64,000 nucleotides of DNA from Paracoccaceae bacterium. Its GTDB lineage: Bacteria; Pseudomonadota; Alphaproteobacteria; Rhodobacterales; Rhodobacteraceae. The translations under genes and the position numbers were made by a program. Position 1 is the first letter of the stretch. Each line of letters begins with the position of its first letter. Location of the stretch: NCBI GenBank assembly GCA_002709405.1, contig PAQV01000050.1, forward strand, positions 1-64,000, written 5' to 3'. Of the stretch, positions 1 through 64,000 are shown in pieces. The notes below the pieces were generated by a model. The model searched no databases. It was not told where the DNA came from and worked only from the letters and a program-made list of their open reading frames with translations.

Positions 1-43
1 CGCGTTTCTTGGACGTGCTGTGACGACGGTGCTTCTTGGTCAT
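1..43 (-). CDS. Start of an unidentified gene running off the left edge
   Basis: Reading leftward from an ATG at 43-41 there are 14 open codons to the window edge, starting MTKKHRRHSTSKKR. A strong Shine-Dalgarno (AAGGAG) sits six bases upstream on the minus strand, which is the main reason for calling it. The very basic N terminus would suit a nucleic-acid-binding protein, but too little is visible to name a family. The IS6 remnant begins about 75 bp away. Confidence 0.35.
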   Translation of the reverse strand, partial: MTKKHRRHSTSKKR

Positions 44-116
44 GCGGTTCTCCTTATCAGAACCACGACCCGGTCAAAATCTTCAGCTCAAGCTGTCCAG
101 CCCGAGGGGCGCACTC

Positions 117-548
117 CAAATCAATGGCAAGCGGCATTACCTGTGGCGGGCCGTCGACCATGAAGGCGAGGTGCTGGAAAGCTTCGTGACGAAGACGCGG
201 GACAAGAAAGCTGCGTTGAAATTTCTCAATAAAACCATCAAGAAACATGGTCCGGCAGATGTTTTCGTGACCGACAAGCTTCGGTCCTACGGCGCTGCAT
301 TGAGGGAGATCGGAGCGGCCGCTCGCCAGGAAACCGGCCGTTGGCTGAACAATCGGGGTGAGAATTCGCACCAGCCATTTCGACGACGGGAACGGGCCAT
401 GCTCCGCTTCAGGCGGATGCAAAGTTTGCAGAAATTCGCCTCCGTCCACAACCATTTCAATCTGGAGCGCAGCCTCACCTCACGTGCCCATTTCAAGAAG
501 AACCGCGCCGCCGCTCTCGCCGAGTGGCGCGACCTCTGCGCGGCATAA
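117..548 (+). pseudogene. IS6-family transposase, N-terminally truncated
   Basis: The reading frame keeps the C-terminal two thirds of an IS6/IS26-type DDE transposase: the HYLWRAVDHEGEVLES segment, the second catalytic Asp in VTDKLRSYG, the catalytic Glu in NNRGENSH, and the family C terminus FRRRERAMLRFRRMQSLQKF...NHFNLERSL. The N-terminal helix-turn-helix and the first catalytic Asp (the HLDEVF motif in the other copy) are missing. Homology begins abruptly near base 120, and the codons before it do not resemble the family. It is therefore a decayed fragment, although the remaining frame is open to its normal TAA. Confidence 0.85.
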
Positions 549-602
549 GAGGCAGCCATCCTGTCCTTGGTGAGACTGGTTCGAATTAGTCTGCCAGCAC
601 CC
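117..602 (+). mobile_element. Truncated IS6-family insertion sequence, 3' part only
   Basis: This stretch matches position by position the 3' part of the fuller IS6-type copy at 6068-6920, from the middle of the transposase through the 3' noncoding end (GGTTCGAATT...CTG.CAG..CC at 578-602). The left end and the N-terminal third of the transposase are absent, so the element cannot move itself. It lies in the same orientation as the second copy, about 6.3 kb away. Confidence 0.8.
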
Positions 603-702
603 GCCCGAGGCCTGAACCCGCATACCAAGGCCGGCCCCGACCGGTGCCGGTCCCATCAAGTCCCGCCTATCCTGCCGGCCTATCCTTTCTGGGAGCTAGA
701 CC

Positions 703-1650
703 TTGTCCCTATGGACCCTGATCCTGCAGCGCATCCTGCTGATGATCGCGACGCTGTTCTGCGTTGCCGTGCTGACCTTTCTCATCGTCAATGTCCTGCC
801 CGGCGACGTGGCCGTTGCCATCCTGGGCGATCAATCCACGCCCGACCAGGTGGAGGCGCTGCGCCAGTCGATGGGGTTGGATCAGCCGATCCTTTTGCGG
901 TTCGGTGACTGGTTTGGCGGCGTGATGCGCGGCGATTTCGGAACCTCGCTGACCTTCGGGCGGCCGGTCGGTCCGATGATCTGGGGGCGGCTGTTGAACT
1001 CGGCGACGCTGGGGGTGATCTGCCTGCTGGTGATGATCCCGGTGTCGATCCTGCTGGGGGCGGTGGCGGCCGTGACCCAGGGCTCGGTCCTGGACCGGGC
1101 GATCACCGCGATCACCACGTTCCTGTTCGGCATGCCGGAATACGTGCTGGCGCTGGGGGCGATGCTGATCTTCGCGATCTGGCTGCAATGGCTGCCCGGC
1201 GCGGCCATGGTCTCGCCCGGAGAGAACCTGTTCACCCAGCTTGACGTGATCGTCCTGCCGGTCCTCGTGATCTCGCTGGGAGGCGCCACCTATATCATCC
1301 AGATGACCCGGGCGAGCATGATCGACGCGCTGGGGACGGCCTATGTGCGTACCGCGCTGCTGAAGGGCGTGCCGCGCTGGCAGGTGATCCTGAAACACGC
1401 GCTGCCCAATGCCATGCTGCCCACTCTGGTCGAGATCGGGCTGAGCTTCGGGGCCCTGCTGGGCGGGCTGGTGATCATCGAGACCATTTTCAACTTTGCC
1501 GGGGTCGGGCAGCTGATGGTGATGTCCGTGCAGTCGCGCGACGTGCCGGTGCTGCAGGCCTGCGTGCTGGTCATCGCGGCGGCCTATTCGGTGGGCAGCC
1601 TGCTGGCCGACATCGCGTCGATGCTGCTGAACCCGCGCCTGCGGACCTGA
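703..1650 (+). CDS. Peptide/nickel-type ABC importer, DppB/OppB permease
   Basis: This 315-residue inner-membrane permease has the DppB/OppB plan: an N-terminal signal-anchor helix, the PGD motif of the first periplasmic loop (LPGDVAV), and about six membrane segments. The cytoplasmic coupling loop (YVRTALLKGVPRWQVILKHALPNA) matches the EAA motif. The start is a TTG preceded by GGGAG at 691-695; the first ATG in this neighbourhood is out of frame. It opens a three-gene operon (permease, permease, double ATPase). No binding-protein gene precedes it. The upstream sequence is instead the end of an IS6 remnant 100 bp away, so the binding protein was probably lost with the insertion or is encoded elsewhere. 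Confidence 0.9.
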   Translation: MSLWTLILQRILLMIATLFCVAVLTFLIVNVLPGDVAVAILGDQSTPDQVEALRQSMGLDQPILLRFGDWFGGVMRGDFGTSLTFGRPVGPMIWGRLLNSATLGVICLLVMIPVSILLGAVAAVTQGSVLDRAITAITTFLFGMPEYVLALGAMLIFAIWLQWLPGAAMVSPGENLFTQLDVIVLPVLVISLGGATYIIQMTRASMIDALGTAYVRTALLKGVPRWQVILKHALPNAMLPTLVEIGLSFGALLGGLVIIETIFNFAGVGQLMVMSVQSRDVPVLQACVLVIAAAYSVGSLLADIASMLLNPRLRT

Positions 1651-1659
1651 GGATTTCCC

Positions 1660-2514
1660 ATGACAACCCTTGCCACCGACCCTCAGGCCGCCCGGTCCTC
1701 GCGCATCCTGACCTACCTTCGCCCGGCCGAGATCTATGTCGTCTTCCTGCTGCTGCTGATCGCCATCGGGCCCTACATCGCGCCCTATTCCGCGTACGAT
1801 TTCGACCCGGCCAGTTCGCTGCTGAAACCCAGCTGGGCGCATCCCTTCGGCACCGATGAATTCGGCCGCGACGTGTTTTCCCGCATCCTGGCCGGCGCGC
1901 GGCCGACCCTGCTGCCGGCCTTTGCCTCGGCCGTGCTGGGCATCATCGCGGGCACCACGACCGGGCTGATCTGCGGCCTGATGGGCGGGCGCACCGACCA
2001 GTGGATCATGCGGGGGATGGACGTGCTGCTGTCCTTCCCGGCGTTGATCCTGGCGATGCTTGTCGTGACCATGCTGGGCGGATCCACCACGATCCTTGTC
2101 TTTGCCATCGCGCTGATCTTCTGGCCGCGCTCGGCCCGGCTGATCCGGTCCGCCGCGCTGGACATTGGCAAGCGGGAATTCATCGAGGCCTGCCGCGCGC
2201 GGGGCGAGGGCATGGGCTATATCCTCTTCCGCGAGATGCTGCCCAACCTGCGGTCGGTCGTCATTGTCGACCTCGCGCTGCGCTGTTCCTATGCCATCCT
2301 GCTGTCCGCCTCGCTGGCCTACCTGGGGATGGGGGCGCAGGCGCCGACCCCGGCCTGGGGCCTGATGGTCAAGGAAGGCCAGCAATTCATCCAGTTCGCC
2401 CCGTGGCTGACGATCTTTCCCTGCCTGACCGTGGCGCTTGTGGCCACCGGGACCGTGCTGCTTGGGGAAAACGTCCGCCGCCGCTTCGCCATTTCGCAAA
2501 GGCTCGCCCGATGA
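1660..2514 (+). CDS. Peptide/nickel-type ABC importer, DppC/OppC permease
   Basis: This is the partner permease (284 residues) of the preceding DppB-like protein. The family hallmark HPFGTDEFGRDVFSRILAGAR follows the first membrane segment. Five further hydrophobic segments and the coupling loop (EFIEACRARGEGMGYILFREMLPN) follow. An ATG with GAGG seven bases upstream starts nine bases after the previous stop. Its TGA overlaps the start of the ATPase gene (ATGA), as is usual for translationally coupled transporter genes. Substrate cannot be told from the permeases. Confidence 0.9.
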   Translation: MTTLATDPQAARSSRILTYLRPAEIYVVFLLLLIAIGPYIAPYSAYDFDPASSLLKPSWAHPFGTDEFGRDVFSRILAGARPTLLPAFASAVLGIIAGTTTGLICGLMGGRTDQWIMRGMDVLLSFPALILAMLVVTMLGGSTTILVFAIALIFWPRSARLIRSAALDIGKREFIEACRARGEGMGYILFREMLPNLRSVVIVDLALRCSYAILLSASLAYLGMGAQAPTPAWGLMVKEGQQFIQFAPWLTIFPCLTVALVATGTVLLGENVRRRFAISQRLAR

Positions 2515-4544
2515 TCCCTCAACGCCAGGACCTCCACATGTCCGGGGCCGAAAACGCCGTCTTGCGCGTCAACGACCTGTCGATCACCTACGGCCACGGC
2601 GACCATGCCGTGCACGCCGTGCGTAACGTGACCCTGTCGATCGCACCGGGGGAGGCCTATGGCCTGATCGGCGAGAGCGGGTCGGGCAAGAGTACGGTAG
2701 CCTTTTCCATCATGGGCCATGTGGTTGGCGGCAGGGTAAGTTCCGGGTCGATCCAGCTGGACCGGCGCGAGCTGCTGACCATGTCACCCAGGGAGTGGCA
2801 GGATGTGCGCGGCAATCGCATCGCCATGGTCTACCAGGATCCGATGAATGCGCTGAACCCGGCCTTCCGGCTGGGCGCACAGGTGGCCGAGACGCTAATC
2901 CGCCACCGGGGCATGTCCCGCGAAGACGCATGGGCCAAGGCCGTTGACCTCTTCCGCCAGGTGCGCCTGCCGGATCCGGAGCAGCTGGTGAATCGCTACC
3001 CGCACCAGATCTCGGGCGGCCAGCAACAGCGGGTGGTCATCGCCATGGCCATTGCCTGCGAGGCGCAACTGCTGATCATGGACGAACCGACAACGGGTCT
3101 GGACATTACGACCGAGGCGCACATTCTCGAACTGATTGCCGACCTGCGCCAGCGGCTTGGCATCGCGATCCTGTTCATCAGTCACAACCTGCGCGTTGTG
3201 GCCCAGGTTTGTGACCGGGTCGGCGTGCTCTATGCCGGTCAGATGGTCGAGGAGGGGCCCGCCGATGCGGTGCTACAGAAGGCACGCCACCCCTATACGA
3301 TGGGCCTGAACGGATCGCTGCTGCCGATCAGCGGAGAGGTCCGCCGTCTCAAGCCCATCGCTGGCCGGCTGCCCGACCTGCGCCAGGTGCCCCAAGGCTG
3401 CATCTTTGCCCCACGCTGCGCCTATGCGACCGATCAGTGTCGGACGATGGATCCGCAGATCCAGGTGGTCGGCAAACGTCATGTCTCGCGCTGCATGTTT
3501 TCCGAACTGGTTCCCCCGGCCGACCGGTTCATCGAAATGGGGAGCCGGCATGCCCCTGGCGACAGCGTCGCGCCGCAGCTTTCGGTGGTCGATCTGGATT
3601 ACAGCTATGCCCGGCGCGGCATGCCCCTGCCGTTCCTGGCACGCAAGGCGCGGGCCAAGGCGCTGGACCGGGTGACGCTGGCGATCCGCCCGGGCGAGAC
3701 ACTGGGGATCGTGGGCGAAAGCGGATCGGGCAAGTCAACGCTGGCCCGCTGCATCGCGGGGCTCCGGTCGCCGGATCGGGGCGCGGTGCGTCTGGAGGGC
3801 CGCCGCCTGGAACCGCTGGCCGGGCAGCGCAGCCGTGAGGCGCGACAGCGGGTGCAGATCGTCTTTCAGAACCCCGACAGTTCGCTGAACCCTTTGCGCA
3901 CGGTAGGTGACATCGTTGGCCGCCCGCTGGGTCTTTACAACGTCGTCCCGGAAGAAGAGCGTCGCAAGCGGACCATCGAGCTGCTTGAAATGGTCAATCT
4001 CGAAGAGCGCTACATGACCCGCTACCCCCGCGAATTGTCGGGCGGTGAGAAACAGCGGGTGAACATCGCCCGCGCGCTGGGTGCGGATCCCGAGATCATC
4101 ATCTGTGACGAGCCGACTTCGGCGCTCGACATCTCGGTGCAGGCCTCGGTGCTGAACACGCTGATCGACCTGCGGACGCAGAAGGACATGGCCTATGTCT
4201 TCATTACCCATGACCTGGGTGTGGTGCGGTACATCGCCGACCGGGTCGCGGTGATGTACGGAGGCTCGGTGGTAGAGACAGGTCGCACCGATCAGGTGTT
4301 TTCGTCACCCGGCCACCCCTATACCGAGATGCTGCTGAACGCGATTCCGGATGGAACGCGGGGCCGCAAGGCGCTGCTCGAGGTCGAGGACAGCCGTCCG
4401 AAGCCGATCCAGGGCGTGGGCTGCGTCTTTGCCGATCGCTGCCTGCAATACCGGGGCCGGGAATGCGACGAGGTGCTGCCGCCGGTCCGCCTGGGCCAGG
4501 ACGGACATATGGTCAACTGCCACAGGGCGCTGGCGTCGGCCTGA
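2511..4544 (+). CDS. Fused double ATPase (DppD-DppF type) of a peptide ABC importer
   Basis: Two complete ABC ATPases are joined in one 677-residue chain. The first half has Walker [10 protein letters not shown] near residue 54, signature SGGQQQR and Walker B LLIMDEPTTGLD. The second half has its own GESGSGKST near residue 402, signature SGGEKQR and [12 protein letters not shown]. Each half ends in the Cys-containing oligopeptide-transporter tail (GCIFAPRC, GCVFADRC). The chosen ATG at 2511 overlaps the permease stop and has AAGG upstream. An ATG at 2538 preceded by GGA is an equally good alternative and would remove nine residues. It energises the permeases encoded at 703-2514. Confidence 0.92.
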   Translation: MIPQRQDLHMSGAENAVLRVNDLSITYGHGDHAVHAVRNVTLSIAPGEAYGLIGESGSGKSTVAFSIMGHVVGGRVSSGSIQLDRRELLTMSPREWQDVRGNRIAMVYQDPMNALNPAFRLGAQVAETLIRHRGMSREDAWAKAVDLFRQVRLPDPEQLVNRYPHQISGGQQQRVVIAMAIACEAQLLIMDEPTTGLDITTEAHILELIADLRQRLGIAILFISHNLRVVAQVCDRVGVLYAGQMVEEGPADAVLQKARHPYTMGLNGSLLPISGEVRRLKPIAGRLPDLRQVPQGCIFAPRCAYATDQCRTMDPQIQVVGKRHVSRCMFSELVPPADRFIEMGSRHAPGDSVAPQLSVVDLDYSYARRGMPLPFLARKARAKALDRVTLAIRPGETLGIVGESGSGKSTLARCIAGLRSPDRGAVRLEGRRLEPLAGQRSREARQRVQIVFQNPDSSLNPLRTVGDIVGRPLGLYNVVPEEERRKRTIELLEMVNLEERYMTRYPRELSGGEKQRVNIARALGADPEIIICDEPTSALDISVQASVLNTLIDLRTQKDMAYVFITHDLGVVRYIADRVAVMYGGSVVETGRTDQVFSSPGHPYTEMLLNAIPDGTRGRKALLEVEDSRPKPIQGVGCVFADRCLQYRGRECDEVLPPVRLGQDGHMVNCHRALASA

Positions 4545-4549
4545 GGTCC

Positions 4550-4902
4550 AGGCGGCGTCTTCGTCAGGCGAGCCATGTCATGGTACAGGCAAGGGCAATG
4601 AATGCTCGAAAGGACGACGTGGTCTTTTCGCAGCGCAGGGATGTGCGACGGATCCGTCTGATACGATCGAAGACACGCTCAAGCAGGTGACGCTCCTTGT
4701 AGAGTGCCCGGTCGATCCCCTGGCCGCAGCCGGGCGATGGGGTCTGCTTGATCCGCGCGGTCGCCTGTCTTGCCCGGAACGAGAGTTTCGATACACGCCC
4801 GTCGCGCGTCTGTCAGGGTTCGTCTGCTCAAGACCGCCTCCGTTTTCGATGTTGAATCAGGAACCTGGCGGCAGGTTAATCCCTCGAATGAAGACGCCGC
4901 CT
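4550..4902 (-). mobile_element. Internally deleted IS5-family element (353 bp) with terminal inverted repeats
   Basis: The two ends are 15-bp inverted repeats (AGGCGGCGTCTTCGT at 4550-4564 and ATGAAGACGCCGCCT at 4888-4902, one mismatch). Between them the minus strand carries the N-terminal start of an IS5-type transposase and, after a deletion and frame change near 4722-4745, its C-terminal end. Full IS5 relatives are about 830-900 bp, so roughly 500 bp are missing. No target-site duplication is visible next to the repeats. The right end supplies part of the stop codon of the neighbouring LysR gene. Confidence 0.75.
4564..4831 (-). pseudogene. IS5-family transposase, N and C termini only
   Basis: Starting at a TTG at 4831 behind GGAGGCGG, the minus strand encodes SRRTLTDARRACIETLVPGK, which resembles the IS5 N terminus (LTDAQW..I.PLLPGK). 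In a different frame, the sequence down to the TGA at 4566-4564 encodes DRALYKERHLLERVFDRIRR, then CEKTTSSFRAFIALACTMTW. This is the IS5 C-terminal block containing the catalytic Glu region (ERVF) and the YDKTA..F.AF..LA..W pattern. The DDE core between these blocks is gone, so the gene is a non-functional relic. Confidence 0.75.
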
Positions 4903-5878
4903 AAAGGTCGTTCCAGTCGGCTTTGCGAAAGTGGCCTGCCATGAAATCAGAAAAGGCGCGCACTTTCGGCGGCACGTGCTTGGAATTCGCGAAGGCGATG
5001 TAGATGCCGGCCGTGGGATGCAGCTGCCAGTCTGACAAGATCTCGATCAGTTCGCCCCGGCGCAGTTGTTTGTGGCAGATATAGGCCGCCACCACGCCGA
5101 TGCCGAAGCCGTTCATGACAGCGTCGAAGATGGCCTCGGAATTGTCCGAACGGAACCGCCCACCAACGCGAACCGACAGCGCCTCATCGCCACGCGCCAT
5201 CTTCCAGACGCAGCCCGAGGACTCATAGCGTTCGAAGATCAGGCATTCGTGGTCTGCCAGATCCTTCGGGGTCTTTGGCGCCCCGTTCTCGGCGACATAG
5301 CTGGGCGAGGCGACGATCATCCGCTTGTTCAGCGCCACCTTGCGCGCGACCAGGCTGGAATCGGCCAGCGCCCCGGTGCGCACGACCAGGTCATAACCGC
5401 CCTCGATCACGTCGACGTAATCGTCCGAGAAATGTGCATCGACCTCGATATTGGGGTATTCGTGCATGAAGTCCCGGATGGCACCCGCCAGGTGCAGCCG
5501 CCCCAGCGCCACCGGCATCGAAATTCGCAATATTCCGCTGGGCGCCGCACTGAGGGATTCGATCATCGCGTCGCCTTTCGAGAGGCTGTCCAACGCGACG
5601 CGGCAATGATCCAGATAAACCCGCCCTGCCTCCGTCAGCGACACGCGCCGGGTGGTGCGGTCGAAAAGCCGCGTGCCCAGCTGGTTTTCCAACCTCGAGA
5701 TCTTTCGGCTGATCGTCGAAGCGGTTTGGCCAGTTTCGCCGGCAGCATCGGCAAAGCTAAGGTGATCCGCGACCGAGACGAAGGACAGGATCAGGCCAAG
5801 CCGGCCGACGTCATTGGCCAGGGTATCCCTGACAGTCCTGTTTATGGTCGAAATCGCCCTGAGCGGGGTTTCTGGCAT
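4901..5878 (-). CDS. LysR-family transcriptional regulator
   Basis: This 325-residue protein has the LysR winged-helix domain after a short leader (FVSVADHLSFADAAGETGQTASTISRKISRLENQLGTRLF, about residues 37-76). A substrate-binding domain of the CrgA/DmlR-like subgroup follows (GILRISMPVALGRLHLA..., VVRTGALADSSLVARKV). The ATG at 5878 is the last one before the domain. Its Shine-Dalgarno (AAGGA) is rather distant, and an upstream in-frame Met would add 66 residues of unconvincing sequence. The TAG stop at 4903-4901 is formed by the end of the IS5-type element, so the original C terminus may have been slightly altered. Target genes are not evident. Confidence 0.85.
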   Translation of the reverse strand: MPETPLRAISTINRTVRDTLANDVGRLGLILSFVSVADHLSFADAAGETGQTASTISRKISRLENQLGTRLFDRTTRRVSLTEAGRVYLDHCRVALDSLSKGDAMIESLSAAPSGILRISMPVALGRLHLAGAIRDFMHEYPNIEVDAHFSDDYVDVIEGGYDLVVRTGALADSSLVARKVALNKRMIVASPSYVAENGAPKTPKDLADHECLIFERYESSGCVWKMARGDEALSVRVGGRFRSDNSEAIFDAVMNGFGIGVVAAYICHKQLRRGELIEILSDWQLHPTAGIYIAFANSKHVPPKVRAFSDFMAGHFRKADWNDL

Positions 5879-6067
5879 TCGGATGCTTTTTCCTTGTAGC
5901 CCGAACGGACGGTACAAACTCGGGAAAATTTGCAGATCCGGCACGGTTCCGGGCGATGGGGCAGAAAGGATCAGTCGCTTTAAGAATGCGCTCGTGCATG
6001 CGTCACACCAAGTACAATCACCCGCAATATCAGAAGGGTACGGCCGATGAGCAGTTATTGAGCTTTG

Positions 6068-6920
6068 GGTTCGCAAAGTCGATGAAGCTTGAGGCAGGCA
6101 GGTCGGCAGTGTCGGGGGAACTTGGCTTGCGGCAGGGCAAGGGCCTCGGATAGCGTCCCGGGACGACGAAACGCGACCCGTTGAATTATTTCAAGACCAG
6201 CCCGGAGGTCATCCGATCGGGGGTCATGATGTACGTCCGCTTCCCGCTGTCGCTCCGAAATGTCGAAGATCTGCTGCATGAACGCGGCATCGACATCAGC
6301 CACGAAACGGTGCGGTTCTGGAGGCACAGGTTCGGTCCGCTATTCGCGTCCGAGATCCGGAAGCGGCGGATCGAGGACATGCGATCCAGCCACTGGCGGT
6401 GGCATTTGGATGAGGTTTTCGTGAAGATCAACGGCGAGACCCATTATTTGTGGCGCGCCGTCGACCACGAAGGCGAGGTGCTGGAAAGCTACGTCACGAA
6501 GACTCGGGACAAGAAGGCCGCGTTAAAATTTCTCAAGAAAACCATCAAGAAACAGGGTCCGGCAGATGTCTTCGTGACCGACAAGCTTCGGTCCTGCGGC
6601 GCTGCATTGAGGGAGATCGGAGCGGCTGATCGCCAGGAAACCGGCCGTTGGCTGAACAATCGGGGTGAAAATTCGCACCAGCCATTTCGACGACGGGAGC
6701 GGGCCATGCTCCGGTTCAGACGGATGCGAAGTTTGCAGAAATTCGCCTCCGTCCATGCCTCGGTCTACATCCATTTTACTCTGGAGCGCAGCCTGACCTC
6801 ACGCGCACAATTCAGGAAGAACCGCGCCGCTGCCCTCGCCGAGTGGCGGGGTCCTTGCGTTGCATAAGGGACAGCCATCCTGTCCTTGTGGAGACTGGTT
6901 CGAATTCGTCTGGCAGAACC
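6068..6920 (+). mobile_element. Nearly complete IS6-family insertion sequence
   Basis: The element spans an imperfect left end (GGTTCGCAAAGTCGA at 6068) to a right end reading CGAATTCGTCTGGCAGAACC to 6920. The two ends are related as inverted repeats if one base is skipped. It encodes one transposase at 6181-6867. The flanking 8-mers (GAGCTTTG and GCCACCAC) do not match, so no target duplication survives. The last 490 bp form a direct repeat with the remnant at 117-602. Confidence 0.7.
6181..6867 (+). CDS. IS6-family transposase
   Basis: The 228-residue frame carries an N-terminal HTH region (PLSLRNVEDLLHERGIDISH) and the catalytic residues of the DDE domain: Asp in HWRWHLDEVFVKING, Asp in VTDKLRSCG and Glu in NNRGENSH. 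This is about the usual length. The only near start is a TTG at 6181. Upstream in-frame codons read TTKRDPLNYFK, which resembles family N termini of the type MTKRDP..., so an ATG may have mutated to ACG near 6163-6168. VHASVYIHFTLERSL also departs from the HNHFN pattern of the remnant copy. The element may be decaying although the catalytic triad is intact. Confidence 0.75.
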   Translation: MNYFKTSPEVIRSGVMMYVRFPLSLRNVEDLLHERGIDISHETVRFWRHRFGPLFASEIRKRRIEDMRSSHWRWHLDEVFVKINGETHYLWRAVDHEGEVLESYVTKTRDKKAALKFLKKTIKKQGPADVFVTDKLRSCGAALREIGAADRQETGRWLNNRGENSHQPFRRRERAMLRFRRMRSLQKFASVHASVYIHFTLERSLTSRAQFRKNRAAALAEWRGPCVA

Positions 6921-7198
6921 GCCACCACACCAGCGCTGCAAGAATGTCATGAATATCAAGCGCTTAAGGTCTGATGTCTGGGGCTGGCCGACCACTTTTC
7001 TCACATAGATCTGTTCTTGATATTGCTTGAAACGTACCAGGCCTCGATCCATTCGCTTGGCTTGGTCATCTGGCCGAAAAGAAGCGAGGGAGCGAGGGCT
7101 TCAGGCTGTTATTGAGGTCGTCGTGCATCATGTGGGCCAAACAGCATTGAGCAGCCAGAGCGGTCTTTCGGGCTCATCTCGAGGCACCTAGCGGGCCC
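6921..7198. other. Intergenic stretch, no gene recognised
   Basis: About 280 bp between the IS6 right end and the 3' end of the amidase gene. A 95-codon minus-strand frame (6765-7052) overlaps it but runs into the IS element and resembles nothing I know. No hairpin, promoter or repeat stands out. It may be debris from earlier insertions. Confidence 0.5.
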
Positions 7199-8842
7199 TC
7201 AAAGGCTCGGGCGCAGGCGGGCGACGTCCAGTTCGGCCTCTAGCGCCTGTCCGAGGGTCAGGATCGTGCCCTCGTCAAAGAGGCGGCCCCAGATCGATAT
7301 CCCTTGTGGCACGCGGTGGGTCTCGCCGTCTCCGGCGGTGCCGGTCGTGAGTTTGCCGGCCCCAAGCGAGGAGGCGCCGCGGGTTGCCATCTGTATGAAG
7401 CCCGCCCTCAGGTGCAGGCAGGGGTGCCCGGTGAAGTTGGACGCGACCAGCATCGGGCCGGTCATGAACGGGCCGATCAGGGCGTCGATGCCGCGGAACA
7501 TGTCGTCGAGCGCCTGCATCGTCAGATAGCGCAGCCGGTCAAGCTGGACCTGGTCGACCGCCGAAAGGAACCGCGCCTTGCGAAAGGTGTTGGGCCAGGC
7601 GCCGTCGGCCTGCCAGGACAATGTATCGTCCAGGTCATCGAGCGTCAGAGGCTCGAAGGTGGCGGCGGCTTCGGCGTAAAGGCTGTTCATCAGCGACCCG
7701 TAGGGCAGGTCGGGCAGAGAGACCGGAACCACGTCGATGCCAAGCCGCCTGGCGGCGTCGAGGGCTGCGTGATCGACGTCCGTGGCGCTGTCGCCGAAGG
7801 CCTCGGGCAGGTAACCCAGTTTCAATCCGTCGATGCCTTTCCCGGCGTCAAAGGCGAAGGGCGCGGCAATGGTGCAGCGGTCGTTGATGTCCGGGCCGTT
7901 GATCGCATCAAGGACCAGCGCGCAATCCTCGACGGCCCTGCAAATGGGGCCGACCTTGTCAAGCGACCAGCAGAGCGCCATGCCGCCTGCGCGGCTGACC
8001 CGGCCGAATGTCGGGCGCAGGCCGGTCGTGCCATTTCGCTGGCATGGCGAGGTGATGGAGCCGAGTGTTTCGGTGCCGATGGAAAACCCGCAGAGCCCGG
8101 CGGCGGTGGCAGAGCCGGAGCCGGCGGACGAGCCCGACGATCCTTCCTCGGGGTTCCAGGGATTGTTGGTGCGCCCGCCGTACCAGGTGTCGCTGTAGGC
8201 CAGCGCGCCGAGGGTGGTCTTGCCCAGCAAGACGGCCCCGGCGGCGCGCAGCAAGGTGACGATCCGCGCGTCCGTGTCGGGGACGCGGTCCTGGTAGGGT
8301 TCCGCGCCCCAGCCGGTCGTGATGCCCGCGGTGTCGAAAAGATCCTTTAGCCCGTAGGGGATACCATGGAGCGGGCCGAGGTTTTGGCCTTGGGCTGTGA
8401 GCGCGTCCATCGCATCGGCCTCGGCGCGGGCGAGGTCGGGGGTGATGGTGGCATAGCATTTTAGCAGCGGGTTCAGGGTCTCGATCCGGGCCAGGTAGAT
8501 CTCGGTCAGGCGGCGGCTGGTCAGTGCCCCGGACCGGATCCAGGCGCCGAGTTCGGGGAGAGTGGCAAAGGCGATATCCTCGTCGGTCGAGGGCAGGGGG
8601 GTGTCGGGGGCGGACCCGGTGACGCCCGAGGCCGTGGGCATTTCGAAGCCGGGCAGACGCGGGTCGAAGCGAAGGGCCATGGGGACGGAGTTCGGGATCT
8701 GGAGTGCGCGACGGGCCACGGCGCTGTCGATCTGGGCGTCCAGATTGCCGACCATCTGCGCCCGTTCGCGCGCGGTATAGGCGATGCCCAGCAGTTTCTC
8801 GGCGCTGGCGATGTCGTCCTCGGTGATCTCCCGGTTGGTCAT
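7199..8842 (-). CDS. Amidase-signature-family amidase
   Basis: This 547-residue serine amidase hydrolyses a C-N amide bond; the substrate is not predictable. The Ser-cisSer-Lys centre is visible: Lys166 in PYGLKDLFDTAG, the cis-Ser in GSSGSSAGS around residues 235-243, and the nucleophile Ser262 in ETLGSITSPC (usual form TDGSITCP; Asp is replaced by Leu here). About 100 extra N-terminal residues, TEDDIASAEKLLGIAYTARE onward, resemble a leader seen in amidases encoded next to peptide importers. There is no signal peptide, so it is cytosolic. It is the last gene of the importer operon 14575-7199, 62 bp after DppC, and probably acts on the imported compound. Confidence 0.9.
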   Translation of the reverse strand: MTNREITEDDIASAEKLLGIAYTARERAQMVGNLDAQIDSAVARRALQIPNSVPMALRFDPRLPGFEMPTASGVTGSAPDTPLPSTDEDIAFATLPELGAWIRSGALTSRRLTEIYLARIETLNPLLKCYATITPDLARAEADAMDALTAQGQNLGPLHGIPYGLKDLFDTAGITTGWGAEPYQDRVPDTDARIVTLLRAAGAVLLGKTTLGALAYSDTWYGGRTNNPWNPEEGSSGSSAGSGSATAAGLCGFSIGTETLGSITSPCQRNGTTGLRPTFGRVSRAGGMALCWSLDKVGPICRAVEDCALVLDAINGPDINDRCTIAAPFAFDAGKGIDGLKLGYLPEAFGDSATDVDHAALDAARRLGIDVVPVSLPDLPYGSLMNSLYAEAAATFEPLTLDDLDDTLSWQADGAWPNTFRKARFLSAVDQVQLDRLRYLTMQALDDMFRGIDALIGPFMTGPMLVASNFTGHPCLHLRAGFIQMATRGASSLGAGKLTTGTAGDGETHRVPQGISIWGRLFDEGTILTLGQALEAELDVARLRPSL

Positions 8843-8904
8843 TGCGTCGGTCTCCCCCTGCCGCCTTGTCGTGTTTGTCTGCCGTGGATGGGCTCTCTGG
8901 ACGG

Positions 8905-9780
8905 TCAGACCTGTTGACGGACGTCGAGCGCGTCGCGCAGCCAGTCGCCGATGAAGTTGATGGACAGGACCACCAGCATGATGGCCAGGCCGGGGAACAC
9001 GCCCAGCCACCAGGCCCGGGTGATGAAGCCGCGCCCGTCGGCCAGGATCAGGCCCCAGGTCGGCGTGTTGGCGTCCACGCCAAGGCCGAGGAAGGAGAGG
9101 CTCGCCTCGCCCAGGATGGCGTAGGAGACGCTGACCGTGGCCTGCACGATGATCGGGGCGACGGCGTTGGGCATGACGTGGATCAGCAGGGTGCGGGCCT
9201 TGGAAAAGCCCAGGACGCGGGCGGCGTCGATGTATTGTTCTTCGCGCAATGTCAGGGTCATGGACCGGGCGATGCGGGCGAAATCGTCGACGAAGGCCAG
9301 CGATATGGCGACGATGACGTTCAGCAGGCCGGTGCCGAAGACGGCGACCAGGTAGACCGCGATGATGAAGTTCGGGAAGGCCCATTGCAGGTCGATGTAG
9401 CGCATGATCACCATGTCGACCCAGCCCCCGAAATACCCCGCGACAAGGCCGAGCGTCACGCCGATCACCAGGGCCAGGGCCACGGTGGCGAAGCCGATGA
9501 ACAGCGACACGCGGGTGCCGTAGAGGATCCGGCTGAGCAGGTCCCGGCCCAGGTCATCGGTGCCCAGCGGATGCTGCCAGCTGAGGCCGCCCATCATGTC
9601 GAGCGTCATTTCGTTCGGATCGAACTGCGCGAGCAGGGGCGCAAATATCCCGGCGAGGAGGAACAGGACCAGGACCGCCAGTCCCGCCTGTGCCTTGCGG
9701 TCGGCGGCCAGGGTCGACATCAGGCGGGACCGGCGTTTCGGCGGGGCGGCGGTGTCGTGAGGGGTGGAGATGTCGGTCAT
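8905..9780 (-). CDS. Peptide-type ABC importer, DppC permease
   Basis: A 291-residue inner-membrane permease. It has a cytosolic N-terminal stretch, one membrane helix, then the DppC signature HPLGTDDLGRDLLSRILYGTR, five more helices and the coupling loop (YIDAARVLGFSKARTLLIHVMPN). Its ATG overlaps the stop of the DppB gene by one base (TGATG on the minus strand), so translation is probably coupled. It forms the transmembrane pore with the DppB protein encoded at 9780-10727 and is followed by the amidase gene. Confidence 0.92.
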   Translation of the reverse strand: MTDISTPHDTAAPPKRRSRLMSTLAADRKAQAGLAVLVLFLLAGIFAPLLAQFDPNEMTLDMMGGLSWQHPLGTDDLGRDLLSRILYGTRVSLFIGFATVALALVIGVTLGLVAGYFGGWVDMVIMRYIDLQWAFPNFIIAVYLVAVFGTGLLNVIVAISLAFVDDFARIARSMTLTLREEQYIDAARVLGFSKARTLLIHVMPNAVAPIIVQATVSVSYAILGEASLSFLGLGVDANTPTWGLILADGRGFITRAWWLGVFPGLAIMLVVLSINFIGDWLRDALDVRQQV

Positions 9781-10727
9781 CAGTGCAGCCGGATCCTGGG
9801 GTCGATCACGCCATAAAGCAGATCGACGAGGAGGTTTGAGAAGACGAAGATCGCCGAGACGACAAGAACGGCGCCCTGCACGACGGGGTAGTCGCGGTTT
9901 AGGATGCCCTCGATCAGGACACGGCCGAGACCCTTGATGGCAAAGACGTTTTCCACGACCACCGCGCCCGAGATCAGCAGGGCGAAGGCGATGCCCATGA
10001 CGGTGATCACCGGGATCATCGCGTTGGGCAGGGCATGCCCCCACATCAGCATCCACGGCGTCAGCCCCTTGGACCGCGCGGTGCGCATGTAATCGGAACT
10101 GAGCACTTCCAGCAGCGACGAGCGGATCATGCGGGCGATGATGGCGGAAAAGGCGGTGCCGATGGCGATGGCGGGCAGGATCAGGTGGCGGAACCACTCC
10201 CACAGGCCTTCGTCGATGGGGGTGTAGCCGATGGCGGGCAGCCATTGCAGGTTGGCGGCAAAGACGATGATCAGCAGGATGGCCAGCCAGAAATCGGGCA
10301 TCGACAGCCCGAGAAAGGCGAAGAAGGACACCGTGTTGTCGGTCAGCGTGTTGCGCCGCGTGGCCGACAAGATCCCGGCGGGCACGGCGATGACCATGGC
10401 GATGACAAAGGCCAGCAGCGACAGCGACAGGGTGCGGGGGATGGCCTCGACGATGATCTGGGTGACGGGGATGCGGCTGCCGTAGATCGAACTGCCCAGG
10501 TCGCCCTGCAGCATGTTCCAGAACCAGATCCCGTATTGCACGACCAGCGCGCGGTCGAGCCCGAGCCGGCGGTGCATGGCCTCCATTTCCTCGGGGCCGC
10601 CGGCGTCGGCCAGCATGGCGGCAATCGGGTCGCCCGGAACCAGCCGGAGCATGAAGAAGACCAGCGTCGCCACGGCCCACATCACGACGACCGAGCCGAT
10701 GAAGCGTCTGAGGATATAGCTCGCCAA
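9780..10727 (-). CDS. Peptide-type ABC importer, DppB permease
   Basis: A 315-residue permease of the DppB type, starting MASYILRRFIGSVVVMW, with the loop motif LVPGDPIAAML and six hydrophobic segments. The coupling loop is YMRTARSKGLTPWMLMWGHALPNA. It lies 61 bp downstream of the binding-protein gene; the gap holds a strong hairpin. It pairs with the DppC protein encoded immediately after it. Confidence 0.92.
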   Translation of the reverse strand: MASYILRRFIGSVVVMWAVATLVFFMLRLVPGDPIAAMLADAGGPEEMEAMHRRLGLDRALVVQYGIWFWNMLQGDLGSSIYGSRIPVTQIIVEAIPRTLSLSLLAFVIAMVIAVPAGILSATRRNTLTDNTVSFFAFLGLSMPDFWLAILLIIVFAANLQWLPAIGYTPIDEGLWEWFRHLILPAIAIGTAFSAIIARMIRSSLLEVLSSDYMRTARSKGLTPWMLMWGHALPNAMIPVITVMGIAFALLISGAVVVENVFAIKGLGRVLIEGILNRDYPVVQGAVLVVSAIFVFSNLLVDLLYGVIDPRIRLH

Positions 10728-10757
10728 GGCGGTGTTCTTTCGAATGACAGGGATGGA

Positions 10758-10780
10758 CCGGGGCGGGTGGGCCGCCCCGG
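10758..10780 (-). terminator. Intercistronic hairpin after the binding-protein gene
   Basis: CCGGGGCGG and CCGCCCCGG form a perfect 9-bp stem around a 5-base loop, located just after the binding-protein stop and before dppB. There is no T-run, so it is more likely an mRNA-stabilising or attenuating element than a full terminator. Confidence 0.65.
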
Positions 10781-10788
10781 CAGAGGGG

Positions 10789-12563
10789 TCAGCCCAGGGT
10801 GACCCGGTCGAAGTCGTGCAGGCCCGGGATGCGGCTTTCGGCCGGGAAATTCACCGAACTGTGCCGCACCTGGACGTCGACGGGGTGATAGAGGAAGCCG
10901 CAGGCCACCCGGTCCGAGGTGATCTGGTTGGCGGTCTGGACCATCTCCTTGCGGGTCTCGAGATCGGCGGTCACCGATTGTTCGGAAATCAGCGCGTCAG
11001 CCTCGGCGTTGGAGAAATAGCCGAAGGGGTATTTCTCCTTGTCGCGGGTGCGGCCGTTGAACTTGCTGTCGGTGATCATCCAGTCGACGATGCCGTCGTC
11101 CGGATCGTAGTCACCGCCCGACCCGCCAAGGCGCATGTCGAATTCCATCTTGTTGAAATCCTCGATGCCGACCGAGAATTCCTTGGGCGTGACATTGACT
11201 GTGATGCCAAGCACCTGCTTGTAGATGTTGGCCAGCACCAGCCCGTTGCGCTTGCCGGCGGGCGTGGTGATCAGTTCCAGCTCGGGGAAGCCTTCGCCGC
11301 CCGGGAACCCCGCATCGGCCAGCAGCTTTTGCGCGCCTTCGGGATCGAAGGCCTGTTGCGATTTGTCGGCGATGCCCTCGTCATAATAAAAGGCCATGGC
11401 CGGGTTGATCGACCCGTAACCGGGCACGGCATAGCCGAAATGGGCCTGCTGGACATAGGTGTCGCGGTCAAGCGCCTTGGCGAGCGCCAGGCGGACCTTG
11501 AAGCCCTTGTCCTCCATCAGCTCGTCCATCGGCCGGTCGAAATCGGTCACCTTCATCGGGTCGCGCCAGGGGTTCATCCAGACCGACTGGAAGCCCGGGG
11601 CGGGCTTGATGTCGACGACCAGGTCGGGGTTTTCCTTGAAGCGGTCGATCAGCTGCGAGGCGATCGGGTTGCCGCCGATATACTGGATGTCCCCGGCTTC
11701 AAGGGCGGCGGCAATGGGTTCGACGCCGTCGATGGGCTTGATGACGATCTTGTCGAGCTTGGGCCGCTCGGGATCGTAGTAGTCGGCGAATTTCTCCAGC
11801 GTCACGCCCTGGCCAAGCACATGGTCGGTGATCTTGAAGGGGCCGGTGCCGACGGGCATCAGGCCGTAGTTCGCCTCGCCCATCTCTTCGATGGCGCGCT
11901 TGGACACGATGGTCATGGCCCGCCCCGAGGCGCGTTCCAGTGTCTTGGCAAGGAACGAGGCCTGCGGTGCCTTGAGCGTGAATTTCACCTCGTAATCGCC
12001 CAGCTTTTCCAGGCTGGCGACGTTCTTGAGGTTGCCCGCGTGGATCGAGATCTCGGGGTTCGAGGACCGCTCGTAGGTATAAAGCACGTCATCGGCGGTG
12101 AACGGGTCGCCGTTGTGGAAGGTCACGCCTTCGCGCAGTTTGAAGGTGTATTCCAGCCCGTCATCCGAGACGGTCCAGCTTTCGGCCAGGTCGCCCTGGG
12201 CCACGAGCGAGCTGTCGATATGCATCAGCCCCGACAACACGTTCGAGGTGACCTGGAATTGCAGCACCTGGTCGATCTTCGCAGGATCCAGCGTGACGAT
12301 CTCGGCCACGCCGGCCCAGCCGCAGGTCAGCGTGCCGCCCGCCGCACCGGCCGCCTGGGCCGGGCCGGCCAGCCCGCCTGGCATCAGGTGCGCGGTGGTC
12401 AGCGCTCCGCTGGCCGCCAGCAGGCGCAGGGTGGCCCGGCGCGACAGCTTGGGGCCGGACATTTCTTTGGCCGTCAGACCGAACAACGGGTCCTTGGGGT
12501 CGAAATCATGGGCCTCGTCCCAGAGCGCCCGCAGGCGCTTGCGCAGTTTCGGATCTTCCGTGG

Positions 12564-12567
<4 letters not shown>
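10789..12567 (-). CDS. Family 5 extracellular solute-binding protein with Tat-type signal
   Basis: A 592-residue periplasmic binding protein of the DppA/OppA (SBP_bac_5) family. An unusually long charged N-terminal region of about 40 residues precedes the twin-arginine motif SRRATLRLLAASGAL, with a probable cleavage after AQAAG. The mature part shows LTCGWAGVAEIVTLDPAK, YTFKLREGVTFHNGDPFTADD and GTGPFKITDHV, which are typical of the family. Its ATG overlaps the upstream ATPase stop (ATGA). It would capture the solute for the DppBC pore encoded downstream. The hydrolase at the operon end suggests an amide or peptide ligand. Confidence 0.92.
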
Positions 12568-13582
<1,015 letters not shown>

Positions 13583-13586
<4 letters not shown>

Positions 13587-14575
13587 GCCTGCACCATTGC
13601 GTGTTCGGGCCTTTCGATGACCGGGTGCCAGCAGGCGACCTGGTGCCCGCCATGATGATGGGGGGCCGGAACCTCTTGTCCGCAGCGCTCGGTGGCGGCG
13701 GCGCAGCGGGGGTGAAAGCGGCATCCGGGCACCACTTGAAGCGGGTCGGGCGGTGCTCCGGCAATCGGGCTCAGCGGCACGTTGCGCGGGATGTCGAGGC
13801 GGGGAACCGAGCTGAGCAGGCCGCGCGTGTAATGGTGCATCGGCGCGCGGTAAAGCTCGGCCGCCGTGGCCTGTTCCACGATCCGCCCGCCGTACATCAC
13901 CGCCACGTTCTGGGCGTAGCGTGCGACGATGCCGAGGTTATGGGTGATCAGGACCAGCCCGACCCCGTGATCGCGGCAGATCCGTGAGGTCAGCGACAGG
14001 ATCTGCGCCTGGATCGTGACGTCCAGCGCGGTCGTCGGTTCGTCGGCAAGGATCAGGCTGGGCTTGCAGGCCAGGGCGATGGCGATCATGACCCGCTGGC
14101 GCATGCCGCCGGACAATTGGTGGGGATATTGCTTCAACCGCTGGGCTGGATCCGAAATGCCGACCTCCTCCAGCAGGTCGATGGCCCGTGCCTTGGCCGC
14201 GCGCCGGGACAGGCCCAGCTTCAGGCGCATGCCTTCGGTGATCTGGTGGCCGATGGACCGGACCGGGTTCAGCGAGGTCATGGGTTCCTGGAAGATCATC
14301 GAGATCTCGCTGCCGCGCAGGGCGTTGTGGGCCTGTTCGTCCAGCTTTGTGATGTCGCGCCCGTCAAAGGTGATCGACCCTCCCGCGATGCCAAGCCCCT
14401 CGCTCAGCAGGCCGATCACCGCCAGCGCGCTAAGGGACTTGCCCGACCCCGATTCGCCGACAATGGCCAGCGTCTCGCCGCGCTCCACGGAAAAGCTGGC
14501 GTCATGGACAAGGCGATGGGTCTGCCCGTCGCGCTCGACATCTATGGCCAGGTTTTCAACCGCCAGAAGGGGCAT
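13583..14575 (-). CDS. Peptide-type ABC importer, DppD ATPase
   Basis: A 330-residue ATPase and the first gene of the minus-strand operon. Walker A is GESGSGKSL, the Q-loop region is [12 protein letters not shown], the signature is LSGGMRQR and Walker B is [12 protein letters not shown]. It ends with the C-terminal motif GCRFHPRCAAATERC. It faces the divergent GntR gene across a 112-bp intergenic region containing a perfect palindrome, which is the likely control point for the whole operon. Confidence 0.92.
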
Positions 14576-14650
14576 TCCGGTCCTCTCTGTTGCGTGCCGG
14601 CGATGCTAGGTCGTGCTGGACACCGGCGTGCATTTCGCATTATCGTTATC

Positions 14651-14662
14651 AATATCGATATT
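14651..14662. promoter_or_regulatory. Palindromic operator candidate in a divergent promoter
   Basis: AATATCGATATT is a perfect 12-bp palindrome inside a short AT-rich patch (CATTATCGTTATCAATATCG) in otherwise GC-rich DNA. It lies between the divergent DppD and GntR genes, 26 bp before the chosen GntR ATG. GntR/FCD proteins often bind such palindromes in their own promoters. That GntR binds here is an inference. Confidence 0.5.
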
Positions 14663-14687
14663 AATGGCGGGCGAAACGGATCTGTCA

Positions 14688-15425
14688 ATGACTACCGGAA
14701 TTGGTCTCAGGGATTTGCTGGCAACGACGCCCACGTTAGGCGGGAAGAAGTCCGATGTTGCATACGCCGTAATCAAACGGGCCATCATCCTGAGGACCGT
14801 CGCCCCCGGGACATTGCTGCGCGAACAGGAACTGGCCCGCGAGTTCCAGTGCAGCCAGGGCACGGTGCGCGAAGCGCTGATGCGGCTGGACGAGGACGGC
14901 CTGGTGGAACGTTCCGGCTATCGCGGAACGCAGGTAACGGACATCAGCCATGCCGAGGCCGCCGAGATGGTGCGCGTGCGCCTGTCGATCGAACAGGCCG
15001 TGGCCCGGGCGATTGCGCGCAACGGAATGTCCGAGGCCGATCGCGACGCCATCGAGGCCACGATTGCGGCCATGGCGCAAACCCAGGAGCGCGAAGACCA
15101 CTTGGCGGCCAGCGAGCTGGACCGGACCTTCCACACCCGCCTGGCGAAAGCATCGGGCATGTCCCTGCTGTCGCCGATACTGGAGCGGTGCTCGCTGCAT
15201 ATCCACCGAATTACCCTGGGCGGGCTGGAAGTGCCGCGCGAATTCTTCCAGGAAAGCGGCGTGGCCGCTGAACACCGACTGCTGCTCGACGAGGTGTCTT
15301 CGGGCGACGAAACCCGCGCGACAAGGGCCATCGCCGCGCATTTGCACCACGTCCTGTCCCGCTGGTCGCCGTCGCTGCTTGACGCGGTCGGGCCCGACGC
15401 CTTTGCACCGCAAACCACAACCTGA
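14688..15425 (+). CDS. GntR-family (FCD) transcriptional regulator
   Basis: A 245-residue regulator with an N-terminal GntR winged helix (KKSDVAYAVIKRAIILRTVAPGTLLREQELAREFQCSQGTVREAL) and a helical FCD ligand domain (VRLSIEQAVARAIA..., FHTRLAKASGMSLL, EHRLLLDEVSSGD). The FCD metal-site histidines appear present (FH, EH, AAHLHH). I chose the ATG at 14688, since the upstream in-frame starts at 14613 and 14664 would put coding sequence over the palindrome. It is divergent from the peptide-importer operon and 10 bp upstream of the gamma-glutamyltransferase, so it probably controls both. Confidence 0.88.
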   Translation: MTTGIGLRDLLATTPTLGGKKSDVAYAVIKRAIILRTVAPGTLLREQELAREFQCSQGTVREALMRLDEDGLVERSGYRGTQVTDISHAEAAEMVRVRLSIEQAVARAIARNGMSEADRDAIEATIAAMAQTQEREDHLAASELDRTFHTRLAKASGMSLLSPILERCSLHIHRITLGGLEVPREFFQESGVAAEHRLLLDEVSSGDETRATRAIAAHLHHVLSRWSPSLLDAVGPDAFAPQTTT

Positions 15426-15434
15426 GGATCGTAC

Positions 15435-17225
15435 ATGGGTCAGTTCACCACCCGGCCGGAGATCACCGGCACCTTCGGCGTCGCAACCTCGACGCACTGG
15501 ATCGCCTCGTCGGTGGGCTTTGGCATCCTGGAGCGCGGGGGCAATGCCTTTGACGCAGCCGTGGCCATGGCCTTTGTCCTGCACGTGGTCGAGCCGCACC
15601 TGAACGGCCCGGGCGGCGAGGTGCCGGCCCTGATCCGCACGGCGGACGGCGAGGTGAAGGTGCTGATGGGCCAGGGCTGTGCGCCCGCCGGGGCCACGAT
15701 TGACCATTACCGGGCACAGGGCGTCGACATGATCCCGGGCTCGGGCCTGCTGGCGACGGTCATTCCCGGAGCCTTCGACGCCTGGATGCTGCTTTTGCGC
15801 GATCACGGGACGATGACGGTGGCCGAGGTGCTGGCCCCCGCGATCCACTATGCGCGGGCGGGCCACCCTATTCTGGAACGGGTGTCGGATGCCATCGCCG
15901 GGCTGAAAGAGATGTTCAAGGCGGAATGGCCGAGTTCGGCGCAGACCTGGCTGGTGGACGGCGAGGCGCCCAAGCCCGGGGCCTTGTTCTGCAACCCGGA
16001 TCTGGCCGACACCTGGGACCGGATCGTGGCCGAGGCCGGGGCGGCATCGGGGCGCGAGGCGCAGATCGACCTGGCGCGCGACGCCTTTTACAGGGGCTTT
16101 GTCGCCGAGGCGATCGGCGCGTACCTGGACACCGCCGAGGTCATGGATGGCGAGGGCGTGCGGCGCAAGGGTGTGCTGACCGCCGAGGACATGGCCGGCT
16201 GGAGCGCGGGCTACGAACAGCCCGCGAGCGTCGCATATGGCGGCTGGACGGTGAACAAGACCGGGGCCTGGGGGCAGGGGCCGGTGATGCTTCAGGCGTT
16301 GCAGATGCTCAAGCACAAGGGGCTGGATCAGATGGCCGCCGGAAGCGATGCCTTCATCCATGCCACGGTCGAGGCGCTCAAGCTGGCGATGGCCGACCGC
16401 GAGGCCTATTACGGCGATCCGGATCATTCCAACATTCCGCTGGGCACGCTGCTGTCCGACGATTACGGACGCAGCCGCGCGAAGCTGATCTTGGATCAGG
16501 CGTCGCTGGACCAGCGGCCGGGCCGGCTTGAAGGGCTGGACCACCTGGCCGATGCGGCCGTTGCTCGAGCGGACCAGATCGCCGCGCGCACCGTGGGCGC
16601 GGATTCGGGCGAGCCGACCATGGCGCACCTGGCCAACCGGCGGGGCGATACCGTCCATATCGACGTGATCGACCGGTGGGGCAACATGATCTCGGCCACG
16701 CCGTCGGGCGGCTGGCTGCAATCCTCTCCGGTTGTTCCGGGCCTGGGGTTCCCGCTGAATTCCCGGGCGCAGATGTACTGGCTGGATCCCGGCCTGCCGA
16801 CGTCGCTTGCACCGGGGCGGCGGCCGCGCACGACCCTGTCGCCCTCGCTTGCGGTGCACGAGGACGGCACCGCCATGGTCTTTGGCACGCCCGGCGGGGA
16901 TCAGCAGGACCAATGGCAGCTGATCTTCTTCCTGCGGCTGGTGCATTCCGGGGCGAACCTGCAGGAAGCGATTGATGCGCCGCTCTGGCATTCGCAGCAT
17001 TTCACCCCGTCCTTCTATCCCCGCGTGGCGCTGCCCGGGCGGATGATGATCGAGCCCAATGCCGGGGAGGAAACCATTGCCGCGCTGCGCGCGCGTGGCC
17101 ATGACGTGGATGTCGGCGAACCCTGGAGCATCGGCCGCCTGACCGCGGCCTCGCGCAGCCCCGATGGCCTTCTGCGCGCCGCCGCCACGCCGCGGCTGAT
17201 GCAGGCCTATGCCGTGGGTCGCTAG
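15435..17225 (+). CDS. Gamma-glutamyltransferase-family Ntn hydrolase
   Basis: A 596-residue GGT-family protein that would cleave or transfer gamma-glutamyl (or related acyl) groups after self-processing. The catalytic Thr406 is present in GDTVHIDVIDRWGNMIS at the expected small-subunit start. The family also shows in ERGGNAFDAAVAMAFVLHVVEPH, NGPGGE and the FGTPGGDQQDQW motif. There is no signal peptide, so unlike E. coli Ggt it appears cytosolic. It follows GntR by 9 bp and probably processes a compound brought in by the divergent importer. Cephalosporin-acylase-like or glutathione-hydrolase-like roles cannot be distinguished. Confidence 0.9.
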   Translation: MGQFTTRPEITGTFGVATSTHWIASSVGFGILERGGNAFDAAVAMAFVLHVVEPHLNGPGGEVPALIRTADGEVKVLMGQGCAPAGATIDHYRAQGVDMIPGSGLLATVIPGAFDAWMLLLRDHGTMTVAEVLAPAIHYARAGHPILERVSDAIAGLKEMFKAEWPSSAQTWLVDGEAPKPGALFCNPDLADTWDRIVAEAGAASGREAQIDLARDAFYRGFVAEAIGAYLDTAEVMDGEGVRRKGVLTAEDMAGWSAGYEQPASVAYGGWTVNKTGAWGQGPVMLQALQMLKHKGLDQMAAGSDAFIHATVEALKLAMADREAYYGDPDHSNIPLGTLLSDDYGRSRAKLILDQASLDQRPGRLEGLDHLADAAVARADQIAARTVGADSGEPTMAHLANRRGDTVHIDVIDRWGNMISATPSGGWLQSSPVVPGLGFPLNSRAQMYWLDPGLPTSLAPGRRPRTTLSPSLAVHEDGTAMVFGTPGGDQQDQWQLIFFLRLVHSGANLQEAIDAPLWHSQHFTPSFYPRVALPGRMMIEPNAGEETIAALRARGHDVDVGEPWSIGRLTAASRSPDGLLRAAATPRLMQAYAVGR

Positions 17226-17368
17226 GGCCGAGTTGAAAGGATAACGGGTCTGTCCGCGCCCGGGCTTGAGATGCCGACATGGGATCTTGGCTGGGGTGCG
17301 GGGCGCATATGTGGGGCAATGTGATGGCCACGCCGGGCGGCAGGTCTGGCGCATGGACCTGTGCAGGC

Positions 17369-17405
17369 GCTTTCGCTAGGTTTTCCGACACTCGGAGCCG
17401 AAAGC
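17369..17405. promoter_or_regulatory. Inverted repeat upstream of the rpiR-type gene
   Basis: GCTTTCG at 17369-17375 and CGAAAGC at 17399-17405 are exact inverted repeats 23 bp apart, ending ten bases before the regulator start. The rest of the 189-bp gap (17226-17414) shows nothing else clear. It could be an autoregulatory operator. Confidence 0.3.
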
Positions 17406-17414
17406 AGAATTGCC

Positions 17415-18269
17415 ATGCACACCACGTCCCATATCGCCCAGCGGCTGCTGACCACCTATGACGACATGCCCCGCGGCGAACGCAAACTGGCGGATCTGCT
17501 GTTGGAGGATGTCGGCGTTGTCGGGCACCTGACCTCGGCCGATCTTGCGGCGCAGGCCGGGGTGTCCAAGGCCACGGCGGCGCGGCTGTTCCGGCGGCTG
17601 GGCTATGGCGGGTACCGTGAAGCGCAGCGCGAAATTCGCGAGGCCCGCACGGCCGAGCCTGTCCCGCCCCAGGTGCCGGCGCTGGCGGGGGGGACCTTGT
17701 TGCCGGGGGAATACCTCGATGCCGAGGTCAAGCACCTGGTCCGCTCCTTCGAAGCGCTGCCCGCCGACCAGGTCACCGAGGCGGTCCGGATCCTGTGTTC
17801 GGCCGCCAAGCTGTGGGTGGTGGGCTTTGGCGAGGATTACCCGCTCGCGCTCTTTGCGCGGTCGATGCTGATCAAGGTGTTTCCCGACATCCGCATGATC
17901 CCGCTCAGCGGGTTTCCGGTGCCCGAGGAATTTGCCTCGATCAAGCCGGCCGATGCGGTGCTGGCCTTCGGCGTGGGGCGCCGGACCAGCGAGTTGCGCA
18001 ACATCATCGGCTCGTCCCGGCGGGCAGGGGCCAGGATCGTCCTGGTCACCAACAGCTTTGCCGCCGGCGACAAGCGCGGGGCGGATGTCATCCTGAAAGG
18101 CCGCAGCGACGGGCCGACCCTGTTCGGATCGATGACCGCTCCGGTGAGCCTGATCACCTATCTCTGCGCACGAATCGCCTCGCAAACCGGGGACAGCGCG
18201 GTTGAGCGGCTGAAGCACATCGAGTCGATCCATACACAATGGGCTGAAGAAAGCAGCAGGAACGACTGA
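17415..18269 (+). CDS. MurR/RpiR-family regulator (HTH plus SIS domain)
   Basis: A 284-residue regulator. An N-terminal HTH_6 domain (YDDMPRGERKLADLLLEDV... SADLAAQAGVSKATAARLFRRLGYGGY) is followed from about residue 120 by a sugar-isomerase-type SIS domain (LWVVGFGEDYPLALFARSML, DAVLAFGVGRRTSELRNII, RIVLVTNS). The ATG at 17415 starts directly at the conserved N terminus; an upstream in-frame start at 17361 would cross the inverted repeat. It is transcribed in line with the importer and D-aminoacylase genes that begin at 18449. RpiR proteins adjacent to D-aminoacylases usually control them, so that is its likely target. Confidence 0.88.
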   Translation: MHTTSHIAQRLLTTYDDMPRGERKLADLLLEDVGVVGHLTSADLAAQAGVSKATAARLFRRLGYGGYREAQREIREARTAEPVPPQVPALAGGTLLPGEYLDAEVKHLVRSFEALPADQVTEAVRILCSAAKLWVVGFGEDYPLALFARSMLIKVFPDIRMIPLSGFPVPEEFASIKPADAVLAFGVGRRTSELRNIIGSSRRAGARIVLVTNSFAAGDKRGADVILKGRSDGPTLFGSMTAPVSLITYLCARIASQTGDSAVERLKHIESIHTQWAEESSRND

Positions 18270-18282
18270 TCGGATTTCAGAT

Positions 18283-18350
18283 CTGAAGACTTTCAGGCGG
18301 CGCGCCCGTTTTGAAAGACTCAGAAATGAAACTCGCAGAATCAAATTTGA
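18283..18350. promoter_or_regulatory. AT-rich promoter region with two palindromes
   Basis: The 179-bp gap before the binding-protein gene holds CTGAA-GACT-TTCAG at 18283-18296 and the perfect palindrome TCAAATTTGA at 18341-18350, followed by an AT-rich run (GAAATTTTTC). These are candidates for the RpiR operator and the promoter of the 18449-26020 operon. Confidence 0.4.
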
Positions 18351-18448
18351 AATTTTTCTTGCCGGATTGCGGATCCGGACCCGAGCCTTCTGTCAGTCGC
18401 GCCTTGTTGCACAGGCGCTTGCGACGACACCTGATGGAGGCGATTTGA

Positions 18449-20023
18449 ATGGACAGACGACACCTGAAACCCCTTTGGCGCAGGCCGGTGCTGAGCGCTG
18501 CAATCGCCTTGCCGCTTGCGGTCACCGGCGTTGCGGCCGGGGCGCAAGAGCTGGTCTGGGCGCGCTACGGCGATATTTCCAGCCTGGACCCGCACCGCGC
18601 GACCAGCACCCTGTCGATGCAGGTCTGGGACCAGATCTACGACACGCTGCTGTCGTTCGACATGGAGGGCACCCCGGGCCCGAACATGGCAAAATCCTGG
18701 GAGGTCAGCGAGGACGGGCTGGAATATACCTTCACCCTGAACGAAGGCATCATGTGCCACGACGGGTCGGCCTTTGACGCCAATGACGTCAAGTTCACCA
18801 TCGACAGGGCCTTTGGCGACACGCCCAGCCTGACGCGCACCAGCTGGGGGCCGATCACCGATGTTTCCGTGATCGATCCGCTGACCGTGAAGGTCACTCT
18901 GGGCAGCACCTTTGGCGCCTTCCTGCCGTTCCTGGCCGACAGCTTCTCGTCGATGGTCTGCGACAGCAACACCGCCGACACCTTCGGGTCGACCACCGCC
19001 ATCGGCACCGGGCCCTTCAGCCTGGTGGAATGGGTCAAGGGCGACGAGATCGTGCTGGACACCAACCCCGACTACGTCAACTGGGGCGAGCCCATCGACA
19101 ACGCCGGGCCGCCGCAATTCGACCGGCTGATCATCCGCACCGTGCCTGAACCCCAGACCCGCCTGGCCGCGCTGCGCACCGGCGAGGTCCACATTGCCGA
19201 GCCGCCGTTCGACGATGTCGCGGCGATCAAGGAGGCCGGCGAACTGGAAATCATGGTCGCCGAGAACACCGGTCAGAACGTGTTCTGGGAATTCACCATC
19301 TCGCGCCCGCCCTTCGACGACATCCGCGCGCGCCAGGCCGTGGCCTATGCGACCGATGCCCAGATGGCCATCGACATCATCTACGGCGGGCTGAGCCAGC
19401 GTGAATGGTGCCCGATTGCCCGTGGCGTCTTTGGCAATGACCAGGAGTTCTGCAAACAGTACGGCTACGAATACAACCCCGAGAAGGCGACCGAACTGCT
19501 GGCCGAGATGGGCTATGGCCCGTCCAACCCGCTAGAGACGACCATGTTCGTCTGGACCGGCGGCAACCGGCACAAGCTGGCCGAGATCTTCCAGGCTCAG
19601 CTGGCGCAGGTCGGCATCAAGGCGGCGATCGAGATCATGGACATCGGCACCATGAACGCCCGGGTGAAAGAGCAGAACGAAAGCCCCGACGCCGACACGC
19701 CCGGCACCTTCGACATGATGACCTGGTCCTGGTACGACCCGGATATCCTTTATCAGCTGTGGCATTCGCCCGGCGCCTATTCGGGCTACCAGACGCCCGA
19801 GCTGGACGCGATGCTGGAGGAAACCCGCACCACGATCGAGCCCGAAGCGCGGCTGAAAAAGGTGCAGGCGGTCATCAAGTACCTGATGGAAAACGCCGTG
19901 CACGTGGGCCTTTACACCCCCGGTTGGGAATGGGTCTTTGCCGTGCGGCCCGAAGTCGAAGGCTTCAAGATCGGGCCCTTCCTGCACCCGAACTTCCAGG
20001 ACGTGACCCTTAGCGACGGTTAA
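18449..20023 (+). CDS. Family 5 extracellular solute-binding protein
   Basis: A 524-residue SBP_bac_5 protein with a Sec-type signal peptide (MDRRHLKPLWRRPVLSAAIALPLAVTGVAAGAQE; hydrophobic core about 15-30). The mature protein has the family pattern ARYGDISSLDPHRATSTLSMQVWDQIYDTLL, YTFTLNEGIMCHDGSAFDANDVKFT and GTGPFSLVEW. A GGAGG lies ten bases before the ATG. It starts the second complete peptide importer. The downstream D-aminoacylase suggests ligands containing D-amino acids or N-acyl groups. Confidence 0.92.
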   Translation: MDRRHLKPLWRRPVLSAAIALPLAVTGVAAGAQELVWARYGDISSLDPHRATSTLSMQVWDQIYDTLLSFDMEGTPGPNMAKSWEVSEDGLEYTFTLNEGIMCHDGSAFDANDVKFTIDRAFGDTPSLTRTSWGPITDVSVIDPLTVKVTLGSTFGAFLPFLADSFSSMVCDSNTADTFGSTTAIGTGPFSLVEWVKGDEIVLDTNPDYVNWGEPIDNAGPPQFDRLIIRTVPEPQTRLAALRTGEVHIAEPPFDDVAAIKEAGELEIMVAENTGQNVFWEFTISRPPFDDIRARQAVAYATDAQMAIDIIYGGLSQREWCPIARGVFGNDQEFCKQYGYEYNPEKATELLAEMGYGPSNPLETTMFVWTGGNRHKLAEIFQAQLAQVGIKAAIEIMDIGTMNARVKEQNESPDADTPGTFDMMTWSWYDPDILYQLWHSPGAYSGYQTPELDAMLEETRTTIEPEARLKKVQAVIKYLMENAVHVGLYTPGWEWVFAVRPEVEGFKIGPFLHPNFQDVTLSDG

Positions 20024-20035
20024 GCCACGTCCCCT

Positions 20036-20068
20036 GCCGGCGCGCCCAATGTCCCCGGGCGCGCCGGC
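20036..20068 (+). terminator. Very strong intercistronic hairpin after the binding-protein gene
   Basis: GCCGGCGCGCCC at 20036-20047 pairs perfectly with GGGCGCGCCGGC at 20057-20068 (12-bp stem, 9-base loop). It lies between the binding-protein stop and dppB. Without a T-run it more likely protects the upstream message or partly attenuates the operon. Confidence 0.7.
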
Positions 20069-20108
20069 CCCTGACCCCCGAAAGACCCTCAGCCCGGAAG
20101 GGAGCCCC

Positions 20109-21029
20109 ATGGGCAAGTTCATCGTTCAACGGTTTCTGGCCGCGCTGGTCACGATCTGGATCGCCACGATCGCCGTGACCATCCTGATCCACCTGGTGCC
20201 AGGCGATCCGGTGCGGATCATGTACGGCAGTTTTCAGACCACCCCCGAAGAGCTGGAGGCGATCCGCGTGCGCCTTGGCCTCGACCAGCCGATCTGGCGA
20301 CAATACATCATGTATATCGGCCGGCTGCTGCAGGGCGATCTGGGAAATTCCATCGTCGGCGACCAGCCGGTGCTGGATATCCTGCTGACCCGCTTTCCGG
20401 CCACCTTGTCGCTGACCCTGGCCTCGCTGGCCATCGCGGTGGTGGTGGGCATGAGCCTTGGGTTCCTCGCCGCCTACAAGCGCGGCACCTGGGTCGATGT
20501 CAGTTCGATGGTGCTGGCCATCGTCGGCGTTTCCATGCCGCACTTCTGGCTGGGCCTGCTGCTGCTGTTCCTCTTTGCCCTGCAATTGCAATGGCTTCCC
20601 GTGGCCGGGGGCGACTGGCGGTCGTTGATCCTGCCGGCGATGACGCTGGGCTTGGCCAATGCCGCCGTGCTAGCCCGCCTGACGCGGTCGGCCATGATCG
20701 ACATCTTCGACCAGGATTTCGTGCGCACCGCCCGGGCCAAGGGCCTGCCGAAATCCATCGTGCTTTACCGCCATGCCCTGCGCTCGGGGCTGGTGCCGGT
20801 GGTGTCCATGCTGGGCCTTCAATTCGCCTACCTGATGGGCGGGGCCATCGTCGTCGAAAACGTCTTTGCCTGGAACGGGGTCGGGCGGCTCGCCATCGAG
20901 GCGGTCTTTGCCCGCGATTACCCCCTGATCCAGGGCTTCATCCTGTTCTTCGCCACCATCGTTGCGCTGGCATCGGTCGTCATCGACGTCGCCTATGCCT
21001 TCCTCGATCCCCGCATCCGGTATTCGTAA
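20109..21029 (+). CDS. Peptide-type ABC importer, DppB permease
   Basis: A 306-residue permease starting MGKFIVQRFLAALVTIW behind GGAAGGGAG. It has the LVPGDPVRIMYG loop motif, about six membrane segments, and the coupling loop FVRTARAKGLPKSIVLYRHALRSG. An in-frame start at 20049 is rejected because it would run through the hairpin region. It overlaps the next gene at TAATG. Confidence 0.92.
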   Translation: MGKFIVQRFLAALVTIWIATIAVTILIHLVPGDPVRIMYGSFQTTPEELEAIRVRLGLDQPIWRQYIMYIGRLLQGDLGNSIVGDQPVLDILLTRFPATLSLTLASLAIAVVVGMSLGFLAAYKRGTWVDVSSMVLAIVGVSMPHFWLGLLLLFLFALQLQWLPVAGGDWRSLILPAMTLGLANAAVLARLTRSAMIDIFDQDFVRTARAKGLPKSIVLYRHALRSGLVPVVSMLGLQFAYLMGGAIVVENVFAWNGVGRLAIEAVFARDYPLIQGFILFFATIVALASVVIDVAYAFLDPRIRYS

Positions 21030-21925
21030 TGGTTCATGGCTCCTCCACGGCCGAGCTGGCCGACACTCTCGCCACCTCCGGCGCCGCGCGCAAGCGCAGC
21101 TTCTGGCGCGCGCTGCTGGCAAGTCCCTCGGGCCTGATTGGTCTTTTCGTTGTGGCGCTGCTGGTCTTCTGCGCCATCGCCGCGCCGGTCATCGCGCCTT
21201 ACGATCCGCTGCGCATGGCCGCGGGTCCGCGCCTTGATCCGCCCTCGATGGGCTACATCATGGGCACCGACGACTTCGGCCGCGACGTGTTCAGCCGCAT
21301 CCTCTACGGCGCGCGGCTGACCCTGCAGATCGGGGTGATCGCGGTGGGTATTTCGCTGACCTGCGGCCTGTTGCTGGGGCTGGTGGCGGGCTATTCCTCG
21401 GGCTGGACCGAACGGGTCCTGATGCGCCTGGTGGACGTCCTGTTTTCCTTCACCGAGATCGTGATCGCGCTGGCCTGCCTGGCCATTTTCGGGGTCGGGC
21501 TGACCAATGCGATGATCGCCATCGGCATCGCCTCGATCCCGTTTTATGCCCGCGTGACCCATTCGGTGGTGCTGGTGGAAAAGGGCAAACCCTATTTCGA
21601 GGCCGCCATTGCCGCGGGCGCTAGCCACGTGCGGCTGATCTTCATCCACCTGCTGCCCAACGTGGTGCCCACGCTGATCGTCATCGGCACCCTGGGCGTG
21701 TCGACCGCCGTGCTGGCCGCCGCGGGCCTCTCGTTCCTGGGTCTCGGCGCACAGCCGCCGCAGCCGGAATGGGGCTTCATGCTGTCATCCTCGCGCGACC
21801 TGATCAGCCGCGCGCCCTGGATGATGATCTTTCCCGGCCTTGCCATCGCCGTCACCGTCCTTGGGTTCAACCTGCTGGGCGACGGCATCCGCGAGGCCCT
21901 TGACCCGAGGCAGCGCCAGAGATGA
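21029..21925 (+). CDS. Peptide-type ABC importer, DppC permease
   Basis: A 298-residue permease. About 30 cytosolic residues and a first membrane helix are followed by MGTDDFGRDVFSRILYGARL and five more helices. The coupling segment is YFEAAIAAGASHVRLIFIHLLPN. It is translationally coupled on both sides (TAATG with dppB, ATGA with the ATPase). Confidence 0.92.
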   Translation: MVHGSSTAELADTLATSGAARKRSFWRALLASPSGLIGLFVVALLVFCAIAAPVIAPYDPLRMAAGPRLDPPSMGYIMGTDDFGRDVFSRILYGARLTLQIGVIAVGISLTCGLLLGLVAGYSSGWTERVLMRLVDVLFSFTEIVIALACLAIFGVGLTNAMIAIGIASIPFYARVTHSVVLVEKGKPYFEAAIAAGASHVRLIFIHLLPNVVPTLIVIGTLGVSTAVLAAAGLSFLGLGAQPPQPEWGFMLSSSRDLISRAPWMMIFPGLAIAVTVLGFNLLGDGIREALDPRQRQR

Positions 21926-23664
21926 CCCCAGAGATGACGCAAGCTCCGCTTTTATCGGTCAGGGACCTGACCATCGCCTTCGGCAAGGGCGCATTCCGCA
22001 ACCTGGCCGTGCAGAACTTGTCCTATGACCTGATGCCCGGCGAAACGCTGGCCATCGTCGGCGAAAGCGGCTCGGGCAAGAGCGTGTCGTCGATGGCGCT
22101 GCTGGGCCTGTTGCCCCCGCGCTCGGCGACGATCGAAGGCGGATCGGCCCTGTTCGAGGGCAAGGACCTGCTGCACCTGCCCGAGGGCGAGATCCGCGGC
22201 ATCCGGGGCGACCGGATCACCATGATCTTCCAGGAGCCGATGACCTCGCTCACCCCCGTCCTGCGGATCGGGTTGCAGCTGACCGAGGCCCTGGTCGAGC
22301 ACAAGGACATGTCGAAAGCCCAGGCCGAGGCCCGCGCGAAGGAGATGCTGGAGCTGGTGGGTCTCGACGATCCCGAGCGCCGCCTGAAGCAGTTCCCGCA
22401 TGAACTCTCGGGCGGGATGCGCCAGCGCGTGATGATCGCCATGGCCATGGCCGCCGACCCGGCGATCCTGATCGCGGATGAACCCACCACCGCGCTGGAC
22501 GTGACGGTGCAGGCGCAGATCCTCGACCTGATGCGCGACCTGAAACACCGGTTCGGCACCTCGATCATCCTGATCACCCATGACATGGGCGTGGTGGCCG
22601 AAATGGCCGACCGCGTCGTGGTGATGAACCGGGGCCGCAAGGTCGAGGAAGGGCCGGTGGCCGAGATCTTCTCGGCCCCGCGCGAGGCCTATACGAAGAA
22701 GCTGCTGGATGCGGTGCCGCGGCTTGGGGCCTTTGCCGCCGCTGCCGCGCCGCGAACGGTGGTCGCCCAGCCCAAGCAGGTCAGCGGGCGGCTGGTGCAT
22801 ACGTCCGGCATGAACAAGACCTTCCGTGAAAGCGGGCTGTTCGCGTCGAAATCCACCGGCACGGCGGCGATGCAGGACGTGGGCTTTGACCTTGACGCGG
22901 GCGAGACGCTGGCGCTGGTGGGCGAAAGCGGCTCGGGCAAATCCACCACGGGCCGCGCTGTGCTGCGGCTGCTGGAACTCGATTCCGGTGTCATCGAGGT
23001 GGACGGCACCGACATGCGCAAGCTGGGGACCAATGCCATGCGCAAGGCCCGGCGCGAGATGCAGATGATCTTCCAGGACCCCTTCGCCTCGCTCAACCCG
23101 CGCATCAGCGCCGGGCGGCTGGTGGCGGAACCGATGGTGATCCACGGGCTGTCCTCGGGCAAGGAAATGGAGGACCGGGTCGAACAGCTGTTCCTGCGCG
23201 TAGGCCTCGAATCCGATCACATCCGCCGCTACCCGCATGAATTTTCCGGCGGGCAGCGGCAGCGCCTGTCGATTGCCCGTGCGCTGTCGGTGAACCCCAA
23301 GCTGATCGTGGCGGACGAACCGACCTCGGCCCTGGATGTCAGCGTGCAGGCGCAGGTGCTGGACCTGATGCTGGAGCTGCAGCAAAGCCTCGGGCTAGCC
23401 TACCTGTTCATCAGCCACGACATGGCGGTGGTCGAGGAAATGGCCCACCGGGTCGCCGTGATGCGCCGGGGCCGGATTGTCGAGATCGGCCCGCGCCAGG
23501 CGGTGCTGAACGACCCGCGCCATCCCTATACGCGGGCCTTGCTGGCGGCGGTGCCGGTGCCGGATCCGGGCCGCACCCGGGGCGCCTTGCCGGTGATCGA
23601 CGCCGCCACCTTGCCGATGGGCGCGCTGGCCGAGGTCGCGCCTCAGCATCAGGTGGCCCAGTGA
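21922..23664 (+). CDS. Fused double ATPase (DppD-DppF type)
   Basis: A 580-residue chain with two ABC ATPases. The N-terminal half has [30 protein letters not shown] and [12 protein letters not shown]. The C-terminal half has [29 protein letters not shown] and [12 protein letters not shown]. Unlike the fused ATPase at 2511-4544 it lacks the Cys-rich tails, which makes it about 100 residues shorter. It powers the permeases encoded at 20109-21925. Confidence 0.92.
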
Positions 23665-24581
23665 CGATCGGGATTGCCGTCCATGGGCCCCAGGCCGCCC
23701 GCGCCGCCTTGGCAGGGCTGGAGGCGGTCGAGGCCGTGGGGCGCGGGGCCATCGGCGGCTTCGTGTCGCTGTCGGTGATCACCCCGGGCCGAAAGCTGAT
23801 CGACCTTGGCGTGCAGCGGGGCGGGGCGCAGGCCATGCTGGCGCAGCCCGGGATGGCTCAGACCGACGGTGCCCGGCTGGCCGTCCTGATGTCATCGGGT
23901 CCTGACCGGCCAGAGCCTCTGTCGCAATTCACCCCCTGTGACCCCGCCGCCGGGCTGATCACCGGTCACCGGTTGCCCAATATGCCCGGCCCCGATGGCA
24001 TCGTGCCGAACCGGCAGGCGCTTGAGGCGCTGCGCGCGGGGGCCACGCCCGAGGCGGCGGTGCAGGCAGCGTTTGCGCCCCGCCCCCAGGTGGATGCCGG
24101 GCTGATCGTGATGTCTCTTGCCGGCGAGATCGCGCTGGGGAATTCGGCGGCGGTCGCGGCGCGGGACGATATCGGGGCTGCGCATTTCGTCTCGGAAACG
24201 CTGTCGGTGGGGATCCTGCACAACACGATCTTCCCCCATCATGCCCTGGCCGACCTGGCCCTGTCGGCCATCCGCGACCGGGTCGCGCCCGCCGATGCCG
24301 CCCCTTACCAGGGCCAGGCCCTGGGGCTGAGCGTGGTGCCGGGGGCGGTCCATGCCCTGTTGGTCGAAGACGACCAGATCGTCGGGGCCGAGGCCGTTGG
24401 CCCGGAATGGCTGCGCCCGGACTGGGAAGGCTGCCCGGTGCGACGGGGCGATCCGGTCAAGACCGGGGGCAGGGTGGTCGGCCAGGTGGTGGCCGAGGCC
24501 TATTGCACGCTGGCCAACGGGGTCGTGACAGGGACCCGGGGCAGCGGTACGATCAGTTGGAAAAGGACGGACAAGACATGA
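23661..24581 (+). CDS. DUF6963-type protein of unknown function
   Basis: A 306-residue protein starting [20 protein letters not shown]. The pattern GRGAIGGFVSLSVI...QRGG, GPDRPEPLSQFTP, GLITGHRLPNMPG and ETLSVGILHNTIFPHHALADLAL matches, from memory, the family named DUF6963, commonly encoded beside importers and D-aminoacylases. There is no signal peptide or membrane segment. It overlaps its neighbours by ATGA at both ends, so it belongs with the D-aminoacylase in expression and probably in pathway. The function is unknown; an Ntn-type hydrolase or sensor role would be speculation. Confidence 0.75.
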   Translation: MTIGIAVHGPQAARAALAGLEAVEAVGRGAIGGFVSLSVITPGRKLIDLGVQRGGAQAMLAQPGMAQTDGARLAVLMSSGPDRPEPLSQFTPCDPAAGLITGHRLPNMPGPDGIVPNRQALEALRAGATPEAAVQAAFAPRPQVDAGLIVMSLAGEIALGNSAAVAARDDIGAAHFVSETLSVGILHNTIFPHHALADLALSAIRDRVAPADAAPYQGQALGLSVVPGAVHALLVEDDQIVGAEAVGPEWLRPDWEGCPVRRGDPVKTGGRVVGQVVAEAYCTLANGVVTGTRGSGTISWKRTDKT

Positions 24582-26020
24582 GCGGCGATCAAGAATGCGA
24601 CCTGCTGTTCACTGGCGCCACGGTCTTTGACGGCACCGGAGCCGCCCCCGTGATGCAGGACGTGGCAATTGCAGAGGGCCGGATTATCGCCGTGGGATCT
24701 GGCCTGACGCTGACCGCAGCCGAGACCCGCGATGCCCGGGGCCTGGCGCTGGCGCCCGGCTTCATCGATGTGCATACCCACGACGATCTGGCGGTGTTTC
24801 GGCGCTCGACCATCCTGCCCAAACTGTCCCAGGGGGTGACCACCGTTGTCACCGGCAATTGCGGGATCAGCCTGGCGCCGTCGCCGCTGGTCATCCGCGA
24901 CGTGCCGGTGCCGCCGCTGGATCTGATCGCCACGGCCGACGACTACCGCTACGCCAGCTTCGGGGCCTTTCTCGACGCGATGCGCGCGGCCGGGCCGGCG
25001 GTGAACGTGGTGCCGCTGGTCGGTCACACGGCCCTGCGCGCGCGGGTGATGGAGGCGCTCGACGGGCCGGCCTCGGCGGATGAGATCGCCGCCATGCGCC
25101 GCGACCTGGCCGAGGCGCTTGATCAGGGCGCGGCAGGGCTGTCGACCGGGTTGGCCTATCCGCCGGCCAAGGGCTCGACCACCGGCGAGATCGTGACGCT
25201 TGCCACCGATGTGGCGGCGGCGGGAAAGCTGTGGACGACCCATATGCGCGACGAACGCAGCGGTGTCGTGTCGGCCGTGGCCGAGACCATCGACATTGCC
25301 CGGCGGTCCGGCGCGCGGACGCTGATTTCGCACCACAAATGCTGCGGCCAGGCGGCCTTTGGCCTGTCGCGCACCACGCTCGCGATGATCGAAGAGGCCC
25401 GGGCCGAGATGCCGCTGGACATCGACGTCTATCCCTACACGGCCAGTTCGACCGTCCTGATCGAGGCCTATGTCCGCGACAGCCGCAAGGTGACGATCAG
25501 CTGGTCCGATCCCCATCCCGAAATGGCCGGCCGGGACCTGGCCGAGGTGGCGGCGGAGTGGGGCGTGGACGTCAACGAGGCCGTCGGCCGGCTGAAACCC
25601 GGCGGCGCGATCTATCACCAGATGGACGATGGCGATCTTGAACGCATCCTGACCTGGCCGCCGTCGCTGATCGGTTCGGACGGGTTGCCGCGCGACAAGC
25701 GCCCGCATCCCCGGCTGTGGGCCAGTTTCCCCCTGGTGCTGGGTCATTTCGCGCGCGATCGCGGGCTGCTCAGCCAGGCTCAGGCGGTGGCCAAGATGAC
25801 GGGGCAGACCGCGAAGGTGCTGGGGCTGGCCGATCGCGGGCGCATTGCCGAGGGCTGCGCCGCCGACGTGGTCCTGTTCGACCCGGCAGAGATCCGCGCG
25901 GTGGCCGATTACGATACGCCCGATGCGCCGTCGGCGGGTGTGACGGCGGTCTATGTCAACGGCCAGCTGGCCTATGCGCCGGACGCGCCCGATGGCGCGG
26001 GGGCGGGGCAGGTGCTTTAG
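24578..26020 (+). CDS. N-acyl-D-amino-acid deacylase (D-aminoacylase)
   Basis: A 480-residue amidohydrolase-superfamily enzyme that removes the N-acyl group from D-amino acids. It shows the metal motif FIDVHTHDD near residue 65, the NCGISLAP segment, VVPLVGHTALRARVM, a GLSTGLAYPPAKGSTT segment, THMRDE, ISHHKCCG and the late GSDGLPRDKRPHPR. These match the D-aminoacylase subfamily well. The start at 24578 overlaps the preceding stop (ATGA); an in-frame extension to 24407 is a shadow of that gene. It ends the RpiR-importer operon and is followed by a clear terminator. Confidence 0.9.
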   Translation: MSGDQECDLLFTGATVFDGTGAAPVMQDVAIAEGRIIAVGSGLTLTAAETRDARGLALAPGFIDVHTHDDLAVFRRSTILPKLSQGVTTVVTGNCGISLAPSPLVIRDVPVPPLDLIATADDYRYASFGAFLDAMRAAGPAVNVVPLVGHTALRARVMEALDGPASADEIAAMRRDLAEALDQGAAGLSTGLAYPPAKGSTTGEIVTLATDVAAAGKLWTTHMRDERSGVVSAVAETIDIARRSGARTLISHHKCCGQAAFGLSRTTLAMIEEARAEMPLDIDVYPYTASSTVLIEAYVRDSRKVTISWSDPHPEMAGRDLAEVAAEWGVDVNEAVGRLKPGGAIYHQMDDGDLERILTWPPSLIGSDGLPRDKRPHPRLWASFPLVLGHFARDRGLLSQAQAVAKMTGQTAKVLGLADRGRIAEGCAADVVLFDPAEIRAVADYDTPDAPSAGVTAVYVNGQLAYAPDAPDGAGAGQVL

Positions 26021-26021
26021 G

Positions 26022-26043
26022 CCAAAAAGGTAGGCCTTTTTGG
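26022..26043. terminator. Bidirectional terminator hairpin between convergent genes
   Basis: CCAAAAAGG and CCTTTTTGG form a perfect 9-bp stem with a TAGG loop, one base after the D-aminoacylase stop. A and T runs on both strands make it suitable for terminating both this operon and the minus-strand operon ending at 26070. Confidence 0.8.
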
Positions 26044-26069
26044 TACAGAGGGCATCGCATATTGCGAGC

Positions 26070-27176
26070 CTAGGACCGCAGCGGGAACCTGTCCGGCGAC
26101 AGGGCTTGCCTGACCGCGTCGGGCAGCGCGCAGGTCATCCCGGTGCAGCCCGCCGCGCACAGGGCGGACAGGGCCGGCGCGGTCTGGACGCCATAGCCGC
26201 CCTGTCCGGCGAGCCAGAAAAAGCCATCCGCCGCCGGGTCGAACCCGACGACAGGTGTCCGGTCCGAGGCAAAGGTGCGCAGGCCCGCCCAGGAGGTTTC
26301 GACACGGCTGACCGGCACGGTGACGGCCTGTTCATAGCGGTGCAGCCCCTCGGCCAGGACCATGTCGTCGGGCCAGGCGTCGTGCGGCTCGACGGGATCT
26401 TCGTCGGCGGGGCTGACCATCAACTTGCCGGCTTCCGGTTTGGCGTACCAGCGCTCGGATGCCGAGGCGAACAGCGGCCAGTTGCGGATGTCATGGCCTG
26501 CGGGGGCGGGCAGGATGGCGGCCGAGCGGCGCAGCGGGGTCAGGGTGATCGGACTTGCGCCGGCCATGCGAGCGATCTCGGCGGCCCAGGCACCGGCGGC
26601 ATTCACAATCAGCGGTGCCTCGTATGTGTCGGGCCCGGAGCGGATGGTCCAGACGCCCGCCTGGCGCGTGATCCCGTCGACCCGCTGCCCTGTGCGGATG
26701 TGCCCGCCGCGCGCTTTCATCAGGCGCGTGTAGCCCGCCAGCATGCGGTCGACGTCGATGTCCTGGGCGCTCCATTCGATGGCGGCGGCGGCAATCCGGT
26801 CGCGGCGCAGGATCGGCACCAGGTCCACCGCCTGATCGGGGGTCAGATGCTCGATCCCGCAGGCCTCGGCGGCATAGTCGGCAAGCGCATCCAGCTCGTC
26901 CTCTTCGGCCACCAGCATTTCCCCGCGAGGGGACAAAAGCGATGTATCCGAAACGCCGTCCGGCTGGTTGAAAAAGGGCTCGGAGGCCGCGTTCAGCGCA
27001 CGCAGGGTGGTGTTGCCGTAATTGCGGATGAAGATGGCGGCGGACCGTCCCGTGGAATGATAGCCAAGCTGCGGTTCGGCCTCGAGCAACAGGACGGACA
27101 TATGTTCGGCCAGCCGGGCACCGGCGCTGGTCCCGGCGATGCCCCCGCCGATGATGATGACGTCGGCGCGGGTCAC
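26070..27176 (-). CDS. FAD-dependent amino-acid oxidase/dehydrogenase (DAO family)
   Basis: A 368-residue flavoprotein with the N-terminal dinucleotide motif VIIIGGGIAGTSAGARLAEH and GRSAAIFIRNYGN. The C-terminal FAD-contacting region reads GLRTFASDRTPVVGFDPAADGFFWLAGQGGYGVQTAPAL. It resembles DadA-like or glycine-oxidase-like enzymes that oxidise an amine or (D-)amino acid to an imine. It is the last gene of the minus-strand polyamine-type operon and overlaps the preceding stop. The true substrate is unclear. Confidence 0.88.
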   Translation of the reverse strand: MTRADVIIIGGGIAGTSAGARLAEHMSVLLLEAEPQLGYHSTGRSAAIFIRNYGNTTLRALNAASEPFFNQPDGVSDTSLLSPRGEMLVAEEDELDALADYAAEACGIEHLTPDQAVDLVPILRRDRIAAAAIEWSAQDIDVDRMLAGYTRLMKARGGHIRTGQRVDGITRQAGVWTIRSGPDTYEAPLIVNAAGAWAAEIARMAGASPITLTPLRRSAAILPAPAGHDIRNWPLFASASERWYAKPEAGKLMVSPADEDPVEPHDAWPDDMVLAEGLHRYEQAVTVPVSRVETSWAGLRTFASDRTPVVGFDPAADGFFWLAGQGGYGVQTAPALSALCAAGCTGMTCALPDAVRQALSPDRFPLRS

Positions 27177-28198
27177 GTGGCCTCCTGGAATCCGCCAAGA
27201 ACACGGGTGAGGTTCAGGCCCAGCGTGTCCGAGACATAGCCGCCTTCCTGCACGAACAGCACCGGCAGGCCGGTCGCGGCAAAGGCGGCGCCGCTACGGG
27301 CGAAGCCACCTTGGGTGACGGCGAGGCCCTGGAACGGGTCGTCGATCGAGGCATCGAGCCCCAGCGCGACAACGATCACGTCCGCGCCAAAGCTGCGAAC
27401 CTGTTGAAGGCCGGTGCCGAGCGTGGCCATGTAATCGTCGTCCCCGGTCTTGCGCGGCAAGGGCAGGTTGAGGTTGTACCCCAGCCCCCGGCCTTCGCCC
27501 CGTTCCTGGGCATGGCCCCAGAAGAACGGGTAGAAACGGGCGGGATCGGCGTGGATCGACACGGTCAGTACGTCGTCGCGCTCATAGAAGAGGCCCTGCG
27601 TGCCGTTGCCGTGGTGCACGTCGACATCGACGATGGCCGGGCGCAGACCCATCGCGCGGAACCGCTCGGCGGCGATCCCGGAATTGTTGAGAAAGCAGAA
27701 CCCGCCCGCAAGATCTCCGAAGGCATGGTGCCCCGGGGGCCGCGACAGGGCGTAAACCGCCCGTTCTCCGCCCCGGACAAGGTCGGCGCCGGTGATCGCG
27801 GTCTGGGCAGACCAATAAGCAGCCTCCCAGGTGCCGGCGGCGATGGGGCAGGCGGTGTCGGCCTGGTGGAACCCGGCCTGGCCCACGGCGGATCTGGGAT
27901 AGCCGTCGGTGCGGCGGGCGGGATGAATGTTGGGGATGACCTCGGCTCCCGCGCCCTCGATCCGCTGCCAGCGCGTGTAGATCGTTTCGAGGAAGGTCAG
28001 GTATTCGGGCGAATGCAGCGCGGCGATGGGGCCAAGGCCCGCGTTTTCCGGGGACTGGAAAACGCATCCGGCGGCCTCTGCCCCGGCGGTCAGGATCTCG
28101 ATCCGGCGGGGTTGCTCGGGGTTGGGCAGCAGCGCGCCATTGGCCATGAAATGCTGCGGGTCGTGGACCCATTGGCGGTCGTCGAAAACGGCCTTCAT
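27173..28198 (-). CDS. Histone-deacetylase-like acetylpolyamine amidohydrolase
   Basis: A 341-residue zinc hydrolase of the arginase/HDAC fold. The motifs present are SRPPGHHAF (catalytic His pair), NNSGIAAERF, IVDVDVHHGNGTQGLFYERDDVLTVSIHAD (zinc Asp and His), ALGLDASIDDPF (second zinc Asp region) and QEGGY (catalytic Tyr region). The family includes acetylpolyamine amidohydrolases, and its placement behind a Pot-type importer supports removal of an acetyl group from an imported or intermediate acetylated amine. It overlaps both neighbours. Confidence 0.88.
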   Translation of the reverse strand: MKAVFDDRQWVHDPQHFMANGALLPNPEQPRRIEILTAGAEAAGCVFQSPENAGLGPIAALHSPEYLTFLETIYTRWQRIEGAGAEVIPNIHPARRTDGYPRSAVGQAGFHQADTACPIAAGTWEAAYWSAQTAITGADLVRGGERAVYALSRPPGHHAFGDLAGGFCFLNNSGIAAERFRAMGLRPAIVDVDVHHGNGTQGLFYERDDVLTVSIHADPARFYPFFWGHAQERGEGRGLGYNLNLPLPRKTGDDDYMATLGTGLQQVRSFGADVIVVALGLDASIDDPFQGLAVTQGGFARSGAAFAATGLPVLFVQEGGYVSDTLGLNLTRVLGGFQEAT

Positions 28199-28674
28199 GT
28201 GGTGCCTTTCAGGGCCGTGCAGGCGGCCTCGTCCAGTATCATCTTGGTCGCGTGCTCGGCCGGGCGGAACCCCAGCCGGTCATAGAAGCGCCGCGCATCC
28301 GGGCTGGTGTGGTAGACGTCGAGCTTGAGAAACCGGGCGCCCCAGACGGCTTCGCCATCGCGCAGGGTCGCGGCAAGAAGGCGGGGGCCCAGGCCTTGGC
28401 CGCGCATCGCCTCGGCTGTCCAGAGGTCCGAGACATAGATCCCCGACGCGCCGAAGACGGTGGAGACATAGGGCGAATAGAAGGACACGCCGACCACCGC
28501 GTCGCCGACCAGTGCCAGCATGGCCCGGAACGTCGGATGCGGGCCCCAGCCCAGCCGGCGCAAATCCTCCGCCGTGGCCCGGTGATCGTCGCCCAGGTCG
28601 GTGGACAGCTGGCGCAGGGCTTCGTTCAATGCCTCTGCGTCCGCCTCTGTCGCCAAGCGCAAGGTCACTGTCAT
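28195..28674 (-). CDS. GNAT-family N-acetyltransferase
   Basis: A 159-residue GNAT protein that transfers acetyl from acetyl-CoA to an amine. The acetyl-CoA loop is AMRGQGLGPRLLAATL, and the C-terminal DVYHTSPDARRFYDRLGF is typical. Its ATG overlaps the BKACE stop by one base, and its stop overlaps the start of the deacetylase gene. Having an acetyltransferase and a deacetylase next to each other suggests an acetylated intermediate, but self-protection or an unrelated target is possible. Confidence 0.88.
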   Translation of the reverse strand: MTVTLRLATEADAEALNEALRQLSTDLGDDHRATAEDLRRLGWGPHPTFRAMLALVGDAVVGVSFYSPYVSTVFGASGIYVSDLWTAEAMRGQGLGPRLLAATLRDGEAVWGARFLKLDVYHTSPDARRFYDRLGFRPAEHATKMILDEAACTALKGTT

Positions 28675-29600
28675 CAGATCGCCGTCCTGTCCGCGCCCTT
28701 CAGCCCAAGGATCTCTCGCGCGCGCGACGGTGTTGCCACCGTGCGGCCCAGGTCCTCGACGATGCGGCGGATCTTGGCGACCTGTTCGGCGTTGGATGTC
28801 GCGAGCTGACCCCGCGCGATCATCAGGCTGTCTTCCAGCCCGACCCGCACGTGACCGCCCATTGCCGCGGCCATGGTGACAAAGGGGATCTGGTGCCGCC
28901 CGGCGGCCAGCACCGAGAACTGGTAATCGTCCCCGAACAACTTGTCGGCGATGCGCTTCATGTGGTTGAGGTTCGCGGGATCCGCACCGATCCCGCCCAG
29001 CACGCCAAAGACGAACTGGATGAAGAACGGCGCCTTGACCAGGCCGCGATCGACGAAATGGCGCAGCATGTACAGGTGGCTGACGTCGTAGCATTCGAAC
29101 TCGAACCGGGCGCCCCGTTCGACGCCCATTTCCGTCAGGATGCGGGCGATGTCGCGGGGGGTGTTCTTGAAGACCAGGTCGTCGGAGTTTTCCAGGAACG
29201 GCTTTTCCCAGTCGAAGGTCCAGTCGGTGATCCGCTCGGCCGCCGGGTAAAGGGCGAAATTCATCGTCCCCATGTTGAGCGAGCACATCTCGGGCTCGGC
29301 CCGTTTGGGGGCGGCGAGCCGGTCGTCCAGCGTCATCACCGCGCTGCCGCCGGTCGTGATGTTGAGCACCGCGTCGCTGGCCTGCTTGATGCGCGGCAGG
29401 AAGGCCATGAAGTCCTCGGCCCGGGCCGAGGGCTGCCCGGTGACCGGGTTGCGCGCGTGCAGGTGCAGGATCGACGCGCCGGCCTCGGCGGCCCCTATGG
29501 CCTGTTCGGTGATCTGATCGGGCGTGACCGGCAGGTAGGGCGACATCGACGGGGTGTGGATGGACCCGGTGATGGCGCAGGTGATGAGGATCTCGGACAT
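28674..29600 (-). CDS. BKACE-family beta-keto acid cleavage enzyme (DUF849)
   Basis: A 308-residue TIM-barrel enzyme that splits a beta-keto acid with acetyl-CoA to acetoacetate and an acyl-CoA. The zinc histidines are seen as His46 and His48 in ASILHLHARNP, and the fold continues with NITTGGSAVMTLDDRLA, MCSLNMGTMNF, FECYDVSHLYML and GGHVRVGLEDSLMIARG. Family members act on 3-keto-5-aminohexanoate, dehydrocarnitine and others, so the substrate must be inferred from context. Here it follows an aminotransferase, which could generate an oxo acid for it. Confidence 0.9.
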   Translation of the reverse strand: MSEILITCAITGSIHTPSMSPYLPVTPDQITEQAIGAAEAGASILHLHARNPVTGQPSARAEDFMAFLPRIKQASDAVLNITTGGSAVMTLDDRLAAPKRAEPEMCSLNMGTMNFALYPAAERITDWTFDWEKPFLENSDDLVFKNTPRDIARILTEMGVERGARFEFECYDVSHLYMLRHFVDRGLVKAPFFIQFVFGVLGGIGADPANLNHMKRIADKLFGDDYQFSVLAAGRHQIPFVTMAAAMGGHVRVGLEDSLMIARGQLATSNAEQVAKIRRIVEDLGRTVATPSRAREILGLKGADRTAI

Positions 29601-29603
29601 GGG

Positions 29604-30935
29604 TCAGGCCAGCCCCGGCGCGATTTCGGCGGTGAATTGATCGAGCGACGCGTCGAGCCCCTCGATGATCTCGTCGAGGTGGTCGTCGGTGGTGATGAGC
29701 GGCGGGCATACAAGGATATGATCGCCGGAATAGCCGTCGTGGGTGCGCCGGGAATAGACGATCAGCCCGCGATCATAGGCGATGTCGACGAACCTCTGGT
29801 AGGCCTTCAATTCGCGGGGCAGGGGTGTCTTGGCATCGCGGTCGGACATGAATTCGAAGGCGGTCAGCAGGCCCTTGCCGCGCACATCGCCGATGATCTC
29901 GTGCTTTTGCATCAGCCCGTGCAGGCGGGCGATCAGCTTGTCGCCCATCGCCGCCGCGTTGGCGCACAGCCCCTTGCTCTCGATCACGTCCACCACGGCG
30001 AGCCCGGCGGCACAGGACAGCGGGTTGCCCGCATAGGTGAAACCATGGGCAAAGCCCCCGGCGTCCAGCACAGGTTCAACCAGCCGTTCATCGACGATCA
30101 TCGCGCCCAGCGGCATGTATCCCGCGCCCAACCCCTTGGACATGACGACGATATCCGGCCGCAGGGTCCAGTGTTCCGACCCAAGGAACGTGCCCGTCCG
30201 GCCCGCTCCGGTCATCACCTCGTCGAGGATCAGCAGGACACCGTGACGGTCGCAGATCTCGCGGATGCGCGCCATGTAGCCCTGCGGCGGGACCAGCGCG
30301 CCGGTCGAGGCGCCGCCGACGGGCTCGAGGATGAAGGCCAGCACGGTTTCTGGCCCTTCGGTCAGGATCTGCTGTTCCAGCATGTCGGCATAGTGGTGGC
30401 CGGTCGCCTCGTCATCCGGGTCCAGCCCGTCAAGATAGGCGCGCGGCGCAGGCACGCGGGGCATCATGCGCATCATCGGCTCGAACGGGTCGGTCAGGGC
30501 GGCATAGCCGGTCACCGCCAGCGCGCCGAGGGTGCAGCCGTGATAGCTGGGCTGGCGCGAGATCACCTTCCAGCGGCTGCCCTGACCGGTGGCGAGCGCA
30601 TGCTGGCGGGCCATCTTCATGCCGCTTTCGACGGCCTCGGACCCGCCAGAGACAAAAAACACCCGCGTCAGGTGGTCGGGCATGAGACCGGCCAGGCGCG
30701 CGGCGAGTTTCTCGGAAGCGTCGGTTTCGAAATGCAGCCGGTAGCCAAAGGTGGATTTCTCCATCTGGCGCTGCATCGCGGCCAGGACCTGGGGATCGGA
30801 ATGGCCGATGTTGCAGACCATCGCACCGGAGGATCCGTCCAGGTAGCGCTTGCCGTCGGTGTCCCACATGTAGACGCCGCGCGCCTGGTCCAGCACCGGC
30901 TTGCGGCCGCGCCCCTGGTAGAACAGGTTGCTCAT
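29604..30935 (-). CDS. Class III PLP-dependent aminotransferase
   Basis: A 443-residue fold-type I aminotransferase. It has the N-terminal YMWDTDGKRYLDGSSGA, the cofactor segment FFVSGGSEAVESGMKMAR, LILDEVMTGAGRTG with the cofactor-binding Asp, and the catalytic Lys in VMSKGLGAGYMPLGAM. It resembles omega-amino acid:pyruvate or polyamine aminotransferases. The start at 30935 overlaps the ATPase stop. It probably removes an amino group from the imported amine to give an aldehyde or keto acid for the downstream enzymes. Confidence 0.92.
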   Translation of the reverse strand: MSNLFYQGRGRKPVLDQARGVYMWDTDGKRYLDGSSGAMVCNIGHSDPQVLAAMQRQMEKSTFGYRLHFETDASEKLAARLAGLMPDHLTRVFFVSGGSEAVESGMKMARQHALATGQGSRWKVISRQPSYHGCTLGALAVTGYAALTDPFEPMMRMMPRVPAPRAYLDGLDPDDEATGHHYADMLEQQILTEGPETVLAFILEPVGGASTGALVPPQGYMARIREICDRHGVLLILDEVMTGAGRTGTFLGSEHWTLRPDIVVMSKGLGAGYMPLGAMIVDERLVEPVLDAGGFAHGFTYAGNPLSCAAGLAVVDVIESKGLCANAAAMGDKLIARLHGLMQKHEIIGDVRGKGLLTAFEFMSDRDAKTPLPRELKAYQRFVDIAYDRGLIVYSRRTHDGYSGDHILVCPPLITTDDHLDEIIEGLDASLDQFTAEIAPGLA

Positions 30936-32014
30936 GTGCTGCTCCCGGGCAGGGCCGCGCAATCCTTGGGGCGGAAGGCGGCGATGACATTGGCGCCCGT
31001 GGGGAAGGGGCGTGTGTCGATCAGGTTGATGGCCTGCAACTGGCGGTCTCCGATGCGCAGGAAATAGCGGACCGTCTGGCCCTGGTAATCGACGGTTTCG
31101 ACCGTGGCCGGGGCGGTGATCAGGCCGGTGGTGTCGGCCGCGGGGTCCATGAGGGTCAGTTTCTCGGCCCGCAGAACCAATTTCGCGGGCCCCTTGGAGA
31201 CGCCGGCGGCCTTGGCGGCGGCCACCTCGACCGAGCCGAAGACACGGGTGTCGATGCTCAGGCTGTGGGCGTCGGCGACGGTGCATTGGCCGTCCAGAAT
31301 GTTCGATGCGCCAAGGAAATTGGCCACGAATTCCGAGGCCGGGGTGTTGTAGACCTCTTCCGGCGTGCCGACCTGCTCGATCCGGCCCGCGCTCATGACG
31401 ACGATCTGGTCGGACATGGCGAGCGCCTCGGACTGGTCGTGGGTGACGAAAACGGTGGTCACGCCGATCTTGTCCTGGATGCGCTTGAGCTCGACCCGCA
31501 TGTCCTCGCGCAGGTTGGCATCCAGCGCTGAAAGCGGTTCGTCCAGAAGCAGCACGTCGGGTTCGATGACAATGGCCCGGGCCAGCGCGATGCGCTGTTG
31601 CTGCCCGCCGGACAGCGCCTTGGGATAACGGTCGCCCACGTGGGGCAGCTGCACAAGATCCAGCGCGGCCTGAACCCTGGCCGGGATGTCTGATTTCGGC
31701 ACGTCCCGGTATTTCAGCCCGAAGGCCACGTTCTCGGCCACGGTCTTGTGCGGGAACAGGGCGTAATTCTGAAAGACTATGCCAAGGTTGCGCTTGTGGA
31801 TCGGGATGTCGTTGACCCGCTTGCCGCCGATCAGGATCTCGCCCTCGGTCGGGTCCAGCAGCCCCGCGATCATCCGCAGGTTCGTCGTCTTGCCGCAGCC
31901 GGACGGGCCCAGGAGCGTCACGAAGGCCCCTTCGGGGATGTCGAGGTTGGCCTTGTGCACCGCGGTGAAGGTGCCGAACTGCTTCACGATGTTTCGGAGG
32001 GAAACGGAGCTCAT
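30932..32014 (-). CDS. Pot-type ABC importer ATPase (PotA-like)
   Basis: A 360-residue ATPase with Walker A GPSGCGKTT, Q-loop FQNYALFPH, signature LSGGQQQR and Walker B VLLLDEPLSALD. A C-terminal TOBE domain covers roughly residues 280-355 (LVLRAEKLTLMDPA..., VETVDYQGQTVRYFLRI). It works with the binding protein and permeases encoded upstream at 35168-32318. It is separated from them by about 300 bp containing hairpins and is translationally coupled to the aminotransferase downstream. Confidence 0.92.
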   Translation of the reverse strand: MSSVSLRNIVKQFGTFTAVHKANLDIPEGAFVTLLGPSGCGKTTNLRMIAGLLDPTEGEILIGGKRVNDIPIHKRNLGIVFQNYALFPHKTVAENVAFGLKYRDVPKSDIPARVQAALDLVQLPHVGDRYPKALSGGQQQRIALARAIVIEPDVLLLDEPLSALDANLREDMRVELKRIQDKIGVTTVFVTHDQSEALAMSDQIVVMSAGRIEQVGTPEEVYNTPASEFVANFLGASNILDGQCTVADAHSLSIDTRVFGSVEVAAAKAAGVSKGPAKLVLRAEKLTLMDPAADTTGLITAPATVETVDYQGQTVRYFLRIGDRQLQAINLIDTRPFPTGANVIAAFRPKDCAALPGSST

Positions 32015-32317
32015 CTGGCTAAAATCCTGGCTGGACGGAAGGAAAAGGGTTCATTTCCGGGTGAAACGGGTCCTGCCCGCCCCTGGGTGGGCGTTTGAAG
32101 GGGCCGGCAGGTGCAAGACGATGTCGTTCAGCATGACTGGCGTTCGGGGCGGAACGGCAACCGAAAGCCCGCCCGTGGGGAGGAGCGGGCTTGGCCCGTC
32201 CTGCGGCCGGGCGCAGCGGATCGAACCGCGCGCCAGTCACCAACAGATTGCGAAGCATCTCGATCATCTTCCCCTCGCGGATAGGGGCGGGGGCGCGATA
32301 CCCCCGCCCGCACGGCC
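32015..32317 (-). other. Noncoding gap in the Pot-type operon, with hairpins
   Basis: This 300-bp stretch separates the binding-protein and ATPase genes on the minus strand. Besides the 32285-32309 hairpin it contains an 8-bp inverted repeat AAGCCCGC / GCGGGCTT near 32165-32190 and a GCCC/GGGC-rich fold near 32070-32090. No coding frame looks real. A second promoter for the ATPase-enzyme half of the operon could lie here, but none is clear. Confidence 0.45.
32285..32309 (-). terminator. Intercistronic hairpin after the binding-protein gene
   Basis: GGGCGGGGG and CCCCCGCCC make a perfect 9-bp stem with a 7-base loop, eight bases after the binding-protein stop. It lacks a T-run and is probably an mRNA-stabilising or attenuating element. 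Confidence 0.65.
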
Positions 32318-33469
32318 TCAGTAGCCTTTTTGCACGCGGCCGAAGGTCTTCGACCATTCGGCTTCGTGGCCGTTCCAATAGCCGGGGTCGGCGAAGGTCA
32401 GGCCCGCCAGGGTGCCTTCGGGGTCGAAGGCGGGCAGGGTCGGGATCTTGTCGCCCAGCTCGACCTTGGACGGGTCCAGCGCCGGCGGATAGTTCTGCCC
32501 CTCGGCCACGGCGATCGAGGTTTCGGGCGCGAGCATGAAGTTCAGCAGCTCTTCGCAGGCCTCCATCGGCGAGCCCTTGATCACGAACAGGCATTCCTGC
32601 CAGCCGTAACCGTTCGGCGGATCCATGTAGCCGATGTCGTGGCCCTGTTCCTGCAGCGCGTAGATGCGGCCAGACCAGGCTTCGGTCACGTAGATCTCTT
32701 CCTCGGCCAGCAGGCTCATCAGCTCGGCGCCCGAGGTCCAGTATTTCAGCGACAGGTCCCGGTGCGCTCGGATCGCATCCCACACGGCGTCCATGTCCTC
32801 GGCATTGTTCGGATCCTGCCCGGTCTGCAGCGCGCCGAACCAGATCCGTGTCCGCCAGTCGCCCCAGCCCGAGATCTTGCCCTTGTAGGCCTCGTCGATG
32901 AGGATCTTGGCGCCCTTCGTCTTCATCTCTTCGTCCGAGATGTACTTGCGGTTATAGGCGATGCCCGTGGTGCCGTAGTCGTAGGGCACGCAGGAAAGCT
33001 TGCCGCCGGTGATCGGGCGATAGACGTCGACCAGCTTGGGAATGACGAATTCGAGGTTCGGGATATTGGCCTCGTTCAGCTCCGAGGCAAAACCGAGGTT
33101 GGCGTAGCGCGCATAGTCGAAGACGCCGGACAGGTGCGCGATGTTGTATTCGCCGGGCTGGCTGGCCTTGACGCGGCTGAGATATTCGTCGCCGCCGCCA
33201 AAGGTGCCGTCGACCACCGGCACGCCGGTCTTGGCCGTATAGGGATCGAACGCGTACTTGCGGAACGCTTCGGAAACGACGCCGCCCCAGCCGTCAAAGC
33301 GCACTTCATCGGTGGCCGCCAGTGCCTGGCGGGCGAAGGGTGTCTGGACCCCGTAGGCCAGCCCGGCCGCGCCGATCAGGCCCAGGAAGCTGCGCCGGTC
33401 CAGGTCGCCATTGCCATAGCGCTCAAGCAGCCGCTCGTATCGCGTGGTATTGTCCATTTTCTTGGTCAT
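32318..33469 (-). CDS. Spermidine/putrescine-type periplasmic binding protein (PotD-like), Tat signal
   Basis: A 383-residue family 1 binding protein. A charged 23-residue N terminus leads to the twin-arginine motif LDRRSFLGLIGAAGLAYG, then ATDEVRFDGWGGVVSEAFRKYAFDPY. LSCVPYDYGTTGIAYN, GWGDWRTRIWFGAL, MSLLAEEEIYVTEAWSG and the WNGHEAEWSKTFGRVQ end are typical of PotD-like proteins. It would deliver a polyamine-like or amino-acid-derived solute to the PotB/PotC pore. The ligand is not determinable from the sequence. Confidence 0.92.
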   Translation of the reverse strand: MTKKMDNTTRYERLLERYGNGDLDRRSFLGLIGAAGLAYGVQTPFARQALAATDEVRFDGWGGVVSEAFRKYAFDPYTAKTGVPVVDGTFGGGDEYLSRVKASQPGEYNIAHLSGVFDYARYANLGFASELNEANIPNLEFVIPKLVDVYRPITGGKLSCVPYDYGTTGIAYNRKYISDEEMKTKGAKILIDEAYKGKISGWGDWRTRIWFGALQTGQDPNNAEDMDAVWDAIRAHRDLSLKYWTSGAELMSLLAEEEIYVTEAWSGRIYALQEQGHDIGYMDPPNGYGWQECLFVIKGSPMEACEELLNFMLAPETSIAVAEGQNYPPALDPSKVELGDKIPTLPAFDPEGTLAGLTFADPGYWNGHEAEWSKTFGRVQKGY

Positions 33470-33504
33470 CAGGTCACTCCATGTCGGATTGGGGAAAAGC
33501 GGTT

Positions 33505-34299
33505 CTAGGCGCCGCTGTTACGGGAAATCTTGCGGGCCACAGCCGCGCCAAGCAGCGGCAGGCCGACGGTCATGGCGATCATCACGGTGCCAAGCGCATT
33601 GATCTCGGGGCTGATCGAGTTCCTGAGCATGGCAAAGATCTGGGTGGGCACGGTTTCCACCCCGCCGGGCTTCCAGAAGAGCGTGCCGGTGATGTCGTCA
33701 AAGCTGATGGTGAAGGCGAAAAGCCCGCCCGCCAGCACCGCCGGCAGCATCAGCGGCAGGGTGATCTGGAAGAAGGTTTCCATCGGCGAGGCGCCCAGGC
33801 TCATCGCCGCTTCTTCGACGTCGCGCCGGATCGCGACCAGCCGGGCCTGCACCACGAGGATCACGAAAGGCAGGGTAAAGATCACGTGGCCGAACAGCAG
33901 CAGGGCGAAGCTTTTATTGATGCCAAGGACGTTGAGAAACAGCAGCAGGGCCACGGCCAGAACGACCTCTGGCACGAGGATCGGCGCGATCAGCAGGGTC
34001 GAGATCGCATTGGCCCCGGGCACCCGGTAGCGCACCAGCGCGAGGCTCGCCAGCACGCCAAGCGTCGTGGAAATCAGCGCGGTCAGCAGGCCAAGGATGA
34101 TCGAGGTGCGGAAGGCGCGCAGGATGGCGTCGTTATTGGCCAGCTCGACGAACCAGCGGAACGAAAAGCCGGTCATCGGAAAGCTGCCGAACTGGCTGGC
34201 GTTGAAGCTGAGCAACACGACCACGCCCACGGGCAGGAACATGAAGATATAGACCAGGATCGCCCAGCCTCGGATCAGGTGCCATCCCATACCGCCCAT
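33505..34299 (-). CDS. Pot-type ABC importer permease (PotC-like)
   Basis: A 264-residue permease with six hydrophobic segments, starting MGGMGWHLIRGWAILVYIFMF. The coupling loop is DVEEAAMSLGASPMETFFQITLPLMLP, and the region ISFDDITGTLFWKPGGVETVPTQIF is the PotC-type end. The ATG at 34299 overlaps the PotB stop by one base. It pairs with the PotB protein encoded just upstream. Confidence 0.9.
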   Translation of the reverse strand: MGGMGWHLIRGWAILVYIFMFLPVGVVVLLSFNASQFGSFPMTGFSFRWFVELANNDAILRAFRTSIILGLLTALISTTLGVLASLALVRYRVPGANAISTLLIAPILVPEVVLAVALLLFLNVLGINKSFALLLFGHVIFTLPFVILVVQARLVAIRRDVEEAAMSLGASPMETFFQITLPLMLPAVLAGGLFAFTISFDDITGTLFWKPGGVETVPTQIFAMLRNSISPEINALGTVMIAMTVGLPLLGAAVARKISRNSGA

Positions 34300-35168
34300 C
34301 AGCCGAGCCCCTTCATCAGTTGGGCCATCCCGAGATAGCGGTTGTAGATCATCACCAGCACGCCCAGCACCGCCAGCAGCATCAGGCTGAGCGCCGATCC
34401 CAGGGGCCAGTTGAGCTGGGTGATGATGGCCTCGAACACGAGGTTGGCGAACATGGCGTCGCGCGGCCCCCCCAGCACCAGCGGCGTGATATAGGTCCCG
34501 GCCGCCAGCACAAAGCACAGCAGGCCCCCGGCGGCGAGGCCGGGCAGCGACAGGGGCAACGTGACCTGAACGAAGCTTTCCCACTTGGTCGCGCCCAGGG
34601 AATTGGCCGCGTCTTCCAGGTTAGTGTCGATCCCGTCGAGGCTGACAAAAACGTTCAGCACCATGAAGGGCAGCAGGAAGTGCACGAGGCCCAGGATCAC
34701 CGTGGTCTGGTTGTAGAGCATCTGGATCGGCTCGCTGATCACGCCGGTCCACATCAGGAAGGTGTTGAACGCGCCGGACACGCCCAGGATGTTGATCCAG
34801 GACATCGTGCGGATGATGTAGCTGATCCAGAAGGGCAGCATCAGAAGCAGCAACAGGATGGCCTTGTTGCCCTCGGACCGGGCGATGAAATAGGCGGCCG
34901 GGTAGCCCATCAGGGCGCAGACGACGGCGGTGATCGCGGCGATCTTCAGGGTGCCCAGCAGGATGTCGCGATAGAACGGGTCGGTCAGCGCTTCCTGCCA
35001 ATTGTCGAGATGGAACCCGGCGACATCCGCTCCGGTCGCCGTGCGCAGCCAGAAGCTGTAGACCAGGATGAAGATCAGCGGCACCACCAGCAGCAGGACG
35101 ATGGCCGTCAGCGCGGGGCTGAGCAGGATCCAGGGCTGTCGGGCTTCGCGGGCTTCTACGGACATCAC
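34299..35168 (-). CDS. Pot-type ABC importer permease (PotB-like)
   Basis: A 289-residue permease and the first gene of the minus-strand operon. It has six hydrophobic segments, the PotB-type segment PFWISYIIRTMSWINILG, and the coupling loop NLEDAANSLGATKWESFVQVTLPLSLPG. A second Met one codon later is an equally plausible start. It faces the LysR gene across a 97-bp divergent region. Confidence 0.9.
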   Translation of the reverse strand: MMSVEAREARQPWILLSPALTAIVLLLVVPLIFILVYSFWLRTATGADVAGFHLDNWQEALTDPFYRDILLGTLKIAAITAVVCALMGYPAAYFIARSEGNKAILLLLLMLPFWISYIIRTMSWINILGVSGAFNTFLMWTGVISEPIQMLYNQTTVILGLVHFLLPFMVLNVFVSLDGIDTNLEDAANSLGATKWESFVQVTLPLSLPGLAAGGLLCFVLAAGTYITPLVLGGPRDAMFANLVFEAIITQLNWPLGSALSLMLLAVLGVLVMIYNRYLGMAQLMKGLG

Positions 35169-35265
35169 GGGACTCGGGGCTTGGTCAGCGGGGTCGTGGG
35201 AAACTTGCGAAGCGGCTGGATATAGATCAAATAGATACCAAGAATGGTGAATATAGGTGTGATTG
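35169..35265. promoter_or_regulatory. Divergent promoter region, potB / lysR
   Basis: The 97 bp between the two divergent genes contains the AT-rich run GGATATAGATCAAATAGATA followed by GAATATAGGTG, well below the local GC level. LysR proteins usually bind such divergent regions. I see no unambiguous T-N11-A palindrome, so only the region is annotated. Confidence 0.45.
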
Positions 35266-36246
35266 ATGTCGCCGCCGTTGTCTCCGGAAGATCCGCGCTA
35301 CCTGGCCGAGCGGCTGGCCCGCACTCTGGACTGGAATTTGCTTCGGACCTTCGTCGTCCTGGCGGAAAGCCATTCGATCACCGAGGCCGCTGACCGGCTT
35401 CGGCTGAAGCAGCCGTCAGTCTCTATGGCCTTGAAAAGGCTGGAAGATCGCATGGGCCGCAAGCTGATCGACCGCTCGCCCGGGCAATACCGGCTGACCG
35501 ACGCGGGGCGCTTGCTTCACCGCGAGGCGGTCGAGATCAACGGCTCGGTCCTGCGCCTTTCGACCTTGATGCGAGAGCTGACCGATCACGTGCAGGGTCA
35601 TGTGCGGCTGACGATGGCCTCTCATGTGGTTTGCCCGATATTTGATCAGGTGCTGAGCGAGTTTCACGCCGACCATCCCCATGCGACCCTTGCCATCGAG
35701 GTACATTCCAGCGCGGACGCCATCGCAGAGGTTGCGGCCAAGCGGGCGTCCTTTGCGGTGTGCCTGGTCAAGGAGCGGGCGCCCTCGCTGGACTATCGGC
35801 GGCTTTATCGCGAGTTCTTCGGCCTGTATTGCGGTCGGCCGCATCCTCTATTTGGCCAGCAGAACCTGACGCGGGCGGACCTGGCGGGGCATTCCTCGGT
35901 CAGTTTCGAAACCGACCGGCTGCAGGATGTGCTCAAACCCGTGACCCTGATGCGGGCCGAGGCCGATCTGGGCCAACGCATCACCGGCCTGTCCAGCCAT
36001 CTGGAGGAAGTGCGCCGCATGATTTTTGCCGGGTTGGGCGTTGGTCCCCTGCCGGTGCACGTGGCCGCGCGCGACGTGGCCGATGGCCAACTGTGGCAGG
36101 TGCCGCCCTATGACAACCTGCCGGCTATCGACGTGCACGTGGTCTGGAACCCTAGGGCTATTAAGAACCGGGCCGAAGAGCTGTTGCTGGGGCGCCTGCT
36201 GACGACGATCGATGACACGCCGATCGAAGACCGCACCTATACGTGA
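35266..36246 (+). CDS. LysR-family transcriptional regulator
   Basis: A 326-residue LysR protein. The winged helix spans LDWNLLRTFVVLAESHSITEAADRLRLKQPSVSMALKRLEDRMGRKL (about residues 22-68), and the ligand domain includes GHVRLTMASHVVCPIFDQVL and MIFAGLGVGPLPVHVA. The ATG at 35266 with AGGTG upstream is chosen; a TTG directly before it is the formal frame start. It is divergent from the Pot-type importer and enzyme operon (35168-26070), which is the probable target, responding to that pathway's substrate. Confidence 0.9.
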   Translation: MSPPLSPEDPRYLAERLARTLDWNLLRTFVVLAESHSITEAADRLRLKQPSVSMALKRLEDRMGRKLIDRSPGQYRLTDAGRLLHREAVEINGSVLRLSTLMRELTDHVQGHVRLTMASHVVCPIFDQVLSEFHADHPHATLAIEVHSSADAIAEVAAKRASFAVCLVKERAPSLDYRRLYREFFGLYCGRPHPLFGQQNLTRADLAGHSSVSFETDRLQDVLKPVTLMRAEADLGQRITGLSSHLEEVRRMIFAGLGVGPLPVHVAARDVADGQLWQVPPYDNLPAIDVHVVWNPRAIKNRAEELLLGRLLTTIDDTPIEDRTYT

Positions 36247-36313
36247 CACCTCTTTGGTCATCTTCTGAAGGCCGGCCCGGGCACTTGGAGTTTGGCCTTT
36301 AGGCGCCTGACCG

Positions 36314-37618
36314 TTACGCGCTTGGTCCCCGGGCGCGGCGAAGATCCCGGGCGTCTGCCCAGGCGTACCAGCGGCTGAGCAGGGCCGCTCCCTGGCGGGA
36401 GAAGGGCTGGAACGGGACCGTGTCGAAGGGCAGGTCGTCCAGCGCTGTGTCTGCCCCGGGCTTGCCCAGGATCCGGCGGGCAAGCTTCATGCCCAGGTAG
36501 ACGCTGCGGGTCACGCCCGATCCGCAGTACCCTCCGGCCAGCCAGACCCCGTCGACCTTGCCCAGGTGCGGGCTGTGGTCGGGGGTGTAGGCGATGCGCC
36601 CGGACCAGGCGTGGTCGAAGGACGTGCCCTCCAGCTGCGGGAAGACGCGGGTCACGGCGCGGCCGAAGACGGTCTTGCAGGCCTCGGGCCCCGCACCGGC
36701 CCGGGCCAGCCGGCCGCCGAAGATGAACCGGGTGCCGTCGGGCGTGGGGCGGTACCACATGAAGACCCGGCCGCTTTCGCCGAACATCCGGCCCCTGGGC
36801 GTCAGCTGCGCCATCTGCCCTGGCGGCAGGGGGCTGGTGGTCACGACAAAGGTTTCGATGGGCACGACGCGCTTGGCCAGGGCCCGGGTGGGGCGGCCGG
36901 AATAGGCGTTCGAGGCCAGCACGACCTCGGTTGCGCGCAGGGTGCCCTTGGGGGTGTTCAGCTCTACCCCGCCCGGGGCCGAGCGGATCGCGGTGACCGG
37001 GCAGGCGGGGACCAGAAGCGCCCCGGCCTCGGCGGCAATGCGGGCCAGCTCCAGCACCAGCTTGCGCGGGTGCACGCCGCCGTCGCGGTGATAGATCGCC
37101 CCACCCCGGTAGAAGTCGCTGCCGATCTCGGCCCGCTGGTCGGCCTGGGCGACGATGGCCGTCTCCAGGCCCAGGTTGCGCCCCAGCCAGTCGCATTCGC
37201 GGGCCATGGACTCGCGGTCGGCATCGGTGCGCGCCCCGCGGAACCGGCCGCGCATCTGCAGGTCGCAATCCAGCCCTTCCTCGTGGATCAGCGCCTCAAA
37301 ATGATCCAGCGCCAGCAGGCCCTCGCGCATCAGGGCCAGGGTCTTGGTTTCCCCGTAGCGGGCCAGCAGCCCGGCCGAGCCCAGCTTGTGAAAGCTGGGG
37401 CCGACCATGCCGCCATTGCGCGAGGACGCCCCGGCGCCGATCCGCCCGGCCTCCAGCACGGCGACGGAACGCCCGGCCCGGGCCAGGTGCAGGGCTGTCG
37501 ACAACCCGGTAAAGCCCGCGCCGACCACGGCGATGTCGACCCGGTCGGGCAGGGGGGCGGCCGCGTCATACTCCGGTTCGGGCAACCCGGTGTCCCAATA
37601 GATCGACTGGCCGCGCAT
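36314..37618 (-). CDS. FAD-dependent oxidoreductase, PuuB/gamma-glutamylputrescine-oxidase-like
   Basis: A 434-residue DAO-family flavoprotein. It has the nucleotide motif VAVVGAGFTGLSTALHLARAG, then RIGAGASSRNGGMVGPSFHKLG and a C-terminal WSGRIAYTPDHSPHLGKVDGVWLAGGYCGSGVTRS. This resembles PuuB and sarcosine-oxidase-like enzymes that oxidise a secondary or primary amine and release an aldehyde or oxo acid. It is the last gene of the minus-strand operon that starts with the PotA-like gene at 43822. Three bases separate it from the DUF1028 gene. Confidence 0.88.
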   Translation of the reverse strand: MRGQSIYWDTGLPEPEYDAAAPLPDRVDIAVVGAGFTGLSTALHLARAGRSVAVLEAGRIGAGASSRNGGMVGPSFHKLGSAGLLARYGETKTLALMREGLLALDHFEALIHEEGLDCDLQMRGRFRGARTDADRESMARECDWLGRNLGLETAIVAQADQRAEIGSDFYRGGAIYHRDGGVHPRKLVLELARIAAEAGALLVPACPVTAIRSAPGGVELNTPKGTLRATEVVLASNAYSGRPTRALAKRVVPIETFVVTTSPLPPGQMAQLTPRGRMFGESGRVFMWYRPTPDGTRFIFGGRLARAGAGPEACKTVFGRAVTRVFPQLEGTSFDHAWSGRIAYTPDHSPHLGKVDGVWLAGGYCGSGVTRSVYLGMKLARRILGKPGADTALDDLPFDTVPFQPFSRQGAALLSRWYAWADARDLRRARGPSA

Positions 37619-37622
37619 GGTC

Positions 37623-38384
37623 TTAGTCCCTCAGGGTCCAGTTGGCCCGCTGGCGGGCGGTGGGAAAGCGGGCCTCCAGGCCCAGCTCGGCGATGCGGTC
37701 GATGCTGGCGTCGAACAGCCGCCGCCAAACCGGCAGGCCGTCGGGTTCCAGGGCCACCTGGCGCAGCAGGCCCGAGCGGTCGCCATAGGCGGCGTAAAGG
37801 GCGCGCAGATCCTCGATCGCGCGGCCGTCGGAGATGTCGATGCGCAGGTCCATGGCATCGATCCCGTGCTCTCCGGTCACGCGCAGGGCGGCCGATTGCA
37901 GCGGGTCGAGCACCTCTCCGCCGGCATCGCGCCCGGCTTCCAGGGCCAGCATCAGACGGTCGCCCAGGGGGGCATCCTCGGCCGCGACGAAGGCGGCGGC
38001 CATGGCATCGGTCACGCCGTCGTTGTCCAGGATGTTGCCAAGGGCCAGGCAATCGGTGTCGATGCTGTGGGTATAGATCGAGTACATCCGCCGGCCGTGG
38101 TAGACGGCGGCCCGGCCACGGGCATCGAGGGCACCCAGCTGCCGCCATTCGATGTCATCCGAGGATGTCGACACGCGCGACACGCTGTTTTCGGCGTCCA
38201 GCCCTTCGGACAGGAGGGAAATGCCCAGGTCGCCGAGGCGGCTGTCGGTGCGGTGCTGGGACAGGAAGGCGCCCTTGCCATGGGCCAGCCGCAGGCAGCG
38301 GCTGCCGACGGCCAGGTCCGATGTTGTCACCGCGCCGCCGAAGGCACCGGTGCGCGGGCATCGCCCGATGATGGAAAACGTCAT
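37623..38384 (-). CDS. DUF1028 family protein (Ntn-hydrolase-like)
   Basis: A 253-residue protein starting MTFSIIGRCPRTGAFGGAVTTS, the DUF1028 N terminus. It continues with SQHRTDSRLGDLGISLLSEG, CLALGNILDN and DPLQSAALRVTG, which are typical. The family is thought to have an Ntn-hydrolase fold but has no proven reaction that I know. It is a paralogue of the protein encoded at 45886-46557. It sits between an amidohydrolase and an amine oxidase, so it probably handles an amide or ureido intermediate. A start at 38384 is chosen; the upstream extension is a shadow. Confidence 0.85.
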   Translation of the reverse strand: MTFSIIGRCPRTGAFGGAVTTSDLAVGSRCLRLAHGKGAFLSQHRTDSRLGDLGISLLSEGLDAENSVSRVSTSSDDIEWRQLGALDARGRAAVYHGRRMYSIYTHSIDTDCLALGNILDNDGVTDAMAAAFVAAEDAPLGDRLMLALEAGRDAGGEVLDPLQSAALRVTGEHGIDAMDLRIDISDGRAIEDLRALYAAYGDRSGLLRQVALEPDGLPVWRRLFDASIDRIAELGLEARFPTARQRANWTLRD

Positions 38385-38460
38385 GTGGGTCTCTTCCCTT
38401 GGTCTGGCCCCCGAAATAGCCCCCGGTTTGACCTGGATGCGGTCGTTGTCGCAGCCATGG

Positions 38461-39828
38461 TCAGGCCGGGTCGGTTGCCGGCAGTGGCACGCCACGGTCT
38501 TCCGCCGCGAACTTGTGCCACAGGCTTTCGGTGGCGGACTGGCCGGCGGCCAGCACCTCTGTTTCGTCCATTGTCGTCAGCTGCCCGTCGCGCATCAGGA
38601 AACGCCCGTCGACCATCGTGTCGGTGACCAGGCCCGGGTGGCCGTAGTGCAGCAGGTTCGAAATGGCCGACACGCGGGGCGTCATCGCCGGAGCCATCAG
38701 GTTGAAGACGGCCAGGTCGGCCTTCATGCCGGGCGCGATGCGGCCGATGCCGGGGTGGTCCAGCGCCCGGGCGGCATTGACCGTGACGTAGTCGAACACG
38801 GTCTGTGGCGCGGGCGAGACCGACCGGCCAAAGGCTCCGCGGTGCAGGGTCATGGCCATCTTCATGGCGTGGAACATGTCCTCGGTCATGTTGTCGGTGC
38901 CAAGGACGATCTTCACCCCGTGATCCAGGATCGCCTTCATCGGCAGCGGATGAGGGCCCTTGGCCGACATGGACGCCGGGCAATGGGCCAGCCAGGTGCC
39001 GGTTTCGGCCAGCCGGGCCACGTCGCTTTCGGTGCAGAAGGTCCAGTGCACGGCCAGCAGGTCCTCGCCCAGGAAATCGTTGCGGTCGAGGTATTCGGTG
39101 GACGTGCAGCCGTGCAGCTTTTCCACCTGTTCCTTTTCGCTGATGATCTGGCTCAGGTGCACTGTCCGGCGCAGCCCGTGCTGGCGGGCCATGTCGGTCA
39201 GCTGGCCCAGCATCCAGGGCGAGCAATTGTCCGGGCCATGGGCCGCGATCATCACGCGCACCCGGTCGTTTTCCGCCCCGTGGAAGCGGTCGATCAGGGC
39301 GCGGGTGCGGTCCAGGAAGGTCTCGCCGAAGGCCCGGTCGAAACGGTATCCGCCCCCTGCCACCTCGGTCGTCACCGCGTCGGCGCAGCTTTCGGCCAGC
39401 CACAGGCGCATTCCGGTTTCGATCATCGCGGGCGCGTAATCGGCCACGTGGCGCAGCGGGTCGACCATGGTTGTCGTGCCCGATCGGATCGCCTCGGCGC
39501 AGGCCAGTTTCGCGATGGCCGCCCGTTCGGCCGGGTCCAGCAGGTAGGAGGCCGGGACCATGTACTGGTAGACGAGGTTGCCCTCGATATCCTCGATCGT
39601 GCCGCGCAGGGCCAGCAGGACGGCATGGGTATGCGCATTGATCAGGCCGGGCGACACCAGCCGGCCGGTCATGTCGACAGGCTCGAAATCGGCGAAATCG
39701 GTTCCGGTCAGGGTCTCGGGCAGGGCGACGATGCGGTCGTCCTCGATGGCCACGTGGGCGGCGCGGATTTCCGGCGTTCCGCTGTCATGGCTGACAATGC
39801 GGGCGTTCTTCAGCAGCAGGCGGGTCAT
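38461..39828 (-). CDS. Amidohydrolase (COG0402, cytosine-deaminase/AtzA-like)
   Basis: A 455-residue metal-dependent hydrolase. The ligands are seen in LINAHTHAVL (HxH), the AAHGPDNCSPW segment, RRTVHLSQIISEKEQVEKL (His) and KIVLGTDNMTEDMF (Asp). The C-terminal GIGRIAPGMKADLAVFNL closes the composite beta domain. Family members deaminate or dechlorinate ring amines, or open cyclic ureides, so the substrate remains open. Its ATG overlaps the PotC-like permease stop, which ties it to uptake by that importer. Confidence 0.9.
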   Translation of the reverse strand: MTRLLLKNARIVSHDSGTPEIRAAHVAIEDDRIVALPETLTGTDFADFEPVDMTGRLVSPGLINAHTHAVLLALRGTIEDIEGNLVYQYMVPASYLLDPAERAAIAKLACAEAIRSGTTTMVDPLRHVADYAPAMIETGMRLWLAESCADAVTTEVAGGGYRFDRAFGETFLDRTRALIDRFHGAENDRVRVMIAAHGPDNCSPWMLGQLTDMARQHGLRRTVHLSQIISEKEQVEKLHGCTSTEYLDRNDFLGEDLLAVHWTFCTESDVARLAETGTWLAHCPASMSAKGPHPLPMKAILDHGVKIVLGTDNMTEDMFHAMKMAMTLHRGAFGRSVSPAPQTVFDYVTVNAARALDHPGIGRIAPGMKADLAVFNLMAPAMTPRVSAISNLLHYGHPGLVTDTMVDGRFLMRDGQLTTMDETEVLAAGQSATESLWHKFAAEDRGVPLPATDPA

Positions 39829-40601
39829 GAGCGGCGCAGCGCCCCTATGGCCGTCACGATCAGGGTCAGGATGACCAGCAGCGTCGCGACCGAGGCGATG
39901 GTCGGGTCGATGTTGTCCTGGATGCCCTCCCAGATCTGCTTGGGCAGGGTCGTGACCCGGCGCACGGTGATGAAGAGCACGCCGACGATTTCGTCGAAAC
40001 TGACGATGAAGGCGAAGACAAAGCCGGTCAGCATGCCCGGCCGGGCGGCGGGCACGATCACCGCCATGACCGTCTGGCGGACCGATGCGCCCAGCGAGCG
40101 GGCGGCGCGGGGGATGTTGCGGTCGAGGTTGGCCAGGGCGGCAAAGACCGAGATCGACACGTAGGGAAGGGCCAGCAGCGTATGGGCCAGGATCACGCCG
40201 GTCGAGGTGTCGATCAGGCCCAGCTTGACCCAGAACCGGTAGAAGCCCAGCGACTGGACGACGGGGGGCACCAGGATCGGGGTGATCAGCACCCAGCGGG
40301 CAATGGCCGAGGCCCGGTCCGACAGGAACCAGCAGCCGATGGCAAAGCTGGTGCCCAGCACGGTGGCGCAGGTGGCGACGATGGTGCCGATCCAGATGCT
40401 GGTCCAGGTGGCCTTCAGCCAGTCGGGCGAGGCAAAGTAATTGGCGTAGTGCTGAAGCGACAGGTGCTCCTTGGGCAGGCCGATATAGCTGGTGTCGGTC
40501 AGCGACACCGGGATGACCACCAGCAGGGGCAGCACCAGGAAGGCCGTGACCATCCATGCGCCGGTCTGAAAGAAGATGCGAAAGGGCGAGACGGGCATCA
40601 T
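39825..40601 (-). CDS. Pot-type ABC importer permease (PotC-like)
   Basis: A 258-residue permease with six hydrophobic segments. The coupling loop is NIPRAARSLGASVRQTVMAVIVPAARPG, followed by FAFIVSFDEIVGVLFITVRRVTTLPKQIWEGIQDNIDPTIA, the PotC-type end. The chosen ATG at 40601 (MMPVSPFRIF) overlaps the PotB-like stop. It pairs with the permease encoded at 40598-41440. Confidence 0.9.
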   Translation of the reverse strand: MMPVSPFRIFFQTGAWMVTAFLVLPLLVVIPVSLTDTSYIGLPKEHLSLQHYANYFASPDWLKATWTSIWIGTIVATCATVLGTSFAIGCWFLSDRASAIARWVLITPILVPPVVQSLGFYRFWVKLGLIDTSTGVILAHTLLALPYVSISVFAALANLDRNIPRAARSLGASVRQTVMAVIVPAARPGMLTGFVFAFIVSFDEIVGVLFITVRRVTTLPKQIWEGIQDNIDPTIASVATLLVILTLIVTAIGALRRS

Positions 40602-41440
40602 TTCCGCTCCAGTAGCGCGTTGCGCAGGTTGACGAAGCGGGCGGCGATCAGCAGCACCAGGGCGGTGGCGATCAGCAGGATCACCGACAGGGCGGATCCC
40701 AGGCCCCAGGCCAGGAATTCCTGGATCTGGTAGGTGATGTATTCCGAAATCATCAGGACGCGGCCGCCTCCCAGCAGGGCGGGGGTGACGTAAAAGCCCA
40801 GAGACAGCACGAAGACCAGCAGCGCGCCGGACATCACGCCGGGCAGGGTCTGGGGAAAATAGACCTGGCGGAAGGCCGTCCATTCGCTGGCCCCCAGGCC
40901 GCGGGCGGCCTTGACGTAGGCGTCGGGGATGCCGCGCATGTTGGTCAGCATGGGCAGGATGGCAAAGGGCAGCATGACGTGGATCATGGCCACCAGCACG
41001 CCGAATTCGTTGTGCATCAGGCGCAGGGGGCTGTCGATGAGGCCCGCGCCGCGCAGGCTGTCGTTGACCAGGCCCGACCGGCCCAGCAGCACGATCCAGC
41101 TGAACGACCGGATCAGCACCGAGACCCAGAAGGGCAGGATGACCAGGGCCAGCATCAGGGGCGTCAGGCGGCCGGCGTAATTGCTGATGGCATAGGCCAC
41201 GATATAGCCCAGCAGCACGCAGCCGACCGTGGTGACGGCGGCAACGCGGAAGGTCAGCACGAAGCTTGTCTTGACCGCGTTCGATTGCGCGGCCTTGGCG
41301 AAATTGCCGAACCCGCTGGCCGGCTCGGTCACCGAAATCTGCCAGATCCCCAGCACGGGCACGATATAGAAGGCGATCATGATCGCCAGGGCAGGCAGGA
41401 CCAGCAACCAGTATTGGGTCTTTTCACCAAGACGCGGCAT
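40598..41440 (-). CDS. Pot-type ABC importer permease (PotB-like)
   Basis: A 280-residue permease starting MPRLGEKTQYWLLVLPALAIM. It has six hydrophobic segments, the PotB segment LPFWVSVLIRSFSWIVLLG and the coupling loop YVKAARGLGASEWTAFRQVYFPQTLPG. It lies 75 bp after the binding-protein gene, with a hairpin in the gap. Confidence 0.9.
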   Translation of the reverse strand: MPRLGEKTQYWLLVLPALAIMIAFYIVPVLGIWQISVTEPASGFGNFAKAAQSNAVKTSFVLTFRVAAVTTVGCVLLGYIVAYAISNYAGRLTPLMLALVILPFWVSVLIRSFSWIVLLGRSGLVNDSLRGAGLIDSPLRLMHNEFGVLVAMIHVMLPFAILPMLTNMRGIPDAYVKAARGLGASEWTAFRQVYFPQTLPGVMSGALLVFVLSLGFYVTPALLGGGRVLMISEYITYQIQEFLAWGLGSALSVILLIATALVLLIAARFVNLRNALLERK

Positions 41441-41471
41441 GGCAACTCCGGGGGCAGGGTATTGCAGGGGT

Positions 41472-41496
41472 GGGGACCGGCGCGACCGCCGGCCCC
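41472..41496 (-). terminator. Intercistronic hairpin after the binding-protein gene
   Basis: CCGGCG and CGCCGG pair around a CGAC loop, and the stem is extended by GGGG/CCCC across a single bulged A. It lies about 20 bases after the binding-protein stop and before the permease genes. No T-run is present. Confidence 0.6.
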
Positions 41497-41515
41497 CGGG
41501 TTTGATCCGGTCGGA

Positions 41516-42649
41516 TCAGTTGATCAGGGCGTCGATGTACATCTCTTCGGCCGACACCTGGTTCTTCGCGTACCATTCGTCGTTGTAAAGGATCTGCGTG
41601 GCCAGGTTTTCCGGGCTCGACGGGTTCCAGGGGGCCAGCTCGGCCGGCACCAGGGCGGCGGCCTCGGGGTTGATCGGGCCCGAGCCGATCATTTCCAGCC
41701 ACTTGACCTGCAACGCCGGATCCTGGGCGTGGGCAATGAACTTCATCACTTCTTCGCTGCCGGCCGGGTTGTCCTTGGGCACGACCCAGATCCCCGGAGC
41801 GATGACACCGCCGTTGAACGACACCTGGAACGCGCCTTCGTCCATCTGGTCCTTCAGCAGGTGCGCGCGGGTCGACCAGATGTTGCCGATGGCCACTTCT
41901 TCCTGCAGGAACAGGTTCTGGCTGTCGCTGCCCGAGCCCCAGACGATGATGTTGTCACGCAGCTCGCGGAACTTGGCGATGGCCGCGGCGATGCCGTCTT
42001 CGGTGCCCAGCACCTCGTAGACATCTTCCGGAGCGACCCCCTGGGCCATGGTCGCGCTTTCCAGCTGGCCGCGCACCGACTTGCGGAAGGTCCGCATGCC
42101 CGGGAAGTCCTTGACGTTCCAGACATCTTCCCAGCTTTGCGGCACGTTGCCGCCCAGCATCTTGGGGTTGGTGGCCAGCACGTAGGAATAGACATAGTTG
42201 CCCACGCCGTTGGTGTAGGCCGTGCCTTCCAGCACCTTGGACTTGTCGACGATGGAATAGTCGATGGGCTGGCTCATGCCCTGTTGTTCCAGGATGATGG
42301 CCGACCCCGCGCCGCTGTCGCACAGGTCCCATACCACCGCGCCGCTTTCGACCATGGCCCGGATCTTCCCGGCCGAAGGGCCCGATCCGTCGACGACAAC
42401 CGGAATGCCCGTTTCGGCGGTGTAGGTGTCGCACATCACTTCCTGCAGCACGTCCTTGGCCGTGCCGCCCCAGTTGACGACGACGATCTCTTTCGCCTGG
42501 GCCGAGACCTTGGAGTTCAGTGCCGGAAGGATCCCCAGCGCGCCCATCGCGGCGATAAAGCCCCGGCGGGTCAGACGCCCTTGCTTGTAGCGTTCCACCG
42601 CGATTTCCGCGATGTCGCGCTTGGCTTCGAAATCGGTCGTTTCGGTCAT
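41516..42649 (-). CDS. Spermidine/putrescine-type periplasmic binding protein (PotD-like), Tat signal
   Basis: A 377-residue binding protein. A 25-residue charged leader precedes the twin-arginine motif LTRRGFIAAMGALGILP, with cleavage probably after KVSAQA. The mature protein starts KEIVVVNWGGTAKDVLQEVMCDTY and carries SIVDKSKVLEG, NVKDFPGMRTF, LWSTRAH-like and ANLATQILYND segments typical of family 1 binding proteins. It is preceded by the PotA-like gene and followed by the permeases. The ligand is unknown; the linked amidohydrolase, DUF1028 protein and amine oxidase suggest a nitrogen-rich metabolite. Confidence 0.92.
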   Translation of the reverse strand: MTETTDFEAKRDIAEIAVERYKQGRLTRRGFIAAMGALGILPALNSKVSAQAKEIVVVNWGGTAKDVLQEVMCDTYTAETGIPVVVDGSGPSAGKIRAMVESGAVVWDLCDSGAGSAIILEQQGMSQPIDYSIVDKSKVLEGTAYTNGVGNYVYSYVLATNPKMLGGNVPQSWEDVWNVKDFPGMRTFRKSVRGQLESATMAQGVAPEDVYEVLGTEDGIAAAIAKFRELRDNIIVWGSGSDSQNLFLQEEVAIGNIWSTRAHLLKDQMDEGAFQVSFNGGVIAPGIWVVPKDNPAGSEEVMKFIAHAQDPALQVKWLEMIGSGPINPEAAALVPAELAPWNPSSPENLATQILYNDEWYAKNQVSAEEMYIDALIN

Positions 42650-42751
42650 GGTCGTCTCCTTGTCGTGGGTGCCTTGTTGTTCGGCTTTGAGGGTCGTTGG
42701 TGTGCGGCCCCGGGGGACCGTTTGGAGGGTCGTTTCGGCGTTATGCCCGGG

Positions 42752-43822
42752 TCATTCCGGGGCCAGCAGGACGCAGGCATCCCGGTCCCAGCCGATGCTG
42801 ACGGGCAGGTCCGGGGCCGGGGTGATGTCGGTCTTCCAGGTCGGGCAGGACACCAGCAGGTCGCCCAGCGTGTCATGGGTCACGATGACCTGGCAGCGCT
42901 CGCCCAGGTAGCTGACCTGGCGGACGCGGGCGGGCAGGAATTCCTCGCCGGGAGCGGCCAGCCGCAGCCGTTCGGGCCGCAGGGCCGCCCGGGCCTGGCC
43001 GCTGCGCGGCCCGTTTTCCGAGGCAATGGCCGGAAAACTGGCGCCCTTGGCTTCGCAATGCAGCAGGTCGCCCTCGGCGCCCGTGACCGTCACGTCGATG
43101 AAGTTCGACTTGCCCAGGAAATCGGCGACAAAGCTGTTGACCGGCCGGTTGTACAGCTCGCCCGGCTTGCCGTCCTGCTGGATCTTGCCGTCCTTCAGGA
43201 TGACGATCCGGTCGGACATCGACAGGGCCTCTTCCTGGTCGTGGGTGACGTAGATGAAGGTCACGCCCAGCCGGTCGTGCAGGGCCTTCAGCTCCCACTG
43301 CAGATCCGCCCGCAGCTTCTTGTCCAGCGCCGAGAGCGGTTCATCCAGCAACAGCACCTGCGGGTGGAACGACAGGGCCCGGGCCAAGGCCACGCGCTGC
43401 TGCTGGCCGCCGGACAATTGCGAGGGCATCCGGTCGGCATATTGGCCCATCTGCACCAGGTCGAGGCATTCATCCACCCGCGCCCGGATCTCGGCCGCGG
43501 GGCGTTTGCGCACCTTCAGCGGAAAGGCCACGTTGTCGCGCACGGTCATCGTCGGAAACAGGGCATAGCCCTGGAAGACCATGCCGAAATCGCGGTGCTC
43601 GGGGGGCTGGCGGGTGATGTCGGTGTCGCGCAGGGCGATGCGCCCCTCGTCCAGGGTGATGAACCCGGCAATCGCGCTCAGCAGGGTGGTCTTGCCCGAC
43701 CCGGAGGGGCCCAGCAGGGTCAGGAACTCTCCGTCGGCAATGTCCTGGCTGACGTGGTCCAGAGCATGGACGTCGCCATAGCGTTTCACGGCATTGCTGA
43801 CGGACAGGATGGGTGTGGTCAT
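42752..43822 (-). CDS. Pot-type ABC importer ATPase (PotA-like)
   Basis: A 356-residue ATPase and the first gene of the minus-strand operon 43822-36314. Walker A is GPSGSGKTT, the Q-loop FQGYALFPT, the signature LSGGQQQR and Walker B VLLLDEPLSALD. A TOBE domain occupies about residues 270-350. The 102-bp gap to the binding-protein gene has no clear signal. A LysR-type box lies 85 bp upstream of its start. Confidence 0.92.
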   Translation of the reverse strand: MTTPILSVSNAVKRYGDVHALDHVSQDIADGEFLTLLGPSGSGKTTLLSAIAGFITLDEGRIALRDTDITRQPPEHRDFGMVFQGYALFPTMTVRDNVAFPLKVRKRPAAEIRARVDECLDLVQMGQYADRMPSQLSGGQQQRVALARALSFHPQVLLLDEPLSALDKKLRADLQWELKALHDRLGVTFIYVTHDQEEALSMSDRIVILKDGKIQQDGKPGELYNRPVNSFVADFLGKSNFIDVTVTGAEGDLLHCEAKGASFPAIASENGPRSGQARAALRPERLRLAAPGEEFLPARVRQVSYLGERCQVIVTHDTLGDLLVSCPTWKTDITPAPDLPVSIGWDRDACVLLAPE

Positions 43823-43906
43823 GGTGTCCCCGGATCGGATTGCGTGCCGGCCAGCGTAAGAATGCGGCCCGTGTCACGATCATGGGATCACGCGTGTTCT
43901 ACACAA

Positions 43907-43921
43907 TGAAATAAAATATTC
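43907..43921 (+). promoter_or_regulatory. Box TGAAATAAAATATTC upstream of the PotA-like gene
   Basis: This AT-rich 15-mer matches 13 of 15 bases of TGAAATAAAATTTCC at 44898-44884 on the other strand, in front of the LysR gene. Both lie in the only AT-rich patches of this region. It is a candidate binding site for the LysR protein encoded at 43943-44854. A nearby near-palindrome (AATAA-CCCGGGA-TTATT, about 43930-43946) overlaps the lysR stop. Confidence 0.5.
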
Positions 43922-43942
43922 GGGTGGGGTAATAACCCGGGA

Positions 43943-44854
43943 TTATTGCTCGCTGCCCTGATCGCTTGCATCGGGGGCCAGGTAATCGGCCACGAATTCC
44001 TGGAACTGGATGGCCAGGTTCGACGTCGGGAACAGGTTTGACTGGATCGCGTACATCTCCAGCGGCAGTTCCGGCTGGGTCGGGCGCACGGCAATGCCCT
44101 CGTGGCCGGGGCCGATCAGGGCGAAACTGTCCACCAGGGCCACGCCCAGCCCGCTTTTGACCATTTCGAGGGCAGTTGCCGTGTGGCGGACCTCGCAGAA
44201 ATAGCGCCGTTCCAAGCCCTGGGCGGAGAACACCGAATCGACGGCCTGCCCCAGGGGCGTGTTGCTGGCGTAAGAGATATGGCGCACGTGGTTGAGGTCG
44301 GTGATGCGGATCTGCTGTGACAGGGCCAGTTCGTGATCCTTCGGACAGGCGCACATCAGCCGGCCGTGCCCCAGCGCGCGGACCGACAGGGCCGAGCGGC
44401 GCGGCCCGGTGATCGACAGGCCCAGATCGGCCCGGCCGCTCAGCAGGCGGCGGGTGATTTCCTCGATGTTTCCAAGCTCTATGGACACCTGCAGCTTTGG
44501 GCGCGTGCGCACGAAATCGGCCAGGATACGGGGCAGGATGCCGTGCCCGATGGACGGGGTGGCCACGATGTTCAGCCGCCCGATGGTGCCGCCGCGCAAT
44601 TCGTCGATGATGTCGGCCACGCGCTTTTGCTGCATGAACAGGTGCTGCGCCTCTTGCGCGATGTGCAGCGCCTCGCGGGTGGGCACCAGCCGGCCGTGTT
44701 CGCGTTTGAACAGGGGAAAGCCCACCAGGTCTTCGGTATGGCGGATCATGTTGCTGACCGCCGGCTGGCTGACCGACAAAAGTTCGGCGGCGCGGGCGGT
44801 GGTGCCGACCTCGATGACGGTCGACAGGACTTCGAGCTGCCGGGCGTTGATCAC
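43943..44854 (-). CDS. LysR-family transcriptional regulator
   Basis: A 303-residue LysR protein. The helix-turn-helix lies at residues 4-60 (LEVLSTVIEVGTTARAAELLSVSQPAVSNMIRHTEDLVGFPLFKRE), and the ligand domain includes GRLNIVATPSIGHGILPRIL, RADLGLSITG and MVKSGLGVALVDSFAL. It resembles NocR/OccR-like regulators of amino-acid and opine use. It sits between the minus-strand importer operon and the divergent N-carbamoyl-D-amino acid hydrolase. The shared box upstream of both suggests it controls both sides. Confidence 0.9.
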   Translation of the reverse strand: MINARQLEVLSTVIEVGTTARAAELLSVSQPAVSNMIRHTEDLVGFPLFKREHGRLVPTREALHIAQEAQHLFMQQKRVADIIDELRGGTIGRLNIVATPSIGHGILPRILADFVRTRPKLQVSIELGNIEEITRRLLSGRADLGLSITGPRRSALSVRALGHGRLMCACPKDHELALSQQIRITDLNHVRHISYASNTPLGQAVDSVFSAQGLERRYFCEVRHTATALEMVKSGLGVALVDSFALIGPGHEGIAVRPTQPELPLEMYAIQSNLFPTSNLAIQFQEFVADYLAPDASDQGSEQ

Positions 44855-44871
44855 ATCAATAACCTGAGTTT

Positions 44872-44898
44872 ATTTCCTTAGTGGGAAATTTTATTTCA
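44872..44898. promoter_or_regulatory. Divergent regulatory region with inverted repeat and repeated box
   Basis: ATTTCC-N6-GGAAAT (44872-44889) is a perfect 6-bp inverted repeat. The overlapping minus-strand sequence TGAAATAAAATTTCC (44898-44884) repeats the box found before the PotA-like gene. It lies 18-45 bp upstream of lysR and about 60 bp upstream of the hydrolase. It is a likely LysR site by position. Confidence 0.5.
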
Positions 44899-44953
44899 CA
44901 CTGATGTGGCCCCTGTCTAGCAACGAAGGAAACCCCCGCAGCAGGAGAGCTGA

Positions 44954-45889
44954 ATGAGCCGAAACGTGGTGTTCGCAGTCGCGCAGATGGGGCCGGTTCA
45001 CCTGGCTGACACGCGTGCCCAAACCGTTGCCCGCCTGATCGAGATGCTGCGCGAGGCCCATGGCCGGGGCGCGCGCTGGGTGACGTTCCCGGAACTGGCG
45101 CTGACCACCTTCTTCCCGCGCTACATCTACGACACGCCCGAAGAGTACGACGCCTTTTTCGAAGAGGGCCTGCCGTCGCCGGCCATGGTGCCCTTGTTCG
45201 ACGAGGCCAGGAAGCTGGGCGTGGGGTTCTACCTGGGCTACGCGGAAAAGATCACCGAGGACGGCCAGGTGCGGCGGTTCAATACCTCGGTCCTGGTGGC
45301 GCCCGATGGCACGATCCTGGGCAAGTACCGCAAGATCCACCTGCCGGGCACCAAGGATCCGATCGGCGACATTGAATTCGAACACCTGGAAAAGCGCTAT
45401 TTCGAGGTGGGCGACCTGGGCTTTCCGACCTACGGCACCGATGACGGCCGGTTCGGCATGTGCATCTGCAATGACCGGCGCTGGCCGGAAACCTTCCGGG
45501 TGATGGCGCTCCGCGGGGCCGAGGTCTTCATGCTGGGCTACAACACGCCGACGCGGAATATCCACTATCCCGAACCGGCGCATCTGCGCGAATATCACCA
45601 CCGGCTGAGCCTGGAATCGGCAGCCTACCAGAACGCGGCCTGGGTGATGGCGGCGGCGAAATGCGGGTCCGAGGACGGGTTCGCGATGATCGGCGGCTCG
45701 GCCATCGTGTCTCCGACGGGCGAAGTGGTGGCCCGGGCGGCGTCCGAGGACGACGAGGTCATCACCTTTTCCTGCGACCTGGACCTGGGCGCCTATATCC
45801 GGCGGTCGGTCTTCGACTTTGCCCGCCACCGGCGGATCGAACATTACGGACCTATCACGTCCCAGACCGCAATCGAGGTGACCGAATGA
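44954..45889 (+). CDS. N-carbamoyl-D-amino acid hydrolase
   Basis: A 311-residue nitrilase-superfamily enzyme that converts an N-carbamoyl-D-amino acid to the D-amino acid, CO2 and ammonia. The catalytic triad falls at Glu47 (TFPELALTTFFPR), Lys127 (GKYRKIHLPG) and Cys172 (CICNDRRWPE), the same numbering I recall for the Agrobacterium enzyme. HLEKRYFEVGDLGFP, GGYNTP-like LGYNTPTRN and a SYQNAAW-like SAAYQNAAW are also D-carbamoylase traits. AGGAG lies upstream of the ATG. It overlaps the DUF1028 gene (ATGA). No hydantoinase is seen in the window. Confidence 0.9.
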   Translation: MSRNVVFAVAQMGPVHLADTRAQTVARLIEMLREAHGRGARWVTFPELALTTFFPRYIYDTPEEYDAFFEEGLPSPAMVPLFDEARKLGVGFYLGYAEKITEDGQVRRFNTSVLVAPDGTILGKYRKIHLPGTKDPIGDIEFEHLEKRYFEVGDLGFPTYGTDDGRFGMCICNDRRWPETFRVMALRGAEVFMLGYNTPTRNIHYPEPAHLREYHHRLSLESAAYQNAAWVMAAAKCGSEDGFAMIGGSAIVSPTGEVVARAASEDDEVITFSCDLDLGAYIRRSVFDFARHRRIEHYGPITSQTAIEVTE

Positions 45890-46557
45890 CCTTTTCCATT
45901 GCCGCCCGTTGCCCCGAAACCGGGCAGATCGGATATGCCGTGACCACCTCGTCCGTCTGTGTCGGCGCCCGCGTGGGGGCCGTGGCCGAGGGCTGCGTGG
46001 TCTTCTCGCAGGCCCGCACCGACCCGCGCCTGCACGCGGTCGGCCTGAAGGCCTGGGCCGAGACCGCCAGCGCCCAGGCGGCGCTGGACGCCATGCGCGA
46101 TGCGGCCGTGGCGCCTCATTGGCGGCAACTGGGCGTCCTGCCCGCGACCGGCGAGCCGTTGCACCTGACTGGTGACAGCTGCCTGCCCCATTGCGGCGGC
46201 CTGACCGGGGCCAACAGCCTTGCCTTAGGCAATTTCCTGGGCACGGCCGAGGTTCTGCCGGCCATTGTCCACGGGTTCGAGACCGGCGAAGGATCGCTGG
46301 CCGAACGGATGCTGGCCGGGCTGAAGGCGGGCGAGGCCGAGGGCAGCGAGCGCGATCCGTTGCAATCGGCGGCCGTGGTCGTGCTGGGTGGCGAGGGTCT
46401 GCGGGACGTAGACCTGCGGGTCGATGCCTCGAGTGATCCGCTGGCCGACCTGGGCGTTCTGCTGGCCGACTGGCTACCCAAGGCTCCGGCCTACCGCCTG
46501 CGCGCGCTGGATCCGGACGCGGCCCCGTCGTCCAGCAGCGTCGAGCATTCGGGCTGA
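45886..46557 (+). CDS. DUF1028 family protein (Ntn-hydrolase-like)
   Basis: A 223-residue DUF1028 protein starting MTFSIAARCPETGQIGYAVTTSS. SQARTDPRLHAVGLKAWAE, SLALGNFLGT and RDPLQSAAVVVLGGEGL are shared with the paralogue at 37623-38384. It lacks about 30 C-terminal residues present there. It is coupled to the N-carbamoyl-D-amino acid hydrolase by a 4-bp overlap, which implies a linked step in carbamoyl, ureido or amide breakdown. The reaction is not established for the family. Confidence 0.85.
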   Translation: MTFSIAARCPETGQIGYAVTTSSVCVGARVGAVAEGCVVFSQARTDPRLHAVGLKAWAETASAQAALDAMRDAAVAPHWRQLGVLPATGEPLHLTGDSCLPHCGGLTGANSLALGNFLGTAEVLPAIVHGFETGEGSLAERMLAGLKAGEAEGSERDPLQSAAVVVLGGEGLRDVDLRVDASSDPLADLGVLLADWLPKAPAYRLRALDPDAAPSSSSVEHSG

Positions 46558-46575
46558 AGGCCAGAGACCGGAGTC

Positions 46576-46614
46576 GGGCCAAGGCCCAGTATTCAGTTCC
46601 GGGCCAAGGCCCGG
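46576..46614. terminator. Tandem hairpins between convergent genes
   Basis: Two near-identical palindromic units, GGGCCAAGGCCC at 46576-46587 and CCGGGCCAAGGCCCGG at 46599-46614, lie between the DUF1028 stop and the stop of the convergent sulfotransferase-like gene. They can fold on either strand and probably end transcription from both sides. Confidence 0.6.
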
Positions 46615-46616
46615 GC

Positions 46617-47678
46617 TCAGGCCCCCGAAGCGGCCGCGCGGCAGATCAGGTGATAGTAGGACCGGCTGAGTTTTCCGGCGAGATCCCGGTAATTCCCCGT
46701 CAGCCCGGCCTGGCGCATGATCCGGTCCAGCGGGTCGGGCGAGACATCCGACATGTCCTCCAGCCAGCCTTCCAGCGCGATAGTGGGCCCGGGTTCGACC
46801 GGGTGGCCCGGAAAGGTCAGCCCCCAGTCGCGCTTGAGGTAATCAAGCCCGGAACAATCGGCCAGCGGCGTGAACCGGGCCTTGTCGAGCTTTGGCCGTC
46901 CCCGGTAGGCCTCGGCCATGGCCTGCATCAGGTGGCGGCGGGCGGACAGCACGATCCGGTCGCCGAACGAACAGGGATTGGACCGGTTGAAGAGGTAGGC
47001 AAGCTTGACCGCCTCCATGGGCATCGCCTGGTTGGCCGTGACCTCGCGGACGCGCCCGGCGTCCAGCCCCACCAGGTCACAGAAATCGGTCACCACGCTT
47101 TCGCCGGTCATTTCGGACCGGTCGAACCGGCGCAGCTGGATGGCCTCGGGTCCGACAAGCGCGCGGTAGGGGTCGATGCGGGCCTGGTAGCCGGGGCGGA
47201 TCAGCGGGGGCAGCTTGGTCAGCCCGCCCTTGACCAGTTGTTCGAACATGCTGGCCGCATAGCCCAGCGGGTCGCGCAGGTAGAGCACGATGCGGATGGC
47301 GCGGGCATGGGTGCGGACCAGGTCGATGAACTCGGCCGCGCCGGCCGGGTCCAGCCGCACGATGCCCTCGCCCGAAATCACGATCCGCTGGCGGTCGCCG
47401 CGTTGCAACTGGGCGGCCAGGTCGCGGCGCACCTCGGCCCGCCTGGCGTCGATCTGGGCGCGCGGCGTGCCGGCGTTGCGCCAGTACTGGTGGCTGGCGT
47501 AGTCCTCGTGGAAGGCGGTGTAGATGGCCAGGCTGTGGTTGGGATCGGGGCCCAGCACCGTGTAGAAGGTGGTACCATCGTCATAGCCGCGCAGGCTGTC
47601 CTGGATCGAGGACGTCCCGGTCTTGTGCATCCCCAGATGGATAATGGCTTCGTCCAGCACCGCCCGTGATCCCCGCAC
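46617..47678 (-). CDS. Sulfotransferase-like protein
   Basis: A 353-residue protein whose N terminus AIIHLGMHKTGTSSIQDSL is the PAPS 5'-phosphosulfate-binding loop of sulfotransferases. IVISGEGI and IRIVLYLRDPLGYAASMFEQ resemble the second (3'-phosphate) motif. The start is probably a GTG at 47678 because the conserved loop begins 12 residues in. The acceptor is unknown. It is transcribed in the same direction as the amphi-Trp gene 61 bp upstream, so it may be the end of the minus-strand GAK-type operon or an independent gene. Confidence 0.75.
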   Translation of the reverse strand: MRGSRAVLDEAIIHLGMHKTGTSSIQDSLRGYDDGTTFYTVLGPDPNHSLAIYTAFHEDYASHQYWRNAGTPRAQIDARRAEVRRDLAAQLQRGDRQRIVISGEGIVRLDPAGAAEFIDLVRTHARAIRIVLYLRDPLGYAASMFEQLVKGGLTKLPPLIRPGYQARIDPYRALVGPEAIQLRRFDRSEMTGESVVTDFCDLVGLDAGRVREVTANQAMPMEAVKLAYLFNRSNPCSFGDRIVLSARRHLMQAMAEAYRGRPKLDKARFTPLADCSGLDYLKRDWGLTFPGHPVEPGPTIALEGWLEDMSDVSPDPLDRIMRQAGLTGNYRDLAGKLSRSYYHLICRAAASGA

Positions 47679-47738
47679 CCGTTCCGGGGCACAATACTGG
47701 CCACAAGCGCCGTGCCAATCAAGGCAGATCGACGCGGG

Positions 47739-48011
47739 TCACATCGTGATCGTCGGGGTCTTCTTGCGGGGGGCGGGTTCGGCCGGATCGGCCCAGGTGA
47801 CCTTGAGGCTGAACGCGCATTGGCCGTCCTCGCGCTCGGCCTTGATCCGCACGGTCATCAGTCCGTCGGTCTTCAGCACCAGTTCGCGGTCGCCGTCGCC
47901 CAGGGTCATTTCGCCCTTGGAAAACCCCTTCGACAGCGAGGTCAGCAGGGTCTTGATGGTCTTTGCGTCCTGAAGCGATTCATGGCTGAACCGGGTCTGT
48001 GCGCTGCCCAT
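47739..48011 (-). CDS. Amphi-Trp domain small protein
   Basis: A 90-residue protein. FSHESLQDAKTIKTLLTSLSKGFSKGEMTLGDGDRELVLKTDGLM followed by amphipathic strands ending FSLKVTWAD matches the amphi-Trp domain, a one-domain small protein family associated with GAK-type gene neighbourhoods. The C-terminal tail is Pro/Lys-rich (EPAPRKKTPTITM). No enzymatic residues are evident; a partner or substrate role for the kinase system is possible. It follows the metallophosphatase gene by 17 bp. Confidence 0.8.
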   Translation of the reverse strand: MGSAQTRFSHESLQDAKTIKTLLTSLSKGFSKGEMTLGDGDRELVLKTDGLMTVRIKAEREDGQCAFSLKVTWADPAEPAPRKKTPTITM

Positions 48012-48028
48012 GGCGTGTCCCTCGTTGC

Positions 48029-49324
48029 TTAACCGATCCGGTCCGGTGCGAAATGCTTGGCCCGGGGGTAATCCCGGCTCAGACCGATGACATCTCCGGA
48101 GGGCAGGATCAAGGTCGCCCCGGCGCCGATGCCCTCCAGCCCTTCCATCCGGCGCGAGGCCCGGTCCAGCGTGACGTCGGCCTCCAGGTGGAGCAGCCCG
48201 CGTTTGGCCAGCAGGCGCTGGCCCGCGTGGTTGTTGACGTGGCCCTGGACGACCATGTGGATGCCGTTGCGGTGCAGCAGGTCGACGCCCCGGTCGGTCA
48301 GGTCCAGGTCGGACGGGCGGTACTTGGTGCGCACCAGGTTGGCGACCGGGCCGAAATAGAACGCCAGCGAGGCGTCCCGCGTTTCGGCATGGTAGCGGGC
48401 GTTGACGGCCGCGGCGCCGCCTTCGTCCAGCAGGGCGCACATGTCGTCGCAGATCCCGGCATGCACGAACAGCAGCGATCCGCTGCGGGCGACCACGTCC
48501 ATGCTGTCGAAAAACCAGGCGTAATCGCCGCCCGGCGTGAAGAAGGCGTCCTGGCAGGTCCGGACGGCGGCCAGCAGCTGGCGGGCGCTCAGCCCGGTGC
48601 GGGCCATCTGGGCATCGAACTCGGCGCGCTTGGCCGACAGCTTGGCGATCTCGCGGGCGATGACGTCGGCGGGCAGGATGCCCCGGGCGGCGTGTTCGAA
48701 GTCCTCCGCCCAGCCGGGCAGGGGCAGCAGGCGGGCCTGGCAGGCGGCCTCGTCGGGCAGGGCGGCCACGTCGGCGGGGGTCACGTAGCGGTCGAAGATC
48801 TCGCGCAGGGCGGGCAGGATCTTGCGGCCCATGCGCAGGAACAGGTGATCGCGAAGGGGCGCGCGCGGCCGGCACAGGGCGTCCACCGCCAGGCGCATCC
48901 GCAGGTCGTGGTTCCCGGCCAGGATCCGCAGGTCGGCCCCGGACAGGCGCAGCGCGCCAAGCGCATCCAGCATGCATAGGTTACTGGGCCCCTTGTCCAG
49001 GCAATCGCCGCCGATGATGATGGTCGCTTGCCGGCCGAACCGGGTCAGGGCGATGCCCCCGGCGTCGCGCCGGATGACCCCGCCGGCCACAAGCGAGCGC
49101 AGGAACCCGTCGGCATCGGCATGGGTGTCGGACACGAAGACCACCGGCCGCTCCGGCCAGCGCCAGCCACCATGACGCCGCGCCCGGTCCAGGCAGGCAG
49201 AGATCACCACCCGCGCTGCGGGATCGGTGGCGCAGGGCCAGGGTTCAAGGTCGCGGGGCAGGTCGGACAGTTCGTTGATCGCATCGTGAACCGGGGGCAG
49301 CAGCGCGGCGGGAGGGGCGAGCAT
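48029..49324 (-). CDS. Calcineurin-like metallophosphatase of the GAK-type cluster
   Basis: A 431-residue binuclear metallophosphoesterase. The metal motifs run in order: FVSDTHAD (DxH), IIGGDCLDKG (GDxxD), ILAGNHDLRM (GNHD), FVHAGI and VVQGHVNNHAG (GHxxxH type). The central 150 residues between GNHD and the later His are an unusually long helical insert. I chose the ATG at 49324. A start at 49399 would add 25 residues and overlap the preceding phosphatase gene by 40 bp; neither has a strong ribosome site. No signal peptide is present. The substrate is unknown, probably a phosphoprotein or small phospho-compound made by the linked kinases. Confidence 0.85.
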   Translation of the reverse strand: MLAPPAALLPPVHDAINELSDLPRDLEPWPCATDPAARVVISACLDRARRHGGWRWPERPVVFVSDTHADADGFLRSLVAGGVIRRDAGGIALTRFGRQATIIIGGDCLDKGPSNLCMLDALGALRLSGADLRILAGNHDLRMRLAVDALCRPRAPLRDHLFLRMGRKILPALREIFDRYVTPADVAALPDEAACQARLLPLPGWAEDFEHAARGILPADVIAREIAKLSAKRAEFDAQMARTGLSARQLLAAVRTCQDAFFTPGGDYAWFFDSMDVVARSGSLLFVHAGICDDMCALLDEGGAAAVNARYHAETRDASLAFYFGPVANLVRTKYRPSDLDLTDRGVDLLHRNGIHMVVQGHVNNHAGQRLLAKRGLLHLEADVTLDRASRRMEGLEGIGAGATLILPSGDVIGLSRDYPRAKHFAPDRIG

Positions 49325-49359
49325 GTTTATCGACGTGACCTTCGTGCCTGTGCCCGGTG

Positions 49360-50058
49360 TCAGTCGGCTGGCTCCTCTGAGCGGGGCCTGACCTTCCATG
49401 AACCGGCGAAATGGCGCCAGCTATCACGGGGAGTGTAACAGACAAGTAACGGTCTGGCGTGGAACATCGACAACCGGCGGATATCGTCGCGCGACATCAG
49501 GCCCAGGTGATGGGCGGCATGGCGGAACGAGGCTCCGTGGCCGACGAAGACGGTCAGCCGTGCGGGCGAGGCGGCGGCCATCGTCTCGCGCAGGTGGGCG
49601 GCCACGCGGGCGCCGGCCTCCATCAGGCTTTCGGCCCCGTCCAATGGCAGGCGATAGTCGCTGTCCGATTTCCAGCCCGGCGGCGGCGGGTCGTGGCGCG
49701 GATCGGTGGCCAGGACGGCTTCGATCTGGGCAACCGTCAGGTTGGCGGCGCTGCCCAGCCCGCGTTCGGCCAGGGCCCGGGTCTCGCGCACCTCGTCCAC
49801 CTGCAGGCCCAGGGCGGCCAGCCGGTCGGCGATGCCCGTGGCCGTCTGCCAGGCGCGCAGCTGCATCGAACAGTGCACCACCGGATCCAGGGTCAACCCG
49901 TGCACGTCCAGCAACCCGGCCAGCAGATCCGCACAGGTCCGCGCCTGGGCCTGGCCTTCATCGGTCAGCGGATGCGGCTGGCGGGCCGAGGGCGCTCCGG
50001 CCTGCTGGTGATAGGCCCCGTGGCGGATCAGCGCGGCATAGCGCGCGCCCTCAGTCAT
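49360..50058 (-). CDS. Histidine phosphatase family protein of the GAK-type cluster
   Basis: A 232-residue branch-1 histidine phosphatase. The catalytic His lies in ALIRHGAYHQQ, HPLTDEGQAQA and CSMQLRAWQTA are typical, and the second His is in FVGHGASFRHA. The ATG at 50058 overlaps the 3' end of the HprK-like gene; an alternative at 50070 adds four residues. It is probably cytosolic. Its position directly behind the kinase suggests it reverses that kinase or hydrolyses its product. Confidence 0.88.
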   Translation of the reverse strand: MTEGARYAALIRHGAYHQQAGAPSARQPHPLTDEGQAQARTCADLLAGLLDVHGLTLDPVVHCSMQLRAWQTATGIADRLAALGLQVDEVRETRALAERGLGSAANLTVAQIEAVLATDPRHDPPPPGWKSDSDYRLPLDGAESLMEAGARVAAHLRETMAAASPARLTVFVGHGASFRHAAHHLGLMSRDDIRRLSMFHARPLLVCYTPRDSWRHFAGSWKVRPRSEEPAD

Positions 50059-51124
50059 CGAAGAGCACACGGCCCTGCGCGGCCAGCACGTCGAAATCGA
50101 CCCGGCCGGTGACCTCGCTGACCCGCACGCCGGACAGGGCGTCCAGGTAGGGGCCGGGGACGGGGGCCGCGCCGTTGGGCTCGAAATGGCCGTCGGGGTG
50201 CTGGTAGAACGGTCCCGGGGACTTCATGATCGCCGTCAGCAGGTCGGGGCGGGTGGCCAGGTCGACCTGGTCCACCCGGGTCGGCAGGTCCGATCCACGA
50301 TCCCAGTTCAGCACCCAGAAATCGGTCAGGGGCGCGTCGAACCGGACGCGGCCCGGCCCGTAGACCTGGCCGATCATCAGGTCGTGCTTGTCTTCCAGCG
50401 ACCACAGCGCATCGGGCGGCATGGCCAGCAGCTCGGCCCGCCGATCCGGGTTGATCAGGGCGTGCAGGCGGGGATTGCCCAGGATGGTGCCGGGGTTGAT
50501 CCGGGGCTGCTTGGGGATGCCAAGGCAGCGGGGCGGATCCCCGGCCCGCACCAGCAGACGGTCGTTCGACACGAAGCGCGTGCCCTCCAGGTCCATCATC
50601 CGCAGCACCGAGGTCGACTTGCCGCCCCCCGACAGCCCAGAGATGGCCAGCGTGCGGCCCTGGCCTGTCACCGCCGCGGCATGGCACAATTGCCAGCCGT
50701 CCTGCTGGGCGGCGTTCAGGATCTGCGAGTTGATGAAGTTGATCACCGTGCTGACGTTGTCGTCCAGGGGCCCGAAGGCCACCGGCGCGCCTTGCCATTG
50801 CAGGAAGGTCACGCCGCTGCGCACCTTGCGGACCAGTCGCGCGTCGTCCAGGTCCACCACGGCGTCCTTGCGCCCGGTCTTGCCGGGTTCGCGCGACCAG
50901 TCCACCCAATCGGGCTCTGGCGTCAGGGCCTGGCCAGGCAGCAGGTGGATCAGGGTATCGCCGGGCGTGTCGCAAAGCGCGTCGGCGAAATAGGCGACAA
51001 GCTCGGCCCGCAGGGGATCGGGGCTCAGAACGCTGAAGCAGTAGGGGCCGATGGCAAGGTGAAAGGGCGCGGCCTCCGCATTCCGCTCCAGGTCGAGTGC
51101 AGCGATGATGTCGGCGGCTTTCAT
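50051..51124 (-). CDS. HprK-related kinase B (GAK-type system)
   Basis: A 357-residue protein with the PEP-carboxykinase-like/HPr-kinase fold. Walker A ISGLSGGGKST is at residues 161-171, preceded by the family His in QLCHAAAV (148), and followed by FVSNDRLLV with Asp188 at the Walker B-like site. The N-terminal 150 residues are specific to this subfamily. It lacks the HPr-recognition C terminus, so HPr is an unlikely target. It is flanked by ATP-grasp and phosphatase genes with overlapping ends, and the pairing matches the GAK set as I recall it. The substrate is unknown. Confidence 0.82.
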   Translation of the reverse strand: MKAADIIAALDLERNAEAAPFHLAIGPYCFSVLSPDPLRAELVAYFADALCDTPGDTLIHLLPGQALTPEPDWVDWSREPGKTGRKDAVVDLDDARLVRKVRSGVTFLQWQGAPVAFGPLDDNVSTVINFINSQILNAAQQDGWQLCHAAAVTGQGRTLAISGLSGGGKSTSVLRMMDLEGTRFVSNDRLLVRAGDPPRCLGIPKQPRINPGTILGNPRLHALINPDRRAELLAMPPDALWSLEDKHDLMIGQVYGPGRVRFDAPLTDFWVLNWDRGSDLPTRVDQVDLATRPDLLTAIMKSPGPFYQHPDGHFEPNGAAPVPGPYLDALSGVRVSEVTGRVDFDVLAAQGRVLFDD

Positions 51125-52005
51125 GCGCGCACCTCGCCCAGCACGTGGTCGGCGACCAGGGCCGAGGCGTCGATGCCGCAGCCGTCCAGCGCCCCGCGAT
51201 ACCCGCCGAAGGCCGAGACCTCGAACACGATCGGCCCGTCCGGGGTCAGGGCGATATCGACGGTGGTGAAGGTCAGCCCGAAGGGGGCCTGTGCCCGCCG
51301 GCCCAGCTCGATCAGCGCCGGGTCGGGGTCGAAGGGCGCGTACTTGCCGCCCGAGTGGATCGTCGTGTTCCAGCTGCCCGACTGGCCGACCCGGCTGTAG
51401 GTGCAGACATATTCGCCGTCCAGGAACACCATGCCCAGGTCCTGGCCCGACAGGTCGGCCTTTTGCTGGATGTACATCACCGGGTTGACGGCCCGAAACG
51501 CCGCGATCTGCGCGGCGGCGTCCGGCGCGCCGTGATCCAGCAGCACCATGCCCCGCGCCTTGGTGGAAAAGAGCGGCTTGAACACGGCCGAGCCGAAGCG
51601 GGCCAGGGTCTGGACGGCGGCGGTGGCGTCTTCGGTGATCACGGTGGGTGGCATCGGGATGCCCGCATTGGCCAGCGTCACGGTGCAGGCCAGCCGGTCC
51701 ATCAGGCGCAGGATGGACGTGGGCGCGGAAAAGATCTTCACGCCCTTCGCCTCGGCCACCCGCAGCATCTCCAGCCGGTCCAGCGCATGTGGGCTGTAGG
51801 TTTCCGAGATCTTCTTGATCACCAGCCCGTCAAGCGAGGCCAGGTCGATCCCGTCGCAGGTCAGCGCTCCGCTGACCAGGTCCAGGGTCACGCAGGACAT
51901 GTCGACGACCAGCCGGAAGCCCGTGCGTTGTTCCAGGGCATCGGCCAGGGCTTCGGTCGACCATTTGCCGGGGGTGCCGATGACACCGATCTTTTCAGTC
52001 ACCAA
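51121..52005 (-). CDS. GAK-type system ATP-grasp enzyme
   Basis: A 294-residue protein of the RimK-like ATP-grasp type. It has an N-terminal pre-grasp domain (IGVIGTPGKWSTEALADAL, LDGLVIKKISETYSPHALDRLEML), the ATP-binding central part (FGSAVFKPLFSTKARGMVLL with the nucleotide Lys) and VYQ/MYIQQKADLSGQDLG. The C-terminal metal region is PIVFEVSAFGGYRGALDG, where the usual Glu-Asn pair appears as Glu-Val-Ser. Such enzymes ligate a carboxylate to an amine or thiol, or add glutamates to a protein. It overlaps the HprK-like gene (ATGA). Confidence 0.82.
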   Translation of the reverse strand: MVTEKIGVIGTPGKWSTEALADALEQRTGFRLVVDMSCVTLDLVSGALTCDGIDLASLDGLVIKKISETYSPHALDRLEMLRVAEAKGVKIFSAPTSILRLMDRLACTVTLANAGIPMPPTVITEDATAAVQTLARFGSAVFKPLFSTKARGMVLLDHGAPDAAAQIAAFRAVNPVMYIQQKADLSGQDLGMVFLDGEYVCTYSRVGQSGSWNTTIHSGGKYAPFDPDPALIELGRRAQAPFGLTFTTVDIALTPDGPIVFEVSAFGGYRGALDGCGIDASALVADHVLGEVRA

Positions 52006-53632
52006 AAAGCGTCCTTGTAGGCAGTTTGAACCGCGCTTCCTGGCCTTCGGGCACGGCCAGCGCGGTTTCCAGGATGTAACGGGCGCGCAGCATCATGCGC
52101 CGGGCCTGGCCGGGGTCGACCACGAAGCGGGTCGAGCTGGCAAAGGACCGGGCCAGCCCCAGGGCCAGCCGGTAGTCGAAGGTCTTGTCGCCCTCGCGGG
52201 CGGCGAACTTGGCGGCCATGTCGTGCATCGCGCAGGCCACCTGGGCGATGCGGGCGCGGGTGCCGGCATCCAGCACCTGCAGGCGGTAGTTCGACACCAT
52301 GAAGACCGACACGTCCTGCACGTAATCCATGTAGCGCGACCGGTGCAGGTCGATGAACCGGATCTTGCGGTCCTCGGGGTCATAGATCACGTTGTCGAGG
52401 TTGAAATCCCCGTGGATCCAGACGGAAAACGGCGCGCACAGCCCGGTCTCGCGCCGCGCGGCGGCAGCGACCAGTTGATCCAGAGCGGGGATCTCGTGGT
52501 CCTGGATCCGCTGGGCCTGTGCATCGAATTGCGGGTGCAGCCGATAGACATCGCCCATCCGACCGGCCATCTGGTCCATGGCCTTCATCTCGGCCCGCTC
52601 GTCGATGCGGGTCTGTTTCCAGATGTCGCGCACGGTCTTGTGCAGGGCGGATTGCGCCTCGGCCAGGTGGGCCGGGGAAGCGCCCAGCACGATGTCTTCG
52701 AAGGTTTCGCCGTTGAGATGTTCGATCAGCATCCCGGCGCTGTCGCCGTGCTTTTCGTAGGACAGGATCTTGGGGGCGAGCCCCGGATAGACCGAGTTCC
52801 AGCTTTTCACGCCGACGCGCTCTTCCTTGACCTTCCGGCGGTCGCCGTCCTTGAACACCGCGTCCACCGGCTTGGCCTTGCCCTTGCCGGCCTGCCAGCT
52901 GACGCTGGAAATCGCGCTGCCCGACCGGGTTTCGGCCAGGGGCCGCAAGGTGATATCGGCGTCGCTGCCCACGCCGGCAAGTACGCTGCGCAGGGTGAAA
53001 TAGCGCTCGAACTGGACGGTCTGGCCGATGCTGATGGACAGGATCGCCTCGCTGATGCCCTGAAGCGCTTCGCCCATGCGCCGGATTTCATTGGCCGTCA
53101 GCAGGGCGTTGGACAGGTCCTCGGTGTGCTTTGATCCGGCCATGTCGCGGGTATAGGTGCGGAACAGCTGGTCGTAGACCTGGTCCAGCTCGGTCCGGGC
53201 CTGGCCGATGGTCACCGCCAGGCGGCTGTCGCGGTCGTGCAGGGCCTCGGGCACCTGGGCGACCTGTTTGCGCACCCGCTTGAGAGGTTTGACATAGGCC
53301 TCGGGGCGCAGCAGCTTGACGCGCTGGACGTCCTCGGCATGGCTGACCGCCCGTCGCCCCATGCGCGAGATCAGGTCCAGGTTGCGGGCGATCGTGTCGA
53401 CGCCCTGCAGGTGCAGCCGCCGGGTCTGGCTGCGCTTGCTGCGCAACAGGCCCGAGAGGCAGGCATTGCGCACCCGGCCGGACAGGTTGTGGGCATAGCC
53501 GGCCCTCTGGGCCAGGCGCAGGGCAGTTTCGGGCGCGGGGGCGGCGAAATAGGCGATCAGCCGGTCCAGCTGGCCATCCATCTCGGCCAGCAGGAAGGTC
53601 ATGTTCTCTTCGGCCGCGTCGGGCAGTTTCAT
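51995..53632 (-). CDS. PhoU-like / phosphotransferase fusion of the GAK-type cluster
   Basis: A 545-residue protein. The N-terminal 220 residues are all helical with two PhoU-like repeats (RNLDLISRMGRRAVSHAEDV and TANEIRRMGEALQGISEAIL). A kinase-like region follows from about residue 260 (SWNSVYPGLAPKILSYEKHG, GMLIEHLNGETFEDIV). The aminoglycoside-phosphotransferase catalytic motif IHGDFNLDNVIYD is near residue 405, and the metal Asp is in RFIDLHRSRYMDYVQD. It is the first gene of the minus-strand cluster and overlaps the ATP-grasp gene by 11 bp. PhoU-like domains are linked to phosphate sensing. The combination suggests a phosphate-responsive small-molecule or protein kinase; this is an inference. 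Confidence 0.8.
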   Translation of the reverse strand: MKLPDAAEENMTFLLAEMDGQLDRLIAYFAAPAPETALRLAQRAGYAHNLSGRVRNACLSGLLRSKRSQTRRLHLQGVDTIARNLDLISRMGRRAVSHAEDVQRVKLLRPEAYVKPLKRVRKQVAQVPEALHDRDSRLAVTIGQARTELDQVYDQLFRTYTRDMAGSKHTEDLSNALLTANEIRRMGEALQGISEAILSISIGQTVQFERYFTLRSVLAGVGSDADITLRPLAETRSGSAISSVSWQAGKGKAKPVDAVFKDGDRRKVKEERVGVKSWNSVYPGLAPKILSYEKHGDSAGMLIEHLNGETFEDIVLGASPAHLAEAQSALHKTVRDIWKQTRIDERAEMKAMDQMAGRMGDVYRLHPQFDAQAQRIQDHEIPALDQLVAAAARRETGLCAPFSVWIHGDFNLDNVIYDPEDRKIRFIDLHRSRYMDYVQDVSVFMVSNYRLQVLDAGTRARIAQVACAMHDMAAKFAAREGDKTFDYRLALGLARSFASSTRFVVDPGQARRMMLRARYILETALAVPEGQEARFKLPTRTLFGD

Positions 53633-53692
53633 GGCCTGGCCGCCCCGGATCGGTGCGCGGGCCGGGCGCGGCGTGACGTCGGACCGTCACAG

Positions 53693-53710
53693 GTCATCCT
53701 TGCGGATGAC
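53693..53710. promoter_or_regulatory. Hairpin in the divergent GAK promoter region
   Basis: GTCATCC-TTGC-GGATGAC is a perfect 7-bp inverted repeat 60 bp upstream of the minus-strand cluster and 157 bp upstream of the CofD-like gene. It could be an operator or a leader hairpin. The rest of the 234-bp divergent region (53633-53866) shows no clear -10/-35 pair. Confidence 0.35.
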
Positions 53711-53866
53711 GGCGCGGGCCGCGACGCGTATGGATGGCAGGGCGCCTGGAGGATCGTTTCTGGGGCCATGGGGGTTTATCCCCGACAAGCGCAACATTTC
53801 CAAGACGGATCGGCCAGATCGGGCAGGGGTCGGGGCAAACCGGCAAAGCGGGAACAGGTACAGGCC

Positions 53867-55075
53867 ATGACCAGCATACGGATCGAACGCGACATCGCGC
53901 TGCCCGATGCCCTGCGGGTGTCGCGGGCGCTGAGCACGCCGCACCTTGGCCCGCGCATCCTGTTCTTTTCGGGGGGCAGCGCGCTGAACGGGATCTCGCG
54001 CGAGCTGAAGAGGTACACGTTCAATTCCATCCACCTGATCACGCCCTTCGACAGTGGCGGATCCTCGCAGATCCTGCGCCGCAGCTTCAACATGCCCGCC
54101 GTGGGCGACCTGCGCAGCCGGCTGATGGCGCTTGCCGATGAAACGGTGCTGGGCCAGCCGGACATCTTCGCCCTGTTTTCCCACCGCCTGCCCGCGACGG
54201 ACACCGGGCTGAAGTCCGAGGTGCGGGCCATGACCGAGGGCAAGCACCCGCTGGTCAAGGCCATCGGGCGGCCCATGCGGACGCTTATCCAGTCCTTCCT
54301 GCAGGATTTCACCGACAAGGCCCCGGTCGGGTTCGATTACCGCAACGCCTCGATCGGCAACCTGATCATCGCCGGAGGCTACCTGGGCAACGACAGGGCC
54401 CTGGAACCGGTTCTGTTCCTGATGTCCAAGATGGTCGATGTGCGCGGCACGGTGCGCTCGGTCGTGGACGCTAACTTGCAATTGGGCGTCGACCTGGACG
54501 ACGGCCGGCGGATCATCGGCCAGCGCGAGATCACCGGCAAGGAAGTCCCGCCTCTGGACGCCCGCATCACCCGGGCGTTTCTGAGCGACGGCACCGGCGC
54601 CTTGCGCCCGGGCGACGTGACCTTGCCCAAAAGAAACCGGCGGATGATCGGCCAGGCGGACGTGATCTGCTATCCGCCGGGCAGCCTGTATTCCAGCGTC
54701 ATCGCCAACCTGCTGCCCGCCGGCGTCGGCCGGGCCGTGGCGGCGCAGGGCGTGCCCAAGATCTACCTGCCCAGCCTGGGGGCCGACCCAGAGGCCCTGG
54801 GCCACAGCCTGGCCGACCAGGTGCAGGCCCTGGTGACGCCATTGCGCGCCGATATGGGGGCCGATACGGGCACCAATACAGGCGACAATCCCGCCGATCT
54901 GCCCGTCCGGCGCTTTGTAACCCATGTCCTGTGCGACCTGTCCTGCGATCCCGCCGCCTGCGACGTGGTCACCGCCCGCCACGGCATCCCCTGCCTGCGC
55001 CTGCCCCTGGCCGGGGATGTGCCCGGCCGCTACGACCCCAAGCTGGCCTGCGAGGCGCTGGTCTCGGTCGCCTGA
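53867..55075 (+). CDS. GAK-type system CofD-like protein
   Basis: A 402-residue protein of the CofD/UPF0052 fold. ILFFSGGSALNGISREL near residue 30 is the phosphate-binding start, HLITPFDSGGSSQILRRSF is the CofD DSGG motif, and FDYRNASIGNLIIAGGYL and ICYPPGSLYSSVIANLLP are further conserved blocks. CofD transfers phospholactate (or a PEP-derived group) to the deazaflavin Fo, while relatives in the YvcK branch bind UDP-sugars, so the ligand here is open. The ATG at 53867 is chosen; an in-frame extension to 53237 only covers the antisense of the neighbour. It is divergent from the kinase cluster. Confidence 0.82.
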   Translation: MTSIRIERDIALPDALRVSRALSTPHLGPRILFFSGGSALNGISRELKRYTFNSIHLITPFDSGGSSQILRRSFNMPAVGDLRSRLMALADETVLGQPDIFALFSHRLPATDTGLKSEVRAMTEGKHPLVKAIGRPMRTLIQSFLQDFTDKAPVGFDYRNASIGNLIIAGGYLGNDRALEPVLFLMSKMVDVRGTVRSVVDANLQLGVDLDDGRRIIGQREITGKEVPPLDARITRAFLSDGTGALRPGDVTLPKRNRRMIGQADVICYPPGSLYSSVIANLLPAGVGRAVAAQGVPKIYLPSLGADPEALGHSLADQVQALVTPLRADMGADTGTNTGDNPADLPVRRFVTHVLCDLSCDPAACDVVTARHGIPCLRLPLAGDVPGRYDPKLACEALVSVA

Positions 55076-55168
55076 CGCGGCCTTGGGTCGGACCTTCGGT
55101 CTCTCGATCGGATGAACGCACAGGTTGGCGTTGTTTTTGCCGTGGGGCTGCAACCGGGGGTGGTCAAG

Positions 55169-55186
55169 GTCACAGTTTTATGACAG
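55169..55186 (-). promoter_or_regulatory. Candidate Pho box (PhoB site)
   Basis: Read on the minus strand the sequence is CTGTCATAAAACTGTGAC: two 7-bp direct repeats separated by an AAAA spacer, close to the PhoB consensus CTGTCAT-N4-CTGTCAT. It lies 188 bp before the CHAD gene but in inverted orientation to it, and 94 bp after the CofD-like stop. The rest of the 298-bp gap (55076-55373) shows no other clear signal. Confidence 0.5.
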
Positions 55187-55373
55187 TTTCCGTGCCGGGC
55201 AGTAGGCGAGCCATGGCATAGAGCCGTCCCCCAGGGCGCGCGGACGTCATGTTCCGCCTCCATGGTATCGCTTCCTGCCTGCCCATCGCAAAGACCGCTT
55301 GTCCCGCATATGTTGGACACCTGGCGCAGGGGGCACCGGCGGATCCGGTGGCCCGACAACAGGAGGCTTTGAC

Positions 55374-56906
55374 ATGCTGGCGGACATAGCCCCATCCAAG
55401 CGCGTGTTCCTGGCCGGACAGCCGGGAGCGCGGCTGATCGGGGCCCATGTCGGCGCGGCGCGCATAGTGGCGGATGGTCCGGAATACGTGGTGCCGCTGG
55501 GTCTTCTGGATACGTTCGACGCCCAGGTCTCTGCCGCCGGCCATCTGCTGGTGAGCGTCGATGGCGGTCTGTGGATGGTGCCGGCCGATGCCCCGACGAT
55601 CACGCAGGACGGCGGCCGGCCGGGCTTTGTCCAGCAGATGGCCGCCGGGCCGGTGGCCGACCGGCTGGCTGCTCACGTCGACCCGCTGCGTACCCTGTTG
55701 CCGCTGGCCGGCGGCCAGCTTGCCCGCCAGGACATCAAGATGATCGACGACCTGGACAAGGTCGCGGCCCGGTGCCGCCTGTGGCGGTTCGAAACGGGAC
55801 CAGATCGCAGCGTCACGTTGATCGCCTTCCGGCCGGTGCGCGGCCATGGCCCCGAGATGGCCGAGCTGAAGCGGCTCGTGGCGTCGTTTGGCGCACCCCT
55901 GGCCAGCCCGGGCGCCGCCGCGCGCCGTCTGGCCGGGCCCGAGGCGGCCTATACCAACAAGCCGGTCACGCCGATGACCTCAAAGGACCGCGCCTTCGAC
56001 GTGGCCAACGCCTTTCTGCGGGCCAACCTGTCCACCGCCCGGCGCAACGAGGACGGGGTGATCCGCGATCTGGATACCGAGTTCCTGCACGATTACCGCG
56101 TGTCCCTGCGCCGCATCCGCTCGGTCCTGTCGCTGTTCAAGGAGGTCTATACCCCCGCCCGGACCGAGGCGCTGAAGGCGCGGTTCAGCGCCCTGATGGC
56201 CGACACGGGCCGTCTGCGCGATCTGGATGTCTACATGCTGGAACGGGACCGCTACGCCGCCTTGGTGCCCGAGCCTTTCCGCCCCGGGATCGAGGCCTTG
56301 TTCGACCACCTGGCCGCCGACCGCACGCGCGCCCAATCGGCCCTGTCGGCCCGCTTCCGGTCGCAGGCCTACCTGGACGAGCTCGCGTCTTTGACCGCAC
56401 TGCTGAAACACTCCGACCCGCAGGACCAGGGCCCGCGGGCCGGGCGCAAGGCCTATCCCTACGCGCAGGCGCTGATCTGGAAACGCTATCGCAAGGTGTG
56501 CAAGATCGCGCGCGGGATCGACGACGATACACCCGACGGACAGGTCCACGCCCTGCGCATCCAGTGCAAGAAACTGCGCTACCTGATCGAGTTCTTCGCC
56601 CCGCTGTTCGATGACAAGGACACGCAGAAGGTCGTCAAGTCCTTGAAGAGGCTTCAGAACACTCTGGGGAACTTCAACGATTACTCGGTCCAGCAGGTTG
56701 AGTTGCTGGATATCCTGGCCCGCCTGGACGAAGACTCGTCCGATGTGATCACACAGGCCGCGGGCCTTGGCGCGCTGGTCTCGGTTCTGCACCAGAAGCA
56801 GCTGGAGGAACGCGGGCGGGTGGCGGCCAGCTTCGCGGCCTTCGACGCGCCGGGTACCCGGCACCGGGTCCGCGCCCTGTTCAAGCCCGGAAAATCTGCC
56901 CGATGA
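55374..56906 (+). CDS. CHAD-domain protein with degenerate CYTH-like N terminus
   Basis: A 510-residue protein with a textbook AGGAGG ribosome site. Residues about 205-500 are a CHAD domain, an all-helical fold that binds polyphosphate. Its two His-containing signature helices are LHDYRVSLRRIRSVLSLFK and VHALRIQCKKLRYLIEFF, followed by the LQNTLGNFND block. The first 190 residues include LGLLDTFDAQVSAAGHLLVSV, reminiscent of the CYTH/triphosphate-tunnel pattern (FDTFDWRLYRAG) but without its acidic and basic tunnel residues, so catalysis by that part is unlikely. Its location beside the GAK-type genes and a Pho box points to a polyphosphate-linked role. Confidence 0.85.
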   Translation: MLADIAPSKRVFLAGQPGARLIGAHVGAARIVADGPEYVVPLGLLDTFDAQVSAAGHLLVSVDGGLWMVPADAPTITQDGGRPGFVQQMAAGPVADRLAAHVDPLRTLLPLAGGQLARQDIKMIDDLDKVAARCRLWRFETGPDRSVTLIAFRPVRGHGPEMAELKRLVASFGAPLASPGAAARRLAGPEAAYTNKPVTPMTSKDRAFDVANAFLRANLSTARRNEDGVIRDLDTEFLHDYRVSLRRIRSVLSLFKEVYTPARTEALKARFSALMADTGRLRDLDVYMLERDRYAALVPEPFRPGIEALFDHLAADRTRAQSALSARFRSQAYLDELASLTALLKHSDPQDQGPRAGRKAYPYAQALIWKRYRKVCKIARGIDDDTPDGQVHALRIQCKKLRYLIEFFAPLFDDKDTQKVVKSLKRLQNTLGNFNDYSVQQVELLDILARLDEDSSDVITQAAGLGALVSVLHQKQLEERGRVAASFAAFDAPGTRHRVRALFKPGKSAR

Positions 56907-56967
56907 CCGCCGCGCTGGCGATGCCGACACGGGCAGCGCTGTTGCCGGCCGGGTGCAGCCGGATCGC

Positions 56968-57906
56968 CTAGGTCGCAGGGACGGGCTGCCAGGCCCGGAT
57001 CAGCCGGGCCAGCTGCAACGAGGTGACCTGGCGCGCCGCCTCGGCCCGGGGCAGCCAGATGCGCTGGCGGTGGTTTTCGTCCCAGCGGGTATCGGGATCC
57101 ATGGCCGTGACCTGCATCGGGTAGACCGTGACGTGACAGGTGGCGCCCCATTTCTCGACCGGGTAGGTGCCCAGGGCCTCGGGCTGGACGTGGCCGGTCA
57201 GGCCGGCCTCTTCGAGAGCCTCTTGCGCGGCCGAGTCCTGCGGGCTCAGCCCGGGTTCGCAGATGCCCTTGGGAATGCCCCATTTGAGCCCGCTGCTGGA
57301 GGTGATCAGCAGCACCTCCGGAGCGCCGTTTTGCAGCCGATAGGGCAGGGCGGCGGATTGGGTATAGTAATAGGCGGGCCGGTCGCGGCGCTCGGCCGAA
57401 CCGGGCCAGGGGAAGCTGTCGGGCAGGTCGTCGGCCATGACGATCTGGTCCAGTCGGACGGTGTCGGCCGGGTCAAGTAGGTCGCCCGGACCGTGGGGGG
57501 CAAGGATCAGCCGGGCCAACGCGCCACGGCCCAGTTTCGGACCATTCGGCACCAAGTGCTGCAACAGGCGCGACATCGCGCCCGGATGACCGGCGCACAA
57601 CACGCGCGGCACGGGATGGGCGGCCAGTGCGGCCAGGTGATCCGCAACCGGGCCCTTGTAAAGCCGTGGGTCCGTCTCGATGCCCTGCGCGGTCCATCCC
57701 CCGGCCTTCAGGGCCTTTTCGGCGCTGACCAGGGCGCGCTGCGCCGGTGAGGCCAGGGTGACATCGGGGCGCAGGCCGGCCGCGCCCATCCAGGCGCCCA
57801 ACTTCTGGGCCTGCCGCTTGGCCCGGGATTTCAGCTCTCGCGCCGCGTCCGGATCGCCGGGCCGGGCCTTGCCGTGGGTCAGCAACAGGATCTCTCGGTC
57901 GGTCAT
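56968..57906 (-). CDS. Histidine phosphatase (SixA-like) and NUDIX hydrolase fusion
   Basis: A 312-residue two-domain protein. Residues 1-150 are SixA-like (ILLLTHGKARPGDPD..., TLASPAQRALVSAEKAL, LCAGHPGAMSRLLQHL). The catalytic His is kept, but the usual RHG/RHA Arg is Thr. Residues 180-312 are a NUDIX domain with GIPKGICEPGLSPQDSAAQEALEEAGLTG split as G-x5-L-x7-QEALEEAGL, a variant box keeping the EExG core. The NUDIX/SixA pairing is known from nucleotide and dinucleoside-polyphosphate hydrolases such as mycobacterial MutT1, in the opposite domain order. It is convergent with the CHAD gene and 60 bp from it. Confidence 0.85.
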   Translation of the reverse strand: MTDREILLLTHGKARPGDPDAARELKSRAKRQAQKLGAWMGAAGLRPDVTLASPAQRALVSAEKALKAGGWTAQGIETDPRLYKGPVADHLAALAAHPVPRVLCAGHPGAMSRLLQHLVPNGPKLGRGALARLILAPHGPGDLLDPADTVRLDQIVMADDLPDSFPWPGSAERRDRPAYYYTQSAALPYRLQNGAPEVLLITSSSGLKWGIPKGICEPGLSPQDSAAQEALEEAGLTGHVQPEALGTYPVEKWGATCHVTVYPMQVTAMDPDTRWDENHRQRIWLPRAEAARQVTSLQLARLIRAWQPVPAT

Positions 57907-57937
57907 GGGCGGTGCCATGGGCAAGGGGCGGGCATGG

Positions 57938-59116
57938 TCAGAACCTCTGGCCAACGTAGATGTAGGTCGTGATGTCGCCGTCGTGGGTCGAGGCCACGTC
58001 GACCGCGAAATCCACCGGAAACTTGCGCGACACGCGATAGCGCCCGCCCACGCCGGCGGCGGACAATGTCTCGGCCTCGCCCAGTTGCGACACCCCGTCG
58101 GCCACGCGCCCGGCCCCGGCAAAGACGGAATAGCCCAGGCGGCTTTCGCCGATCCGGCCTCGGTAGGCCATTTGCACCGACACCAGCGTGTCGGCGATGT
58201 AGCGGGTCGACGGGTAGCCCCGGAAGCGGTCGGACCCGCCCAGCGAGCAGGACAGGTAGAAGGGCGTTTCGTCCTGCACCCCGCAGGCGGTGAACAGGGT
58301 GGCCAGCACGCCTTGCCGCCCGACCGGCACGTAGGCGCCGACCTGCGCCAGCATCCGCCCGAAGGTCCGGTCCACATCGTCGAGAAAGCCCAGCCCGAAA
58401 CTGTCGGTCGCCCCGCCGAGCCCCAGCTTGACCGAGGCGTTCACCCCGCTGGTGGGATAGATCGTGTCGTCTCGGGTGTCGTAGCCCAGCACCAGGTCGG
58501 CCGTCAGGGACGAGATGCCGAAATCCGGGGCGAAATCCGCGGGCAGGGCCCCGCTGTTCGGGCCCAGCCTGCTTTCGATCAGGGCCAGGCCGATCCCCAC
58601 GGACCAGCGGTCGTCCCACTGGTAGGCCAGGCCCAGCCGGCCGAGCGCGCCGGTCTGCTCGATGGAAAACGGGGTGTCTCCGATATAGAGGTCATAGTTC
58701 AGATCGGCGTATCCGACGCCCGCCTTGATCGACCAGCGCCCGCCGGCAAAGTTCAGGCTGGCCCCGGCGGCATAGGCCTCGCTGCCGTTATCGGTTTTCA
58801 GAGCGCCCAGCCCGATGGTCGACGGGTCCGAACCCTCGTCGATCTTGAACAGGTAGCCGCCGCCAAGCGCCAGCCCAGTGCCCAGCGTCGGGTTGCGGAT
58901 CGGGATGGGGGCCACGATGACCGACCCGCTGCGGACCCCGGCCGCGCCCGCCTGGCCGCTTTCCATCTGGTCCAGCGACTGGGTCTGCAGCGCGCTTTGG
59001 GCGGTGGCCCGGGTCGGGGCGGATACCAATGCCGGCATCGCCACCAGCGCCGCGATCAGCGGCAGGGCCGTGCGGGTGGCGGCACGGTGAAAGGGGGTGC
59101 GGCGGGTCATGGGCAC
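57938..59116 (-). CDS. Outer-membrane Omp85/surface-antigen beta-barrel protein
   Basis: A 392-residue outer-membrane protein. A signal peptide (hydrophobic core LPLIAALVAMPALVSA, ending TRATAQS) is followed by alternating beta-strands such as SVIVAPIPIRNPTLGTGLALGGGYLF and TADLVLGYDTRDDTIYPTSG. The strand-loop motif RFRGYPSTRYIADTLVSVQMAYRG is the RG[FY] signature of the BamA/TamA barrel, and the chain ends in aromatic Phe (IYVGQRF) as outer-membrane barrels do. No POTRA domain fits in the roughly 70 residues before the barrel. Its role may be secretion of, or a pore for, a product of the neighbouring genes. Confidence 0.85.
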   Translation of the reverse strand: MPMTRRTPFHRAATRTALPLIAALVAMPALVSAPTRATAQSALQTQSLDQMESGQAGAAGVRSGSVIVAPIPIRNPTLGTGLALGGGYLFKIDEGSDPSTIGLGALKTDNGSEAYAAGASLNFAGGRWSIKAGVGYADLNYDLYIGDTPFSIEQTGALGRLGLAYQWDDRWSVGIGLALIESRLGPNSGALPADFAPDFGISSLTADLVLGYDTRDDTIYPTSGVNASVKLGLGGATDSFGLGFLDDVDRTFGRMLAQVGAYVPVGRQGVLATLFTACGVQDETPFYLSCSLGGSDRFRGYPSTRYIADTLVSVQMAYRGRIGESRLGYSVFAGAGRVADGVSQLGEAETLSAAGVGGRYRVSRKFPVDFAVDVASTHDGDITTYIYVGQRF

Positions 59117-59256
59117 TGCATCTTCCGGTTGCAGACAGCATGGACCGGAAGAGCGCCCGGGGGCAATGCGTCAGCCGGAAGCGGGGGCCGGAACGCCGTG
59201 CATGTTGCAGACCGCCGACACCTGGCGAAGGTCTACTGCGCCCATGCACAGGACAA

Positions 59257-59276
59257 CCGGGCCCCGCAGGGCCCGG
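59257..59276 (-). terminator. Hairpin downstream of the sulfatase gene
   Basis: CCGGGCCC-CGCA-GGGCCCGG is a perfect 8-bp stem with a 4-base loop, 20 bases past the sulfatase stop on the minus strand. It probably ends or stabilises the sulfatase message ahead of the Omp85-like gene. Confidence 0.6.
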
Positions 59277-59296
59277 CATCGTGGAACAGGCGTCGA

Positions 59297-60946
59297 TCAG
59301 TTACCCGTGGGCAGGCCGATTGTCACGCCGTCTTTCTGCAGAGCATCGCGGACGTATTCGAACCGCTGGTATTGGGTCAGGGTGGCCGGGTCGGAATAGG
59401 TTTCCGACTGCAGCTGACGCGGCGGATACTTGACGTAGGTCTTCATCAGGGCCGACACCGATTCATTGGCCGGAACCACCGCCCAGGTGCTTTCGGTGAA
59501 GGTGGTCATGAAGATGTCATAGCGCTCTTGCGGGTCGGACAGCAGGTCGAAGACCTGGGGCACGGTCGCCACGTAGCTCGACGCCCCCTTCCAGCCGAGG
59601 TTGGTGTCGGCCGCCAGGCCGCCGGTCTGGGCCCCGTCGTCTCCGCGCAGGTTGAAGACGTACTTGAACGCTCCCACGCGCACGGCGCCGGGGGTCAGCT
59701 CGTCTTCGGTGAAGTAGAACCAGTCCTTGCGCGCGCTGTCGCCGCTGCCCGTCCAGACCGGCGTCATGTCGTAGCTGTCGAACATGATCGGCTGGCCCTC
59801 GCGGTCCTCGGTCGGCAGGTCCTGCCCGGCGATCGAGGCAAAGGTGGCCATCAGGTCCAGCCCGCCGGTGATGTCGTGGCTGACCTCGCCCCCGGCAACC
59901 TGGGCGGGCCAGCGGACGATGGCCGGCACCCGGCTGCCGCCTTCGCGGACGGTGCCCTTGGTCGAGCGGAACGGGGTATAGCCGCTGTCGGGATAGACGT
60001 CCTGCCAGGCCCCGTTGTCCACGGTGTAGAAGACCACCGTGTTGTCGGCCAGGCCAAGCGCGTCCAGCTTGTCGATGGCGGCCCCGATCCGGGCGTTCAG
60101 TTCCGGCACTGCATCGGCATAGGGCGATTTCGAGATCGACTTGCCCTCGTAATCCGGGTGGGGAAGGTTCGGCTGGTGGTTCTTCATGAAGTTGACGTTG
60201 ATGAAGAACGGCGTGTCGGGCTTGGCGGCGGCATCTTCGAGAAAGTCGAACGCGGCCTGTTGGACATAGCCGCCGATGTACTTGATGCCGACCTTGCCGT
60301 CGTCGAAGGTATCCGCGTCACCGATGACCTTGAAATCCTCGGTCGCGGTTTCGCCCACGTTGCCCGACAGCGAGCCGGTGGTGATCTTGGCGAAGGTCTC
60401 GCGCAGCTCGGGGCTCATGTTCTTGTGCCAGGCCGGATCGGGGTAGGTATAGGCGTTCAGGTGATAGAGGAACGCGTATTTCATCTGGTCGTAGCCCTGG
60501 GCGTTTGGCAGCGCGTAATCCGATTCTCCCAGGTGCCATTTGCCGGTGAAATAGGTGTCGTAGCCGGCCTCTTTCAGGACCGAGGCCAGCGTCCATTCCG
60601 CCGCCGGCAGACCGCCGCCCTGGCCCTGGAAGGCCACCGTGGTCATGCCCGACCGGTTCGGGATGCGCCCGGTCTGGATCGCGGCGCGGCCCGGGGTGCA
60701 GGAGGGTTGCCCGTAGAAATTGGTGAAGGTCATGCCCTCGGAGGCCAGCTTGTCGAAATTCGGCGTGGGCATCCCCCGGCCTTCACCGCCCAGGTAGGGC
60801 CCCAGGTCCCCCCAGCCGGTGTCGTCCGAAACGATCAGAAGGATGTTCGGCTTGGGTGTCGGCGCAGCGGTGTCGCTGCCCTGGACCAGGGCCGGGCCGG
60901 CCCCGCGCCAGAGCGCTGGCCGGGTGTTGTGAACAGTCGTCATCAT
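59297..60946 (-). CDS. Type I (formylglycine) sulfatase
   Basis: A 549-residue arylsulfatase-family enzyme that hydrolyses sulfate esters. The start of the fold is PNILLIVSDDTGWGDLG (metal Asp pair), and the modification motif is CTPGRAAIQTGRIP (CxPxR), where Cys becomes formylglycine. FTGKWHLGESDY and FFINVNFMKNHQP carry further active-site residues. The N terminus lacks a hydrophobic signal peptide, unlike most periplasmic sulfatases, so it is either cytosolic or its signal is missing. I chose ATG 60946; a GTG at 60952 would add two residues. A maturase gene is not seen in this window. Confidence 0.88.
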   Translation of the reverse strand: MMTTVHNTRPALWRGAGPALVQGSDTAAPTPKPNILLIVSDDTGWGDLGPYLGGEGRGMPTPNFDKLASEGMTFTNFYGQPSCTPGRAAIQTGRIPNRSGMTTVAFQGQGGGLPAAEWTLASVLKEAGYDTYFTGKWHLGESDYALPNAQGYDQMKYAFLYHLNAYTYPDPAWHKNMSPELRETFAKITTGSLSGNVGETATEDFKVIGDADTFDDGKVGIKYIGGYVQQAAFDFLEDAAAKPDTPFFINVNFMKNHQPNLPHPDYEGKSISKSPYADAVPELNARIGAAIDKLDALGLADNTVVFYTVDNGAWQDVYPDSGYTPFRSTKGTVREGGSRVPAIVRWPAQVAGGEVSHDITGGLDLMATFASIAGQDLPTEDREGQPIMFDSYDMTPVWTGSGDSARKDWFYFTEDELTPGAVRVGAFKYVFNLRGDDGAQTGGLAADTNLGWKGASSYVATVPQVFDLLSDPQERYDIFMTTFTESTWAVVPANESVSALMKTYVKYPPRQLQSETYSDPATLTQYQRFEYVRDALQKDGVTIGLPTGN

Positions 60947-61007
60947 GAACACCCAGTTTGATGATTATGACTTTGATCAGGCGACGCGAGGCCCTGTCCG
61001 GCCTGCG

Positions 61008-61265
61008 TCAGTCGGTACGTGGAACCCGGGGCGCCAACCGGTCCAGCCGGTCGGTGATCTTGGCCTCGAGCTCGGCCAGCAGGGCTTCGAAGTCCCGGAT
61101 CCGTTCGTCCAACGGATCGTTGCAGGCCCGAAAGGCGCGCAAGGCCTCGACCGCTTCGCAATGATCCGAGCACAAAGCCCCGAACCCGGCATCGCGCAGC
61201 CGGGCAAAGTGAATTTCGAGTTCCCGGTGCGGATAACGTGACAGGAGGGGGTGGCATAAATCCAT
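61008..61265 (-). CDS. Small hypothetical protein with a coiled-coil-like C terminus
   Basis: An 85-residue frame starting MDLCHPLLSRYPHRELEIHF. It contains CSDHCEAVEALRAFRACNDPLDERIRDFEALLAELEAKITDRLDRL, with heptad-like leucines suggesting an amphipathic helix. The ATG at 61265 is the best internal start; a longer frame to 61544 overlaps the divergent regulator's leader and is unconvincing. There is no clear Shine-Dalgarno. I do not recognise the family. It lies 61 bp upstream of the sulfatase gene and may be co-transcribed with it. Confidence 0.45.
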   Translation of the reverse strand: MDLCHPLLSRYPHRELEIHFARLRDAGFGALCSDHCEAVEALRAFRACNDPLDERIRDFEALLAELEAKITDRLDRLAPRVPRTD

Positions 61266-61476
61266 GACCGACGAACAAATGTTGTGGAAACAGCCCAAGA
61301 TGCCGAAAGTTAACCTGGGGTCGAACCCATGCCGGCTCAGCTTGGCGCGGTCGGGAGGCGGGCGGGAGTAACCAACACGTTGCTTACGGTCCTTATGGCC
61401 CGGCACGCAGGGTCTGTACCCGGTCCGGTTGTGTCGTTGTGTCAAAGAGTTGCCAGTAACAGCGAGGCGCCCGGTC

Positions 61477-63290
61477 ATGCGCGCAATCCCCGACGGTCCG
61501 TCGTCGGCCTCATCGTCCCGAAGCGCTCCGTCCGACGCGGACATCCGCGCGGCGCTCGACCGGTTGCTGGCCAGTCCGCTGCTGCAGAAAAGCGAACGCC
61601 GGCGCGATTTCCTGCGCTACGTGGTCGAGGAAACGCTGGCCGGGCGGGCGGGGCGCATCAAGGGCTACACGATCGGGACCGAGGTCTTTGGCCGGGACGA
61701 GAGCTTTGATGCCAATACCGATCCCATCGTGCGGCTGGAGGCGATCAACCTGCGGCACGTGCTGGACAGCTATTACCTGGACGAGGGCCAGGCCGAGCCG
61801 GTCCGGATCTCGGTTCCCAAGGGGGGCTACGTGCCCCGGTTCGACTGGTACCACCTGCCCGACCCTCCGCCCATGGAGGCCCCGGCGCAGGACATGGATG
61901 AGGCCTCGGGCGCGCGGGCGGTGACGGATCTGTGGGCGGCTCCGGGCACGGTGGATCCCGGGCAGGACGGGTCTGGCGGGATCCAGCGCAGCCGGGTGTT
62001 GATACCGGCGATGATGGGTCTGATCGCCGTGCTGGCGGGCATCTGCGTGGCCGGGTGGCTGTACTGGCCGCGCGCGGAGCAGGCCATCGCGGCGACCACG
62101 CCCGCGCTGGTCGTGCTGCCCTTCGAACCGCTCAGCAAGGGCGACGATGACCGCTACCTGGCCGCCGGGCTGCACCAGGAGATGATCGCCACCCTGCAGC
62201 GCTTTCCCGGCTTCCGCCTTTATTCCACGCCGGTCGGTGCCGGGTTGTCGCAGCGGCCTCCAGTGGCCGTGGCCGACGATCTTGGCGTGGCCTACGTGCT
62301 GTCGGGATCCGTCCGGATCGAGGACGACGTCATCCAGATCGCGGCACAGCTGTTCGATGCCGGCTCGGGCCGGGTGATCTGGAGCCGGCCCTACGACCGG
62401 GCGCCCGAACCGGCCGCCCTGATCGAATTGCAACAAGACATGGCGCAGATCATCGCGACCGAGCTTGGCCAGCCCTATGGCGTGGTCAACAGCGGACCTT
62501 CTGCGCTGCGCGGCCGGCGCGGTACCCGCCAGCCTGGACGGGTATTTCTGCGTGCAGCGGGCCCAGGCCTTCCGGCGGTCCTTTGCCGGGGCCGAGTTCG
62601 CCCCCTCGCGGGCCTGCCTGCAAGAGGCCGTGACGCGCGATCCGCTGTATGCCGAAGCCTGGGCCATGCTGGGCTGGATCGACGTGATGGGCAGCAATTT
62701 CGGCTACACGGATGCGCCGTTTTCCGAGGTGTCCGACCGGGCCCTGCAATATGCCACCCGAGCCTACCGGCTGGAGCCGGACAATCCGCGGGCCCTGACC
62801 GTGATGTCGGTGGTCCATCACGACCGGGGTGACGTGGCCGAGGGAGAGCGCTTTGTGCGGGAATCTCTGGCCCGGAACCCCCATGATCCCTCGGTGCTGA
62901 TCCGGCCGGGCTGGCGCCTGACGATCCGGGGGGCCTTTGACGAAGGGCTGCCTTATGTCGACCAGGCCATTGCGCGTTCGGCCAACCCGCCGGGATGGTA
63001 TTACCTGCCCTACGCGCTGGACCGGTTCATGGCCGGTGACGGGCCGGGCATTGTCAAGGTGGGTTCGGCAGGGCTTTGACCCGGACTCGCCGCTCAGCCA
63101 GTCCTTTCTGGTCATGGCCACGGCCCTGGCCGGCGATGAACCCGCCCTGCAGGCCGCGTGGGAGGACGTGCAGCGGCGCTGGCCCGGGTTCGATCCGGTG
63201 GCGCACATGGCCAGCTTGCAGGCCAGCGACCCTATTCTGGAGGCCATCCGCGCGGTTCTGGACCAGGGGGACACCGCGTCGCTGGACTAG
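61477..63290 (+). pseudogene. Membrane-anchored TPR regulator, broken by two frameshifts
   Basis: The first frame (61477 to about 62495) encodes a cytosolic N-terminal domain (FLRYVVEETLAGRAGRIKGYTIGTEVFGRDESFDANTDPIVRLE), a membrane helix near residues 175-197, and a TolB_N/FlgO-like periplasmic domain (LVVLPFEPLSKGDDDRYLAAGLHQEMI...). Homology-like sequence continues in the second frame (62496 to about 63065: SLDGYFCVQRAQAFRRSFAG, YAEAWAMLGWIDV, TPR-like repeats), then in the third (FDPDSPLSQSFLVMATALAG to the TAG at 63290). The breaks lie near 62485-62515 and 63055-63080. A sequencing error cannot be excluded, but two indels in one gene favour decay. Such proteins are often mislabelled adenylate cyclases. 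Confidence 0.75.
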
Positions 63291-63384
63291 GCGGGGTCAG
63301 GGTTGATCGGGGGCGCGGCGGTTTGGGGGGAAGCGGAATTCGGCGAGATGTCAGTGGCCGGCCGAAATCGTGTTGAAGGATGCT

Positions 63385-63401
63385 ATGTTATTACATAACA
63401 G
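63385..63401. promoter_or_regulatory. Zur operator candidate
   Basis: ATGTTAT-TAC-ATAACAG contains the perfect inverted repeat TGTTAT/ATAACA (63386-63400) and fits the alphaproteobacterial Zur consensus (GTTATA-N-TATAAC type). It sits about 90 bp upstream of the COG0523 GTPase start. It is the strongest regulatory motif match in the window. Confidence 0.75.
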
Positions 63402-63491
63402 TATCGGCAAGCGCTGCCCCGCCACCGCTGCGAGGCCCTCCCGATCACATCCTGCCGCACCCCCTCGGTGCGCAAGCCAGAGCGAGCCATC

Positions 63492-64000
63492 ATGACCGCC
63501 GATCCCACCCTGTCCGCCCCGCGCCCCGCCGATCCCGGCCAGGACACGCGCCTGCCCGTGACCGTGCTGTCGGGCTTTCTGGGGGCGGGCAAGACGACCC
63601 TGCTGAACCGGGTCCTGAACAACCGCGATGGCCGGCGCGTGGCCGTGATCGTGAACGACATGTCCGAGGTGAACATCGACGCGGACCTGGTGCGGGCCGA
63701 CACCGAGCTGTCGCGCACGGACGAGACCCTGGTCGAGATGTCGAACGGCTGCATCTGCTGCACGCTGCGCGACGACCTTCTGGCCGAGGTGCGCCGGCTG
63801 GCCGACGAGGGCCGGTTCGACTACCTGCTGATCGAATCGACGGGCATTTCGGAACCCCTGCCGGTGGCCGCGACCTTCGATTTCCGCGACGAAGAGGGGC
63901 AAAGCCTGTCGGACGTGGCCCGATTGGACACCATGGTGACGGTGGTCGACGCGGTGAACCTGCTGCGCGACTATTCCAGCCACGATTTCCTGTCCGACCG
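63492..64000 (+). CDS. COG0523/CobW-family GTPase, probable zinc metallochaperone (partial, runs off the right edge)
   Basis: The first 169 residues of a G3E GTPase are visible. The P-loop is [16 protein letters not shown], the switch region [15 protein letters not shown], the metal-binding [12 protein letters not shown] (CxCC) and the Walker B-like [14 protein letters not shown]. Members chaperone metals in the cytosol: zinc, cobalt or nickel. A Zur-type operator upstream argues for the zinc-starvation subgroup (ZigA/ZinC-like) rather than cobalamin CobW. The ATG at 63492 is the first in frame; the 15 residues before the conserved start are Pro-rich. Confidence 0.9.

Follow-up and report, generated by a model that had tools for sequence, protein, structure and literature searches.

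A PhoU domain fused to an APH-type kinase is a near-invariant core member of the GAK operon in Pseudomonadota, a membership that is newly proposed here, and the fusion is a more constant GAK partner than the name-giving CofD-like protein. There is roughly an even chance that it acts as an active APH-fold kinase gated in cis by the PhoU domain, in a circuit of phosphorylation and dephosphorylation that is tied to phosphate limitation in some species. The fusion is encoded in the window, i.e. the whole 64-kb stretch of DNA that was analysed, with the following features:

51995..53632, minus strand: PhoU-APH fusion protein, 545 aa, ATG start, first gene of the GAK operon in the window
53021..53632, minus strand: PhoU domain, residues 1-204, two helical repeats (Z 23.3 to 4q25; profile E 3.8e-10)
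51998..53014, minus strand: phosphotransferase domain of APH/5-methylthioribose (MTR) kinase fold, residues 207-545 (PF01636, 48.1 bits; Z about 20)
52391..52414, minus strand: catalytic loop HGDFNLDN, residues 407-414, with invariant residues in 20/20 sequences
52850-52852 and 52349-52351, minus strand: codons of the kinase residues K261 and D428, respectively

The first-pass annotation had read this chain as PhoU-like helical repeats joined to an APH-type kinase, and Pfam, profile searches and an AlphaFold2 model agree on that architecture. Pfam PhoU (PF01895) matches residues 119-196 with 30.9 bits (gathering score 23.5), and the APH domain, expected at about 260-480, was found by PF01636 at residues 286-448, over its gathering score of 23.2. 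A profile of 63 orthologues matches the P. aeruginosa PhoU structure across profile positions 17-217, and thus both PhoU repeats are present; APH(3')-Ia is matched at positions 398-441 (E 5.6e-4). The AlphaFold2 model has a mean pLDDT of 88.1 and a pTM of 0.65, a value at which the mutual placement of the two predicted domains is unsure. Residues 1-230 had been singled out for comparison with PhoU, and residues 1-204 of the model adopt that fold (rmsd 2.1 to 4q25, 204 residues aligned). The kinase half superposes best with MTR kinase (2pyw; residues 207-545, Z 19.8, rmsd 4.3), and a putative APH (3csv; residues 208-527, Z 19.6, rmsd 3.3), PsiK, fructosamine kinase and APH structures are also among its matches; the top Foldseek match is APH(3')-Ia (E 9.9e-9). 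A lone fusion or gene-calling artefact is ruled out by near full-length relatives in 80 loci, chosen as the best of 347 stretches, and in 19 other genomes.

The best 80 loci were fetched with patterns that include HGDFN, and catalytic conservation was therefore assessed in a set of 20 sequences (the window's and 19 others) gathered without that motif. The complete HGDFNxDN motif noted at first reading holds up in this set, in which H407, G408, D409, F410, N411, D413 and N414 are invariant, as are K261, E271 and D428. The protein has the kinase-like fold, HGDxxxxN and catalytic Asp of the APH superfamily. All 20 sequences match Pfam APH, whereas PhoU is matched at E<=0.01 in just 15, which suggests that the PhoU half evolves faster than the kinase half; its role may be chiefly structural. 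In classical PhoU, each repeat bears a metal-binding E(D)xxxD motif. In PhoU-APH this motif is mostly absent, position 90 of repeat 1 being Glu in 13/63 orthologues and never Asp, and position 184 of repeat 2 being Glu in 9/63. The window's protein has D86/R90 and R184/E188 at these positions, and its source genome encodes a separate two-repeat PhoU on another contig (C85).

The fusion lies among the following genes and sites:

51121..52005, minus strand: GAK system ATP-grasp enzyme, TTG start, overlapping the end of PhoU-APH (TIGR04356, 436.9 bits, cut-off 300)
50051..51124, minus strand: HprK-related kinase B (TIGR04355, 286.5 bits, cut-off 200)
49360..50070, minus strand: histidine phosphatase family protein (PF00300, 65.9 bits)
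48029..49399, minus strand: calcineurin-like metallophosphoesterase (PF00149, 22.4 bits, cut-off 21.5)
47739..48011, minus strand: amphi-Trp domain protein, 90 aa, with conserved F8, H10, S12, G33 and W73 (TIGR04354, 61.7 bits, cut-off 31)
53687..53737, minus strand: 16-codon remnant of the small NUDIX gene found ahead of PhoU-APH in many relatives
53867..55075, plus strand: GAK system CofD-like protein, transcribed divergently from the operon, start inferred from translations (TIGR04357, 453 bits, cut-off 340)
55169..55186, minus strand: PHO-box-like repeat (2 mismatches) in the gap that separates the CofD-like gene from CHAD, pointing away from CHAD
55299..56906, plus strand: CHAD-domain protein, a neighbour and optional component (PF05235, 204 bits; 14/21 GAK genomes)
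56968..57906, minus strand: SixA-like histidine phosphatase with NUDIX domain, optional, start likely (TIGR00249, 37.6 bits, below the cut-off of 74.5; PF00293, 34.4 bits)

The three families by which a GAK system is recognised (TIGR04356, TIGR04355 and TIGR04357) thus occur in one locus, and with TIGR04354 all four are over cut-off, while the fusion itself reaches the cut-off of no NCBIfam model. The GAK survey covered Pseudomonadota. Among 398 sampled genomes of that phylum, 14 carry the ATP-grasp enzyme; 13 of these, and no sampled genome outside them, carry the fusion (hypergeometric 1.7e-23, a statistic that ignores relatedness). One genome (G239) has the ATP-grasp enzyme, with a replaced N-terminus, and no fusion; its locus (L060) does not stop at a contig end. 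Of the 20 loci recovered through the ATP-grasp family, the window's included, 19 have the fusion adjacent to it, and the count becomes 20/21 once a locus recovered through the fusion itself (L086) is added. PhoU-APH is present in 20/21 GAK genomes versus 11/21 for the CofD-like protein; an obligatory role for the latter is ruled out, as it occurred in 5/14 genomes in one survey and 11/21 in another. In addition, two genomes (G218 and G461) have the CofD-like protein and no ATP-grasp match.

In the best 80 loci, which were retrieved with the fusion, the ATP-grasp gene is next on the same strand in 80/80, with -8 to +61 bp between the matched stretches, and HprK-B (79/80), amphi-Trp (75/80), metallophosphatase (74/80) and histidine phosphatase (73/80) genes accompany it, some loci being cut by contig ends. 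Where present, amphi-Trp is always last among these genes. A NUDIX gene is immediately upstream of PhoU-APH in 58/80 of these loci, a count of NUDIX genes at any place in the locus gave 65 of 100, and a SixA-NUDIX relative is within reach in 22, 12 of them inside the operon. Six loci (L080, L082-L086) are common to this set and the genome-survey set, which therefore overlap. The operon is chromosomal and sometimes plasmid-borne. The first-pass annotation knew of no characterised example of such a protein; literature searches, which found nothing relevant on GAK, amphi-Trp or a PhoU-kinase fusion, fit that part of the claim, but the gene is no orphan, being conserved in the uncharacterised GAK operon. 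A near-constant partner is thereby added to a named system on which the searches found no paper, and core membership of the fusion makes the function of the operon testable.

A link to phosphate limitation is suggested by PHO-box-like direct repeats, sought at <=3 of 14 mismatches on the sense strand of the 300 bp that precede the first gene. These were found upstream of GAK operons in 13 of 81 deduplicated regions, including those of the species of loci L067, L068, L090 and L164, and 68/81 had no such site. In the same 81 regions, 400 permuted heptamers gave a mean of 0.90 and a maximum of 11, none reaching 13, while 32 other spacings gave 1-10 regions (10 at a spacing of 27) and ten random-window draws from the same loci gave 0-2. 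An earlier 900-bp scan (17/79 regions versus 11/213 random windows at <=3 mismatches; 12 dinucleotide-shuffled sets gave 2-9) is superseded by the 300-bp scan with its spacing and permutation controls. The window's own operon has no upstream PHO box at <=3 mismatches, the best candidate having 5. The site at 55169..55186 is the sole one with <=2 mismatches in the window, related loci average 0.72 such sites per 64 kb, and its occurrence may be due to chance. In the best 80 loci there are 18 such sites, of which just 2 precede the operon and 10 are copies of a single recurring site at about locus position 14,150, downstream of where the operon begins. The CHAD genes of other CHAD loci have an upstream box (<=3 mismatches) in 1 of the 8 checked (L072; L083 and L103 being the same locus). 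Near the separate PhoU gene of the source genome, examined as a positive control, 3.3 kb of sequence holds no box at that stringency. The PhoU domain and the PHO-box enrichment offer phosphate limitation as a first condition for a phenotype search.

In the proposed mechanism, the PhoU domain would sense a phosphate-related state, through a ligand or partner protein, and would switch the kinase half in cis. The fusion would thereby couple phosphate status directly to phosphorylation, as was suggested at first reading; the PHO-box enrichment upstream of GAK operons favours such a coupling indirectly, and the loss of the metal motif speaks against it. A regulatory precedent is offered by E. coli PhoU, which has been modelled contacting the PAS and catalytic domains of the kinase PhoR (PMC4423584). 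Phosphate or amide groups would be added by the PhoU-APH kinase, HprK-related kinase B and the ATP-grasp ligase, and phosphate would be taken off by the histidine phosphatase, the metallophosphatase and, in some species, SixA-NUDIX. The target of the kinase may be a small metabolite extended by the ATP-grasp enzyme, or the amphi-Trp protein encoded last in the operon. The domain folds, the intact catalytic residues, the constant operon membership in Pseudomonadota and the upstream PHO-box enrichment in some species are observed; catalysis, PhoU gating, regulation by PhoB and the kind of target are the parts of this scheme that we infer. A broader and rather improbable extension is that the GAK operon forms an unrecognised arm of phosphate homeostasis, induced by PhoB, in which its own PhoU is covalently joined to a kinase and the phosphate state would directly set the phosphorylation of a dedicated target, the amphi-Trp protein or a GAK metabolite, with matched phosphatases to reset it. 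Should cis gating by PhoU hold true, the fusion would offer a self-contained system in which to ask what PhoU senses.

Other readings centre on the target. One is a protein relay, in which the amphi-Trp protein would be an HPr-like target of HprK-B at S12, and possibly of PhoU-APH, with the phosphatases erasing the mark. The protein is small, and H10 and S12 are conserved in 78/79 and 77/79 sequences (74 of the 75 locus copies, the window's and 4 from genome-survey loci), although S12 is replaced by Ala in two species (L067 and L068). APH-fold kinases act mostly on small molecules, which also counts against a relay. The amphi-Trp model (one helix and four strands), searched against the PDB for an HPr-like fold, had no match at E<=0.001, though its fold may still be HPr-like. 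Small peptides can be phosphorylated on a Ser by homologues of HPr kinase, as reported for paeninodin (PMC8498205). A relay is conceivable but on balance unlikely. A cofactor-like pathway, in which the CofD-like protein and an MptN-like ATP-grasp enzyme would build a compound that PhoU-APH phosphorylates and the phosphatases recycle, is a similarly slender prospect. It is favoured by the next-best family of the ATP-grasp enzyme, the tetrahydromethanopterin:glutamate ligase MptN (132 bits, cut-off 350), by the score of the CofD-like protein and by the MTR kinase-like fold of the kinase half. However, the CofD-like protein occurs in just 11/21 GAK genomes and hence probably does not supply an obligatory intermediate, and the multiple phosphatase and NUDIX genes would seem to exceed biosynthetic need.

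Less probable again is a polyphosphate or diadenosine-polyphosphate circuit, in which CHAD would bind polyphosphate, the NUDIX protein and an ApaH-like phosphatase would cleave nucleotide polyphosphates and PhoU-APH would act as a kinase on that side. CHAD proteins bind polyphosphate (PMC6537752), the CHAD gene adjoins the CofD-like gene in the window, NUDIX genes commonly lie directly upstream of PhoU-APH, and CHAD occurs in 8/8 GAK genomes of the window's family versus 8/21 genomes of that family without GAK (Fisher p 0.003; one of the 21, G002, was checked for the fusion only). In contrast, CHAD is found in 6/13 GAK genomes of other families and in the fetched flanks of 5 of the best 80 loci, and the metallophosphatase resembles ApaH at E 0.012 (15 bits, cut-off 176). 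As an obligatory link, CHAD and polyphosphate are unsupported (Fisher p 0.12 for 14/21 GAK versus 8/21 non-GAK genomes, the latter drawn entirely from the window's family and including G002). Automatic annotation would make the protein an aminoglycoside-resistance enzyme extended by helices: the closest NCBIfam models are APH(3') and APH(3''), and 3/5 plasmid copies have the pipeline label 'aminoglycoside phosphotransferase family protein'. This reading is highly implausible given the cut-offs (APH(3') 33.8 bits versus 205), the PhoU half and the constant GAK location, which rule out a resistance gene and make that label a trap for resistance-gene surveys.

The fusion protein can be set beside several known systems. 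It shares with PhoU (4q25, 1t72) the two-repeat helical fold, with Pfam PhoU over cut-off, but is fused to a kinase and has mostly lost the metal motif. PhoU usually resides in pstSCAB-phoU, whereas the neighbours of the fusion are GAK genes. With the APH(3')/5-methylthioribose kinase/fructosamine kinase superfamily (PF01636) it shares the fold, catalytic Lys, Glu, HGDFNxDN and Asp, but its scores with matching APH models fall far under their curated cut-offs, and it has an additional PhoU domain and fixed GAK partners. In Bacillus, HprK-HPr/Crh is found in gene order with YvcI (NUDIX) and YvcK (CofD-like), and there too an HprK-type kinase, a small protein, NUDIX and CofD-like proteins are grouped; we know of no counterpart of the ATP-grasp enzyme or PhoU-APH in that system. 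HPr has three helices, unlike the modelled amphi-Trp protein. With the GAK system as named (TIGR04354-TIGR04357) the window shares all four families over cut-off, and it differs in PhoU-APH, which reaches no NCBIfam cut-off yet is the more widespread component, outnumbering the CofD-like protein by 20/21 to 11/21 genomes.

The fusion encoded in the window is real and complete. The first-pass annotation had described a PhoU-like domain joined to an APH-type phosphotransferase, and this observation is confirmed by Pfam matches to both families, by an orthologue profile and by superposition of an AlphaFold2 model. The features concerned are as follows.

51995-53632, minus strand: PhoU-APH fusion ORF, 545 residues
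53687-53737, minus strand: NUDIX gene relic of 16 codons (in many relatives, NUDIX lies directly upstream of the fusion)
55169-55186, minus strand: PHO-box-like repeat with two mismatches, between the CofD-like and CHAD genes and facing away from CHAD

In the window protein, Pfam PhoU is matched by residues 119-196 (30.9 bits, cut-off 23.5) and Pfam APH by residues 286-448 (48.1 bits, cut-off 23.2). In a profile of 63 orthologues, positions 17-217 aligned with the solved PhoU of P. aeruginosa (E 3.8e-10) and positions 398-441 with APH(3')-Ia (E 5.6e-4). In the AlphaFold2 model (pLDDT 88.1, pTM 0.65), residues 1-204 superpose on PhoU 4q25 (Z 23.3, rmsd 2.1, 204 residues). The kinase half, residues 207-545, superposes on 5-methylthioribose kinase 2pyw (Z 19.8, rmsd 4.3), and the list of matches also includes a putative APH, fructosamine kinases and APH(4); Foldseek alone ranked APH(3')-Ia highest for the model (E 9.9e-9). 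The kinase motif, including its HGD and D residues, is conserved in all 20 fusion sequences aligned (the window sequence, one from locus L086, retrieved through the fusion, and 18 obtained via the neighbouring ATP-grasp gene), in which K261, E271, H407, G408, D409, F410, N411, D413, N414 and D428 are invariant. At E<=0.01, APH was matched in 20/20 of these sequences and PhoU in 15/20, and the PhoU half is therefore the more divergent. Classical PhoU carries an E(D)xxxD metal motif, which is mostly absent from the 63 orthologues: position 90 is E in 13 and D in none, and position 184 is E in nine, whereas E or D occupies position 188 in 56. Positions fixed throughout this set include R43, G45, Y46, R93, G187, E195, S199 and G203. 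A second, separate two-repeat PhoU is encoded by the window genome.

The unnamed PhoU-kinase fusion is best restated as a core gene, nearly always present, of the uncharacterised GAK operon. It is followed on the same strand by genes for the GAK ATP-grasp enzyme (436.9 bits, cut-off 300), HprK-related kinase B (286.5 bits, cut-off 200), a histidine phosphatase, a metallophosphoesterase and the amphi-Trp domain protein (61.7 bits, cut-off 31). The gene for the GAK CofD-like protein (453 bits, cut-off 340) is divergent and upstream of the operon, and beyond it are genes for a CHAD protein and then a SixA-NUDIX protein. When loci were sought through the ATP-grasp family, the fusion adjoined the ATP-grasp gene in 19/20, the window included, and in 20/21 when L086 is added. 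The sole exception, locus L079 (genome G239), is without the fusion and has the N-terminus of its ATP-grasp enzyme replaced, reflecting either locus decay or misassembly.

A search of named genomes with the 20 fusion sequences gave 347 stretches encoding a relative. The best 80 of these, some cut by contig ends, came from roseobacters, Roseibium, Marinobacterium, Marinobacter, Sedimenticola, tubeworm endosymbionts and other bacteria, and contained ATP-grasp (80/80), HprK-related kinase B (79/80), amphi-Trp (75/80), metallophosphatase (74/80), histidine phosphatase (73/80), CofD-like (49/80), SixA-NUDIX (22/80, 12 of them inside the operon) and CHAD (5/80) genes. In all 80 the ATP-grasp gene was on the strand of the fusion, and the interval between the two matches was -8 to +61 bp. 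In 58 of the 80, a small NUDIX gene immediately precedes the fusion, which thus comes first only in loci where NUDIX is missing, as in the window with its 16-codon relic.

Of 398 genomes across the phylum, 14 had ATP-grasp (E<=1e-50), and 13 of these, but no other genome, had the fusion (E<=1e-20; hypergeometric 1.7e-23, uncorrected for relatedness). The CofD-like protein was found in seven of the 398, five of them with ATP-grasp, and in 11/21 GAK genomes; in this survey G218 and G461 lacked an ATP-grasp match despite a GAK CofD-like protein, which in G461 scores under the curated cut-off. From these counts, the fusion is a more constant GAK member than the name-bearing CofD-like protein. Nevertheless, it reaches the cut-off of no NCBIfam model. 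Plasmid records with the GAK ATP-grasp and plasmid records with the fusion form one and the same set of five (NZ_CP060438.1, NZ_CP110386.1, NZ_LR027555.1, NZ_CP015232.1 and NZ_CP042262.1, predicted non-mobilizable), where it is annotated as 'phosphotransferase' (2/5) or 'aminoglycoside phosphotransferase family protein' (3/5). Literature searches for the GAK system, amphi-Trp or the HprK-related kinase, and for PhoU fused to a kinase or aminoglycoside phosphotransferase, found no relevant paper among those listed, which is not proof of absence in a collection with few subscription journals and no bioRxiv preprints. A general CHAD/polyphosphate link to GAK was not supported, CHAD being present in 14/21 GAK and 8/21 other genomes (p 0.12); within the family of the window the figures were 8/8 and 8/21 (p 0.003). 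A ParA-like gene, judged by eye, was seen in 7/99 GAK loci (e.g. L074:14379-15137), and the six loci listed all have CHAD.

Some GAK operons bear PHO-box-like sites. The PHO box is described as two CTGTCAT-type heptamers with four bases between (PMC4415409, PMC3131613). The scan covered 92 regions, each made up of the 300 bp that precede the first gene (NUDIX or fusion): 79 named loci out of 80, 12 of 20 loci from surveyed genomes, and the window. Removal of near-identical regions left 81, of which 13 had a sense-strand site with at most three of 14 mismatches. Permuted heptamers (n=400) gave a mean of 0.90 and a maximum of 11 regions, and the two permutations with the highest counts were the PHO-box repeat itself in a shifted frame. 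With 32 other spacings the count ranged from 1 to 10 regions (the highest at spacing 27), and with windows drawn at random ten times from these loci it was 0 to 2. The best upstream sites had one mismatch (L068) or two (L067, L090, L164). In L072 (L072:1054), a CHAD gene that lies upstream of the fusion, in the same orientation, is preceded by a one-mismatch box. The window operon had no site in the upstream scan (best, five mismatches). The repeat at 55169-55186 is the only site in the window with at most two mismatches and may be due to chance, since related loci have 0.72 such sites per 64 kb. The intended positive control, the separate PhoU gene of the window genome, had no box at three or fewer mismatches in 3.3 kb. 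Taken together, the scans provide moderate evidence that phosphate limitation controls some GAK operons.

The earlier interpretation that the fusion would couple phosphate status to phosphorylation, as distinct from the observation itself, is partly supported. The simplest reading would be an active kinase gated by its own PhoU half. A candidate target is the amphi-Trp protein, of 90 residues and encoded last among the genes listed, in which H10 is present in 78/79 and S12 in 77/79 sequences; HprK-type kinases are described as phosphorylating Ser of small peptides (PMC8498205). The model of amphi-Trp has one helix with four strands and had no PDB match at E<=0.001. Alternatively, the kinase may act on a small molecule that the ATP-grasp enzyme makes or extends. 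For a kinase gated by its own PhoU half, there is a precedent in trans for PhoU acting on a kinase, as E. coli PhoU has been modelled in contact with the catalytic domain of the kinase PhoR (PMC4423584), and a PhoU-like domain is mentioned for the transporter NptA (PMC11705898).
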